A stretch of DNA of 41,064 nucleotides from Deltaproteobacteria bacterium (GTDB lineage: Bacteria > Desulfobacterota > Desulfuromonadia > Geobacterales > Pseudopelobacteraceae), in the NCBI GenBank assembly GCA_019162745.1, contig JAFLLC010000007.1:1-41064 (forward strand). The letters run 5' to 3'. The notes under the pieces are model-generated. The model had not been told where the DNA came from, did not search any database, and worked only from the letters and a program-made list of their open reading frames with translations. Each line of letters starts with the position of its first letter. The stretch's first letter is position 1. Below are positions 1 to 41,064 of this stretch, one piece after another. A program made the translations under genes and the position numbers.

Positions 1-100
1 GCCTGAGTTGCTGGCAGCGCCGTAATCGCCTGAGTTGCTGGCAGCGCCTCTTGTGCCTGAGTTGCTGGCAGCGCCTTGGTAGCCTGAGTTGCTGGTGGTG
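1..100. repeat. 27-bp tandem repeat (minisatellite) in the DUF7666-type gene
   Basis: A 21-bp core is repeated at 1-21, 28-48 and 55-75, with a degenerate copy at 82-100; the 6-bp spacers differ (gtaatc, tcttgt, ttggta). The array continues at 40989-41063 with three more copies, two of which are in the terminal overlap. Period 27 bp equals nine codons, so changes in copy number keep the frame. The cores are almost identical at DNA level, which points to recent duplication or slippage rather than old protein repeats. Confidence 0.9.
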
Positions 101-501
101 TCAGTAGCTTTGATACGGGACATCGTGTATTCAATGGCGGCACTGATAAGACCAGGTAACCCGATGGATGCTTTAATCATCAGCTTTGAAGACGCAACCT
201 TAGTATCATCTCCATGCTTGCTAATCTCACCAGCGGCTTCGACTTCTGCGAACTCAGATGAAGCTGGTTCATAATATTTGAAGACATCGAGAGGATATTC
301 GCACGAATGAAAACCACCCTCGCACGCTTTAACTTTCCCCTGGTGCTCGTAGGACTCACCGACTTTGTACTGATAACCACGGCACTGCATGTTTTTATCA
401 AAACCTTTGTACGCTTTGATGACAGGTTGTTGAGGTACGGCACCCTCAACGGGTACCGCTTTCTTCTTGGCCGGCGCTTTCACTTTCTTGGCTGTTGTCA
501 T
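1..501 (-). CDS. DUF7666-type repeat protein, N-terminal part (gene crosses the contig junction)
   Basis: This is codons 1-167 of a protein that continues at the other end of the window. The ATG at 501 has a GGAGG nine bases upstream and lies 4 bp after the preceding stop. After a Lys/Ala-rich start, residues 25-70 (IKAYKGFD, YQYKVG, GGFHSCEYPLDVFKYY) match my recollection of the DUF7666 domain found in phage and bacterial proteins that end in short Gly/Ala/Ser/Asn repeats. The last part shows nonapeptides of the form GAASNSG plus two variable residues (YQ, TR, DY). If the 49-bp overlap is merged, codon 167 continues in frame into 41015, giving about 241 aa. It lies between the Cys-rich protein and the helicase in the early operon. 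Function unknown. Confidence 0.8.
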   Translation of the reverse strand, partial: MTTAKKVKAPAKKKAVPVEGAVPQQPVIKAYKGFDKNMQCRGYQYKVGESYEHQGKVKACEGGFHSCEYPLDVFKYYEPASSEFAEVEAAGEISKHGDDTKVASSKLMIKASIGLPGLISAAIEYTMSRIKATDTTSNSGYQGAASNSGTRGAASNSGDYGAASNSG

Positions 502-505
502 GGCG

Positions 506-1753
506 TCAGTCCTCCAGCGCTTTAGGATCGATAGACAGCAACTCTTCCCATGCAGTCAGACAGTCAGTAGAATCATCGAACTTTTTCCACGTTTTCCATG
601 AATCACCGAACTTGATTCGGTCACCACCGTTGCGGTAGAACTCGAAGCCTGCAGCACGAAGCTTATGCATGCACTTATGGCCAGACACTGTCCCTTTGAC
701 ATTTCCGGCCACGTTGATCAGACCATCTTCTATCATTTTTTCAAGATCACGCTCTGCAGCAGAGAAGGTCTCTCTGGCCGGTAACGTCATCCATCCTGCA
801 CGAGGATCCTCGGCGCTAATTGATAGCTGCTTGGCCTCGCGATCGTACTTGACCAGGCTGAAACCGGCGGTCAGAATCTTCGCTTCGTTGCGATTGAATC
901 CCCAGGTCATGAGGTTTTCAAAGGTGAGCTCACTTGCAGGTGTAATCAGCTTGTCAGGTTCATCCTTGAAACATATTCCGGCTTCGATGTTCTCGGGAGT
1001 GAAACAGACATCACGGTAACCGCACTCGCGCCATTCGTGGCAGATTGAATCGCGTTCAGCCTCCTGCGCCTGTTTCTTCTCTTCCTCAACTTCCTTCAGT
1101 AGGCAGATCTGACTTGCGTTGCACTGGTCTTCGCATGTTTCACAGCACTTTTCGCAATGGGTGGACTCGTGGCAACGAGTACACTCCGTCGGCATAACAG
1201 CAACCACGCCCTCCTGGACAGCCTGCTTGCACTCCCACACATATTCATTCTGTTTGCAGCCATTGCCCTCGGTAGGGTCGTTATAGTGACAGCTGGTATT
1301 GCCGCAGATAGATATTTCGTGATCTTCTTCTTCGGGCTCCAGGACTACTTCTACCGGTACCGAGGCCTCAACCTGTTCCTCAATGGCTTGCTGCTTATCT
1401 TCTTCCCGCTCAAAATCAAGTTTCTCCTGGCGTTCCTCGTCACTCAGCTTACGCTGTGAGATGGTCACGCCGGTATCAGCTCGGATCGTGTAGACCATGC
1501 CCCTGGCATAATCAAAATCAAGGTCACACTCGACCTGACGATCTTCTTTTCGGAGAGTGATCTTCCGAGCCAGAACACGACTGTCAGCAATGCATTTATT
1601 CAGATCAGCCGTGAACTTCGACATGACCTCCTTTTTCTCGGCCTCGATCTCGGCCTGCTGCTGGGTAATCGCGGCCAACTCCTGTGAATAAACGGCGATC
1701 TCTTCCATTGTCAGATCGCACTGCAGATTCTTGTACATGGTATGTTTTGACAT
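506..1753 (-). CDS. Cys-rich protein of the recombination module (possible multi-zinc protein)
   Basis: A 415-aa protein with three parts. Residues 13-110 form a charged helical domain (QQQAEIEAEKKEVM, then KITLRKEDRQVE and VYTIRADTG), of a kind I have seen near phage recombination genes. Residues 150-261 hold 16 cysteines, several as pairs (CTRCHESTHCEKCCETC), with nearby His, suggesting one or more Zn or Fe-S sites. Residues 275-415 look like a separate globular domain with few cysteines. The ATG at 1753 has GAGGT upstream and follows the ssDNA-binding-type gene by 3 bp, so a role with recombination or replication is inferred from position only. I do not recognise the whole protein as one family. 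Confidence 0.75.
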   Translation of the reverse strand: MSKHTMYKNLQCDLTMEEIAVYSQELAAITQQQAEIEAEKKEVMSKFTADLNKCIADSRVLARKITLRKEDRQVECDLDFDYARGMVYTIRADTGVTISQRKLSDEERQEKLDFEREEDKQQAIEEQVEASVPVEVVLEPEEEDHEISICGNTSCHYNDPTEGNGCKQNEYVWECKQAVQEGVVAVMPTECTRCHESTHCEKCCETCEDQCNASQICLLKEVEEEKKQAQEAERDSICHEWRECGYRDVCFTPENIEAGICFKDEPDKLITPASELTFENLMTWGFNRNEAKILTAGFSLVKYDREAKQLSISAEDPRAGWMTLPARETFSAAERDLEKMIEDGLINVAGNVKGTVSGHKCMHKLRAAGFEFYRNGGDRIKFGDSWKTWKKFDDSTDCLTAWEELLSIDPKALED

Positions 1754-1756
1754 GAT

Positions 1757-2428
1757 CTACCTCGCCGCCCACGCCGGGACCGGCGCGGTTGATTTAGTGG
1801 CTGCGGGAGTAGTTGCAGCTGGTGCTCCTGGTGCAGTCGTTCCCCATGCTCCACCTGTCGCGGCAGCGGCTACAGAAGTGGTTGCCACTTTCTCGCCAGC
1901 AGCAGGGACAGGTGGCAGCGGCTTGTCACTGATGTACTCGCCCTTGTTGTATTCCTCGTCATCCAGTGTGATGATCTTCTTGAACTCGTTGTTGACGTAG
2001 TAGTTGCCATCCTTCTGGCTCTGCTCGACAACACACTTGACCTTTGCCAGAAACACCAGGCTGTTGAAATCTGCCCAGTCGGACAACTGACGGCCGGCAG
2101 CTGCTGCAGGTGAAGCGTCGGATGGTGCAATACCTCGGGCGCTCTCCACGATGGCACGCAAAGTGCGCATGCTGATCTTTGCAGCCTGATCGGAACCGAC
2201 CAGAGTGAAGTTCTGCCAGATCTTACGGCCAGCGAAAGTGCCCTGTGCCTCAAACTCGACATCGATGTACTCGTTACCCTTCCCGGACTTGCAGAACAGG
2301 TTGTGAGTAGTGCCTTCTTTGCCAGCTTTCGGCGGACGGATGGTCATCTTGAAAGCAACAATCGAATCTTCGGGGATTGCGGAACCTGTTCCCTCGTTTT
2401 GAAGTTCAGCTGAATTGAAATCGAGCAT
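1757..2428 (-). CDS. Putative ssDNA-binding protein (DUF669-like)
   Basis: A 223-aa protein starting MLDFNSAE, followed by segments typical of phage proteins that accompany Sak4/AAA ATPases: VAFKMTIRPP, a Gly/Lys turn, then EYIDVEFEAQGTFAGRKIWQ, giving the impression of a beta-rich OB-like domain over residues 20-160. The last 50 residues are an Ala/Pro/Thr-rich low-complexity tail rather than the acidic tail of classical SSB. It sits between a RecA-fold ATPase and the Cys-rich protein; ATPase plus ssDNA-binding protein is the usual pair in single-strand annealing systems. AAGGAG lies upstream of the ATG with a rather long spacer. The family name is from memory, so treat it as likely rather than proven. 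Confidence 0.65.
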   Translation of the reverse strand: MLDFNSAELQNEGTGSAIPEDSIVAFKMTIRPPKAGKEGTTHNLFCKSGKGNEYIDVEFEAQGTFAGRKIWQNFTLVGSDQAAKISMRTLRAIVESARGIAPSDASPAAAAGRQLSDWADFNSLVFLAKVKCVVEQSQKDGNYYVNNEFKKIITLDDEEYNKGEYISDKPLPPVPAAGEKVATTSVAAAATGGAWGTTAPGAPAATTPAATKSTAPVPAWAAR

Positions 2429-2430
2429 GG

Positions 2431-3222
2431 TTACTTTTTCTCCTTTTTTGGAATTGGGTTAATGTATTTGCCGCCGGTCGCGGCTTCGAGTTGTTCGTGG
2501 AAAGCTGACCAGGTCTTGTCCTTGCCGATCAGGATCTCGTCAGGAAGTGGCCAGCGTGATTTTGCTTTCCATGCCGGACGTTCAGACAGGTGAATCATGC
2601 GGTCACCGGTGCCGATACCGCGGGTACGCTCCTCGTTGATTCCGGTCTTGGTCTTCTGGATGTTTACCTTGTAGTTGAGGAATGCAACGATGTCAGACCA
2701 CTCCTGCCAGAGAGCAAAGGCGCGTTTCTGCATCTTGATCTGGTAACAGTCGTAAGGATCAGAGTCCGGAGGGGAAATGTTTTTGATTTCAGAATGAGCC
2801 AGGACAACAATATCCATCCCCTTGGTGTGACGGAGTGAATCCAGGCCGCCCATGACATGACGCCACCAGCGGTCAACCTCGATATATCCCTTGCCGTAAC
2901 CAAAGGACTCGATTGACTCCTTGCCGTGGTGTTCACAGCATGCAGCCCACAGGAGCGGCTCCAGCCAGTCCAGCGTGTCGAGTACCACCGTTTTGTACGG
3001 GTGATCACCATGCAGAGCCTGGATAACATCGATAACGCCCTGAAAGGTTGTGACCAGGGGAAAAGCCGGGATATCGATTGCAGCGGAACCATCCTCGATC
3101 TGCAGGAGGATCGGACTCTTGAATGTGGCGGCAAAGGTATTCTTGCCGATGCCCTGCACACCGTAGATCAGGATTTTCTGCGGAGGGAATACCGCATTTG
3201 CTGAACGGATCTGATCAAGCAT
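2431..3222 (-). CDS. AAA/RecA-fold ATPase, Sak4-like (AAA_24)
   Basis: A 263-aa nucleotide-binding protein of the phage Sak4/AAA_24 type, thought to assist homologous recombination with an ssDNA-binding partner. The P-loop is at residues 21-29 (GVQGIGKNT) and a Walker B-like strand at 77-85 (YKTVVLDTLD). QIEDGS at 41-46 and VVLAHSEIK in the middle are typical of the family. The residue after the P-loop lysine is Asn, not Ser/Thr, with Thr one place later. The start at 3222 is preferred because AGGAGG lies 6 bases upstream; an earlier ATG at 3243 has no such site. It overlaps the previous gene by 8 bp and is followed by the ssDNA-binding-type gene, supporting a joint role. Confidence 0.8.
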   Translation of the reverse strand: MLDQIRSANAVFPPQKILIYGVQGIGKNTFAATFKSPILLQIEDGSAAIDIPAFPLVTTFQGVIDVIQALHGDHPYKTVVLDTLDWLEPLLWAACCEHHGKESIESFGYGKGYIEVDRWWRHVMGGLDSLRHTKGMDIVVLAHSEIKNISPPDSDPYDCYQIKMQKRAFALWQEWSDIVAFLNYKVNIQKTKTGINEERTRGIGTGDRMIHLSERPAWKAKSRWPLPDEILIGKDKTWSAFHEQLEAATGGKYINPIPKKEKK

Positions 3223-3652
3223 TCTCCACCTCCTGGAATGCAATCGTAGGTTTGCCGGGTTTCACGGTACGTGCTTCGGCAAACAGGGCTTTCACCTCGG
3301 GTACGAGTTCCTTATATTCCTTCTCCCCGATCTTGAGTTCCATCTTCATATATGCGCGGGGATCGTCTCCGGCTCCTGCAATGCGATCAAACAGTTCGTT
3401 GAGCTTTGTCTGATCCCACTCCACCTTCTTGGGTACCGTTTCGGTGATCTTGTAGCCGTCAAAGGTCAGGTTGATAGCGCCGAACTCCTTGGCCTGTAAC
3501 TTGCGCAAATCAGCAAGTCGCTGTGCCAGCATGTGTTCGATATCGATGTTGATGGCGCTAATCTGCTCTTGCAACGGGGTGATGTGCTTCTCATAGAGCG
3601 CCTTGATCTCCACTTCGAAATCGGCTTTTTTCTGCATCAGTTCTTTCAGCAT
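3215..3652 (-). CDS. Coiled-coil phage protein of the recombination module
   Basis: A 145-aa protein. Residues 1-55 are strongly helical and charged (MLKELMQKKADFEVEIKAL), probably coiled coil. The middle has AKEFGAINLTFDGYKITETVPKKVEWD in pieces that look beta-stranded, followed by a helical C-terminus. Similar small proteins are often found next to Sak4-like ATPases, but I know no proven function. It overlaps the RusA-like gene upstream by 7 bp and the ATPase downstream by 8 bp, so all three are probably translated together. Confidence 0.65.
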   Translation of the reverse strand: MLKELMQKKADFEVEIKALYEKHITPLQEQISAINIDIEHMLAQRLADLRKLQAKEFGAINLTFDGYKITETVPKKVEWDQTKLNELFDRIAGAGDDPRAYMKMELKIGEKEYKELVPEVKALFAEARTVKPGKPTIAFQEVENA

Positions 3653-4050
3653 TTCGCCTCCGATATGGTGACCGTCACTCCTGGACGGTCTGAGTAGTGT
3701 TTTGATACGACCAGCCGGACAATCTGCTGATCAGCTTGATAAAGGATGCTTTCAAGTGCATCCATGACGCCCTTTGCGAAGTTGTCGCAGTCGGGCTTTG
3801 TGACGGGGAATAGTGCTTTTTTCTTGGCTTTCGGACGTTCGACGTTAACGACCAGGACCATTACCAGGGGAATGTCCCGAGTGAACATCGGGACGTTGAA
3901 CTGCTCCATGTGATCCAGAGCGCAGGATTTGACCCATGACTTGTAATCCTTGGCCGGTGTCGCATCGTAGGTCTGGACGAAATTGCCGCGACGTGCGAAC
4001 CGTGGGCGGGATTGAGCAACCGGCTTGCCCGGTACGAAGAACTCAATCAT
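3646..4050 (-). CDS. rusA: RusA-type Holliday junction resolvase
   Basis: A 134-aa protein of normal RusA length (E. coli RusA about 120 aa). The N-terminus MIEFFVPGKPVAQSRPRF is typical. The catalytic acidic residues fall in KPDCDN (D87, D89) and in the loop YQADQQI (D107), which match Asp70, Asp72 and Asp91 of RusA. It would cut four-way junctions formed in recombination or replication, helping to resolve branched DNA before packaging. The ATG at 4050 gives the family N-terminus; frames further upstream add a basic stretch unlike RusA. The start overlaps the preceding stop by 8 bp; its ribosome site is weak (AAGG), so translation may depend on coupling. Confidence 0.88.
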   Translation of the reverse strand: MIEFFVPGKPVAQSRPRFARRGNFVQTYDATPAKDYKSWVKSCALDHMEQFNVPMFTRDIPLVMVLVVNVERPKAKKKALFPVTKPDCDNFAKGVMDALESILYQADQQIVRLVVSKHYSDRPGVTVTISEAKC

Positions 4051-4459
4051 GTTGTGCCGCCTTCTCTGCATGGTATGTCCGGAGCAACATATTCCAGGCA
4101 ACCTGACTACCATGGTAGCAACCTGTCTCCGAATCTCGTGCCAGCGGATCAATCTGGCACTCTTTCAGGTGGCGCATAGTGGCATCATAGAAACGGCGAT
4201 CGCCATCATCGAACGGCTTCAGACAGTTAAACGTTGCATACTTCTTCTCTCCGGCAGCGAATACATCAGCCAGCAGTTCAGCTACTTCCAGCGGCATGGC
4301 GAACCACTGTTTTTTGTCCTGGTCAAACTTGAGGCCTTCCGGTTCCTGAAACATTGCCTTGATCGCTTCTTTTTCTTGTGGTAGCATTTGATCTCCAGTC
4401 TGTTGTACGATCTGATTCGCCGCACTCGCTATGCGGCGTTTCTGCTTTGTATTCTTCAC
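4043..4459 (-). CDS. dATP/dGTP diphosphohydrolase-like protein (DUF5664/PF18909 type)
   Basis: A 138-aa protein. Residues 40-130 match the pattern of the phage DUF5664 family, annotated as dATP/dGTP diphosphohydrolase N-terminal domain: GLKFDQDKKQW, then a helix with GEKKYATFN, a helix with ATMRHLKE, and DPLARDSETGCYHGSQVAWN. The acidic and His residues in the helices (E, D, H) would bind metal and pyrophosphate in this all-alpha NTP pyrophosphatase fold. It may adjust nucleotide pools during replication. It starts with GTG at 4459, overlapping the upstream TGA as GTGA. No purZ-like gene is present, so I do not infer a modified-base genome. Family assignment is from memory of motifs. Confidence 0.65.
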   Translation of the reverse strand: MKNTKQKRRIASAANQIVQQTGDQMLPQEKEAIKAMFQEPEGLKFDQDKKQWFAMPLEVAELLADVFAAGEKKYATFNCLKPFDDGDRRFYDATMRHLKECQIDPLARDSETGCYHGSQVAWNMLLRTYHAEKAAQHD

Positions 4460-4644
4460 TTCCAGTCATCACCCCTTTCTTTGTCTTCTTTCGCTTCGAT
4501 GATCCTTTCAACCTCCAGTTCCTTCATGTACTCGATGAATTCCGGATCTGATTCCTCCTCATCATCTGGAGGCGACTGGTTGTCGAAATCTGCCTGCGCT
4601 TTCGCCATGGCCCTCTGTTGTCTGTGGTAGGCCTGGATGTTCAT
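4456..4644 (-). CDS. Small acidic early protein, 62 aa
   Basis: Unrecognised. The N-terminal third is basic and Gln-rich (MNIQAYHRQQRAMAKAQ); the remainder is highly acidic (DDEEESDPEF, then Glu/Lys-rich helix ending GDDWK). Such acidic small early phage proteins are often DNA mimics or inhibitors, but nothing here proves it. Both ends overlap neighbours by 4 bases (ATGA upstream, GTGA downstream), so it is part of the coupled early operon. Confidence 0.65.
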   Translation of the reverse strand: MNIQAYHRQQRAMAKAQADFDNQSPPDDEEESDPEFIEYMKELEVERIIEAKEDKERGDDWK

Positions 4645-4847
4645 GCTGCACTCGCAATCTTCGCCGCTACAGGCTGAGCGTCGCGATCACATGCTTTAAG
4701 TGTCGCCATCAGTACCAGACCGATGCAAATACCAACGGCCAGCAGTGTGAGCATGGCAAACGCTCTGTTCTTTCGACCTGGGTAGACATAGGTGGTTGAC
4801 CTGTTCAGCCGTTGCATCTTGTCGTGTCTGTTGAGTACATCGTTCAT
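4641..4847 (-). CDS. Small single-pass membrane protein, 68 aa
   Basis: Unrecognised. Residues 1-30 are basic and polar, residues 31-51 form one membrane segment (AMLTLLAVGICIGLVLMATL), and a short tail follows. With more positive charge before the segment, an N-in orientation is expected. The start at 4847 is chosen because GGAGGAAA precedes it; the frame is open much further upstream but that stretch looks non-coding and overlaps two good genes. The ATG overlaps the preceding TGA (ATGA). Confidence 0.65.
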   Translation of the reverse strand: MNDVLNRHDKMQRLNRSTTYVYPGRKNRAFAMLTLLAVGICIGLVLMATLKACDRDAQPVAAKIASAA

Positions 4848-5041
4848 GCTGATTTCCTCCGTTCTCGTTGGCTGTATGCTTTCAGTAATGCTTTTGACTC
4901 TTCCCGCTTTCCCTCTTTCAGCAGTTGTAGTGCCTGCTGCTGAACCTGATGCACTGAGTCGAGTGGAGCAGGAGAGGGGATTTGCAAACTTTCCCGAACC
5001 GCCTTTACAATCGCCTGGATGTCTTCTTGATCGAGTGTCAT
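4844..5041 (-). CDS. Small early protein, 65 aa
   Basis: Unrecognised. Predicted to be mostly helical: an N-terminal helix (DQEDIQAIVKAVRESL), a Pro-rich turn, a second helix with Gln run, then a basic C-terminus (SQRERRKSA). GAGGT precedes the ATG, and it follows the Cro-like gene by 8 bp, so it is the second gene of the lytic operon. This position is often taken by regulators or host-takeover factors, but that is inference from place only. Confidence 0.6.
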   Translation of the reverse strand: MTLDQEDIQAIVKAVRESLQIPSPAPLDSVHQVQQQALQLLKEGKREESKALLKAYSQRERRKSA

Positions 5042-5049
5042 CGCTTACC

Positions 5050-5286
5050 TCATTTGCTGCCGTCAGTTTCTTCAACAAGTGTAGAAACAACATCGAAAAA
5101 AAAGGACGGGTCAACATCAAACGTATTGCAAATCACGAGCAGATTATCAATTGTTGGGGAGTTAATTCCATTTTCCCAGATGCCTAACTGTTGCTTTTGC
5201 TTGCCCATCTTTCCTGCCATTTCTTCAAGTGTCATCCCGTTTGCTTCCCGCAGTTCCTTGATCCGTTGAAACCTGAATTCTACCAT
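5050..5286 (-). CDS. Cro-like HTH_3 repressor
   Basis: A 78-aa protein with a five-helix Xre/HTH_3 domain over residues 6-62: RIKELREANGMTLEEMAGKMG is helix 1-2, QQLGIWENGINSPTIDNLL is the recognition helix and the typical NG-x-x-x-P turn. No peptidase domain follows, so it is Cro-sized. It is the first gene of the minus-strand operon, divergent from the CI-like gene, and has AGGAGG seven bases before its ATG. Expected role: shut off the lysogeny promoter after induction or infection. An imperfect copy of the main operator lies inside its own 3' region (5066-5088). Confidence 0.85.
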   Translation of the reverse strand: MVEFRFQRIKELREANGMTLEEMAGKMGKQKQQLGIWENGINSPTIDNLLVICNTFDVDPSFFFDVVSTLVEETDGSK

Positions 5287-5318
5287 TTATTAGCCTCCTC
5301 TCTTCCCGCTGTTTTTTT

Positions 5319-5337
5319 AACATCTCCGGGAAATGTT
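5319..5337. promoter_or_regulatory. Second, different imperfect palindrome in the switch region
   Basis: AACATCTCCGGGAAATGTT pairs at eight of nine positions around a central base. Its sequence differs from the 5366-5383 palindrome, so the two repressors may have separate sites. It lies in the 5' leader of the Cro-like gene, downstream of the lytic promoter. Confidence 0.4.
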
Positions 5338-5365
5338 TGCACAGTTGGTTAAACTTGCAGTCTTG

Positions 5366-5383
5366 TTTCTACACGTGTAGAAA
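5366..5383. promoter_or_regulatory. Perfect 18-bp palindromic operator
   Basis: TTTCTACACGTGTAGAAA is a perfect palindrome inside the divergent intergenic region. It covers the spacer and candidate -10 of the minus-strand promoter, so binding there would block the lytic operon. Likely bound by the CI-like repressor, the Cro-like protein, or both. Confidence 0.75.
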
Positions 5384-5395
5384 TATCTTTGTCAA
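5366..5395 (-). promoter_or_regulatory. Candidate lytic (PR-like) promoter
   Basis: On the minus strand TTGACA (5395-5390) is a consensus -35; TAGAAA (5371-5366) at 18 bp is a weak -10. The operator palindrome overlaps the -10 and spacer, as expected for repressor control. It would drive the Cro-like gene and the whole early operon. Confidence 0.5.
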
Positions 5396-5416
5396 CGCTT
5401 TTTTTTAGAGTAAAGT
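5389..5416 (+). promoter_or_regulatory. Candidate lysogeny (PRM-like) promoter
   Basis: On the plus strand TTGTCA (5389-5394) and TAAAGT (5411-5416) are 16 bp apart, 29 bp before the repressor ATG. Its -35 overlaps the -35 of the opposite promoter almost exactly, so the two polymerases would compete for the same site, giving an exclusive switch. Confidence 0.4.
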
Positions 5417-5444
5417 ATTTTATCGTTTACAGGAGGGGGCCAAA

Positions 5445-6182
5445 ATGAAGAAGACATTCCCGAGAGTAAGAGAATTATTGCAGGCAGAAGTCAGCAAGTT
5501 TAACAGCGTCAACAAGGTGTCGATCAAGACAGGCCTTACAAATAATACAATTGGTAAATACCTGGAAGGCATATCAGAACCCCAACAGGAAACGCTCGAA
5601 AAGCTGTCAGAGTATTTCAAGAAGCCAGTTGCCTGGTTACGTGGAGAAACCGATGATGAGTCGGTAAAGATCAGTGTGGGATCCCTTGCAAGCAGACTCG
5701 GCGTAGATCCGAAAGAGGTTATGGCTAGACTGAATGCAATTATAAGTTCAGAGACTCCTGATACAGCTTCTTTTACCGGCTATGTCTCATCTGCGCACCA
5801 GACAAGAAAGATACCAGTAGTCAGCATAGCCCAGGCCGGCGCTAATGGATTTTGGGAGGATGCTTACGAGCTGGGGAGTGGTATGGAGATGATTGATTGT
5901 CCGCCGCAGATAACAGATCCTGCAGCAATAGCCTTCAAGGTGGAAGGTGACAGTATGATCCCAAGATATTACCCGGGAGAAACTGTCATAATTGACACCA
6001 CCAAAGATGTCATGAATGGAAATGATGTGATTGTAAAATTACGTGACGGACAGGTAATGATAAAACAGTATCGCCGTACTAACGGCACCATTATACTTGA
6101 GAGTTACAACAAGTCAGAAGAGATGATTATTGTGTCAGAGCAGGATATAGAGCGTTGTTATAAGGTAGTTTGCAGACTATAA
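5445..6182 (+). CDS. CI-like repressor with S24 self-cleavage domain
   Basis: A 245-aa LexA/CI-type repressor. Residues 5-65 are the DNA-binding HTH domain (KVSIKTGLTNNTIGKYLEG). Residues 76-100 form a short linker helix. Residues 120-245 are a peptidase S24 domain: cleavage site A131-G132 (SIAQAGANG), nucleophile S170 in EGDSM, and general base K207 in GQVMIKQY. It should hold the prophage silent and self-cleave in response to RecA on DNA damage, so the prophage is probably SOS-inducible. AGGAGG precedes the ATG. It is the first gene of the plus-strand operon and divergent from the Cro-like gene. Confidence 0.9.
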   Translation: MKKTFPRVRELLQAEVSKFNSVNKVSIKTGLTNNTIGKYLEGISEPQQETLEKLSEYFKKPVAWLRGETDDESVKISVGSLASRLGVDPKEVMARLNAIISSETPDTASFTGYVSSAHQTRKIPVVSIAQAGANGFWEDAYELGSGMEMIDCPPQITDPAAIAFKVEGDSMIPRYYPGETVIIDTTKDVMNGNDVIVKLRDGQVMIKQYRRTNGTIILESYNKSEEMIIVSEQDIERCYKVVCRL

Positions 6183-6191
6183 GGAGTGGTT

Positions 6192-6653
6192 GTGGAGATG
6201 CCTCATACAAGTACTATGCAAAAATTAGTTCTGATATCTACTGCAATATTGCTTCTTGTTGTGTCATTTGGTGAGAGTCGAGATGTCCATTTGGCCAAAA
6301 TTTTAGGGATAGTTTTTGCCTCGATATTTTTAACATACGGTATCGGGCAGTTGCAGATATCCAAGCCTAACTTTGTGACATATCAAAACTTGAAAAGAGT
6401 CATCTATTGCAGTCTTTTGATAGTCATAGGGTTTGCATCAGTTATCGCTGGAATACAAATATTTGAAGCATACAAAGCAAAAGCTGAACATGAAAAAGCG
6501 CTTAGTCGTGAACTTAACAAAACTGTTGAAGAAAAAGCCAGAGAAGCAAAAGCAGTTGAAGACAAAGTAAAAAGGTTAAGAGCAGAAGAAGATCAACAGA
6601 AGAACGAAGAGAATAAAATGCAAAATCTACTGAAGTCACTGCGAAACAAATAA
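6192..6653 (+). CDS. Three-pass membrane protein with charged coiled coil, lysogeny operon
   Basis: About 153 aa, unrecognised. It has three membrane segments (LVLISTAILLLVV near residue 12, LGIVFASIFLTYGIG near 38, and YCSLLIVIGFASVIAG near 76), then a highly charged coiled coil of about 60 residues rich in Lys/Glu with a basic end. The start is uncertain: GTG at 6192 is five bases from AAGGAG; ATG at 6198 is eleven away. It begins 9-15 bp after the repressor stop and so is expressed in lysogens. The DNA is visibly richer in A+T than the integrase and structural genes, a sign of separate origin. Position suggests a lysogenic-conversion or exclusion function, by inference only. Confidence 0.7.
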   Translation: MEMPHTSTMQKLVLISTAILLLVVSFGESRDVHLAKILGIVFASIFLTYGIGQLQISKPNFVTYQNLKRVIYCSLLIVIGFASVIAGIQIFEAYKAKAEHEKALSRELNKTVEEKAREAKAVEDKVKRLRAEEDQQKNEENKMQNLLKSLRNK

Positions 6654-6676
6654 TTAATCACAAAAGGAGCCTCGAC

Positions 6677-7018
6677 ATGAAATTTATTTATATGGTTTTG
6701 ATTGCGATTCTTTTTGCCGGTTGTGCCTCTCGTCCTAAATTTAATATCAATGCATCTATTCCATCTTACATCGAAGTGGACGGTGTTGTTGTTTGTGAGG
6801 CTGTGCCTTGTACGATAACACCTCCTCATTATGTATCTCCATTTGGTGATTGCCACTCAGGTGGGTCTTTGCGTTCCGTAATAGTGGCATTCCCTAAAGA
6901 CAAATCGAAGGGATTCGTTCAGCAAAAAACAATTAATGCATCGTGCAATGACGACAAAGCAGTATTTTTTGATATGGAAGTAACAGGTGGGATTCAAACT
7001 ATACCGATTAAACCATGA
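6677..7018 (+). CDS. Outer-membrane-type lipoprotein, lysogeny operon
   Basis: A 113-aa lipoprotein: basic/hydrophobic signal then lipobox LFAGC with the lipidated Cys at 16. Residue 17 is Ala, so the Lol system would send it to the outer membrane. The mature part starts with a PEGA-like segment (IPSYIEVDGVVVCEAVPC, followed by TITPP) and has four cysteines that could form disulphides. AGGAG lies seven bases before the ATG. Its TGA overlaps the integrase ATG (ATGA), so the two are translationally coupled. Prophage lipoproteins made in lysogens often block phage receptors (known examples: Llp of T5, Cor of N15-like phages); whether this one does is inference. Confidence 0.78.
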   Translation: MKFIYMVLIAILFAGCASRPKFNINASIPSYIEVDGVVVCEAVPCTITPPHYVSPFGDCHSGGSLRSVIVAFPKDKSKGFVQQKTINASCNDDKAVFFDMEVTGGIQTIPIKP

Positions 7019-8046
7019 GCGTATACACCCATCCAAACAAACCCGGCTGGCAGATGATCAAGATCTTCCACGGGAAAGAGAAGCCGGAATACATTCCGTT
7101 CCCTGGCACCAAGGAAGAAGCCCAGATCCATGAGAAGGAGTTGCGCGGGATCACTGATCGTAGCGACCCTATGTTCCTTGACAAGCTGCCCGAGTTCAAG
7201 ATTGCCTACAAGAACGAAGTCATGAGTGGGACATACGATGATTTCGGTTTCGCCTGGCTACGGATTGAGCCATTCTTCAAGAGTATGAAGATTCGCCATA
7301 TAACCCCGCTGATCATCGAGCAGTACAAAGCTTTTCGATTAAGCCAGGTGTGGAAAGGTAAGCCGATCAGCAAGCGCACCGTGAACCGTGAACTATCATA
7401 TCTCTCGAAATACCTCTTGTTTTCTGGCAGCGGCATGAAACCAGTCAAGTTCCGGAAGAAGGATTGTGCAGCTCCGCCGGCCGAACCGATGAGCATGGAT
7501 GCCATGGATGAGATTGTTGCCCTGTTGAAGTACCCGGTCAAGCAGCTGGTCCAGCTGATGGAATACAACGGGATCCGGAGGACTGAAGCATTCACGATCA
7601 AGTCCGCTGATGCCGACAAGGACGGAAAGTACATCAGGATCTGGGGGAAGGGCGGGAAGTGGCGCATTGCTCCGATAGAAGAGCCGCAACTGCAGAAGGA
7701 TATTATCGAGGCAAAGAAAGCACGTCCGGACGGTTACCTGTTTCCGAACATGCGGAAAGGTAAGTTCCACCTGCAACCCTACAAAGACATCAGAAAGACG
7801 CTGAAAGCCGCAGCAGTAAAAGCGGGGGTAACACAGCGGGTTTATAATCACCTATTCCGCCACTCATTCGCCACAGCTCTGGTGGAGGAGGGCGAGAACA
7901 TGGCGATCATCCAGGAGCTGTTGGGGCACGCAGATATCAAGCAGACAAGAGAATATACAAAAGTCACATCTAATCATACCAGAAGAGGTACAGCCAGACT
8001 AATAGACAGAAACCCCGCTATAACCGCTACAGATCAAAACCAGTGA
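7015..8046 (+). CDS. int: Tyrosine recombinase integrase
   Basis: A 343-aa tyrosine integrase. The SAM-like core-binding domain spans about residues 68-145 and the catalytic domain about 155-325. All catalytic residues are present: R188 (NGIRRTEA), K215 (GKGGK), H279 and R282 (HLFRHSFA), H305 (GHAD) and nucleophile Y314 (REYTK). The N-terminal 60 residues could be an arm-binding domain. The gene ends about 40 bp before the tRNA-Pro-like attP core, the usual arrangement for tRNA-integrating phages. It is co-transcribed with the repressor and coupled to the lipoprotein gene. No excisionase gene is recognisable in the window. Confidence 0.93.
   Translation: MSVYTHPNKPGWQMIKIFHGKEKPEYIPFPGTKEEAQIHEKELRGITDRSDPMFLDKLPEFKIAYKNEVMSGTYDDFGFAWLRIEPFFKSMKIRHITPLIIEQYKAFRLSQVWKGKPISKRTVNRELSYLSKYLLFSGSGMKPVKFRKKDCAAPPAEPMSMDAMDEIVALLKYPVKQLVQLMEYNGIRRTEAFTIKSADADKDGKYIRIWGKGGKWRIAPIEEPQLQKDIIEAKKARPDGYLFPNMRKGKFHLQPYKDIRKTLKAAAVKAGVTQRVYNHLFRHSFATALVEEGENMAIIQELLGHADIKQTREYTKVTSNHTRRGTARLIDRNPAITATDQNQ
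8013..8029 (-). repeat. Left inverted arm flanking attP
   Basis: On the minus strand this reads TAGCGGTTATAGCGGGG. It matches 8171-8188 on the plus strand except in the centre. Each arm has two TAGCGG half-sites about 10 bp apart. Being on both sides of the tRNA-like core, they are candidate integrase arm-binding sites. This copy lies in the last codons of int. Confidence 0.45.
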
Positions 8047-8084
8047 TAACAACACTTAACATCATATCCTGTAAAGCTGGGGGT

Positions 8085-8121
8085 CTAGTGGTCGCAAGTT
8101 CAAATCTTGTCGCACCGACCA
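8085..8121 (+). other. attP: Candidate attP core: 3' end of a tRNA-Pro gene
   Basis: Bases 8094-8121 read as the 3' part of a tRNA: T-stem GCAAG, T-loop TTCAAAT, T-stem CTTGT, acceptor strand CGCACCG, discriminator A and encoded CCA. A G72 that would pair with C1, followed by A73, is the hallmark of bacterial tRNA-Pro. No matching 5' half, anticodon arm or D-arm is present, so this is not a tRNA gene but the identity segment by which the integrated phage restores the host tRNA. The left limit is not fixed by sequence. Confidence 0.85.
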
Positions 8122-8126
8122 TAAAC

Positions 8127-8163
8127 AAAGGGCTAGCGGGTTTTTAAAACCTTCTAGCCCTTT
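8127..8163. terminator. Bidirectional intrinsic terminator
   Basis: AAAGGGCTAG (8127-8136) pairs perfectly with CTAGCCCTTT (8154-8163), a 10-bp stem. T-rich sequence follows on the plus strand (TTTACTTTTTT) and a shorter one on the minus strand. It ends the lysogeny operon and, read the other way, the late operon, which converge here. In the host it may also serve as the tRNA terminator. Confidence 0.8.
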
Positions 8164-8170
8164 ACTTTTT

Positions 8171-8188
8171 TAGCGGATTTTAGCGGGG
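8171..8188 (+). repeat. Right inverted arm flanking attP
   Basis: TAGCGGATTTTAGCGGGG, an inverted partner of 8013-8029, ends next to the stop of the last late gene. It has the same double TAGCGG pattern and is a candidate integrase arm site. Confidence 0.45.
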
Positions 8189-8190
8189 TA

Positions 8191-8769
8191 TCAGAACCGC
8201 CACTCAGCAAGCACAGCCCCGTGCGCCTCTGACTTCTCCGTAGGACTCACCGCGATCTTTGCTCCTACCTCCGCCAGAAGATGAATATCTTTGATCCTCA
8301 AAATATCCCTACGATAATAAATAGGAATCTTTGTTCCCTGAGTCCCGATCTCATACCCAACGCCCAGAGTGTTGTTTCTCTCAAAAGCGAACCATGGTGC
8401 CTTGTTGATCTCTACCTGGCTGGTGACTTCTCCAGTAACAGTATCAATCTTTGTCAGAACAACAGCCCCGTTGGGTGCATGTGGAACTTCGGCAGTGTCC
8501 ACCCATTCCTCTGATTCGGTTATTGCTGCCTCCGGATATTTTTCAGCCACCTTCTTTTTCGGGACTACCTTGATCGGCGGCTTGATTACCGGCCCTGGCA
8601 CCTTCTCTGCACTGACCGCCGGTTTCGTCGGCTGGAAACCCTGACCAGGTGTCGGAGGCCTCGCACCCCAGAGACTCCAGGCAAGATACACAATGATGAA
8701 GATGAGGGCGGCAATTCCGGCATACAACTTCCAGGGGAGTTTATTCCATTGGATTGTCGGCACTGACAT
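8191..8769 (-). CDS. Membrane-anchored protein of the lysis region
   Basis: A 192-aa protein, the last gene of the late operon. Residues 14-34 form one membrane segment (LYAGIAALIFIIVYLAWSLW) after a short N-terminus, followed by a Pro/Lys-rich linker to about 85 and a probably beta-rich periplasmic domain (APWFAFERNNTLGVG, IPIYYRRDILRIKDIHLL). The position is that of an inner-membrane spanin, but there is no long coiled coil, so I do not call it Rz. The start at 8769 is chosen for its AGGGGG site; an earlier ATG at 8799 lacks one. It overlaps the holin-like gene by 29 bp. Confidence 0.7.
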   Translation of the reverse strand: MSVPTIQWNKLPWKLYAGIAALIFIIVYLAWSLWGARPPTPGQGFQPTKPAVSAEKVPGPVIKPPIKVVPKKKVAEKYPEAAITESEEWVDTAEVPHAPNGAVVLTKIDTVTGEVTSQVEINKAPWFAFERNNTLGVGYEIGTQGTKIPIYYRRDILRIKDIHLLAEVGAKIAVSPTEKSEAHGAVLAEWRF

Positions 8770-8941
8770 TAGGAACCCCCTTGTATTTGGAATAGGCATC
8801 GATGCAGAAGATAGCAGCCGTGAACATCACCCAGTCTGTCCCGGATATCTTGCCGGTGGATAGGAACCAGTTTGCGACTATCCACGCGACATACTTCTTG
8901 GCAATGAAGGTGTAAAAAAGACGGTGTATTCTACCCCACAT
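8741..8941 (-). CDS. Putative holin
   Basis: A 66-aa protein with two hydrophobic helices (YVAWIVANWFLS at about 17-28 and WVMFTAAIFCIDAYS at about 37-51), a basic N-terminus and a polar C-terminus. Small size, two membrane segments and position directly after the amidase fit a class II-like holin, but there is no sequence signature that proves it. The ATG overlaps the end of the amidase gene by 11 bp; GAGGG precedes it. Confidence 0.6.
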   Translation of the reverse strand: MWGRIHRLFYTFIAKKYVAWIVANWFLSTGKISGTDWVMFTAAIFCIDAYSKYKGVPNVSADNPME

Positions 8942-9413
8942 AGACGTGTCCCTCCTGCGGATCCATTCCCGCGATCACCCAGGCAGGAACATCGAAGTCC
9001 GGACAGGTTTTGCCTGAATTGAAAGCGGGATTGCAGTGTCCGACAATCTCAGCGCCCGGATACTCATCCGCCAGATTCGTGACCAGGAACTTCAAGGCCG
9101 CCCACTGCTCAGGAGTGTACTTGCCCTGACCGATCAGACAGATATTCACGCTGACCGTATTGAATCCCTTGACCGCTGCCGGGACCTCCTCCTGGTGACG
9201 GCCTTCCCACAGCTGGCCGTCTATCCCGATTACGAAATGATAACCAACGGCTTTCAGTTCAGGATGCCATTTGTTACGCCATGCGTCGGATCGTTGGAAT
9301 CCTCGCTCCTGGTGCCACTGATCAACATCCTCTATGGTGAACTGATTGCCGGACTGTTTTCTGATTGGACATGCTGCTTCATGGATTACGATGAACTTAA
9401 TATCTCTCGACAT
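8931..9413 (-). CDS. N-acetylmuramoyl-L-alanine amidase, T7-lysozyme type (endolysin)
   Basis: A 160-aa Amidase_2 enzyme that cleaves the bond between MurNAc and L-Ala in peptidoglycan. Zinc ligands match T7 lysozyme: H11 (VIHEAA), H126 (VGHCNP) and C137 (KTCPDFD); Y58 (GYHFVIG) matches the catalytic Tyr46. There is no signal peptide, so release needs a holin, and a holin-like gene follows. Length agrees with T7 lysozyme (151 aa). The ribosome site is a run of eight G before TAATCA and the ATG. In T7 the same enzyme also inhibits the phage RNA polymerase; no such polymerase is seen here. Confidence 0.92.
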   Translation of the reverse strand: MSRDIKFIVIHEAACPIRKQSGNQFTIEDVDQWHQERGFQRSDAWRNKWHPELKAVGYHFVIGIDGQLWEGRHQEEVPAAVKGFNTVSVNICLIGQGKYTPEQWAALKFLVTNLADEYPGAEIVGHCNPAFNSGKTCPDFDVPAWVIAGMDPQEGHVYVG

Positions 9414-9447
9414 TGATTACCCCCCCCGTTTTACTGACATATAGATT

Positions 9448-11805
9448 CTATAAATTTCCCTCACTAACCCAAGTACCAGGATTACCCGCTACAGTGCACA
9501 CCCATGATTTAGGCTGACCAACTACAGCCGGAGTTCTTATTACCCTATCATTTACAGACCAGTTTGCACCATCTGGTATTGTTGGGTAGTAAACAACTTT
9601 ATAAGGACTGGTTGCTGTTGCGTTGTACCCACCGGATGCATCTGAGCCATTTCCTGACAGGTGTGTATTTTCCAGTATTGGTCTATAATTTGGTGTTACC
9701 AGAAAGGTGAAAGCAGCGGTACAATTTAGTATTGCATTATCTTTAGCCTTAATTTCCCTACCAAAAGAACCAGACACTACATATCCATCTGCATTAAGGC
9801 CAATGTCATGACTATTTATCACATTAGATGAGATAGTCCCAAATGTAGGTACTGTATTATCAATGTAAATACCCTTCTTTGAAGTGCCTAACTTCATACC
9901 CACAATAACATTGCCAGTAACAACAAGGCTCTTCATGCTAGAACCTAGAATTAAGTACAAACCATCTCCGTCAATGGTAGTATTTTTAATCAAGTTGTTA
10001 CGTACAATTAGCTCCTTCATTGTAACAGTGCTGCCTGAGCTAATTCCTCTGGTACAATTAAGAATCGTGTTTCCCTCTATAGTTGCACCAGAGAAGTTAG
10101 CCAGACCTCTGATTCCATAACCTGTGCATGTATCAACTACGTTATTCATGATCTTAGAATCACCAAGGCCATGGACAGTGATACCACCAGTAGTGCTTGT
10201 ACGGGCTACACCAAGGCTTGTCTTGCCTGAGTTATAAACATAGTTGTTGCTCACCATTACAGGTGCACCGTTATTATCATCCCCTGTGATAAGGATACCA
10301 CCAGAAGTGTCAGCAGAACCATCTAACCCGCCGCAACTATCAACCACGTTGCTGTCTATCAAAACAGTTCCACCAGCAATACCTTCGGCGGTGTAGTAGA
10401 TACCAGACCACCCGTTGTCAACTGTGATATTATTGGCAACTATAATATCAAGATAATCGCCATTTCCAGCGCCGGTGCAGTATGTGACTATCCCGTGCCG
10501 ATAGTGGTTTTTACAGATATTATTAGTAACAATGCCTTTACCACCACCTATATAACCAAATATTTGAATCCCTGCGGAGTTTTGGCTGTAGCATCGGTTG
10601 CCATCTATCACGACATGACCAGAAGCACTATATACACTGATATCATTAGCACCGCCTCCACCTATTGCACCACCATCAATAATGTTCCCTACAATACGAA
10701 TACCTGTGTTTCCTGTACGGAAGTAGATGCCCATCCCATAACCCGAAACCGGTGAACCGAAGTTGTGCAATACATTGTTTTCCACCAAGGTATCCGTACA
10801 CTCATCAAACCTCATACCATTAGAATCAAGGTCTGTCGTGCCTGTGTTGTTGCCCTGTAGCGTTAAGCCGCGCACAGTGGTGTTGCTTACTGCGTATCCA
10901 GTAATGAGGTTTATATTTATAGCGTCAGCTTTCAGCACAGCACCTTGGCTGGATTCCAATTTAGTTCCATTAGCTAGGGCTACAGCTGTCTTCATCCGGT
11001 AAATTCCCTTGTCGATAATAACGTGGGGGGCGCTGTTGATAGCCTTTTGGATAGCCGCTGAATTATCTGTGCTGTCGTCTCCTACTGCACCAAACCATTC
11101 AGGGCGGGCCTCCTTTAAACCTGTCAAAACACCCGAACCCACAAGTAATCCCGGAGATTCAACAACAAATGAAGTATTCGGGTGTAATGCAACATCGCTA
11201 TTTATTGTGATAATTGAATCTACAATCAATTTGATGCGCGCTGATCCAATAGCGGCAACTGCAGCACTTAAATCAGAACCATACACACTGGCGGAAACTG
11301 TAGTGCTAACATAAGGAGGCGCAGTCAACAAATATTCAATAGCCGTCCCTGCCTGGTTCCATGCCAATATCCCTCCGGGTGTAACCGATGGCAACTGTGA
11401 AAGCGGAAGAGACGAAGAAATCGGTATTTTAAGTGTTCTATTCGTTAACTCTGACAGCTGCTGGATGATCATCATCAACTTGTCGAAAACGTCCTCATGT
11501 ATCTCCGGGAAAAATGCTGCCTGGTTGCGGATGCTGGTAGTTTGTACCGGCTCTACCATTCGATAGATGGTCAGCTCCTCACCTATGGCCAGAGCTGTAA
11601 CCAGGGTCACGGATCCGCCGGACGTACTCCCCGCCCCGGTAAGGATATAATCAGTTGTCTCGGTCAGATCGGTGTCTATCCCCGCCGATGATGTCTTGAT
11701 CACATAGACTTCAGTATTCAAAAAGAATCTAAAATCGAACGTGAACGGTCCTACTGATCCACTCCCCAAAAACTGCGCCTTACTGACATTCGTCTCGACT
11801 GTCAT
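9448..11805 (-). CDS. Tailspike with right-handed beta-helix
   Basis: A 785-aa receptor-binding protein. Residues 1-165 resemble the T7 gp17-type virion-attachment domain (FTFDFRFFLNTEVYVIKT, then IHEDVFDKLMMIIQQL). From about 225 (EWFGAVGDDSTDNSAAIQKA) a pectate-lyase-3-like right-handed beta-helix begins, with many parallel-beta turns containing NN, NIIDG and GI motifs up to about 700. A C-terminal tail ends CTVAGNPGTWV, like the caps of other tail proteins. Such spikes often degrade capsule or O-antigen; catalytic residues cannot be chosen from sequence alone. The DNA is more A+T rich than the neighbouring structural genes, consistent with exchange of host-range domains. GGGAGG precedes the ATG. 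Confidence 0.85.
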   Translation of the reverse strand: MTVETNVSKAQFLGSGSVGPFTFDFRFFLNTEVYVIKTSSAGIDTDLTETTDYILTGAGSTSGGSVTLVTALAIGEELTIYRMVEPVQTTSIRNQAAFFPEIHEDVFDKLMMIIQQLSELTNRTLKIPISSSLPLSQLPSVTPGGILAWNQAGTAIEYLLTAPPYVSTTVSASVYGSDLSAAVAAIGSARIKLIVDSIITINSDVALHPNTSFVVESPGLLVGSGVLTGLKEARPEWFGAVGDDSTDNSAAIQKAINSAPHVIIDKGIYRMKTAVALANGTKLESSQGAVLKADAININLITGYAVSNTTVRGLTLQGNNTGTTDLDSNGMRFDECTDTLVENNVLHNFGSPVSGYGMGIYFRTGNTGIRIVGNIIDGGAIGGGGANDISVYSASGHVVIDGNRCYSQNSAGIQIFGYIGGGKGIVTNNICKNHYRHGIVTYCTGAGNGDYLDIIVANNITVDNGWSGIYYTAEGIAGGTVLIDSNVVDSCGGLDGSADTSGGILITGDDNNGAPVMVSNNYVYNSGKTSLGVARTSTTGGITVHGLGDSKIMNNVVDTCTGYGIRGLANFSGATIEGNTILNCTRGISSGSTVTMKELIVRNNLIKNTTIDGDGLYLILGSSMKSLVVTGNVIVGMKLGTSKKGIYIDNTVPTFGTISSNVINSHDIGLNADGYVVSGSFGREIKAKDNAILNCTAAFTFLVTPNYRPILENTHLSGNGSDASGGYNATATSPYKVVYYPTIPDGANWSVNDRVIRTPAVVGQPKSWVCTVAGNPGTWVSEGNL

Positions 11806-11827
11806 GTTTCCTCCCTTTTATTGTGAA

Positions 11828-14800
11828 TCAGTTTTGTGATCTCATCCCAGTTATTAACCCACGAGTTAAATCAAGCGGTCCACTCGGTTCGTATTTACCA
11901 TCTTCCATCCCTGCTAGATACCCCAGTGGCCGACCGAGAGCCCCGGCAGGTAAACCGGTAACCATGCCGATCGCGGCGAGCGTATCCTTGACCGCCATCT
12001 TCATGCTGCCATCGTCAGCAGCATATTTGTAGAGCGACACCGGAGCTCGTAAAGACGCTTCCATTTGAGACAGGAACGGAGCCGTGCTGATCCGGTCGTC
12101 ATACTTCTTGTCATTCAGAAGATTCATCACGTAGTTTGCGCCGGCGCCCACAACCGGAATCATGGCCGTAGCCGTCCGCACCTGAGACATGACCAGCAGC
12201 TGCAGCGCAACATCTAGTTCATCATCGTCCGGATCCTTGCCGCCCCTGGCAGCAAACGTGATTACTTCGGAAAGAATTGCGGCTACTGCAAAGGCAGCAT
12301 ACAGTTTCAATAGAGTAGGAGCCGCACCTTTGACGCCATTCTCTCTGATCGCTCCGACCGCAGCACTTCCGAGCAGATTGGCCTGCATGTTGAAGTAAGT
12401 GTAAAACTGAGTGAAGGCCCGGACGAAAGGGGAACCGGTTTCAAGACGGCTGACATCTTCTGCATTGAATGTGCCTTGAGTCATCCGTACGGCACTGTCA
12501 GCACGCCGCACCGCATCTCTCTCGTTGGCACCTTCGGCCACAGCCTGATCATAAGCGCCCGACCAGGTAATAACGTCCACCGTGTGCTGGGTGATCTGCT
12601 GGAGGATGTATCCATTCTTGACGCTGAAATCCTTTACCTTCTCATAGGCGTTTGGATTGAGCAGAATGTCTTCGGCCTGCTGCTGCATGTCATAGGCAGA
12701 GTGACCGATATTCGCCGCCATGAATTCAGACATTGACGCGACTTCTCCCGCCATATCCATCGGGTGATTGACATACTTCCAGAGTGCCGACTTCAAGTGA
12801 GTTGGTTTTACCTTCGTTGCCGACAGCGCCAGGCCGGTGAATTGCTGAATGGTATTGGAGACGTTGGCAACCATCATCTGGATACCGGTATTGCGCCTGA
12901 TCGTCTGGAATACCGTATCGAGTGCGCGACCTGCTGTGCCGGTTGACGGGGTGGATACCGACTGTCGTGCTGTCCGCTGTAACCAGGGCACCAGCATGTC
13001 ACCGCCAGCCGAAGGATTGAACTGGTTGAGGACTTCACGAAAAGCCGGATTAACGATTACCCGGCCAACGTCCTTGACGCGGGGCTCGATGAAGCTGAAA
13101 CGCAGCACCTTATCCAGAGAGGACGGGACAAGCCGCAAGTCCAGAACAAGCGGCTTGTTGTAAGTGACACGCGACTTGGTAAAGCCTCGCCCGGTGGATG
13201 GAAACATGAAGCTGTTATTTGTAGATTCAAGCGATTCTTTTTCCTGCCTGCTGGCCTGATCCTGGTTAATGTCACTGTCCACTATCGCCGGAGCATACCC
13301 GCCGCGGTAGGTGCCGAACGGAGTATTGACCGGGTTGGCAGTTATCTCACTGAAGTAGTAACCGTACATTTCGTGGTGTGCTTTCTGTGAGAGCGGCTTT
13401 GCCTCTTCCAACAGATCCCACACACCCTGAATGAAATCATAATCAGCCTTGGTCAGTTTCCCCTCAGTGATCATGCGATTTATGAAGCTGTCCCATGTGC
13501 CGGTATAGAGTCCGCCATCTTCTGCGATATAACCCCACTGCCGCCCGACGAGCAGCTTCTCCATGTTGCTTTCGTTTCCGGTATGGAGCAGGGCCCCGAG
13601 CAGTTCCTGCTTGCCGTTGAAGGTGTAACCGAGTTCAGGAGCGGCAATCTTGTCATTACTGATACCCGCCTCGATCGGTTTCAGTAGCTCCAGGTACTTG
13701 CTGATGAACTGTTTCTTGGCGGTCCGGTACTGATTCACGCCGTCAATGACCGGATTCCAGATATAGCGCCGGAATACTCCGGTGGGCTTGCCGCCGTCCA
13801 TGGCATCCACCCACGCCTCGGCTCTGGTTGTAGCGGCCCTCATCCCGACCAGCGCAGCGTTGAACTTTTCCCACTTGGTTATGGCCTTGGCCTTGCCGGC
13901 CTGGTTGACCGGGAGACCGAGTTCTTCCATACGAGCGTTCAGTTCATCAATCACCTCATCACGATTCATGATCTTTCCGTCAATCTCGATCTGCTTGGTG
14001 CGCCTGGACAGCTCCCACAGATTCATAACGGCATCGTTGACAGCAAGGAACTCATCCATGGTCAGCTGCTTGTATGGTTTCGGTGCTTGAGTGGCGGTAT
14101 CCACCGCGGCACTCAGGTCTGCATATATCTCCGGGTTGTACTGCTGGATCTGCGCCAGATACTCGGCAGCATCCATGCCGTTCTTGTCGATCTGATAACG
14201 GGACAGAATCGCCCGAGCCGCGTTGACCAGGTTGATATCGCGGGACTTGGCAAGTTTCTCATCCGACTTTTTGAGCTTGTCGTATTCCTTCATGATGCCG
14301 TCGATCTGCTCTTGTGCTGCCGTTGCCTCACGATACAGGTAATGATTAAGGAGCTGCTGCTGTTTTGCCTCTCCGGCCGTCTGCCAATCCTTCTTGGCCA
14401 CTGCATCAAATGCTTTCTTGCCTGCCCTGCGCTCTGCCTCCAGATAGAGACGCGGAGTAATATCTCCGATCTTCTTGTCACCGATGATCTGGGCCGCCGC
14501 CATCTGGAATGTTTCGCGGGAGGGGATCGAGGCGTTCATTTCCCGTTTGCCTTGTCGGTCAGCTTCCTTGGCAGACTTGGCTTCTTCAGTCAGTTTCCTG
14601 ATCTCTTCTTCTTTGGCACCACGTTCTATAGCAACGGCAAGATTCTTTTCAGCCTCAAACCATCTGCGCTCATACTCACTGTTCGCTTTAGCTTGCTGGT
14701 CAACTTCCTTTGTGGCGGCATCCACCGCCGGTTTTACAACCTTCTGCTGCCTCCTGATCGCCCTGAGTTCTGCCGCCATGACGATGGCACGACTGTCGCC

Positions 14801-17800
14801 ATGAATTGCCGCCAGAGCTTCATCAGCCACAGTACCGTCAAGCAGCATGTCACCGTACTGCTCACGCATTCTGATATCAGTTTCGCCCTCGATATACTTC
14901 TTGATTGGAGGTGCTTCGATCATCTCCTTAATCATGGCATCGCCTGATTCATAATCGAACATAGCGGCCACCTGATCGGGATGCATGCCGCCTTCATTGG
15001 TATAAATATAACCGAAACCACGTGGCAGACGTTTCAGGAACGGTTCACCGTACATCTTCACCAGGGCAGCACGATCCAGCTTCATTACCGGGCCTTCAGT
15101 TCCGTCAAACATTTTGCCGGTAGAAAGTAAACGAATGGCGCGATATACCGGGGCGACCTGCGTTTCCGCCTCGACCTCACCGAGAAGAGTTTCCCGCGCA
15201 TCCTTCCACCACTGCGCGTGCTCTCGCGCTTTCTCCTTCATCAGCTTACGTTCCAGCTTTTCAACCTCTTCAGCATGAGCCTGTGCCGCTTGCTTGCGAT
15301 ATGCGTAAAATTCAGCATCAGTCATGCCGGCGTCTTCTTTTGTGGCGAAGAGCTCCACCATGTTCTGAGCCTGCCGGGCCTGCTTGATTTCAGACTCGCT
15401 GGCAAGTAGACGATCAAAGACCCCGCGCACATCGTCATTCATTTTGACGTTGAGTCCGGACAGGGTTTTGTAGATGGAAGTCAGCCAGGATTTGAAACGC
15501 TGGAAGATCGGCTGCAGTTCTGCGGAAGGCGCTTTACCTTCCATCAGATATGACTCGCCACCACGGGCAAACTGTTCGTGCATCTCGCGTGAGAGTTCGC
15601 CGTCAGCAGTGCCGAGCCACTTGGAGATGGTTGACCAATCGTTTTTGAGTTGTTCCGGAGCGTCAGAACGTGAAGCGTCGAGCTTCAGTTCTTCCAACCA
15701 GGAGTGAGAGATTTCATGAACGAAGGTTGAAAGGTCAGCATCTTTGAGGATGCCGATCTCTCGGGCGGTCATGTCGGGAGAGGTGCGGAAGAATCCGCGA
15801 TTGACTGCTGAACCCTGATAGAGAGCTTTCGCTTCGTCAAAGGTTGTCAGGTCGAGAGTTTCAGAAATATATTTACCACTTTTACCGTCCTGAATTGTCA
15901 CAATGCCATCGTAACCAGCAGCAATAACAGCCTTGCTCAAATGCTTTCCACGTTTGTTGCCAAAAGCGGCGGACAGGCTCTTTTTCCAATCTTTAGCCTC
16001 GACAACCAACGGGCTGACAAATGTCAACTCACCAGAAATCATTTTATCTGAAAGTTGTAACTTTGATGGATCTTCTACCTGTGTGACATAGCGGCCGGAA
16101 GGCTCTAATCCTCGGTCATGTGGAGAATCCTTTTTCGGCTTGCCAAATATCTTAGTTGCTGATTCAGTATTGTGGATAAAATTGAATGTTACCGGTTTTC
16201 CGGTTTCAAATTGCCCGAGAGTATCCAGAGGAGGAAGCTTGATAGTACCTTGCCACAACTCCCCACCCTGCATCTGGTACAACTCACGTCGGATCTGTTC
16301 GTTCGACATCTGGTTATAATCAATGCCCACCTGGTCAAGATGCAGTTTTAACTCTTCCAGTGCCAGCTTCGTTTCGTGCCCTTTTTGGTTTGACACCTGC
16401 TGACTGTAAACCGGAGTACCGCGCAGCTCTTGATCGATCTTGTCCAACAGATCGGCAATAGTTGCCCCTTCTGGAAGATATCCGGACTCCACCGCTGCTT
16501 CACGCACCTGGTCAAGAGGCTTGCCGTCTTTGCGGATGATGTTCTTTTTGCCGGGTTGCCTTGCAGCATCCACGTCCATACTCTTCAAGTCGCCGCGGTC
16601 ATCCTTCACACCACGATCACGCACGAACTGGAGCAGAGACTGACCGAAGATACTTTCATCAGTCGGAATATCCCCGGCACGCAGTCGGTCGAGCATTGGA
16701 TCTATACCAAGATCAACGGACTGACGCTGCACATCTTCAGGGAGAGGCCGCACGACCTTGAGCGGTGATTCGTTGTAGAGCTCAAAGGCATCCTTACCAA
16801 GAACGGCCGCTCTCTGCTTTGCCCTGACAGCCGCAATGGTTGCATACTGTTCTGCTGTCTGCCGGTCGTAACCTATGCCCTGCAGCTGACCATAAATATC
16901 GTCATAAACCTTGAAGTATGACGGACGCTCTGTAGTCGTATCTCCTTCCGAGTTCTTCAGATCGGCAAGCATTTTTTCCTGATCTGATTCAAACTGTGCC
17001 GCCTCAAAAGCTGTCGCATCCCCAGAATGAAGCCGAGAGTGGTCTACCAGGGCTGCATGGTGCTCAGTCGCTGCCAGTTTGTTGGCGTAGACCTCAATCG
17101 GGATAACAATATCTCCGCCAGCCGCAAGCGCCTCGGTGTACTGAGTGCCACCACCATCAAGAGTATCATCGGCCACCTTGACCGGATCGACGCCCTTCTC
17201 CTGCCAGTATTGTTTCCACTGGTCGCCGGGGATGTAGACGTTCTCAATGTCTCCACCCTCTTTCAATCTGCCGACGAGCTCCTGGAACTTCTCGGGTAGG
17301 CGTTGACGGAGTTTCGACTCTCCCGCCGCTTCACCCAGGGCCAGCATGAAATCCTTGTTGAGTGCCGCCTGCTGATTACGCTGATACTCCTGGGAGAGTT
17401 TCGCCACCGGGTGCAGCATTGCGCCCTGCATACCGCCAGCCGTAGCTGTGACGATTGCCGTGTCAACAACCGACTGTCCGAAATCAGCAAGCGTCATATC
17501 CGGCTTGAGCGTGCCCTTATCCATCAGCGCACTGTAGGCGTTATTTATTTCTTCCCCGTAGAGATCGCCCAGCATGAACCCGGCAATCTTCTTGCCGAGA
17601 GGTTTCCCGGCTTTGTAGAGATGTTCCACACCGATCAGTTCCGTAAGACCTTCCATAGCTTTATTGGAGAGAGAAAAATACGCAGACTGAGCAGGAGAGT
17701 AACCAGCCTTCAGATAATCTTCCAGCTGACCGGGAGCTGTTGCAGCGAAACCGAAGAGCAGCGGAGCTTTACCGGCCACGCCGAGTGGGAGCGTCACCAT

Positions 17801-18376
17801 GTTGGCGGCGACAGTATCAAAAGTCATCTTGGCGATCTGCTGACCGTAGGAACCAGGAACAATCTTGTCATTGGCCTTGATGCGCTGGTTGTACCACTCC
17901 ATGTTATCAAGCCATATCTTGCCGGGATCTTCTTCACCCATGGCGCGCGACAATGCCTGACCACCAGTCAGACGGGTGACATTATACATCAACTCGTTGA
18001 TGCCCTTGCCGGCCATCGGGAGAGCGTTCTGCGCTGCCTGCTTGGCAAGGCTGAGATATCCAAACAGGCCCTCGATCTTTGATGCGCTGCCCACGTCATC
18101 ATGAGCCAGCTTGGCATTATCCGGATCAGTCAACCATTCTGCTGATTTCGGGGAGGTCTGGGAAAGATTGTGGAAGTTGTCAATCAGCACCTGCAACTTG
18201 GCATCCTCCGTCATTTCCGGAAACGCATGCACCGGGAGCCCGGACTGCTGAGCGAGCTTGACCGCTCCGGCCTGCTGATCGGGGTTGACCTTGACCGATT
18301 GCATAGCAGAACTTGACAGTGACAGTTGCCGATCCTGATCATCCTTCATCTGTTTCAGAACGTCTTCAAGTGCCAT
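11828..18376 (-). CDS. Giant ejection/polyvalent protein (gp16-like)
   Basis: A 2182-aa protein, the largest in the genome and in the T7 gp16 position. Recognisable parts: hydrophobic helices around 190-330 (GQSVVDTAIVTATAGGMQGA); an ADP-ribosyltransferase-like region about 728-850 (FIHNTES, RGLEPSGRYV, PLVVEAKDW, AAGYDGIVTI); a zinc-metallopeptidase-like HEISH motif with H887, E888 and H891; long coiled coils to about 1500; and hydrophobic segments near 2025 (LYAAFAVAAILSEVI). This mixture is typical of phage large polyvalent proteins that are ejected with the DNA. It is expected to help form a channel through the envelope and to deliver enzymes early in infection. It overlaps the gp15-like stop as TAATG. 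Confidence 0.8.
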   Translation of the reverse strand: MALEDVLKQMKDDQDRQLSLSSSAMQSVKVNPDQQAGAVKLAQQSGLPVHAFPEMTEDAKLQVLIDNFHNLSQTSPKSAEWLTDPDNAKLAHDDVGSASKIEGLFGYLSLAKQAAQNALPMAGKGINELMYNVTRLTGGQALSRAMGEEDPGKIWLDNMEWYNQRIKANDKIVPGSYGQQIAKMTFDTVAANMVTLPLGVAGKAPLLFGFAATAPGQLEDYLKAGYSPAQSAYFSLSNKAMEGLTELIGVEHLYKAGKPLGKKIAGFMLGDLYGEEINNAYSALMDKGTLKPDMTLADFGQSVVDTAIVTATAGGMQGAMLHPVAKLSQEYQRNQQAALNKDFMLALGEAAGESKLRQRLPEKFQELVGRLKEGGDIENVYIPGDQWKQYWQEKGVDPVKVADDTLDGGGTQYTEALAAGGDIVIPIEVYANKLAATEHHAALVDHSRLHSGDATAFEAAQFESDQEKMLADLKNSEGDTTTERPSYFKVYDDIYGQLQGIGYDRQTAEQYATIAAVRAKQRAAVLGKDAFELYNESPLKVVRPLPEDVQRQSVDLGIDPMLDRLRAGDIPTDESIFGQSLLQFVRDRGVKDDRGDLKSMDVDAARQPGKKNIIRKDGKPLDQVREAAVESGYLPEGATIADLLDKIDQELRGTPVYSQQVSNQKGHETKLALEELKLHLDQVGIDYNQMSNEQIRRELYQMQGGELWQGTIKLPPLDTLGQFETGKPVTFNFIHNTESATKIFGKPKKDSPHDRGLEPSGRYVTQVEDPSKLQLSDKMISGELTFVSPLVVEAKDWKKSLSAAFGNKRGKHLSKAVIAAGYDGIVTIQDGKSGKYISETLDLTTFDEAKALYQGSAVNRGFFRTSPDMTAREIGILKDADLSTFVHEISHSWLEELKLDASRSDAPEQLKNDWSTISKWLGTADGELSREMHEQFARGGESYLMEGKAPSAELQPIFQRFKSWLTSIYKTLSGLNVKMNDDVRGVFDRLLASESEIKQARQAQNMVELFATKEDAGMTDAEFYAYRKQAAQAHAEEVEKLERKLMKEKAREHAQWWKDARETLLGEVEAETQVAPVYRAIRLLSTGKMFDGTEGPVMKLDRAALVKMYGEPFLKRLPRGFGYIYTNEGGMHPDQVAAMFDYESGDAMIKEMIEAPPIKKYIEGETDIRMREQYGDMLLDGTVADEALAAIHGDSRAIVMAAELRAIRRQQKVVKPAVDAATKEVDQQAKANSEYERRWFEAEKNLAVAIERGAKEEEIRKLTEEAKSAKEADRQGKREMNASIPSRETFQMAAAQIIGDKKIGDITPRLYLEAERRAGKKAFDAVAKKDWQTAGEAKQQQLLNHYLYREATAAQEQIDGIMKEYDKLKKSDEKLAKSRDINLVNAARAILSRYQIDKNGMDAAEYLAQIQQYNPEIYADLSAAVDTATQAPKPYKQLTMDEFLAVNDAVMNLWELSRRTKQIEIDGKIMNRDEVIDELNARMEELGLPVNQAGKAKAITKWEKFNAALVGMRAATTRAEAWVDAMDGGKPTGVFRRYIWNPVIDGVNQYRTAKKQFISKYLELLKPIEAGISNDKIAAPELGYTFNGKQELLGALLHTGNESNMEKLLVGRQWGYIAEDGGLYTGTWDSFINRMITEGKLTKADYDFIQGVWDLLEEAKPLSQKAHHEMYGYYFSEITANPVNTPFGTYRGGYAPAIVDSDINQDQASRQEKESLESTNNSFMFPSTGRGFTKSRVTYNKPLVLDLRLVPSSLDKVLRFSFIEPRVKDVGRVIVNPAFREVLNQFNPSAGGDMLVPWLQRTARQSVSTPSTGTAGRALDTVFQTIRRNTGIQMMVANVSNTIQQFTGLALSATKVKPTHLKSALWKYVNHPMDMAGEVASMSEFMAANIGHSAYDMQQQAEDILLNPNAYEKVKDFSVKNGYILQQITQHTVDVITWSGAYDQAVAEGANERDAVRRADSAVRMTQGTFNAEDVSRLETGSPFVRAFTQFYTYFNMQANLLGSAAVGAIRENGVKGAAPTLLKLYAAFAVAAILSEVITFAARGGKDPDDDELDVALQLLVMSQVRTATAMIPVVGAGANYVMNLLNDKKYDDRISTAPFLSQMEASLRAPVSLYKYAADDGSMKMAVKDTLAAIGMVTGLPAGALGRPLGYLAGMEDGKYEPSGPLDLTRGLITGMRSQN

Positions 18377-20154
18377 TATTTACCACCCTTGGCTTTTTCA
18401 GCGAGAGTCGCCTTGTAGAATTTCAGCCGTGCAGCTGGTGTGTCGTTGATTCCATACCCCTTGAGCAGTGCGGAAATTCCAGCGGCCTCTTTGTCCGGAA
18501 TTACGATAGCGTCCTGGTTCTGGACCTCATACAGCTTCTTCTTGCTGACCGTTGTACCCATATCCATGCCGAGGAACGTTTGACGCTCGTTGACTGCTAC
18601 CTCCTGGATGGCCGATCCGATCAGTTCCCGCATCCGCCCGGGTGTGATGATCTTCTTTTCCCGACCCTGTTCGGCAATGACATAATTTGTCAGAGCGTCC
18701 TGAATAGCGCCCTGCTTCTTGGTAGGTATTTTCAGCGTGGAGTAGACGCCCTTCAGAATAGATGCATCAATCTTGGCCTGGCCGAGAGCTTCCGGAGACA
18801 CCAGCTTTTTATGGGCCTTGACCAGGTCATCACCATAGGTGCCGAGAGTGGATGCCGTGCGGAGCATATCGGCTTCCGACATCTCTGCAATCTTGTCAGG
18901 ATTATTCAGAAGAGAATACCAGTTGTCTCTCTGCTGCTGGATTTGTGCGGCCTTCGCTTCGGCCTTGCCGGAGTTTACTAGAGACCTGTTGAACACTGCT
19001 TCTTGATGTGCCTGGTTGCGTACATTGGCCATGATCTGAGTCGCCTTCTCGACAACCTTGGGATCTGTGGAAGTGATCATGTCTTTATATGACGGTTGCG
19101 CCATCAGTTCTTTCGGCTGCACAGCACGGCCGGTACCGTTGACTGACGCCATGTATTGAAGCACCGGAACTTCCAGCTTGTCGGAGTTCTGCTGCTGCTC
19201 GATCTTCAAGGCCTGATTGTTTGATGCCAGTTGTGCTTCGGCCACCTTGAACGCTTTGGAGTTGAAGGCCTGAGTACCACCGCCAAACTGCTTGTAGAGT
19301 TCACCTCGTAAGGCAGTGTAACCATCCTTTTGTAAACGGGAGCTGATTGCCTCTGCAGCATTAACTCCGATTGTGTCGGCCTCTACCAGATCAACATTGT
19401 GCTTGAGTTGAGTATAATCAGAACCAAGTACGTCTTTGTTCTCTTCAATGAAGGCTTTGGCGCCTGATGGATTAAGCGTCATCATCTGCACTGCCTTGAC
19501 CTTGGCGGTGGAACCCTCCCAGTTTGAAACCTCTGCATCAAGCTGTTCCTGAGTCCACCCTCTGGTATTGGCAAAGGCTTCAATGTGGGCAATACCGTCT
19601 ATTACGGATTTTTCGTATTTGTCCTGTCCGGCCGGATCGACTGCATACACTGCGATCTGGTCAAGCAGCGATGATTTGACCGATTGGTATGACTTATCCT
19701 CAGACTTGGTCTTTTCCTGGTACTGATGAGTTAGTCCAGAATGTTCCAGGACTGTTCTCTTTTCAGCATGCAACTTATTGACGTAGTCTCTCTGTGTATC
19801 GTTGGTGACGTTCTTGTTTGCCCACTCGGAGTACTTATTGTCGAACTCTTTCAGAGAAGGGGCTGTGACGCCCTCCGGACTGTCCGGAGTTCCAAACGCC
19901 GCATCTCCGACAGCAGACTTGATCTTCAGGTCAGTTTCGCTGCCCAGCTGGTTCAGAAATATGGTGGCATCCTGGGCAGTCTTCAGGTTTGCTTTATGGG
20001 TTTCCTGGGCAACTATGCTCTGACCGGCTTCTCCGACCTGTGCAAGCCCTTTTGCAATACCTGCCCCGAACGCATCAGGACCGAGCGCCTGAGCCTGAGG
20101 TATAGAGACTGCTGCATCCTTGACCTGAGAATCTTCGTATCTTGGAATTATCAT
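18376..20154 (-). CDS. Internal virion/ejection protein (gp15-like)
   Basis: A 592-aa, mostly helical, Gln/Lys/Ala-rich protein. The start (IIPRYEDSQVKDAAV, ALGPDAFGAGIAKGLAQVG) is typical of podovirus internal virion proteins. Order and size relative to the next gene fit T7 gp15, which forms the middle of the periplasmic ejection tube. AGAGG precedes the ATG; the stop overlaps the giant gene start by one base. Confidence 0.75.
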   Translation of the reverse strand: MIIPRYEDSQVKDAAVSIPQAQALGPDAFGAGIAKGLAQVGEAGQSIVAQETHKANLKTAQDATIFLNQLGSETDLKIKSAVGDAAFGTPDSPEGVTAPSLKEFDNKYSEWANKNVTNDTQRDYVNKLHAEKRTVLEHSGLTHQYQEKTKSEDKSYQSVKSSLLDQIAVYAVDPAGQDKYEKSVIDGIAHIEAFANTRGWTQEQLDAEVSNWEGSTAKVKAVQMMTLNPSGAKAFIEENKDVLGSDYTQLKHNVDLVEADTIGVNAAEAISSRLQKDGYTALRGELYKQFGGGTQAFNSKAFKVAEAQLASNNQALKIEQQQNSDKLEVPVLQYMASVNGTGRAVQPKELMAQPSYKDMITSTDPKVVEKATQIMANVRNQAHQEAVFNRSLVNSGKAEAKAAQIQQQRDNWYSLLNNPDKIAEMSEADMLRTASTLGTYGDDLVKAHKKLVSPEALGQAKIDASILKGVYSTLKIPTKKQGAIQDALTNYVIAEQGREKKIITPGRMRELIGSAIQEVAVNERQTFLGMDMGTTVSKKKLYEVQNQDAIVIPDKEAAGISALLKGYGINDTPAARLKFYKATLAEKAKGGK

Positions 20155-20163
20155 TGATGACCT

Positions 20164-20730
20164 CTATCCCACTTTCGTGGTTGTAGTCTGCGGATTATAC
20201 ATCTTGTACGAAGCCAGTCCGACGTTTGACAAACCGCCCAGAATAGAACCGGTGGCATTCATCTGCCCTGCAGACAATGCGGCATTCCCCTGAGCTGTGG
20301 TCAAGTCGGCCTGTGCATTAAGTCCAGCGGCTTGCCGTGCGGCATTATTCCTGATCTTCAATGCGTCAAGCTCACCTTGTCCGGCGGTCTCGGTCATCAG
20401 AGACAGGTTTGTTCCAGAGTTGGGATCAAAACCGCCGGCGCCCATGATGGCATGCTGACGGGCAATCATCCGGCGGACCTCTTGCCGTTTGTCCGCGGCG
20501 TCTGCTGATCCTCTCTGATTGGCATCTAGTGCGGCACGGCGCTGCATCTCGGCATTGTAATCCGCTGTCTCTTTGGCGTTCTCTCCTGCGGCAACCTGAC
20601 CGTATGCGGCGACACCGGCACTTGCCAAACCAACGACAAGGGACGCAATGGCGATCCCTTCCCAGGTCAGAAAGAAGTTCCGGGTTGAATATAGTTCGGA
20701 CTGATAAAGGCCTGGTACTCTTCGTCTCAT
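20164..20730 (-). CDS. Internal virion/ejection protein (gp14-like)
   Basis: A 188-aa protein. A basic N-terminus is followed by a hydrophobic, small-residue-rich segment (AIASLVVGLASAGVAAYG) at about 23-40, then a long helical region with Ala/Gln/Arg and GAGGFDPNSGTNLSLM at about 90. This pattern (QAAAGENAKETADYNA-type helix after a membrane segment) is typical of T7 gp14-like proteins, which insert in the outer membrane during ejection. The ATG at 20730 is chosen because GAGGAGGT lies 7 bases upstream and it overlaps the radical SAM stop as ATGA; the frame extends 60 bp further without a site. Confidence 0.75.
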   Translation of the reverse strand: MRRRVPGLYQSELYSTRNFFLTWEGIAIASLVVGLASAGVAAYGQVAAGENAKETADYNAEMQRRAALDANQRGSADAADKRQEVRRMIARQHAIMGAGGFDPNSGTNLSLMTETAGQGELDALKIRNNAARQAAGLNAQADLTTAQGNAALSAGQMNATGSILGGLSNVGLASYKMYNPQTTTTKVG

Positions 20731-21497
20731 GCCAGTACCTCCTCGTTGTAGTATTGAGCGTATGCCACTGGGTAGAAATTGCCATCCCATGCCATGAAGA
20801 GACAGCCGGGAATGTCGTACTCCGGAGTGTACTCCTCGATAGTCGGAGCTCTCCTGAGAACAATGGCGTATCCATCCACCATCAGAACTGTTTTGCCGGG
20901 TGATTGAAAGACGATCTCTGCTTCTACTCCCAGGGAGAGAGAAACCATTTCAAGTAGATCCTCCATCTTCATTCCTGGCTGATCCGAGCGGTAGACCGTA
21001 GATATGGTGGAGGTCTGGAATACGTCCCGGTTGTTGAGGATGTATTCACATGCCAGCTGAATGTCTTCTGCCGAGTCTACCGAAAAGAGTCCGGCCATGA
21101 TCTTCAGACCACGTTTCCGGCACTCTGCCAGCAGTTCATATTTCTTAGCCACTACCCATTCAGGAAACAACGCTGGGTTGTGCACCGACATGGCTACGTC
21201 CAGAGTATCACCGGTAACAAACTCCCATATCTGATCATGCAAGGTGCCGTTGGTGATGGCGAATACTCTGTGGCCGGCATGTTCCAGCTCACGCTTTACA
21301 TCGAGGATGCGCAGACTTGTGAACGGCTCCCCGCCGGTCAACGCTATACCATGGATCGGGTGCTCTATTTTGGCGAGTGCTGCCAGAATATGGCGGGTGT
21401 TGAAGATCGGCTGCGAGGACAAGTGAGCCGCACACCACGGACAGGAAAGATTGCATGAATTGATAATCGGGACAGTTGCAAGCACCAGATGTTCCAT
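20727..21497 (-). CDS. Radical SAM enzyme within the virion gene cluster
   Basis: A 256-aa protein with the radical SAM CxxxCxxC motif at C15, C19, C22 (SCNLSCPWC), the GGEP motif at 55-58 for SAM binding, and further TIM-barrel landmarks (FAITNGTL, DVAMSVHNP). It would cleave S-adenosylmethionine to a 5'-deoxyadenosyl radical. The C-terminus has PGCLFMAWDGNFYPVA, which resembles the start of a SPASM-type motif but lacks the second cysteine, so an auxiliary cluster is doubtful. It lies between the gp13-like and gp14-like genes with 1-bp and 4-bp overlaps. No 7-deazaguanine genes accompany it, so a QueE role is unlikely. Substrate unknown; a virion protein is one possibility. Confidence 0.85.
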   Translation of the reverse strand: MEHLVLATVPIINSCNLSCPWCAAHLSSQPIFNTRHILAALAKIEHPIHGIALTGGEPFTSLRILDVKRELEHAGHRVFAITNGTLHDQIWEFVTGDTLDVAMSVHNPALFPEWVVAKKYELLAECRKRGLKIMAGLFSVDSAEDIQLACEYILNNRDVFQTSTISTVYRSDQPGMKMEDLLEMVSLSLGVEAEIVFQSPGKTVLMVDGYAIVLRRAPTIEEYTPEYDIPGCLFMAWDGNFYPVAYAQYYNEEVLA

Positions 21498-21961
21498 TAT
21501 TCCCCCAGAGTAAAGCGTATGAACGGCATATTGAGCGGCCCCAGCGGTTCCGGTTCACTGAACGAGAACCCCAACCATTTCAACCACTGGATTGCCTTGA
21601 CGTTGCGTGCATCGATATAGTTTTCCAGCTTTCCAAAACACATTTTCATTGTCTCCAGACTGGAACGGCATCTCCGGAGAAATACTACCTGGTGTTTGTC
21701 GAGTAGATCCGTGCCGACCATCCAGGGACGACCAACGTTGCCCAGCAGCGAAGCCCTAACAACTCCATACATGCAGACCGGGACGCCATCGATAAGGCCA
21801 GTCCAGGCCAGATGAGACAATCCGAATGACTGGTTTAGCACCTCTTCCGGAGTCATCATCGATAATGCCCAGAATTCATCACGATCAGCATCACGAACGT
21901 GAGCGGCTATGTGCTGGATATGCCACTTCTCAGCGGTGACTATTTCAGGAGTAACTTTCAT
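21497..21961 (-). CDS. GNAT-like internal protein (T7 gp13/DUF2833 type)
   Basis: A 154-aa protein with the outline of the T7 gp13 family: N-terminal helix, LSHLAWTGLIDGVPVCMYGVV in two strands, GRPWMVGTDLL, a basic helix, and WLKWLGFSFSEPEPLGP at the end, which is the typical GNAT C-terminal pattern. The acetyl-CoA loop (Q/RxxGxG/A) is not clear, so it may be structural rather than catalytic. It sits between the gp12-like and radical SAM genes with 4-bp and 1-bp overlaps. Confidence 0.75.
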   Translation of the reverse strand: MKVTPEIVTAEKWHIQHIAAHVRDADRDEFWALSMMTPEEVLNQSFGLSHLAWTGLIDGVPVCMYGVVRASLLGNVGRPWMVGTDLLDKHQVVFLRRCRSSLETMKMCFGKLENYIDARNVKAIQWLKWLGFSFSEPEPLGPLNMPFIRFTLGE

Positions 21962-24636
21962 GATCCGCCCAGGTTGACTTCTGGCAGTGCCGCCAGAATG
22001 GTAATCGGCAGCGGGTTGTTCTGCCGGACGAATACCCTTCCGTTCTTGTTCCAGGTCGCTTGAATGCGCAGATCAATCAATCCAGCTGCCAGTCGCTGAT
22101 TCTCGTCATAGTTTTCATCAGACCGTTGCTTGTACTCGGTCAGATGGTCAGCATCCGGACCGCACCAGATCCCGGTGGATTCCTCGACAACCAGGGAGAC
22201 ATGATTGATCAGTTTCTGTTTCTCGCGCAGGCTCTGAGAAGCTGTGGTGATATCCAGCGTCTCCAGATCGGATTCAATAGGCAGGCCGATGTGAACCACC
22301 CCGGCAGGGTATGGAAGCGTGATAGTCCCGTTCACTACTACCTTTGGCTCTACTACGTTGCCATCAGCAAGGATGTTGACTGTCTCCCCTTCAAGGTGAT
22401 TGAGGCCGGACATGGTGTTACGGGCAAATGTCCAGTCAGCACGAGCTGTGGCACGGTATGCAGTCGGCAACGTTTTATTCAGTACGGCACTGACATGGGT
22501 TGAATCGGTATAGGCGTTGATCCTCATGCGGTAGGCAATGGCGGTCACTTCGTCATAAAAAATGATTTCGTCACCGATATCGGTTGCGGCAAAGATGGCA
22601 CTGGATGCCGAGATCGTCACAGTATCGGTATAGTCCCAGGTGGTCCCGGCCACAGTGACTGTTGTGGCGGTTTCGTTTCTGCCGTCATAACTGAGGCCAC
22701 AGTCCACAAAGAAAGCGTCCTTGATTGTCTGGAAGAACCTTGTGGACATCCGCTCGATGAATTTGACCGTTGCGCCGTTGATGGTCCGCTCGACTGTGAA
22801 GTAGACAGCATCCTCATTGTTTTCGGTAATGCATGCAGTTGACTCGAACTTTCCGGCGGTATCGTGACGTGCCCAGCCTATGACCTCCTGCTCCGGCATG
22901 TAAGTCAGTGAGAGCAGAGCGCCATCGTTGCGGACAACCCAGGCAGTAGAAAAAGGCACGGTCTGGAAGGCCCAGTCTACAATGCTGTGCCGGTAGAATA
23001 GATGAGAAGACATGATGGTCAGGTCTTGTCCTATGAATGCGTCATCAGCGAAGGAGTATCCCAGAGACCGCACCTGACTGCCCTTCTCCTGAAGGTACAG
23101 TGCATGAGTCCCGACAATGATCGGTTCCAGGTGAGCTGAACCACTAGCCCCCTGTCGCTTGGTGGACATCTTCCCAGGAGCAAGAACACCATCCGAACCG
23201 CCGTCAAGAATGAATGGACCATCACTGGTGAGCATGATCAGCTTGGAGAGTTCCACAAAGTGCCGGATCTGGTTTACCCTGCGGGAGTTGAGTGAGTAGG
23301 TCAGAGCATCATCATCGAGTAGCGGTATACTTGTGGCAAAGGAGGTAAAGCCGGAGACCTGAGACGCCCAGAAAGTTTGCGGCTGTGCTACCGATCCTCC
23401 GAAAAATTGCCGCTGATTGAAGTAACAGGTTGTGCCCGGATACTCTTTGTTTCCTCCCCACGCTTCAATCGCCCACTTGTAGGAAGGCAACGCCGTCTGT
23501 ACTTTGGTACAGAATCCGGTTGCGCCCCATGCCTCGGTAGCGTAGCAGTCAATCGTAAAGGTATCGACATCGAGAACCGTAATCGGCCAGGTGCCGTTTG
23601 CTCCGACCGTGCCGGTTATACCCGAAAGAGTAACTGATTCACCGCTAACGTATCCATGGCCGGCAATTATGATTGTAACCGGTGTTGCTGCCACAGAAGG
23701 ATCAGGGCTGCCAGGATCACCAGGAGTCAGAGTGCCGATTGCTTTTGTTGCGGCGCCAGACAGCACCTGATCAGGCAACTGTTTCAACACCGTACCGGTC
23801 ACAACTGTTGTGGAGGTAAATCCGGTGATCAACAGTATGCCGTAACCTGAGTGCAGATACTTCCAACCCACACCAGGATCACCATCATATCCAATGCCCT
23901 CTTCATGATCAGGCCTGACGGTTCCAGTTGTCCCGGCAACTACCACTTTATAGTAGTGGCTGCCAGCCCGTCGGACTTCGTTAAGCACCATAGTCTTCTG
24001 GACTTCCCATTTCCGGATAAGGGAATCGGGAGACTGTTCGATGTACATCATCTGGCCAACCATATCCGCCGTGAATATCGCTTCGGATGCGGTCACGGTG
24101 GTATTACCAGTAACGGCATTCACATACACGGTCTTGGTCGAAACTACGTTGATGTCCTGGAATGGTCCCTGGAGATTATCGAACGGGGCAAGTGACCATA
24201 TATTATGGCCGGTGCGTGACAACTGTTGAGGTGGATAGTTGGGATGGCAGATCGTCATGACATCAGCAGACTGCACCGTCTTCAGTAGCGCCAGATCAGC
24301 TGCAGGGTAGATAGTGGCCAACTCATAGATTGCGCCGGCATCCGTCAACACCTGACCGCCATCCTTGATGACGCGCATGTAGTAGTCACCGAATTCAAGA
24401 ACGTAGGTCTGAGTTGTCGAAAACTCGAACTCGGTCAGACGGGTGGCCTTGTTCGGATACTTGGTCGGGCAGATCATCCTGGTGCCGGGACGGTTTGACA
24501 CTCCGCCAAACTGCCGGATCAGGAAGTTACGACAGGTACGAAGTCCAGTGTAGTAACGGTTGAAATCGACCCGACCATATAGACTTGGAGATAACTCTCC
24601 TGAGGTGAATGATGACTGAACAATTGGAGTTCCCAT
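21958..24636 (-). CDS. Tail tubular protein B / nozzle (gp12-like)
   Basis: An 892-aa protein. The N-terminus (VQSSFTSGELSPSLYGRVD, YYTGLRTCRNFLI, GGVSNRPGT) is diagnostic of the podovirus tail nozzle. The body is beta-rich with strings such as LTRTGHNIW, RQFFGGS and LMLTSDGPF that occur in T7 gp12-like proteins. It would close the tail tip and carry fibres or spikes. It starts as TAATG with the gp11-like stop. Confidence 0.88.
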   Translation of the reverse strand: MGTPIVQSSFTSGELSPSLYGRVDFNRYYTGLRTCRNFLIRQFGGVSNRPGTRMICPTKYPNKATRLTEFEFSTTQTYVLEFGDYYMRVIKDGGQVLTDAGAIYELATIYPAADLALLKTVQSADVMTICHPNYPPQQLSRTGHNIWSLAPFDNLQGPFQDINVVSTKTVYVNAVTGNTTVTASEAIFTADMVGQMMYIEQSPDSLIRKWEVQKTMVLNEVRRAGSHYYKVVVAGTTGTVRPDHEEGIGYDGDPGVGWKYLHSGYGILLITGFTSTTVVTGTVLKQLPDQVLSGAATKAIGTLTPGDPGSPDPSVAATPVTIIIAGHGYVSGESVTLSGITGTVGANGTWPITVLDVDTFTIDCYATEAWGATGFCTKVQTALPSYKWAIEAWGGNKEYPGTTCYFNQRQFFGGSVAQPQTFWASQVSGFTSFATSIPLLDDDALTYSLNSRRVNQIRHFVELSKLIMLTSDGPFILDGGSDGVLAPGKMSTKRQGASGSAHLEPIIVGTHALYLQEKGSQVRSLGYSFADDAFIGQDLTIMSSHLFYRHSIVDWAFQTVPFSTAWVVRNDGALLSLTYMPEQEVIGWARHDTAGKFESTACITENNEDAVYFTVERTINGATVKFIERMSTRFFQTIKDAFFVDCGLSYDGRNETATTVTVAGTTWDYTDTVTISASSAIFAATDIGDEIIFYDEVTAIAYRMRINAYTDSTHVSAVLNKTLPTAYRATARADWTFARNTMSGLNHLEGETVNILADGNVVEPKVVVNGTITLPYPAGVVHIGLPIESDLETLDITTASQSLREKQKLINHVSLVVEESTGIWCGPDADHLTEYKQRSDENYDENQRLAAGLIDLRIQATWNKNGRVFVRQNNPLPITILAALPEVNLGGS

Positions 24637-25238
24637 TATTGCCTCACAGAGATCAACTCACAGTCCGGTTGTGCCTGTTCTTTGCCTTCGTTCATGTCAG
24701 CTGCCCCTGACTGCATAAGCATTGCGGTGTATGCCTGATTCGCAGCCTGGGCCATTCCTGTGGATGCCGACAATGGAGAGGCTAAATCTGCCGCCAGTGA
24801 CCAGGAGAGAGCATCAATAAAGGCCTGAGTGAACAGATTCGGGTTGATGATTCTTGCAGTGTAGATCAGAGAAGCCGGGTAAATATTCGTGCAGATTGCT
24901 CTGCCGCCGTTGACCTCATCTTCAACCACACAAAAGTCTTGGCCAGTTCCTTCCAGTGTTGAGCCCGTCTCGATCAGCTTTCTGGCCTTCAGACAGTCAT
25001 TCGGGTACCGGTATCTCACCAACCATCCAGCCGGAGGAGTGCCGATATCTTGCAGTTCTACGGTGCGTTTGGCAAAACCCCAAGGCATGGCAGACAGGAC
25101 TCGATCACGGGCAGCTTCGTAATAAACACGACAGACACGGGCCTCGTTGCTCTGCTCAGTTTCGAGGTTGGCCATGAATTGGCTTATCCCGATTTTGCCC
25201 AGAGCCTGATTGCATATGGACACGATTGAGTTCGACAT
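24636..25238 (-). CDS. Tail tubular protein A / head-tail adaptor (gp11-like)
   Basis: A 200-aa protein of T7 gp11 length. The start SIVSICNQALGKIG, the ARVCRVYYEAARDRVL helix, the WGFAKRTVEL segment and the RYPNDCLKARKL segment are typical of the family. It joins the portal ring to the nozzle. Upstream site AAGGGG. It is placed directly before the nozzle gene, as in T7. Confidence 0.88.
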   Translation of the reverse strand: MSNSIVSICNQALGKIGISQFMANLETEQSNEARVCRVYYEAARDRVLSAMPWGFAKRTVELQDIGTPPAGWLVRYRYPNDCLKARKLIETGSTLEGTGQDFCVVEDEVNGGRAICTNIYPASLIYTARIINPNLFTQAFIDALSWSLAADLASPLSASTGMAQAANQAYTAMLMQSGAADMNEGKEQAQPDCELISVRQ

Positions 25239-25241
25239 GTG

Positions 25242-25706
25242 TTACCCCTTCATCTCTTTCAGTAATTTAGCAATTGCCTGCCCAATATTGAACTTGTCGA
25301 AAAGCCAGAGAATAAACATGATGCCGATGAAAACGTAAGGAGTTACCTGTTGTTTGACTCCATCCCAAAACTTTGTCTGTCGCTCGATAACAAGGTTCTC
25401 TCCATGGTCTTCCGCGTGGCGCAATTCTATGACATCGAGTTTATTTTTAATGATATCTACTTCTGCTTTGGACGCTGTTGACTGGCTTATTCCGCGAATC
25501 AAACCGAATGCCTCGCTGATATCTTCGTCATGCTTATCAATACGCTTTGCCTGAATTTGCAAAACTGCGCCTTGAGCAGCAACGGATTCCATAGCGACCA
25601 GCATTCGTTCTTCACGACCCTCCCGTCGAACCTCAGCTTCTTTGAAGAAAATCAACGTGGTTTGCATCTCGCCAATCACCCGATCTTGTATGCACGGTTC
25701 GGCCAT
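25242..25706 (-). CDS. Coiled-coil protein with C-terminal membrane anchor
   Basis: A 154-aa protein. Residues 1-115 are charged and helical with heptad-like spacing; residues 122-140 form one membrane segment (VTPYVFIGIMFILWLFDKF), followed by a short amphipathic end. The arrangement recalls XhlA/holin-accessory type proteins, but sequence identity is not clear. CCGGAG precedes the ATG. It is between head and tail genes, away from the lysis genes, so a role in DNA ejection or in lysis is equally open. Confidence 0.65.
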   Translation of the reverse strand: MAEPCIQDRVIGEMQTTLIFFKEAEVRREGREERMLVAMESVAAQGAVLQIQAKRIDKHDEDISEAFGLIRGISQSTASKAEVDIIKNKLDVIELRHAEDHGENLVIERQTKFWDGVKQQVTPYVFIGIMFILWLFDKFNIGQAIAKLLKEMKG

Positions 25707-25746
25707 TTGAATCTCCGGTTATCGTAGTTTGATTGACTTCTCAGTA

Positions 25747-25773
25747 AGCGGCAGGGACATAACCCCTGCCGCT
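25747..25773 (-). other. Intergenic RNA hairpin, 10-bp stem
   Basis: AGCGGCAGGG (25747-25756) pairs perfectly with CCCTGCCGCT (25764-25773) around a 7-base loop. No T-run follows on either strand, so it is not a standard terminator. It lies just after the HeH gene stop and may set mRNA ends or stability. Confidence 0.6.
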
Positions 25774-25783
25774 CGGTCAAAAG

Positions 25784-26098
25784 TCAGATTTGTGTGCTTT
25801 TATCCGGTGCAGATGATGCAGCCGGAGCAACATTCGCCTGTGCTTCTTTCAACAGATCCGCCAATACCTGGTTGGATGCGTTACCGGCATACTCAACCCC
25901 GGCGGCGTCCAGTAGCGCCTTCATCTCCTTGTTGCTAAGAGTGGGTGCATCCGGTGCAGATGATGCAGCCGGAGCAACAGGCTTACCGTCAATCGCTTCG
26001 ATCGGTCCGGTTGCCTCTTCACCATCGAATTCAAACTCAGCCCCTTTCTTGCGCCGGGCCCCGGCGATGAAACAGTCTTCTTTAGCTCGTACTTTCAC
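25784..26098 (-). CDS. HeH/LEM-domain structural-region protein
   Basis: A 104-aa protein. The basic, compact start (MKVRAKEDCFIAGARRKKG) is common in phage head-tail region proteins. Residues 54-87 (LSNKEMKALLDAAGVEYAG, then ADLLKEA) form an HeH/LEM-like helix-extended-loop-helix. The domain is bracketed by two identical linkers containing VAPAASSAPD. It starts with GTG at 26098 next to a strong GGAGGTGA. Role unknown; HeH domains usually bind nucleic acid or protein. Confidence 0.7.
   Translation of the reverse strand: MKVRAKEDCFIAGARRKKGAEFEFDGEEATGPIEAIDGKPVAPAASSAPDAPTLSNKEMKALLDAAGVEYAGNASNQVLADLLKEAQANVAPAASSAPDKSTQI
25803..25978. repeat. Pair of identical 29-bp direct repeats flanking the HeH domain
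   Basis: Bases 25803-25831 and 25950-25978 are identical (start TCCGGTGCAGATG, end CCGGAGCAAC). They are 147 bp apart, exactly 49 codons, so recombination between them would remove or multiply the HeH domain without changing frame. Confidence 0.9.
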
Positions 26099-26111
26099 TG
26101 GTCACCTCCCC

Positions 26112-26558
26112 TTAAATGGCGTTCTGGTAAGCAGTCCAGACAGATGGATCAGTTGTCAGGAACGCATTGATATTGCCTGCGGTCATGGCTGCAGTGATTG
26201 TCTCCTGGACGATGCCGAGATAACGCTCGTACTGCTTACCCTGGGGGAGTTCGATAACAGCCAATATCTTGCCGGCAACCATTGCGGCCTGGAGGAACGG
26301 ACCGACTGTGCAGTGGATTGTCTGGCTGCCGTCAACAGCGATTGCCGCCTGTGCATCAGAGCAGAGGGAGAAATTGAGTGATCCGGTTGCCGATGCAATA
26401 GCGGTATCGACATTAATCACCAGATATGTACAGCCACCCGCGCCGATATCACGGCTGTTCGGTCCGAGATCCATCACATTGCCTACGAGGTACGATGCCA
26501 CTCCGCCGGTATTAACGGCAGTTGCATCACAGAATTCTGCGAGTTTATCTAAAATCAT
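26112..26558 (-). CDS. Bbp16-like capsid cement protein
   Basis: A 148-aa protein similar in pattern to the Bbp16 family of phage BPP-1, which decorates the outside of the capsid at the three-fold positions. Key strings: MILDKLAEFCDATAV at the start, DLGPNSRDIGAGG, LVINVDTA, SLNFSLCSD, and a C-terminal GKQYERYLGI segment. It directly follows the major capsid gene, as in BPP-1. AGGAG lies 7 bases before the ATG. Confidence 0.82.
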   Translation of the reverse strand: MILDKLAEFCDATAVNTGGVASYLVGNVMDLGPNSRDIGAGGCTYLVINVDTAIASATGSLNFSLCSDAQAAIAVDGSQTIHCTVGPFLQAAMVAGKILAVIELPQGKQYERYLGIVQETITAAMTAGNINAFLTTDPSVWTAYQNAI

Positions 26559-26580
26559 GATTGACTCCTTTTGAGTGGTT

Positions 26581-26606
26581 ATCCCCCCGACCGAAGTCAG
26601 GGGGAT
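26581..26606 (-). other. Intergenic RNA hairpin with TTCG tetraloop
   Basis: On the minus strand ATCCCCCTGAC and GTCGGGGGGAT pair over 11 bp around TTCG, a very stable tetraloop. No T-run follows. It separates the major capsid gene from the cement gene and probably protects the capsid mRNA 3' end or adjusts read-through. Confidence 0.7.
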
Positions 26607-26616
26607 GTTAGAGTGA

Positions 26617-27741
26617 TTAGGAAACTACAGCCTCAGTCTTCAGCAAGGCATCGCAACGCTTGACCGGCACGCCGTCAAAGGCAATGACACGCTTACCCGC
26701 AACGGTGTCAGAAGTCAGTGTCGAGTTGATTGTCTTGGCTACGATCTGCTGACGGAGATACGAACGGATATCGCGACCGCAGTAGAAAACTGGGCGGCAC
26801 AGACCCATGTTCGGGATCAGCTCCAGAGCACGAGTCATGACATTGACCAGATCAGCATAACCGGCGGTACTGGCAGCGATACGGGCAATATCGATGTTGC
26901 AGATACGGACTACGTACTGCCAATCACGCACGGTCAGACCGCAATCCCATTTGTAATGAGTACGGTAACCCTGGTACTTGCCACCAGCTGCATCGATCAA
27001 AGTCTGCTCACCCAGATCCTGAGTTTTCAGACCGGCAGCGGAACCTTTGGGGTAAATACCGTGAACAGTATTGGGACCCCAGCCAACCAGCAGAATGGAA
27101 CTCTGGACGTTGGCGGAAGGGGTCGCATCGGCCTTGATGATGTTTTCGCCGTTCTGCGCGGAGGAAAGATTAAAACGAGGCATGAATCCGGTGAAGGCTT
27201 CCGGCTCGGTTCCTTCGTTGCCGTACATGAGAGTCTGAGCAAATTCCTTGTTCATGCCCTGGATGAAAGCGGTATCTTCGGAAAGACGGAAAGCGGCAGT
27301 ATTGCCGTTGAGATCGGCCAGAGACTTATCGACTTCGGCGTATGCTTCGAGCATGCCGCAGTTATCAGTGATCTGGACAGTGGTGGACTTGGAAGGCTGA
27401 ACGCCATAGTTCAACTTTCTCCAGGTTGCGTCAGGAAGACCGGAACGCACGGTGGTACGGTGGCCAGTAGGAAGGTTGCCCTCGATCCAGGTCATATCAT
27501 CGAGGACTTCGTTGGTCTCCATCAGGATTTCTGCAACCTGATCAATTCCGCCACCTGGTGCGGTGCGTTTCATTACATCGAGGAGAGTAGGGTTTGTTAC
27601 AGCCAGAGTCGTGCCGAAGGCCAGACCCATAAAGCCCAAATCACCTGCAGAGGAAAGAATGGGATGGGCCAGTACAGACCCCTCGGGAAATACGAGTACT
27701 GCGACAAACAGAATAATTGCCCAGATGCTAAAAGTTTTCAT
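26617..27741 (-). CDS. Major capsid protein with N-terminal signal peptide
   Basis: A 374-aa capsid protein of the BPP-1/GP7-like group. From residue 47 (AVTNPTLLDVMKRT) onward it follows the family: WIEGNLPTGHRTTVRSGLP, WRKLNYGVQPSKSTT, GMLEAYAEVDKSLADLNG, and FDGVPVKRCDALL near the end. In front are about 45 extra residues that read as a Sec signal: basic MK, hydrophobic WAIILFVAVLVF, and a cleavage-type VLA at 23-25 before HPIL. The ATG at 27741 has AGGAG eight bases upstream, so this N-terminus is very likely translated; an upstream GTG (27771) would merely include that site. Expected function is the HK97-fold shell. Confidence 0.88.
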   Translation of the reverse strand: MKTFSIWAIILFVAVLVFPEGSVLAHPILSSAGDLGFMGLAFGTTLAVTNPTLLDVMKRTAPGGGIDQVAEILMETNEVLDDMTWIEGNLPTGHRTTVRSGLPDATWRKLNYGVQPSKSTTVQITDNCGMLEAYAEVDKSLADLNGNTAAFRLSEDTAFIQGMNKEFAQTLMYGNEGTEPEAFTGFMPRFNLSSAQNGENIIKADATPSANVQSSILLVGWGPNTVHGIYPKGSAAGLKTQDLGEQTLIDAAGGKYQGYRTHYKWDCGLTVRDWQYVVRICNIDIARIAASTAGYADLVNVMTRALELIPNMGLCRPVFYCGRDIRSYLRQQIVAKTINSTLTSDTVAGKRVIAFDGVPVKRCDALLKTEAVVS

Positions 27742-27821
27742 TTTTGTTACTCCTTTCGCTCTTGTCTTCACGACAGTGCGGGTTGATAGTTTCGGTACTG
27801 CCTCACGGCGTTCCGTTTAGG

Positions 27822-27838
27822 GTTGACGTTACGTTAAC
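27822..27838. other. Imperfect 17-bp palindrome before the capsid gene
   Basis: GTTGACGTTACGTTAAC is self-complementary except for one pair and the centre. It overlaps the end of the 10-codon ORF. Could be a protein site or a small RNA hairpin; no better evidence. Confidence 0.35.
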
Positions 27839-27866
27839 ACTTCTTGCCGACGCCTTTTTTCTCCAT
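27834..27866 (-). CDS. Possible 10-codon ORF (MEKKGVGKKC)
   Basis: A ten-residue basic peptide ending in Cys lies between scaffold and capsid genes. It is supported only by a strong AGGAGGG eight bases before the ATG and a fitting gap of otherwise non-coding DNA. It could be a real micropeptide or a translated leader that controls the capsid gene 92 bp downstream. There is no homology basis. Confidence 0.35.
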   Translation of the reverse strand: MEKKGVGKKC

Positions 27867-27890
27867 AGTGGTTACCCTCCTTTCGAAAGT

Positions 27891-28610
27891 TTATTTGTCC
27901 ATCGTTGGATACAACGATTTCAGTTTTGCCTTGTCTCCATCACCACCTGATCCGTCAGGTTGAATCACGGAGTCTTCACGCATGGCCTTGCCGATCCGGA
28001 GCATGAGGCGCACCATTTCGGGATGGTTACCCATGCCGTAATCTGATAGCGCCTGCTTGAGCTCGGGAGTGGCGAAGGTGTTGAGTGCCCTCTGCGCGAT
28101 TGCTACGTTGGCATCGTACGCAGTGCCGCCGATTTCCTTGTCTACCTTGGTTGCCTCTGCCCATGCCGTCTTGACGCCTTCCCACTTCTCCTGCTGTGCA
28201 GCAATCATCTTCGGCTGTAGATCGGTTGTCAGACGATCAAAGAGAGCCTGTGCTCCTTCTTGTGACAGGTTGAAGTCCTTGACTATCGGAGTGTATGCCT
28301 CAAAAAATCCATCAGGCATGACCGCGCCTTTAGGAACCTTGAACTCGGTGTATGCTTCCGGGGCTCCTACCAACTTGGCGGCGTCTGCAGCTTTGGCGTC
28401 TGCCTCAGCTTTGGCCTTTTCTTCTGGACTGTCTGGATCCGGATCACCAGCGGGTGGATCTGCTGCAGGTGGATCACCGGCCGGAGGATCTGCGGCAGGC
28501 GGGTCAGCTGCAGAAGGTGGATCACCAGCAGGCGGATCGCCGCCATCAACACCCATGAATATTGCCAACGGGAACAACAGTATGCTTCTCAGCATTCTAC
28601 TCATCTTCAT
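27891..28610 (-). CDS. Capsid scaffolding protein with hydrophobic N-terminus
   Basis: A 239-aa protein in the scaffold position before the capsid gene. Residues 1-22 are basic then hydrophobic (MLRSILLFPLAIFMGVDGG). Residues 23-55 are Pro/Asp repeats (DPPAGDPP and DPPAADPP). Residues 60-80 are Lys/Ala/Glu helix, and the rest (FKVPKGAVMPDGFFEAYTP; KMIAAQQEKWEGVKTAWAE; helical C-terminus) matches phage scaffold-like proteins. AGGAG lies before the ATG at 28610, and no better start lies after the hydrophobic part, so that segment is probably real. It overlaps the Bbp19-like gene by 14 bp. Scaffolds normally are soluble and have no such N-terminus. Confidence 0.75.
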   Translation of the reverse strand: MKMSRMLRSILLFPLAIFMGVDGGDPPAGDPPSAADPPAADPPAGDPPAADPPAGDPDPDSPEEKAKAEADAKAADAAKLVGAPEAYTEFKVPKGAVMPDGFFEAYTPIVKDFNLSQEGAQALFDRLTTDLQPKMIAAQQEKWEGVKTAWAEATKVDKEIGGTAYDANVAIAQRALNTFATPELKQALSDYGMGNHPEMVRLMLRIGKAMREDSVIQPDGSGGDGDKAKLKSLYPTMDK

Positions 28611-28908
28611 TGTTCATCTCCTTTTCTTTCGCAAGTTGTGCCACCAATAAATCACTCCGCTCTTTCGCCTCAAGTGCTGCCACCATGTATTTCTTCGGTG
28701 CTACTTCCATTATGTCTGCAAACAGCTTTAACCCCTGGTTGCGCGTACCTTCGTTGAATGCCATCTGCAACGGATCAGGGGAGAACGTAGGCCGGAACAC
28801 GTTGCTCAGTTCCAACAAACGCCACATGAATTTTCGACCTCGCTCCGTATCCATCTGAAGTTTGATGTCATTCAGTTCCGATCGTCTTATTTCATCCATT
28901 ACTGGCAT
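28597..28908 (-). CDS. Bbp19-like protein
   Basis: A 103-aa protein with the pattern of the Bbp19 family seen in head regions of BPP-1-like phages: LQMDTERGRKFMWRLLELS, VFRPTFSPDPLQMAFNEG, RNQGLKLFADIM, and a charged C-terminal helix. Function unknown; always near portal and scaffold. AAGGG precedes the ATG at 28908. Confidence 0.75.
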   Translation of the reverse strand: MPVMDEIRRSELNDIKLQMDTERGRKFMWRLLELSNVFRPTFSPDPLQMAFNEGTRNQGLKLFADIMEVAPKKYMVAALEAKERSDLLVAQLAKEKEMNNEDE

Positions 28909-28917
28909 CGATTACCC

Positions 28918-30090
28918 TTATAACCATGAAATATTGGCATATCCGTACAACACGGTAACAGTCACCGCATACGTGGCAGCCACCGTGTCATTGTTTTTGA
29001 TACTCATTACCTGATTCACTCCACCTGTATTGACAAGATCGAAGGCAGTCCCACCAGACCCACCCAGATAGCTTGATCTGTCTATTGGGGTATAAGTCTT
29101 GCCAGCAGAGTAACCGACAGGAGCGATCAGATATACCGATTCAGAATAACCTCCCGACCCTGTAGTTGCATAGATCGATACAAGCATGGAGGCAGGTACA
29201 GCGTATCCATCCACAGAAAAGATGTTGACCGAAGCAGCTGCAGCCACAGCAGATTTGGTGAATACCTTAGAAGTAACTTCCTTGATGGTGGCAGTACCTA
29301 TTGAGAACGCTTGAGATGCAGCTCCAGCCAGCAGAGCTCTTGCAGTGCTGTCCACAGCATTAATGGTAATTGCCGCGCTACCATCGAAATTGACTCCGTT
29401 GATTGCCCGTGGTGTTGTCAGCTTGGCGGCACTTCCGGTGGTATTCTGGTTCAAATAAAGAGTATCGAAGTAGGTTTTTAATACAGACTTAACGTAAGCC
29501 CAGGTCATCTTATGAAGCAAACCACCTGTATGATTACGCATTGCAATGGTATCCGTTTCATCAGGAGCAGTAATTGCAGTAGCGCCGTTAATCAAAGCGC
29601 CGATAGTAGTAGCTGTTTCAGCTGGTGCAGAGGATAAAGCCACCGAAGCAAAGTCGGTTACGTTCGCCGCGGTATGATTGTGAACCACTGGAGTCCGTGA
29701 GTCCGATAACCTGGCATCATTGCCTACACAAGCAGTTGAACCTGTTGTGCCAAACCCAGGGAATGTGACAGTAGACGCTGCAGCGTAAAGAGTATCGAAA
29801 TATACCTTGAGCGTTGCCTTGATATTCGTCCAGGACAGCTTTCTGATCTTATTGCTATCAGCTGTGTCCATGACCGGAATCATATCTGCGTCAATCGGTG
29901 TCGTTTTTTCTACAGCGCCTAAGACTAGGACACCAACAGAGACAACGGTTTCTTTGTCGGACTCCGGAGCGTGAATATTACTGTGGTTATAGGCAGCCTC
30001 ATGCCGTTGCAATTCAATTGAATACGCCTTTGCATCCAGTTTTTGGACTTCCGGCAAACTCGATTGAGGAATGTTCTGACCTTTAATCAT
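28918..30090 (-). CDS. Fibre-like structural protein
   Basis: A 390-aa protein rich in Thr/Ala/Ser/Gly. It contains two related modules, KIRKLSWTNIKATLKVYFDTLY at about 81-102 (quoted in parts: KIRKLSWTNI, LKVYFDTLY) and LHKMTWAYVK with LKTYFDTLY at about 195-215, each after an Asp/Thr segment. AAKLTTPRAINGVNFDGSA at about 225 is a common tail-fibre repeat. The C-terminal 120 residues are beta-rich. It starts by TGATG overlap with the portal gene. The place between portal and scaffold suggests a head fibre or an unusually placed tail fibre. Confidence 0.7.
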   Translation of the reverse strand: MIKGQNIPQSSLPEVQKLDAKAYSIELQRHEAAYNHSNIHAPESDKETVVSVGVLVLGAVEKTTPIDADMIPVMDTADSNKIRKLSWTNIKATLKVYFDTLYAAASTVTFPGFGTTGSTACVGNDARLSDSRTPVVHNHTAANVTDFASVALSSAPAETATTIGALINGATAITAPDETDTIAMRNHTGGLLHKMTWAYVKSVLKTYFDTLYLNQNTTGSAAKLTTPRAINGVNFDGSAAITINAVDSTARALLAGAASQAFSIGTATIKEVTSKVFTKSAVAAAASVNIFSVDGYAVPASMLVSIYATTGSGGYSESVYLIAPVGYSAGKTYTPIDRSSYLGGSGGTAFDLVNTGGVNQVMSIKNNDTVAATYAVTVTVLYGYANISWL

Positions 30091-31763
30091 CAGGCAGCTC
30101 CCAACATACGTGCAAGTGCAGTTGTTTCTCCGACAGGAGTGTCAGATAGGGTTTTTGCGGCAGTTGCAGCCTGATTCCAAGAAGGTGCCGCTTCCAAATA
30201 CTTCTGCTGTTGTGCTGCAGCAGCTTTTGCTTCCCTGATCCCCATGACCTCATCTTCCGATCGGAGCATGTTCGGCGGAGTGCCATGCATGTTGGCATAG
30301 CCATCAATGGTGTTATCCACGTTCAGCTTGTCGGCAGCATCGGTGAACCCGAGACTTAACAGATTACCCACGAATCCGACCACTCGCTCGACTGAGTTAG
30401 TGCCGATCAGCTTCTGAGCCTGAGCCATGATCGAGGTGTATTCAACCTTGATCGCCTGGCCTTCGAGTTCCTTCGGCGGACGTGGTATCTTACCCATGCG
30501 CATCATGATGTTGTACGTCCGGTCAATTGATGGATCGTACAGTTCGCCATTCATGCGCTCAAGGAAGGGGCCGAGGATCAGCAGTTTCTCCTGGTGGCGC
30601 TCGTCAACTTCCCGGGCGGTTACATTCGGATTGTCGCTATTGGCAAACATCAGCATCAGGTCTTCATAGTACGCACGCTTGATGCGGTACTCGATTTCCT
30701 TGATGTCCTGCCCGACGTACTGAATACCGCCGTGGTTGACTTCATAGGCAGGACGAAACCCGGCGTGCTGTTGTGCAGCCAGATTGTCGATGTAAGTTAC
30801 CCCGCCCGGCACCATGGAAGTCCCAGTGGTACGCAGCGTGGAATCTGCCAGCATCGGCGGGCGTGCGGCTTTGTCAATCAATTCCGCCTTGCGCTTCTCT
30901 TCGAGCTGCAGCTGCTTGACATCTCCCAGAGCCTGCATACCACAGGAATAACCGTAGACATCCTCAGCCTCAACATCCCATCGAGGTACCTGGAGCGGGA
31001 ATTCATCGTATCCGGACTCACGCAGCATCTTGTTGTTCTCGTTACTGCCGAGCTCGTAATAGACAGACCGGAATTTCTTGTCCTTGCTGTTGAGCTTGGT
31101 AACGTCACGATCAGCATTCGGCTCGATGAAGTGAACGACTTCGACAGTGGCCTCATACTTGTTGGTGTCATACAAATTCTTGACGGTAGTGGAAACATTG
31201 TCGATACCGAACTTCCTAACCAGATTACGCACGGTCATCGGAAATTCACGGCACCAGGTGTCTACCTTGCCCTTCTCATTCAGGGCGACCATGTAGGAGC
31301 CGACAGGGTAGGGATAACAGCGGATCGTCTCTTCATCGTCCTCTTCGATCAGTTGGGCGCCTGTTCCGTAGGAACCCAGAGCGCCGTAAACCATCGGGAG
31401 AGAGTTGTAGAAATTGGACTTGGTGAAGACCTCACGCATTGCTGATTCAACCTCGAACAACCAGGCTTTAACGGCAGCGGACTTCATGAACTGCTCACCA
31501 ACTGACAACTTGAACCAGGGACGAGCTGGAGAAGACGCGCCGGCCATCATGCCGGACTTGAATGTTCTCTGGCTTACGGTAGCGGTATTGTTGATAATTG
31601 AACCGTAAGACTTTGCACCCTTCGAGGTGACGGTGGTCAGGTATCGGGCAGTACGAGGGGAAATGAAAGAAGTGATCTCCGCCCAGTGGGGAAGGAACGA
31701 AGACCGCTCATTCTTCATCTGTGCTCTGCGGCACTCTAGTTTTTCGCGTAATGTTTCAGCCAT
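30090..31763 (-). CDS. Portal protein (head-to-tail connector, podovirus type)
   Basis: A 557-aa protein of the T7-like head-tail connector family (PF12236 type), normal in length. Diagnostic segments: WAEITSFISPRTARY at the start, FKSGMMAGASSPARPWF, LPMVYGALGSYGTG, REFPMTVRNLVRKFG, YGYSCGMQALGDVKQLQ, and ANVTAREV-like NVTAREVDERHQEKLLILGP in parts. It forms the twelve-fold DNA channel and is the docking site for terminase. AGGAG precedes the ATG. Confidence 0.92.
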   Translation of the reverse strand: MAETLREKLECRRAQMKNERSSFLPHWAEITSFISPRTARYLTTVTSKGAKSYGSIINNTATVSQRTFKSGMMAGASSPARPWFKLSVGEQFMKSAAVKAWLFEVESAMREVFTKSNFYNSLPMVYGALGSYGTGAQLIEEDDEETIRCYPYPVGSYMVALNEKGKVDTWCREFPMTVRNLVRKFGIDNVSTTVKNLYDTNKYEATVEVVHFIEPNADRDVTKLNSKDKKFRSVYYELGSNENNKMLRESGYDEFPLQVPRWDVEAEDVYGYSCGMQALGDVKQLQLEEKRKAELIDKAARPPMLADSTLRTTGTSMVPGGVTYIDNLAAQQHAGFRPAYEVNHGGIQYVGQDIKEIEYRIKRAYYEDLMLMFANSDNPNVTAREVDERHQEKLLILGPFLERMNGELYDPSIDRTYNIMMRMGKIPRPPKELEGQAIKVEYTSIMAQAQKLIGTNSVERVVGFVGNLLSLGFTDAADKLNVDNTIDGYANMHGTPPNMLRSEDEVMGIREAKAAAAQQQKYLEAAPSWNQAATAAKTLSDTPVGETTALARMLGAA

Positions 31764-31797
31764 AACTTCGCTCCTGTCGTCTCGACGGTGCTTTGAA

Positions 31798-32037
31798 CTA
31801 CGCGCCCAAAAGCGTCTTGGTTGTAGTCGGAGCCGTACCGGTTACACCGTTCGGGCCGGTCAGGATGGTGTTGCTTGCCGCGGATCGTCTCCGCATACGT
31901 TCGGCATCTCTCGACGCGGTTACTCCGGCATCCTGTTGTTCAGGTGGAGGCGGTGCAGCTGGAGGAAGTGAAGGAGCTCCGCCGCCACCGCATCCAAGAA
32001 CCGGCATCAACAATATGGAAAGGATAAATCGAAACAT
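31798..32037 (-). CDS. Small lipoprotein-like head protein
   Basis: A 79-aa protein between terL and portal. The start MFRFILSILLMPVLGC carries a lipobox (VLGC, Cys at 16), then Gly and Pro runs, a basic helix (RDAERMRRRSAASN), and ILTGPNGVTGTAPTTTKTLLGA. The last two-thirds look like small proteins that podoviruses encode at this position (helical Arg/Ala part ending in TxLTG and TLLG), which usually have no signal. GGAGGT lies five bases before the ATG, so the lipobox start is strongly supported. Confidence 0.72.
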   Translation of the reverse strand: MFRFILSILLMPVLGCGGGGAPSLPPAAPPPPEQQDAGVTASRDAERMRRRSAASNTILTGPNGVTGTAPTTTKTLLGA

Positions 32038-32038
32038 G

Positions 32039-33523
32039 TTACACCTCCGAATGTGGGTCGTAATCTACAACATGCTGACCAGCTCCGCCAAGCGCTCCAC
32101 GGATCTTCTTGTGGACAGGGAAAGCAAATGACAGGAGCAGTACATCGAATTTGCCCGGGGATCTGCCCAGGCGCTTCTTGATTTCCTTCTTGGACTCCAG
32201 CTGAACCTTGCCGTCTGTTCTTGGCACCGTCTCCGGACACAGGATATCGTCCCGCAGTTCAGGCAGCTCAGGGATTGCCCCGCCACCTTTGAGCCACTGT
32301 TTTAACTCGTTGGCCATCTGAGCACGTTTGTTTAGCATGCCCGGGTCAGATGATTCACCTGCAAACCAGACCAGTGTCCAGGTTCTTCCCCAGGTGCGTC
32401 CGGCGCTTACTATTCCGGTACCGTATCCGGCATCAACAAACACGGCGTCGGCCTGTTCTTCGTCCTCGATCTGCGCCAGAATGTTGGCAATCTCGATGTC
32501 ATTGTCATTCTTGGGGATCGTCCTCAGCAGTTTGAACGCCAGTCCCTGACGCAATCCGATTTCCAACAGGTCGTCGCCTTCCCAGGCCGGATCACAGGTC
32601 AGAATCTTCGGTGCGAAGTTATACTGATCCACGCGTAGATGACGACCATACGCAGCGTCCACGTCGGCCAGGTTAAAGAACTGCTTGGCGGACATATTGG
32701 GGAACAGACCGCGGACACGAACCTTCACAAAGTCCGAATCAATCCCGTAATCGTCAATCCACTCCTGGATCTGCTTCTGATCGGTAAGACGAGACGTACG
32801 GGAATCGATCTGCTGAGTGTGCCAACGATGCTTGTATCTGCCGAAACACTCCCGGAAACGTCCGGTGTTCCGTGTCGGGTTGCCGAATACCGCCCAGATA
32901 ATCTCTGTGCCAGCATCAGTCAGAGCCCCTTCGGATACCTCCCAGATACTGTCAGGGATCGAGGATCCTTCGTCAAAGATCAGGAGGATGCGCTTGCCCT
33001 GGTTATGGAGACCGGCGAAGGCCTCGGTGTTGTTCTCGCTCCAGGCCACCATATCAACGCGCCAGGTCTTCTCATGATCAGGCTGCACCGAGTAAAGAGC
33101 AGTCGCGGTAAAGGTAAACCAGTGCTTGACGATACAGAGGCGGTACCACTTCGCCACGTTCGCCCAGGTCTTGGTCTTCAGCTGGGTTTCAGTATTGGCT
33201 GTAACCACGCCCATGGTGTCCTCAAACGTAGACAGCGCCCACAGGATCAACCAGGCGACAAAGGCCGATTTGCCTATGCCGTGACCTGACGCGATAGCCT
33301 CACGGAGTATTACTCCAGTGCCGGCAGAGGGGTCTAAGAGTTTGCGGGCAATTTCCTTCAGTTCTGCAGTCTGCCACTCGTCCGGACCGGCGAAATCAGC
33401 GAGTTCACCATGACCCCAGTCAAACGAGTAGAGCACCCAGGCGTAAGGGTCTTTCGACATCGACGCCATGTCCTCAATCAGCTGCAGTTCCGACTGATCT
33501 TCTATGCCCAGCTCATTTACCAT
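32039..33523 (-). CDS. terL: Terminase large subunit
   Basis: A 494-aa packaging motor and nuclease. ATPase: Walker A GHGIGKS (80-86), Walker B LLIFDE (D184, E185), coupling motif near GNPTRNTG (214-221). Nuclease: acidic residues D311 (TCDPAWEG), D364 (VFVDAGYGTG) and D460 (GKFDVLLLSF). The TGTG after the second Asp is usual. It overlaps the small subunit gene by 11 bp. The packaging mode (cos or pac) cannot be told from this alone. Confidence 0.93.
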   Translation of the reverse strand: MVNELGIEDQSELQLIEDMASMSKDPYAWVLYSFDWGHGELADFAGPDEWQTAELKEIARKLLDPSAGTGVILREAIASGHGIGKSAFVAWLILWALSTFEDTMGVVTANTETQLKTKTWANVAKWYRLCIVKHWFTFTATALYSVQPDHEKTWRVDMVAWSENNTEAFAGLHNQGKRILLIFDEGSSIPDSIWEVSEGALTDAGTEIIWAVFGNPTRNTGRFRECFGRYKHRWHTQQIDSRTSRLTDQKQIQEWIDDYGIDSDFVKVRVRGLFPNMSAKQFFNLADVDAAYGRHLRVDQYNFAPKILTCDPAWEGDDLLEIGLRQGLAFKLLRTIPKNDNDIEIANILAQIEDEEQADAVFVDAGYGTGIVSAGRTWGRTWTLVWFAGESSDPGMLNKRAQMANELKQWLKGGGAIPELPELRDDILCPETVPRTDGKVQLESKKEIKKRLGRSPGKFDVLLLSFAFPVHKKIRGALGGAGQHVVDYDPHSEV

Positions 33524-34007
33524 TGGCCCGGTCCCGTGCAGCTTTGATGCGTTCTGCCAGATTGAGAGTCCCTGACACTTCGATCTTGTCCGTGAACAGC
33601 TTGAGATGCCTTCCGATCAGCTCTGAGCATCCCTTTACATCGATGATCTTGTATTCCTCGAAAACGCCATCCTTGTACTTGACGCCAACGATTGCAGCGG
33701 CCGTGTCATCATCCAGTTCGTGAGGTTTCTTGATCGTACCGTCATCGTGATACAGCCGCCTGATATCGAACTCCTGACCACGCATCAGTTTAAGGAGCGT
33801 CTTGTCTGCTTTCACTTCCAGGCGTTTGAACTGCTTCTCCCGTTCCTTGGCTATGGCCTCTTGGACTGAAGTTTTCTGAAGGAGTTGATATCCCTGGACC
33901 TCAGCAGTCTTTGCACTGTATCCCGCCCTGATCGCCGCCTGTTTCGCATTGCTGTCAATCACGTATTCCTTGACGAACAGCGGCTGTTTTCCTTTCAGGC
34001 CGATCAT
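33513..34007 (-). CDS. terS: Terminase small subunit
   Basis: A 164-aa protein of the Terminase_2 family: KQPLFVKEYVIDSNAKQAA followed by IRAGYSAKTAEVQGYQLL is the typical DNA-binding HTH at about 5-42; the central helix and LNLAERIKAARDRA end fit oligomerisation and TerL contact. The ATG at 34007 (or TTG at 34016) has no ribosome site next to it; instead a terminator hairpin ends eight bases upstream. GGGAGG lies on the far side of that hairpin and could be brought close when the hairpin folds. Confidence 0.9.
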   Translation of the reverse strand: MIGLKGKQPLFVKEYVIDSNAKQAAIRAGYSAKTAEVQGYQLLQKTSVQEAIAKEREKQFKRLEVKADKTLLKLMRGQEFDIRRLYHDDGTIKKPHELDDDTAAAIVGVKYKDGVFEEYKIIDVKGCSELIGRHLKLFTDKIEVSGTLNLAERIKAARDRANGK

Positions 34008-34014
34008 AAACGAC

Positions 34015-34045
34015 AAAAAGGCCCGGAGCGTTTAACGCCTGGGCC
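34015..34045 (-). terminator. Intrinsic terminator directly before terS
   Basis: On the minus strand GGCCCAGGCG, loop TTAAA, then CGCTCCGGGCC (one bulge, one G-T pair) and TTTTT. It is a strong rho-independent terminator by form. It ends eight bases before the terS ATG, so RNA for the late genes must read through it. Confidence 0.7.
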
Positions 34046-34093
34046 TCCCGTGTTATGTGAGTTTGTCGATAGCATGGCGCTACCAGTATCAGT

Positions 34094-34122
34094 ATTTTCT
34101 AAATCAGTCGAATCAGTTTCAA
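34094..34122 (-). promoter_or_regulatory. Candidate late promoter
   Basis: On the minus strand TTGAAA (34122-34117) and GAAAAT (34099-34094) are 17 bp apart. Transcripts would begin about 40 bases before the terminator at 34045. Weak -10, so only a candidate. Confidence 0.3.
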
Positions 34123-34293
34123 TCAATCCCTGAGGTAGTCCTCAGTGTGGAAAGAGCAGACGCCCTCTGAAAGTTCTGCCCTCGTGCAATCAACGGTCAC
34201 GGATACATTAGGATGACAATTGTTATTCAGGAACTCGATTACGGGACGGGTTACGGTTTCAAATTCTTTTCGCTGTTCTGGTGTAAGTACCAT
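34123..34293 (-). CDS. Small protein upstream of the late operon, 56 aa
   Basis: Unrecognised. It begins MVLTPEQRKEFETVTRPVI, a helical segment common in small phage proteins of unknown role, then NNNCHPNVSVTVDCTRAEL as likely beta strands and an acidic end. It has three cysteines and two histidines. The ATG at 34293 is chosen for its GGAGG site; a GTG or ATG further up would be unsupported. It lies alone between the candidate origin and the late promoter. A late-gene regulator is possible by position, not by sequence. Confidence 0.6.
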   Translation of the reverse strand: MVLTPEQRKEFETVTRPVIEFLNNNCHPNVSVTVDCTRAELSEGVCSFHTEDYLRD

Positions 34294-34549
34294 TGGTTCC
34301 TCCGTTGCGATTTTTGTCACTGGTAATAACCAGCGGTAGGATCAAAAAAGTTGATCAGCCTTGTTGTGTTGTTTTAAACACAGTAACGTCCAACACGGTT
34401 ACTGACACAAAACACATCCCCCTAAAGGGGGAGATGTATGTGTGTGTCATTCGTAACGGAAAACACGACACGCACAAATAATGCTTTTGTGTTTTGTGTC
34501 GTTAGTAACACACAGCACGAATTATGTATTTTGTGTTGTGTGTGTCGCA
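34294..34549. other. Non-coding region with phased repeats: candidate replication origin
   Basis: This 256-bp gap has no convincing gene. It holds GTGTCATTCGTAAC (34444-34457) and GTGTCGTTAGTAAC (34496-34509), exactly 52 bp apart, plus an inverted relative at 34398-34408. A 13-bp inverted repeat GACACAAAACACA pairs 34404-34416 with 34488-34500; CAGTAAC/GTTACTG is at 34381-34404. It lies directly after the primase-helicase gene. These fit initiator binding sites, but promoter or terminator roles are possible too. Confidence 0.5.
34414..34437 (-). terminator. Hairpin in the origin-like region, possible terminator
   Basis: CCCCC and GGGGG pair around TAAA, extended by ACAT/ATGT with a 2-base bulge. 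On the minus strand GTTTTGTGT follows, a weak T-tract. It could end the replication-operon transcript. Confidence 0.4.
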
Positions 34550-36580
34550 TCATACCAACCCCTTGAACATATCTTTCGTTACCTCTTTTTGATCTGAGAT
34601 CGGAATCCAAAATTTTTCTTCTTGTTCAACCTCTCCGGCCTCGACCATCTTCCATGCTTCCCCGCCGTCCTTACGCAGCAGAGCCGCCCTGATAGCCCTT
34701 GGAGACTTATCTTGGAACATGGCAGCGAAACAGTTAACCCACGTATCAAGCATGCATTTGCCGCCGATACCGTCTATGACCACAGCTTCCTGTAGAGCCA
34801 GACGTGCAGCTTTCCTGTACTGAGTTTCCGCCCTTGCAGTCTTCGGATTAAACTCCAGATCATAAGTCAGCACGCAGCTGGCATCCCGTTTACCCTCTCC
34901 GTACTTGACCGGCTGCAGCTCGAACTTGATCGGCGGGTGCGGTTCCATGTCCTTGGTCTTCGTCCATTCGATAGTACGATCCTTCGTGATCAACATCTCC
35001 ACGTCCATGGCGCCCTTGATTGCTGACGATCCACGGGCACGCTTACTGGCAGTGTCGGAATGCCCGGTGTGATGAACGATCAGAACGACGCAGTTGTATT
35101 TTGTCTGCAGCCGGTCGCACTCATCAATAAAGGATCCAACGTCCTTGGAACTGTTCTCGTCTGCATCACCCGGGAGGGCCCTGGCCATGGTATCGATAAC
35201 AATGATCTCCGGCGGCCCGGTCTGTTCCAACATGTGATCGATTTCAATCACCATGTCTCGCACTGACTCCGGACTGAAATCGATGCGCGCAGCCGACATC
35301 ATGAATCGGCCATAAGGAACGGTGGTCTTGTGGTGCGTCTCCCATGCTTTCAACCGGCGCGGTATAGCATGCCTGCCCTCACCGCAGACATAGAACACTG
35401 AGCCCTGCTTGACCTGTTTACCAAGCCACTTCTTGCCGCAAGCAATATGAAAAATCATGTCCAGGACGAAGAAGGATTTACCACCTCCGGAAGGTCCGAA
35501 CACCATACCTGTACAAGGTGTCTCGATAACATCTTCCACCAGGAACTGAGGCTCTATCAGCTGCAGCGTCTTGATGTCCACAAACACCTGGGAACGTTTG
35601 CCGGCCATCAGGAGTTCACGGGCAGCCTTGCCCCCGTGCTGAATAGCGTAATCGTTCCAGTCTCCCTTCTGTCCGACAGGAAAGGGCGGGGCTATGATCG
35701 TTCCGCGGCCTACCTGTTTGACGGCAGCGGTTGCCGCCTTGATACCGGGGTTTTCGTCGGTATCCGGCTTCTGGTCATTGTCGGCCGCAAACACCAGATG
35801 TGACGACGGGAACATGGCGCCGATCTTTTCGCCCACCGTGGCCAGGTTGCCGGCCGATACTGCCATGACTGCCGTTTTGCCTGTGGCCATTGCCACTGTC
35901 TGCGCTGTGGCGTACCCCTCGCAGATATAAACCGTGTCTCGCTCCCCGCCGATAATGTAAAAATTACCGGACAACTTGCCGCAGTAGTTCAATTTCTTGC
36001 CGCCCTCGGCATCGATGCGCTGCACGCTCCACAGCACGCCATGCTCATCGTAGAGCGGTACCAGGATGTTGCCGGTCGGCTGATGCAACCTGATACCGTT
36101 GTCAGCGTTGACACCTTTCTTGATCAGGTATGGATGATTGTGCGGACAAGACTCGGACTCCACCCATAACCCCAGGGCGATCTTCTGTCCGGCCTCATAA
36201 CGCTCCTGGGGAGATTGTTGCGGGATGATTGGTGCCGGCCGACAGTCGGTAGAGCCACAGGAAAGAAAATCCTGCAGCCGACGTGCAGCTTCCGACATGG
36301 AGACATCTTCAATCTGTGCAACCAGGTCTATGATATCGCCCCAGGCCTCTCCGGATCCGAAGTCCGAACCGACGCCAGTACGGATGTTAGTGGAGCACGA
36401 CGAACCAGCTCCGCCATACTTGGTGGCGCAGACATACTCACCTTGAACAACACGACCATCCGGCAGATAGTGTTCAAGTATGGCGGTGATATTGCCGTTG
36501 CAGATCGCCTTGACTGACGCAAAGTCAATTTCTTTATGCTCCGGTTCATCGTTGCCCCATTGATTGAAATCTATCTTCAT
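34550..36580 (-). CDS. Toprim primase / RepA-like helicase
   Basis: A 676-aa replication protein. The N-terminal 110 residues (EHYLPDGRVVQGEYVCATKY, in parts) resemble a primase zinc-type or primase-helper domain, though with only some of the cysteines. A Toprim domain follows at about 215-320 (VYICEGYATAQTV with E221; FAADND at 265-269). A RecA-fold ATPase begins at about 350: Walker A GPSGGGKS (362-369), Walker B IIVIDTMARA, and VLIVHHTGH. It should unwind and prime phage DNA. Ends at the candidate origin. The start overlaps the nuclease stop (ATGA). Confidence 0.88.
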   Translation of the reverse strand: MKIDFNQWGNDEPEHKEIDFASVKAICNGNITAILEHYLPDGRVVQGEYVCATKYGGAGSSCSTNIRTGVGSDFGSGEAWGDIIDLVAQIEDVSMSEAARRLQDFLSCGSTDCRPAPIIPQQSPQERYEAGQKIALGLWVESESCPHNHPYLIKKGVNADNGIRLHQPTGNILVPLYDEHGVLWSVQRIDAEGGKKLNYCGKLSGNFYIIGGERDTVYICEGYATAQTVAMATGKTAVMAVSAGNLATVGEKIGAMFPSSHLVFAADNDQKPDTDENPGIKAATAAVKQVGRGTIIAPPFPVGQKGDWNDYAIQHGGKAARELLMAGKRSQVFVDIKTLQLIEPQFLVEDVIETPCTGMVFGPSGGGKSFFVLDMIFHIACGKKWLGKQVKQGSVFYVCGEGRHAIPRRLKAWETHHKTTVPYGRFMMSAARIDFSPESVRDMVIEIDHMLEQTGPPEIIVIDTMARALPGDADENSSKDVGSFIDECDRLQTKYNCVVLIVHHTGHSDTASKRARGSSAIKGAMDVEMLITKDRTIEWTKTKDMEPHPPIKFELQPVKYGEGKRDASCVLTYDLEFNPKTARAETQYRKAARLALQEAVVIDGIGGKCMLDTWVNCFAAMFQDKSPRAIRAALLRKDGGEAWKMVEAGEVEQEEKFWIPISDQKEVTKDMFKGLV

Positions 36581-37305
36581 GAGGCACCCCAGCAGCTGGA
36601 AGAAAAATCACACCACTTGCAGATATAATACGACTTGTCCTGAGTGCAGCGCGGGACCATTTCCCCGGCATCTGTAGATTGAATCACACGGGAAACCTTG
36701 CCGAGTGCATCCAGGGCGTCCACCGGCACATACGGAATTATTTCGTGATAGATATCCATCGTGTCCGCATTGGTGGCCATGAAGTGGCAGCGCTTCAGCC
36801 CGAGGTAGTGCATATAGATCTGTGTCTGGACATAGTAAGTTGAAGAGTAATTCTTCAATTTGTCGGTTTCCAACTTCTTCCAGCTTTTGGCCCCCAGACA
36901 CTTGTGCTCCCACAGTGCCGGCAGATCGACCGGACAGAGAGCGTCCGGGTGTTTCCACCCGGTAATGATGCCGTCAACATGCCCGGCGAACTGATCGTTA
37001 AAATCAGTAAAACCTTTTTGATTGCTGCCACGCCCGAAGATGAATCCGGCATCTTTCAGCCACTGCCGGGCTCGTTCCTCATAGAGATTGCCGCGGTCGA
37101 ATATCCGCAGTATTCGCTTTGGGAATTCCTTCCGTGATACCTGGCCACGAGCCGCCATCAGATGATACTGAACGTGACGCTCGCAGACGTGGCCCACAAT
37201 TGAAGCGCCCAGATATTTACGGTCTTGATTGTCTGACACCGTTGCTATGTCGATCAGATAGTTGATTCTGTCTGTCAGTGCAGACCTGGAATTAAAATCA
37301 AGCAT
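36577..37305 (-). CDS. Cas4/RecB-like PD-(D/E)XK nuclease with Fe-S ligands
   Basis: A 242-aa nuclease. Core residues: D111 (GHVDGI), E133 and K135 (LWEHK), and Q160/Q162 in motif QTQIYMH. Four cysteines sit where Cas4 and AddB hold a 4Fe-4S cluster: C41 before the first helix, and C229, C232, C238 (CKWCDFSSSC) at the end. It would act as a DNA exonuclease in recombination with the Sak4-like ATPase and ssDNA-binding protein. The ATG at 37305 has AGGTGG and gives the MLDFNSRS start; it overlaps the previous gene by 8 bp. Confidence 0.85.
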   Translation of the reverse strand: MLDFNSRSALTDRINYLIDIATVSDNQDRKYLGASIVGHVCERHVQYHLMAARGQVSRKEFPKRILRIFDRGNLYEERARQWLKDAGFIFGRGSNQKGFTDFNDQFAGHVDGIITGWKHPDALCPVDLPALWEHKCLGAKSWKKLETDKLKNYSSTYYVQTQIYMHYLGLKRCHFMATNADTMDIYHEIIPYVPVDALDALGKVSRVIQSTDAGEMVPRCTQDKSYYICKWCDFSSSCWGAS

Positions 37306-37627
37306 GTGCACCACCTGATAGACCTTCCTGCATGGCCTTGATTGCTCCGTTCCAGGCACATACCCCGACTTCCACCAGGTGCTCGTCCAAAGGCGCAGCA
37401 TTCAACTGTGCCAATTCCTTCACGGCCTCTTCCACTTTCTTTATTCTCCTGACCAATGTGGCGTGAGGCGGCAGCTGCTCCTCAACAGATATCAGCATAG
37501 AGATTGTCAAAGCTGACAGCAGCGTGACCACCTGGGCCTGCCCGATCTCCGGCATGATCACCGGCGCCGGAACATGTTCAATATATCGTGTGGCCTTTCC
37601 TACCTGTATTTTTTTGTAGAGCTTCAT
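37298..37627 (-). CDS. Early protein of unknown function, 109 aa
   Basis: Unrecognised. A basic start (MKLYKKIQVGKATRYIEHVP) is followed by a hydrophobic but probably soluble helix (QVVTLLSALTISMLISVEEQL), a helix with RRIKKVEEAVKELAQL, and an amphipathic end. GAGGG precedes the ATG. It overlaps the nuclease gene by 8 bp and may be its partner, by position only. Confidence 0.6.
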   Translation of the reverse strand: MKLYKKIQVGKATRYIEHVPAPVIMPEIGQAQVVTLLSALTISMLISVEEQLPPHATLVRRIKKVEEAVKELAQLNAAPLDEHLVEVGVCAWNGAIKAMQEGLSGGAHA

Positions 37628-37640
37628 GTGGTGCCCTCTC

Positions 37641-37985
37641 TTAGAATGGAATCAATTTGTTGATATACGCTTCTTCAGTCATCAGTCTGCTGCACAGATA
37701 CTTCTTTGCCACTTCCCATGGCGCGTTGAGCTCGATCAATGTTTCAGAGATGCTTTGTCCGTCATTTGTCCACCAGTGGTATTTTGGATGTGAGTCAAAA
37801 CCTATAATAAGCGTGCCGTCTATTATAGATGGTTGACTCCATCCCTCCGGAGGCACGCTATCGTCTGGGTTCGAGAACACCGCTGACACCATCAGCAGTA
37901 TTTCCGTCTTGGTCATATCCATGAACGACTTATTCAAAATGCCATACTCATTCAGCCGTTCAGCCAGGACAGGGAGATTGATCAT
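37641..37985 (-). CDS. Early protein of unknown function, 114 aa
   Basis: Unrecognised. Begins MINLPVLAERLNEYGIL, has MTKTEILLMVSAVFS as a helix, and a WTNDGQ segment in the second half. AGGAGG precedes the ATG, which overlaps the HNH gene stop (ATGA). No membrane segment or known motif. Confidence 0.6.
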   Translation of the reverse strand: MINLPVLAERLNEYGILNKSFMDMTKTEILLMVSAVFSNPDDSVPPEGWSQPSIIDGTLIIGFDSHPKYHWWTNDGQSISETLIELNAPWEVAKKYLCSRLMTEEAYINKLIPF

Positions 37986-38809
37986 AATGCTGCCTCCTTT
38001 TTCCGGCGTCCCTGACCTGGTCTTGTTCTGAATCCTGCCTTTGCCTCGATCTTGGCAATGGATAAGATCACAGGTTTCAACTCGACCGGCATTTCCCTGT
38101 AACCATGAAGGTTGATCGACAGCAACTCCGTACGGGTAAGCAGCATCAAGTTGTCCAACTCACAGTTCAACTTGTTGCTGTCCTTGAATACGACCGCATG
38201 GCCTTCCGGTACCGGGCCGTTCGCCTGCTCCCATACCCAGACGTGTTTGTGCTTATAGCGGGTCTTAGCGGGAGTGTAGGGGTTTGGTTCGGCAATCTTG
38301 ATCAGGATAAAGCCGTCTTTGCGGCAGATCCTCTCTGCTCCAAGCGGTTTTCTATTCGGCGGAATCTGGCCGGTTGAAAAGGTGGTACGGTTTCTGCTCG
38401 TCAATCCCTTGGTGCCTTTGTTGCGTGGAATGCTGCCTTTGCTGTAGCGTCCGGTCCGACCGGAAACAATATTGTGATTTTTAACGAACGCCACGAGCTG
38501 CGACATTTTAAAGTCAGACTGGAACGCCTGATTTAACTCAGAGGTTAACTCATGCCGGTTGAGCCGCTGGTAATTATTCTTGATGAACTGCACCTGGGCG
38601 GCAGTAAAGATCAAAGATGTTCCCTTTTTTAATTCACCCTTTGACCGGCCACACGTCAAGCCGTTGTTATTTATCGCGGCATGAATCGCTGAGCGTGTCT
38701 TGTTCAGATCGAAACGGCGATTGAATGCTTCGGTCAGTTCCCGGAGTCCCATAACCCGATATTCAACGCGGATAAAGTCGATGTGTTCCTGAGTGTATTT
38801 AAACCTCAT
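37982..38809 (-). CDS. HNH endonuclease with N-terminal DNA-binding repeats
   Basis: A 275-aa protein. Residues 5-55 and 70-120 are two similar helical units (YTQEHIDFIRVEYR, LRELTEAFNRRF; FTAAQVQFIKNNYQ, ELTSELNQAF), likely homeodomain-like DNA-binding repeats. A basic linker rich in Arg/Gly follows. The C-terminal part has an HNH_3-type core: KHKHVWVWEQANGPVPEG then VVFKDSNKLNCELDNL. The usual central His is Phe in VVFKD, a variant I believe common in this group. It may be a homing-type or packaging-related nuclease; no intron is seen. The ATG at 38809 overlaps the upstream stop by 11 bp. Confidence 0.82.
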   Translation of the reverse strand: MRFKYTQEHIDFIRVEYRVMGLRELTEAFNRRFDLNKTRSAIHAAINNNGLTCGRSKGELKKGTSLIFTAAQVQFIKNNYQRLNRHELTSELNQAFQSDFKMSQLVAFVKNHNIVSGRTGRYSKGSIPRNKGTKGLTSRNRTTFSTGQIPPNRKPLGAERICRKDGFILIKIAEPNPYTPAKTRYKHKHVWVWEQANGPVPEGHAVVFKDSNKLNCELDNLMLLTRTELLSINLHGYREMPVELKPVILSIAKIEAKAGFRTRPGQGRRKKEAAL

Positions 38810-39041
38810 TGGATATCCCGAGCATCTTCGGCGCATTGACAATCGATCTATCATTGATAGCCTTGGCAGCGTCCAGAACCAGTTTGCCATTATCAATAAT
38901 GGTTCTGGCAATCATAGTTACGGACTTGGAACGCTCAATCTCTTCTTTCAGTTCGTCTCCGGTAGTTTCTTCGTCTGAAAGCCTTTCCAGCTGGGCAAAC
39001 AGATGATCATTCAAATCTGATAATTTATTTTTTACGCCCAT
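38799..39041 (-). CDS. Conserved-type small phage protein, 80 aa
   Basis: An 80-aa helical protein starting MGVKNKLSDLNDHLFAQLE, with EELKEEIERSKSVTMIARTI-like helix (here DELKEEIERSKSV) and ending PKMLGISNEV. I recall similar proteins next to HNH endonucleases in several prophages, without known function. AGGGGG precedes the ATG. Confidence 0.7.
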   Translation of the reverse strand: MGVKNKLSDLNDHLFAQLERLSDEETTGDELKEEIERSKSVTMIARTIIDNGKLVLDAAKAINDRSIVNAPKMLGISNEV

Positions 39042-39072
39042 GAAGCTTTTCCCCCTATGAATGTATTTAAGT

Positions 39073-40794
39073 TCACGCTACCCCCAGCGCCCTTTCAATC
39101 AGGCGCTTGTTAAAATGGAAATTACTGTGACACGCCGCGGTGTACTTGGTGTACATGCTGCCGAGCATGTTTCCGGCCGTGTCGTAACCAAACTTGCCGA
39201 GGATCTGTAACTGCTTTTCAGTTGCAGGATCATTCAGCCACCGCTTGTTCTTCTTCGCAGATCCGTCCGTTTCATAATTACGCAAGAAGTCATCAGCCGC
39301 GGCCATGGCATTCAACCTGCCGGTAAGCGCCAGCTGGTGCACACGCTTTTCATCCTGCAGCTTGCCGATCGCCACCCACGTTTCGCCCTGATCCGGAGAA
39401 AACACACCGGCCCAGGCGCTGAACCCGCATGCCATCATGCAGGTCTCGGTACCGAACAGATCCACCCAGCGAAACGGTGAAGCGTTCAGAATATCCAACT
39501 CAGTCAGGCTGATTTCCTGAATCTGTTGTTCGTCCTGGTTGTCGATGCGCTCGAACGTGAAACCGCAGATCGGACATGTCCGTGTTTGTGCCGGCACTTC
39601 GGCGCCACAACCTTCAGCGCCGTTCTTGTCAGGGAAATGGTAATTCATGCCCAGGGAATACTCCGTTGGACATATCTTCATTACCGCTTCGCCCTTCTCC
39701 TTTTCACTCTCCTGGTGCAACCCATCATCCTGATCCAGATTGCCGTGAGTCAACAGCGACGTCCCGAAATCCAGAATGATGCAGTCCTTTTTGACCACGC
39801 CCGGGTAAAGTTCCGGATCCACTGTCCGGAGACCTCGGCCGGCCATCTGGATCATCGGCCCCTTCTCAGAACACTGACGGAGTAACAGTACGCATGACAC
39901 CGGCTGCGAGTCGTAACCCTCAGTCAGCACCGCAACATTGACCAGAACCTGCAGACGGCCTTTGTCGAATCGCTGTAATGTGGCCTTTCGCTCGCCGTCG
40001 GCCATATCTCCTGTCACAACACCCGACTCCACCCCGGCACTTTTGAAGGCTTCCGCCACGTCGTGGGCATGCTGGCATGTAGCACAGAAAACGATTGTCT
40101 TGCGGTCTCCCGCCTTTTCTTTCCAATGGCGGACAACTTCCTGATTGATGATCGGTGTATCCAGTACCCGCGCCACTTCCTGCTGATCACCGAATGCGGA
40201 CAGATTCTTGATTGCCTGGAGCTGATCCTGTGCGCCAACGTTCACCACGTAGGCCCGAGGCGGGACCAAGAAACCAAGATTTACCAGCTCACGGATGGTG
40301 ATCTTCTCCGACACGTTGTCGAAATACTTCCGGAGGGACTTCTTGTCGCCACGTTCCGGGGTCGCAGTGAACCCGGACAGCAGGAGTTTGGGATTACGTT
40401 CTTTGCAGGCGTCAATAATTTTTGAATAGGTTGGTGCTACGATGTGATGAACCTCGTCACAGATAATGTGATCGAAGGAAGGAAGGTGATCCAGGTTGCG
40501 GCACATGGTCTGCTGCATGGCAAATACAGCCTGGCCACCGAAAGATTTCTGATCGGCAGTGAAAAAGGATACCGGCCAGTCCGGGTTTACCTTCAAGAAC
40601 TTGGAGGCATTCTGCTGGACGAGCTCCTGCCGATGCTGGAGAATGAGGGTTTTACCCCTCACCTCCTTTGCAAGCCCGGATAGAATGATTGTCTTTCCTG
40701 CACCGGTACCAGCTATTACCAGCGTGTTGCCGTGCTTCTTGAGTGCCGACTTGGCATTCTTCACGGCTCTGTTTTGAATGGGACGGAGAATCAT
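39073..40794 (-). CDS. SF2 DEAD/DEAH-type helicase
   Basis: A 573-aa helicase of the SSL2/RecQ-like superfamily 2 group. Motif I GTGAGKT (29-35), motif II DEVH (113-116), motif III FTATPER (142-148), motif V VLTEGYD (289-295), motif VI QMAGRGLR (316-323). The C-terminal 200 residues contain a Cys cluster (CGAEVP, then CPICGF), a probable zinc ribbon, and an extra domain seen in phage members. It is expected to unwind DNA during replication or recombination. The ATG at 40794 overlaps the DUF7666-type stop (ATGA); a GTG nine bases upstream is possible. Confidence 0.9.
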   Translation of the reverse strand: MILRPIQNRAVKNAKSALKKHGNTLVIAGTGAGKTIILSGLAKEVRGKTLILQHRQELVQQNASKFLKVNPDWPVSFFTADQKSFGGQAVFAMQQTMCRNLDHLPSFDHIICDEVHHIVAPTYSKIIDACKERNPKLLLSGFTATPERGDKKSLRKYFDNVSEKITIRELVNLGFLVPPRAYVVNVGAQDQLQAIKNLSAFGDQQEVARVLDTPIINQEVVRHWKEKAGDRKTIVFCATCQHAHDVAEAFKSAGVESGVVTGDMADGERKATLQRFDKGRLQVLVNVAVLTEGYDSQPVSCVLLLRQCSEKGPMIQMAGRGLRTVDPELYPGVVKKDCIILDFGTSLLTHGNLDQDDGLHQESEKEKGEAVMKICPTEYSLGMNYHFPDKNGAEGCGAEVPAQTRTCPICGFTFERIDNQDEQQIQEISLTELDILNASPFRWVDLFGTETCMMACGFSAWAGVFSPDQGETWVAIGKLQDEKRVHQLALTGRLNAMAAADDFLRNYETDGSAKKNKRWLNDPATEKQLQILGKFGYDTAGNMLGSMYTKYTAACHSNFHFNKRLIERALGVA

Positions 40795-41064
40795 TGCTGA
40801 CACTCCACAAACTCACCATCGGAATTCAGCGTGTACCAGATATCAGCTTTGATACCGTTGTCGCCAACTTTGCTTGCCCTGATATGAATGAGCTTGCCCT
40901 CGTTGTCTCTGTAGACACAAACGATTGCTCCGCTCTCTGACGACTTCGATCTGCCCTCATAACCAAAAGCGGCAGCTACTCCGTCCGATCCTGAGTTGCT
41001 GGCAGCGCCGTAATCGCCTGAGTTGCTGGCAGCGCCGTAATCGCCTGAGTTGCTGGCAGCGCCT
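40791..41064 (-). CDS. DUF7666-type repeat protein, C-terminal part
   Basis: This is the continuation of the gene that starts at 501. The bases at 41016-41064 duplicate 1-49, so only 41015-40791 is unique here (74 codons plus stop). It carries one more GAASNSGDY unit, a degenerate last unit, then a non-repeat domain with GAIVCVYRDNEGKLIHIRAS and a tail ending DGEFVECQQ, followed by TGA at 40793-40791. That stop overlaps the helicase ATG (ATGA). Homologous proteins, as I recall them, also end with such a globular tail after the repeats. The intact frame across the junction is the best evidence that the genome is circular and correctly closed. Confidence 0.8.
   Translation of the reverse strand, partial: GAASNSGDYGAASNSGDYGAASNSGSDGVAAAFGYEGRSKSSESGAIVCVYRDNEGKLIHIRASKVGDNGIKADIWYTLNSDGEFVECQQ
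41016..41064. repeat. 49-bp terminal direct repeat (identical to 1-49)
   Basis: The last 49 bases are identical to the first 49. This is most simply the overlap of a circular assembly, because removing one copy joins the two halves of a coding frame exactly. A true terminal repeat of a linear virion DNA cannot be excluded from sequence, but 49 bp lying inside a gene and inside a tandem array argues against it. Confidence 0.85.

Follow-up and report, generated by a model that had tools for sequence, protein, structure and literature searches.

Shells with the HK97 fold are textbook cytoplasmic assemblies, and the locus studied here raises the question of why the major capsid protein (MCP) of a tailed phage would begin with a segment that resembles a secretion signal. 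The MCP gene lies on the minus strand of the window, by which we mean the whole 41,064-nt stretch of DNA analysed, and comprises the following parts:

26617..27741, minus strand: MCP gene of the GP7 (epsilon15/BPP-1) family, 374 aa plus stop, ATG start (PF20911, phrog_212, 3j4u)
27750..27755, minus strand: Shine-Dalgarno (SD) site AAGGAG, 8 nt upstream of the MCP ATG (sequence, SD scans)
27667..27741, minus strand: MCP residues 1-25, signal-peptide-like leader consisting of MK, a hydrophobic core and GSVLA, with HPIL next (profile matches)
27616..27666, minus strand: MCP residues 26-42, Lys/Arg-free linker and beginning of a second, short hydrophobic stretch, the ancestral start position being residue 43
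26620..27615, minus strand: MCP residues 43-374, capsid body common to leaderless relatives

The window MCP matched Pfam PF20911 (GP7; E 9e-134, 445.7 bits against a cut-off of 27, residues 62-373), phrog_212 (E 2e-88) and the BPP-1 capsid chain 3j4u (E 4e-136, alignment from residue 45). Relative to the usual GP7 family start it had 42 extra N-terminal residues, with the positive n-region and the hydrophobic core by which signal-like N-termini were called (a crude Sec rule; starts were picked by SD score). The first-pass annotation had described a signal-type segment ahead of the family start, with the start fixed by an SD site. The comparison bore out both claims: the 42-residue addition appears to have Sec-type anatomy, and the strong AAGGAG precedes the leader ATG. 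A weak internal start remains: the ATG of residue 38 is in frame, lies five residues ahead of the ancestral start and has a 4-nt SD match at spacing 12, and a second, short and minor product from it is possible. No further copy of the MCP gene turned up in the window's genome. The AlphaFold model of the MCP (14 sequences) was poor (mean pLDDT 46) and was set aside. The window ends (1-49 and 41016-41064) were identical over 49 nt, inside a 27-nt tandem repeat, and the genome is likely circular. A phage integrase gene (7015-8046; PF00589, E 6e-25) indicates that the phage is probably temperate, and a radical SAM gene (20727-21497) lay between the gene of a T7 gp14-like internal virion protein and tail genes.

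A search of related capsid proteins for the extension, as proposed with the first-pass annotation, found a signal-like leader (at least 30 residues ahead of the anchor) on 12 of 170 distinct GP7 MCPs; the sets of loci were capped, or ranked by how much they resembled leader-bearing queries (80 loci in each viral scan, 26 in the genome scan), so that frequencies in these sets are not prevalences. The carriers were the window, L003, L015, L046, L058, L063, L069, L075, L077, L159, L272 (a Hydrogenophaga MAG) and L274 (the isolate Herminiimonas contaminans). The leader was kept in L003, 69% identical to the window (41 codons, dN 0.38, dS 0.74). Leaderless GP7 MCPs began at the ancestral position in 152 of 158 cases, and the SD match was 4 nt or longer in 155 of the 158. 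The segment had been expected to lose its meaning if homologs lacked it while their start sites shifted; homologs did lack it (158/170), but the pattern was that of a cassette gained or lost behind one SD site, and not of a shifting start. No leader was found in the annotation of six cultured phages and one plasmid record, and the leader query matched no cultured phage. In a tblastn of the phage collection, the alignments of the GP7 relatives among the matches listed started no earlier than query residue 39, with the exception of eight weak partial matches; they show no resemblance to this leader, and a different leader there is possible. Single-protein and D-type leader scans of viral contigs returned known carriers only. 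Limnohabitans phage DC33 (L518, PQ492659) is filed under Inoviridae, yet its 39-kb record encodes an epsilon15-type MCP.

Closely related pairs located the insertion. The MCP bodies of L069 and L074 were 94% identical in protein, and their DNA was alike through the SD site, after which L069 had 45 extra codons directly ahead of the ancestral ATG and L074 had none. The layout was the same in L270 and the leaderless L301 (85% identical). Between L075 and L077, 2 synonymous changes were counted in 329 body codons, against approximately 16 synonymous plus 33 nonsynonymous changes in 42 leader codons, and the DNA was identical for more than 2.7 kb downstream; either recombination replaced the leader, or the two phages recombined at that site. 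The leader shared by L305 and L306 had a dN of 0.11 and a dS of 0.92. On body-only trees, leader state changed 10 times for 12 leaders with GP7 (168 rows; well-supported branches force at least six changes), 6 times for 7 leaders with gpT (74 rows; six forced) and 6 times for 9 leaders with gpE (40 rows; four forced); the trees were quick, some branches were long, and gain and loss were indistinguishable. As far as sequence comparison goes, the leader on MCPs is real, recurrent and modular, and it is very probably an exchangeable, Sec-signal-like segment of about 45 residues that follows the SD site and continues in frame into the ancestral start.

The leader was also common to unrelated MCP families, a point absent from the first-pass annotation. 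When 76 genomes of the host family were searched with the window MCP, residues 2-42 alone were matched in a genome of the same genus (G413), in an ORF that was a lambda gpE-type MCP (PF03864, E 2e-66) adjoining gpD-like and S49-peptidase genes; its viral relatives included leader-bearing and leaderless members. PF03864 was over cut-off in 8 of the 76 genomes, and three of these MCPs, all from the window's genus, had a leader. Among fetched loci, a leader was borne by 8 of the 40 MCPs of lambda gpE type and by 7 of the 76 of Mu gpT type. The rule had picked out 10 of the 40 gpE-type MCPs, of which L338 and L341 lacked an extension and were not counted; L313 (extension, no SD start) was counted in the gpE tree only. 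In the window's host family, HK97-type MCPs (PF05065) had no leader in any of the eight N-termini viewed. This, and the presence in G435 of a GP7 MCP without leader beside a gpT MCP with one, led to rejection of a simple host requirement for the leader.

A profile of nine gpE leaders, run against 2089 distinct N-termini, matched L003 (E 2e-8) and the window (E 2e-7), the next, non-leader, sequence being at 0.03; with L270, a sequence found through the window leader, taken out of the profile, L003 was at 2e-8 and the window at 2.8e-7. A joint profile (A3) gave four strong matches in the 76 family genomes, all MCPs of the window's genus, and the fifth (E 0.0055) was a Mu gpT-type MCP. Over 277 genomes of the class (up to 24 candidates scored per genome), A3 matched in 11 genomes at E ≤ 0.005, ten times an MCP start and once (G436) an exported-looking protein. 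Four of the ten MCP starts were profile rows and L491 looked the same as row L311; the new matches were L492 and L496 (gpE) and L493 and L494 (gpT, E 1e-7 and 8e-6), which were Pfam-confirmed, and a fragment, L495, assigned by eye. Group profiles linked the A leaders of GP7 with gpE group E1 (1e-10), E1 with E2 (7e-7), E2 with the GP7 leader of L015 (8e-4) and E1 with the gpT leader of L399 (4e-5). For the D and C leaders, and for most leaders of gpT MCPs on viral contigs, these profiles gave no firm link, and such leaders may be independent. Because the gpE profile finds the window leader, and related leaders occur on gpT, the linked leaders form one module family shuffled among MCP families.

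Leader anatomy was compared across 30 leader-bearing MCPs (27 from the three family sets plus L318, L354 and L355). The length added ahead of the ancestral start was 42-48 residues in 27 of the 30, and 37, 49 and 55 in the other three. Lys and Arg made up 15 of 972 residues (1.5%) between core and body as opposed to 979 of 9308 (10.5%) in the bodies (binomial p 7e-29, with rows not independent), Asp and Glu made up 61 of the 972, and the first 35 residues of leaderless MCPs had 8-13% Lys/Arg. This scarcity of Lys/Arg after the core gives the leaders a positive-inside pattern. The second hydrophobic stretch was short, with Kyte-Doolittle means of 1.74, 2.19 and 2.14 in leader-bearing MCPs and 0.73, 0.43 and 0.92 in leaderless relatives, and it was weakest in the Burkholderiales-type leaders (D group). 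High-scoring A-x-A-type sites were present in 26 of 30 leaders, but shuffles of the same residues equalled the score in 12-93% of draws, so that real leaders did not outperform their shuffled versions. In the alignment of a broader profile (A4), Ala at window residue 25 was invariant (16/16 rows, partly picked by likeness). Over 395 genomes of the phylum (up to 17 candidates scored per genome), A4 matched the window plus 15 others, 11 of which resolved, by look, to ordinary exported or membrane proteins (protein names being our own reading). Since A4 also matches ordinary-looking exported and membrane proteins of the phylum, the leader reads as a Sec signal.

Signal-like N-termini were present on three head-module genes of the window, namely the terL-portal, scaffold-position and MCP genes. 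The head genes next to the MCP were:

27891..28610, minus strand: scaffold-position gene, phrog_458 (labelled protease), 239 aa, hydrophobic N-terminus MKMSRMLRSILLFPLAIF
31798..32037, minus strand: small terL-portal protein, phrog_831, 79 aa, lipoprotein-like signal ending VLG-C
26112..26558, minus strand: cement protein, Bbp16 family, no N-terminal extension
30090..31763, minus strand: portal (Head-tail_con)

The scaffold-position gene is named endoprotease in one database record and is a candidate protease by that label. Relatives of the terL-portal protein in the host family begin Met-Cys-Gly, so that the extra residues of the window protein create its lipobox-like VLG-C. Proteins like phrog_831 between terL and portal often begin Met-Cys without a signal (L482, L484, L485, L278, L279, L286, L051, L086), and some other terL-portal proteins have a hydrophobic N-terminus (L068, L164, L273). 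Hydrophobic scaffold N-termini were found in 3 of 12 leader-bearing GP7 loci (the window, L003 and the L015 group) as compared with 3 of 158 leaderless loci (L263, L264, L265; Fisher p 0.005), a link confounded by lineage, as L263, L264 and L265 come from the family of the window's host and the six loci seem partly of one host lineage. The earlier proposal that the scaffold and the terL-portal lipoprotein imply membrane-linked head assembly thus stood in part: both window proteins have hydrophobic N-termini absent in relatives, which fits, but among the 12 leader-bearing GP7 loci just three have a hydrophobic scaffold N-terminus.

In the surroundings of the MCP, signal-like ORFs were commoner at leader-bearing than at leaderless loci for GP7 (7 of 55 and 14 of 817) and for gpE (9 of 65 and 5 of 214), with no clear excess for gpT (1/37 and 5/408); many were lysis-type or unrelated genes. 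Small genes with clear signal peptides followed the MCP in L015 (4683-5301), L355 (downstream), L263 (downstream) and L075 (3589-4302). In L481 (4884-7349), a GP7 phage of the window host's family, and in L263, the terL-portal, scaffold, MCP and cement proteins all had short N-terminal additions. Three of these additions end alike (AAAILTT, GAAILTT, AGAIITT), and the motif was also on the scaffold and MCP of L112; the pattern was defined post hoc, and the 5 of 2979 N-termini that match it are all in L481 and L112. In L043 (2123-3602), the MCP and cement protein share a basic, non-hydrophobic N-terminal addition (QVFKTA and KVFKTT). Within one phage, the likeness of MCP N-termini to neighbouring N-termini was in no excess over the null.

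For the role of the leader, we tentatively propose that it brings the MCP to the membrane transiently, for assembly of the head, and put this at somewhat short of an even chance. The leader would send newly made MCP to the inner membrane; the MCP would stay there, anchored by an N-terminal arm inserted in the membrane, during prohead formation on scaffold and portal-side proteins that are themselves linked to the membrane. The arm would then be cut off, with signal peptidase (at the Ala-rich site) or a phage protease as possible agents, and the head would be freed for DNA packaging. According to the BPP-1 report, the shell displays the N- and C-terminus of the MCP on its outside, and the cement protein is the partner of the N-terminal loop (PMC3863775). 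With the N-terminus on the outside of the shell, an arm could reach the membrane and a tether would be sterically possible. T4 heads are reported to be initiated at the inner membrane, on its cytoplasmic side, via the portal and YidC and to leave after proteolysis, and those of SPN3US do likewise (PMC9026906). It is from this precedent, together with the position of the BPP-1 N-terminus, that we infer, by analogy, a transient membrane tag. The presence of leaders on three MCP families with cross-family profile matches, and the hydrophobic scaffold N-termini with the lipoprotein-like terL-portal protein, speak for a membrane role, as do the constant added length, the positive-inside pattern and the Sec-like A4 matches; the assembly without a leader of the cultured relatives examined speaks against it, and so do the result with shuffled A-x-A sites, the lineage confounding of the scaffold link and the two kinds of MCP in G435. 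Topology poses a further difficulty. From the positive n-region and the Lys/Arg-free linker, the residues that follow the core are predicted to be periplasmic; the capsid body would then end up across the membrane from the cytoplasm if the chain did not cross back at the second hydrophobic stretch. This stretch may bring the chain back to the cytoplasm, insertion may be abortive, or some MCP may be exported.

That the real or main product begins near residues 38-45, the upstream frame being untranslated or only partly translated, is very improbable. The residue-38 ATG and its weak SD match in the window would allow it, as would L003 ATGs at 43 and 44 with 4-nt matches, and the ancestral ATG was kept in some phages (the L069/L074 pair); of the 27 leader-bearing MCPs, five had some internal start whose SD match reached 4 nt and 22 had none. 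The strong SD site, however, precedes the leader, L069 and L074 share it with the leader inserted behind, synonymous changes prevail in the L305/L306 leader, and a cross-family profile match at constant length means that the leader must be translated. By SD placement, cassette insertion and cross-family match, a wrong start was largely rejected, and the weak residue-38 start remains. True export, in which some or all of the MCP would leave the cytoplasm for a non-structural task and be cleaved by signal peptidase, is unlikely, as the body is still that of a shell that packages DNA in the cytoplasm, MCPs with and without leader can have almost the same body, and, with no second MCP copy found in the window genome, virions must be made from the same gene. 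The signal anatomy, the Lys/Arg-free linker and the likeness to leaders of exported host proteins nonetheless agree with export, and so does the invariant Ala at window residue 25, tempered by the partial selection of A4 rows by likeness.

Constant length across three families would be expected if the leader were an assembly arm without membrane insertion, packing in or on the shell or pairing with the scaffold as a small covalent scaffold, and the MCP and scaffold of L481 and L112 share their short N-terminal motif. This reading is improbable: virions would be sticky if a hydrophobic arm lay outside the shell, the charges are distributed as in a translocated segment, and the delta domains of HK97-type phages are not known to be signal-like. 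Host defences that sense the MCP are known, and the leader could instead be a conflict-driven cassette, swapped under selection, that hides nascent MCP from such defences or burdens host Sec late in infection. Frequent gain or loss on the GP7, gpT and gpE trees, divergence of leaders far faster than that of bodies, and the one pair with a swapped leader are consistent with it. We consider it quite unlikely, given that no defence or stress gene was tied to the leader and that rapid divergence would also be expected where signal peptides are under loose sequence constraint. Transient membrane targeting can be joined to the modular pattern in a wider and somewhat more doubtful proposal, a mobile capsid leader of tailed phages: a signal-peptide module that might be swapped by recombination among non-homologous HK97-fold MCP families and might take the MCP, and in some phages also the scaffold, portal-side and cement proteins, to the membrane, where whole heads would form.

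A literature search on capsid proteins with a signal peptide or N-terminal extension, with subscription papers and preprints outside its scope, turned up, among the papers listed, none describing a tailed phage whose MCP has a signal peptide. A cassette-like signal peptide on the most abundant virion protein, in three MCP families, makes membrane head assembly directly testable, and natural pairs with and without leader, such as L069 and L074, suit such tests. Gene callers and structural work may trim or miss such leaders.

Among known systems, the coat protein pVIII of filamentous phages has a signal peptide and enters the membrane before assembly. Its fold is unrelated to that of leader-bearing MCPs, and filamentous virions are extruded with no preformed head. 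In T4 the membrane link is that of the portal with YidC, and the part of the T4 and SPN3US source available describes no signal peptide on either MCP, so that their likeness to the leader phages is by analogy only. BPP-1/epsilon15-type MCPs (GP7; 3j4u, 3j40) align with the body of the window MCP end to end, and cement, portal and Bbp19-like neighbours come in like order; unlike the window MCP, that of BPP-1 has no leader, with 331 residues by its CDS, and is reported not to be truncated in the virion. With bacterial Sec signal peptides the leader shares a positive start, a hydrophobic core, an Ala-rich end and profile overlap with likely exported host proteins. It differs from ordinary Sec signals in having a constant-length linker and a second hydrophobic stretch after the core, and in being fused to an HK97-fold shell protein.
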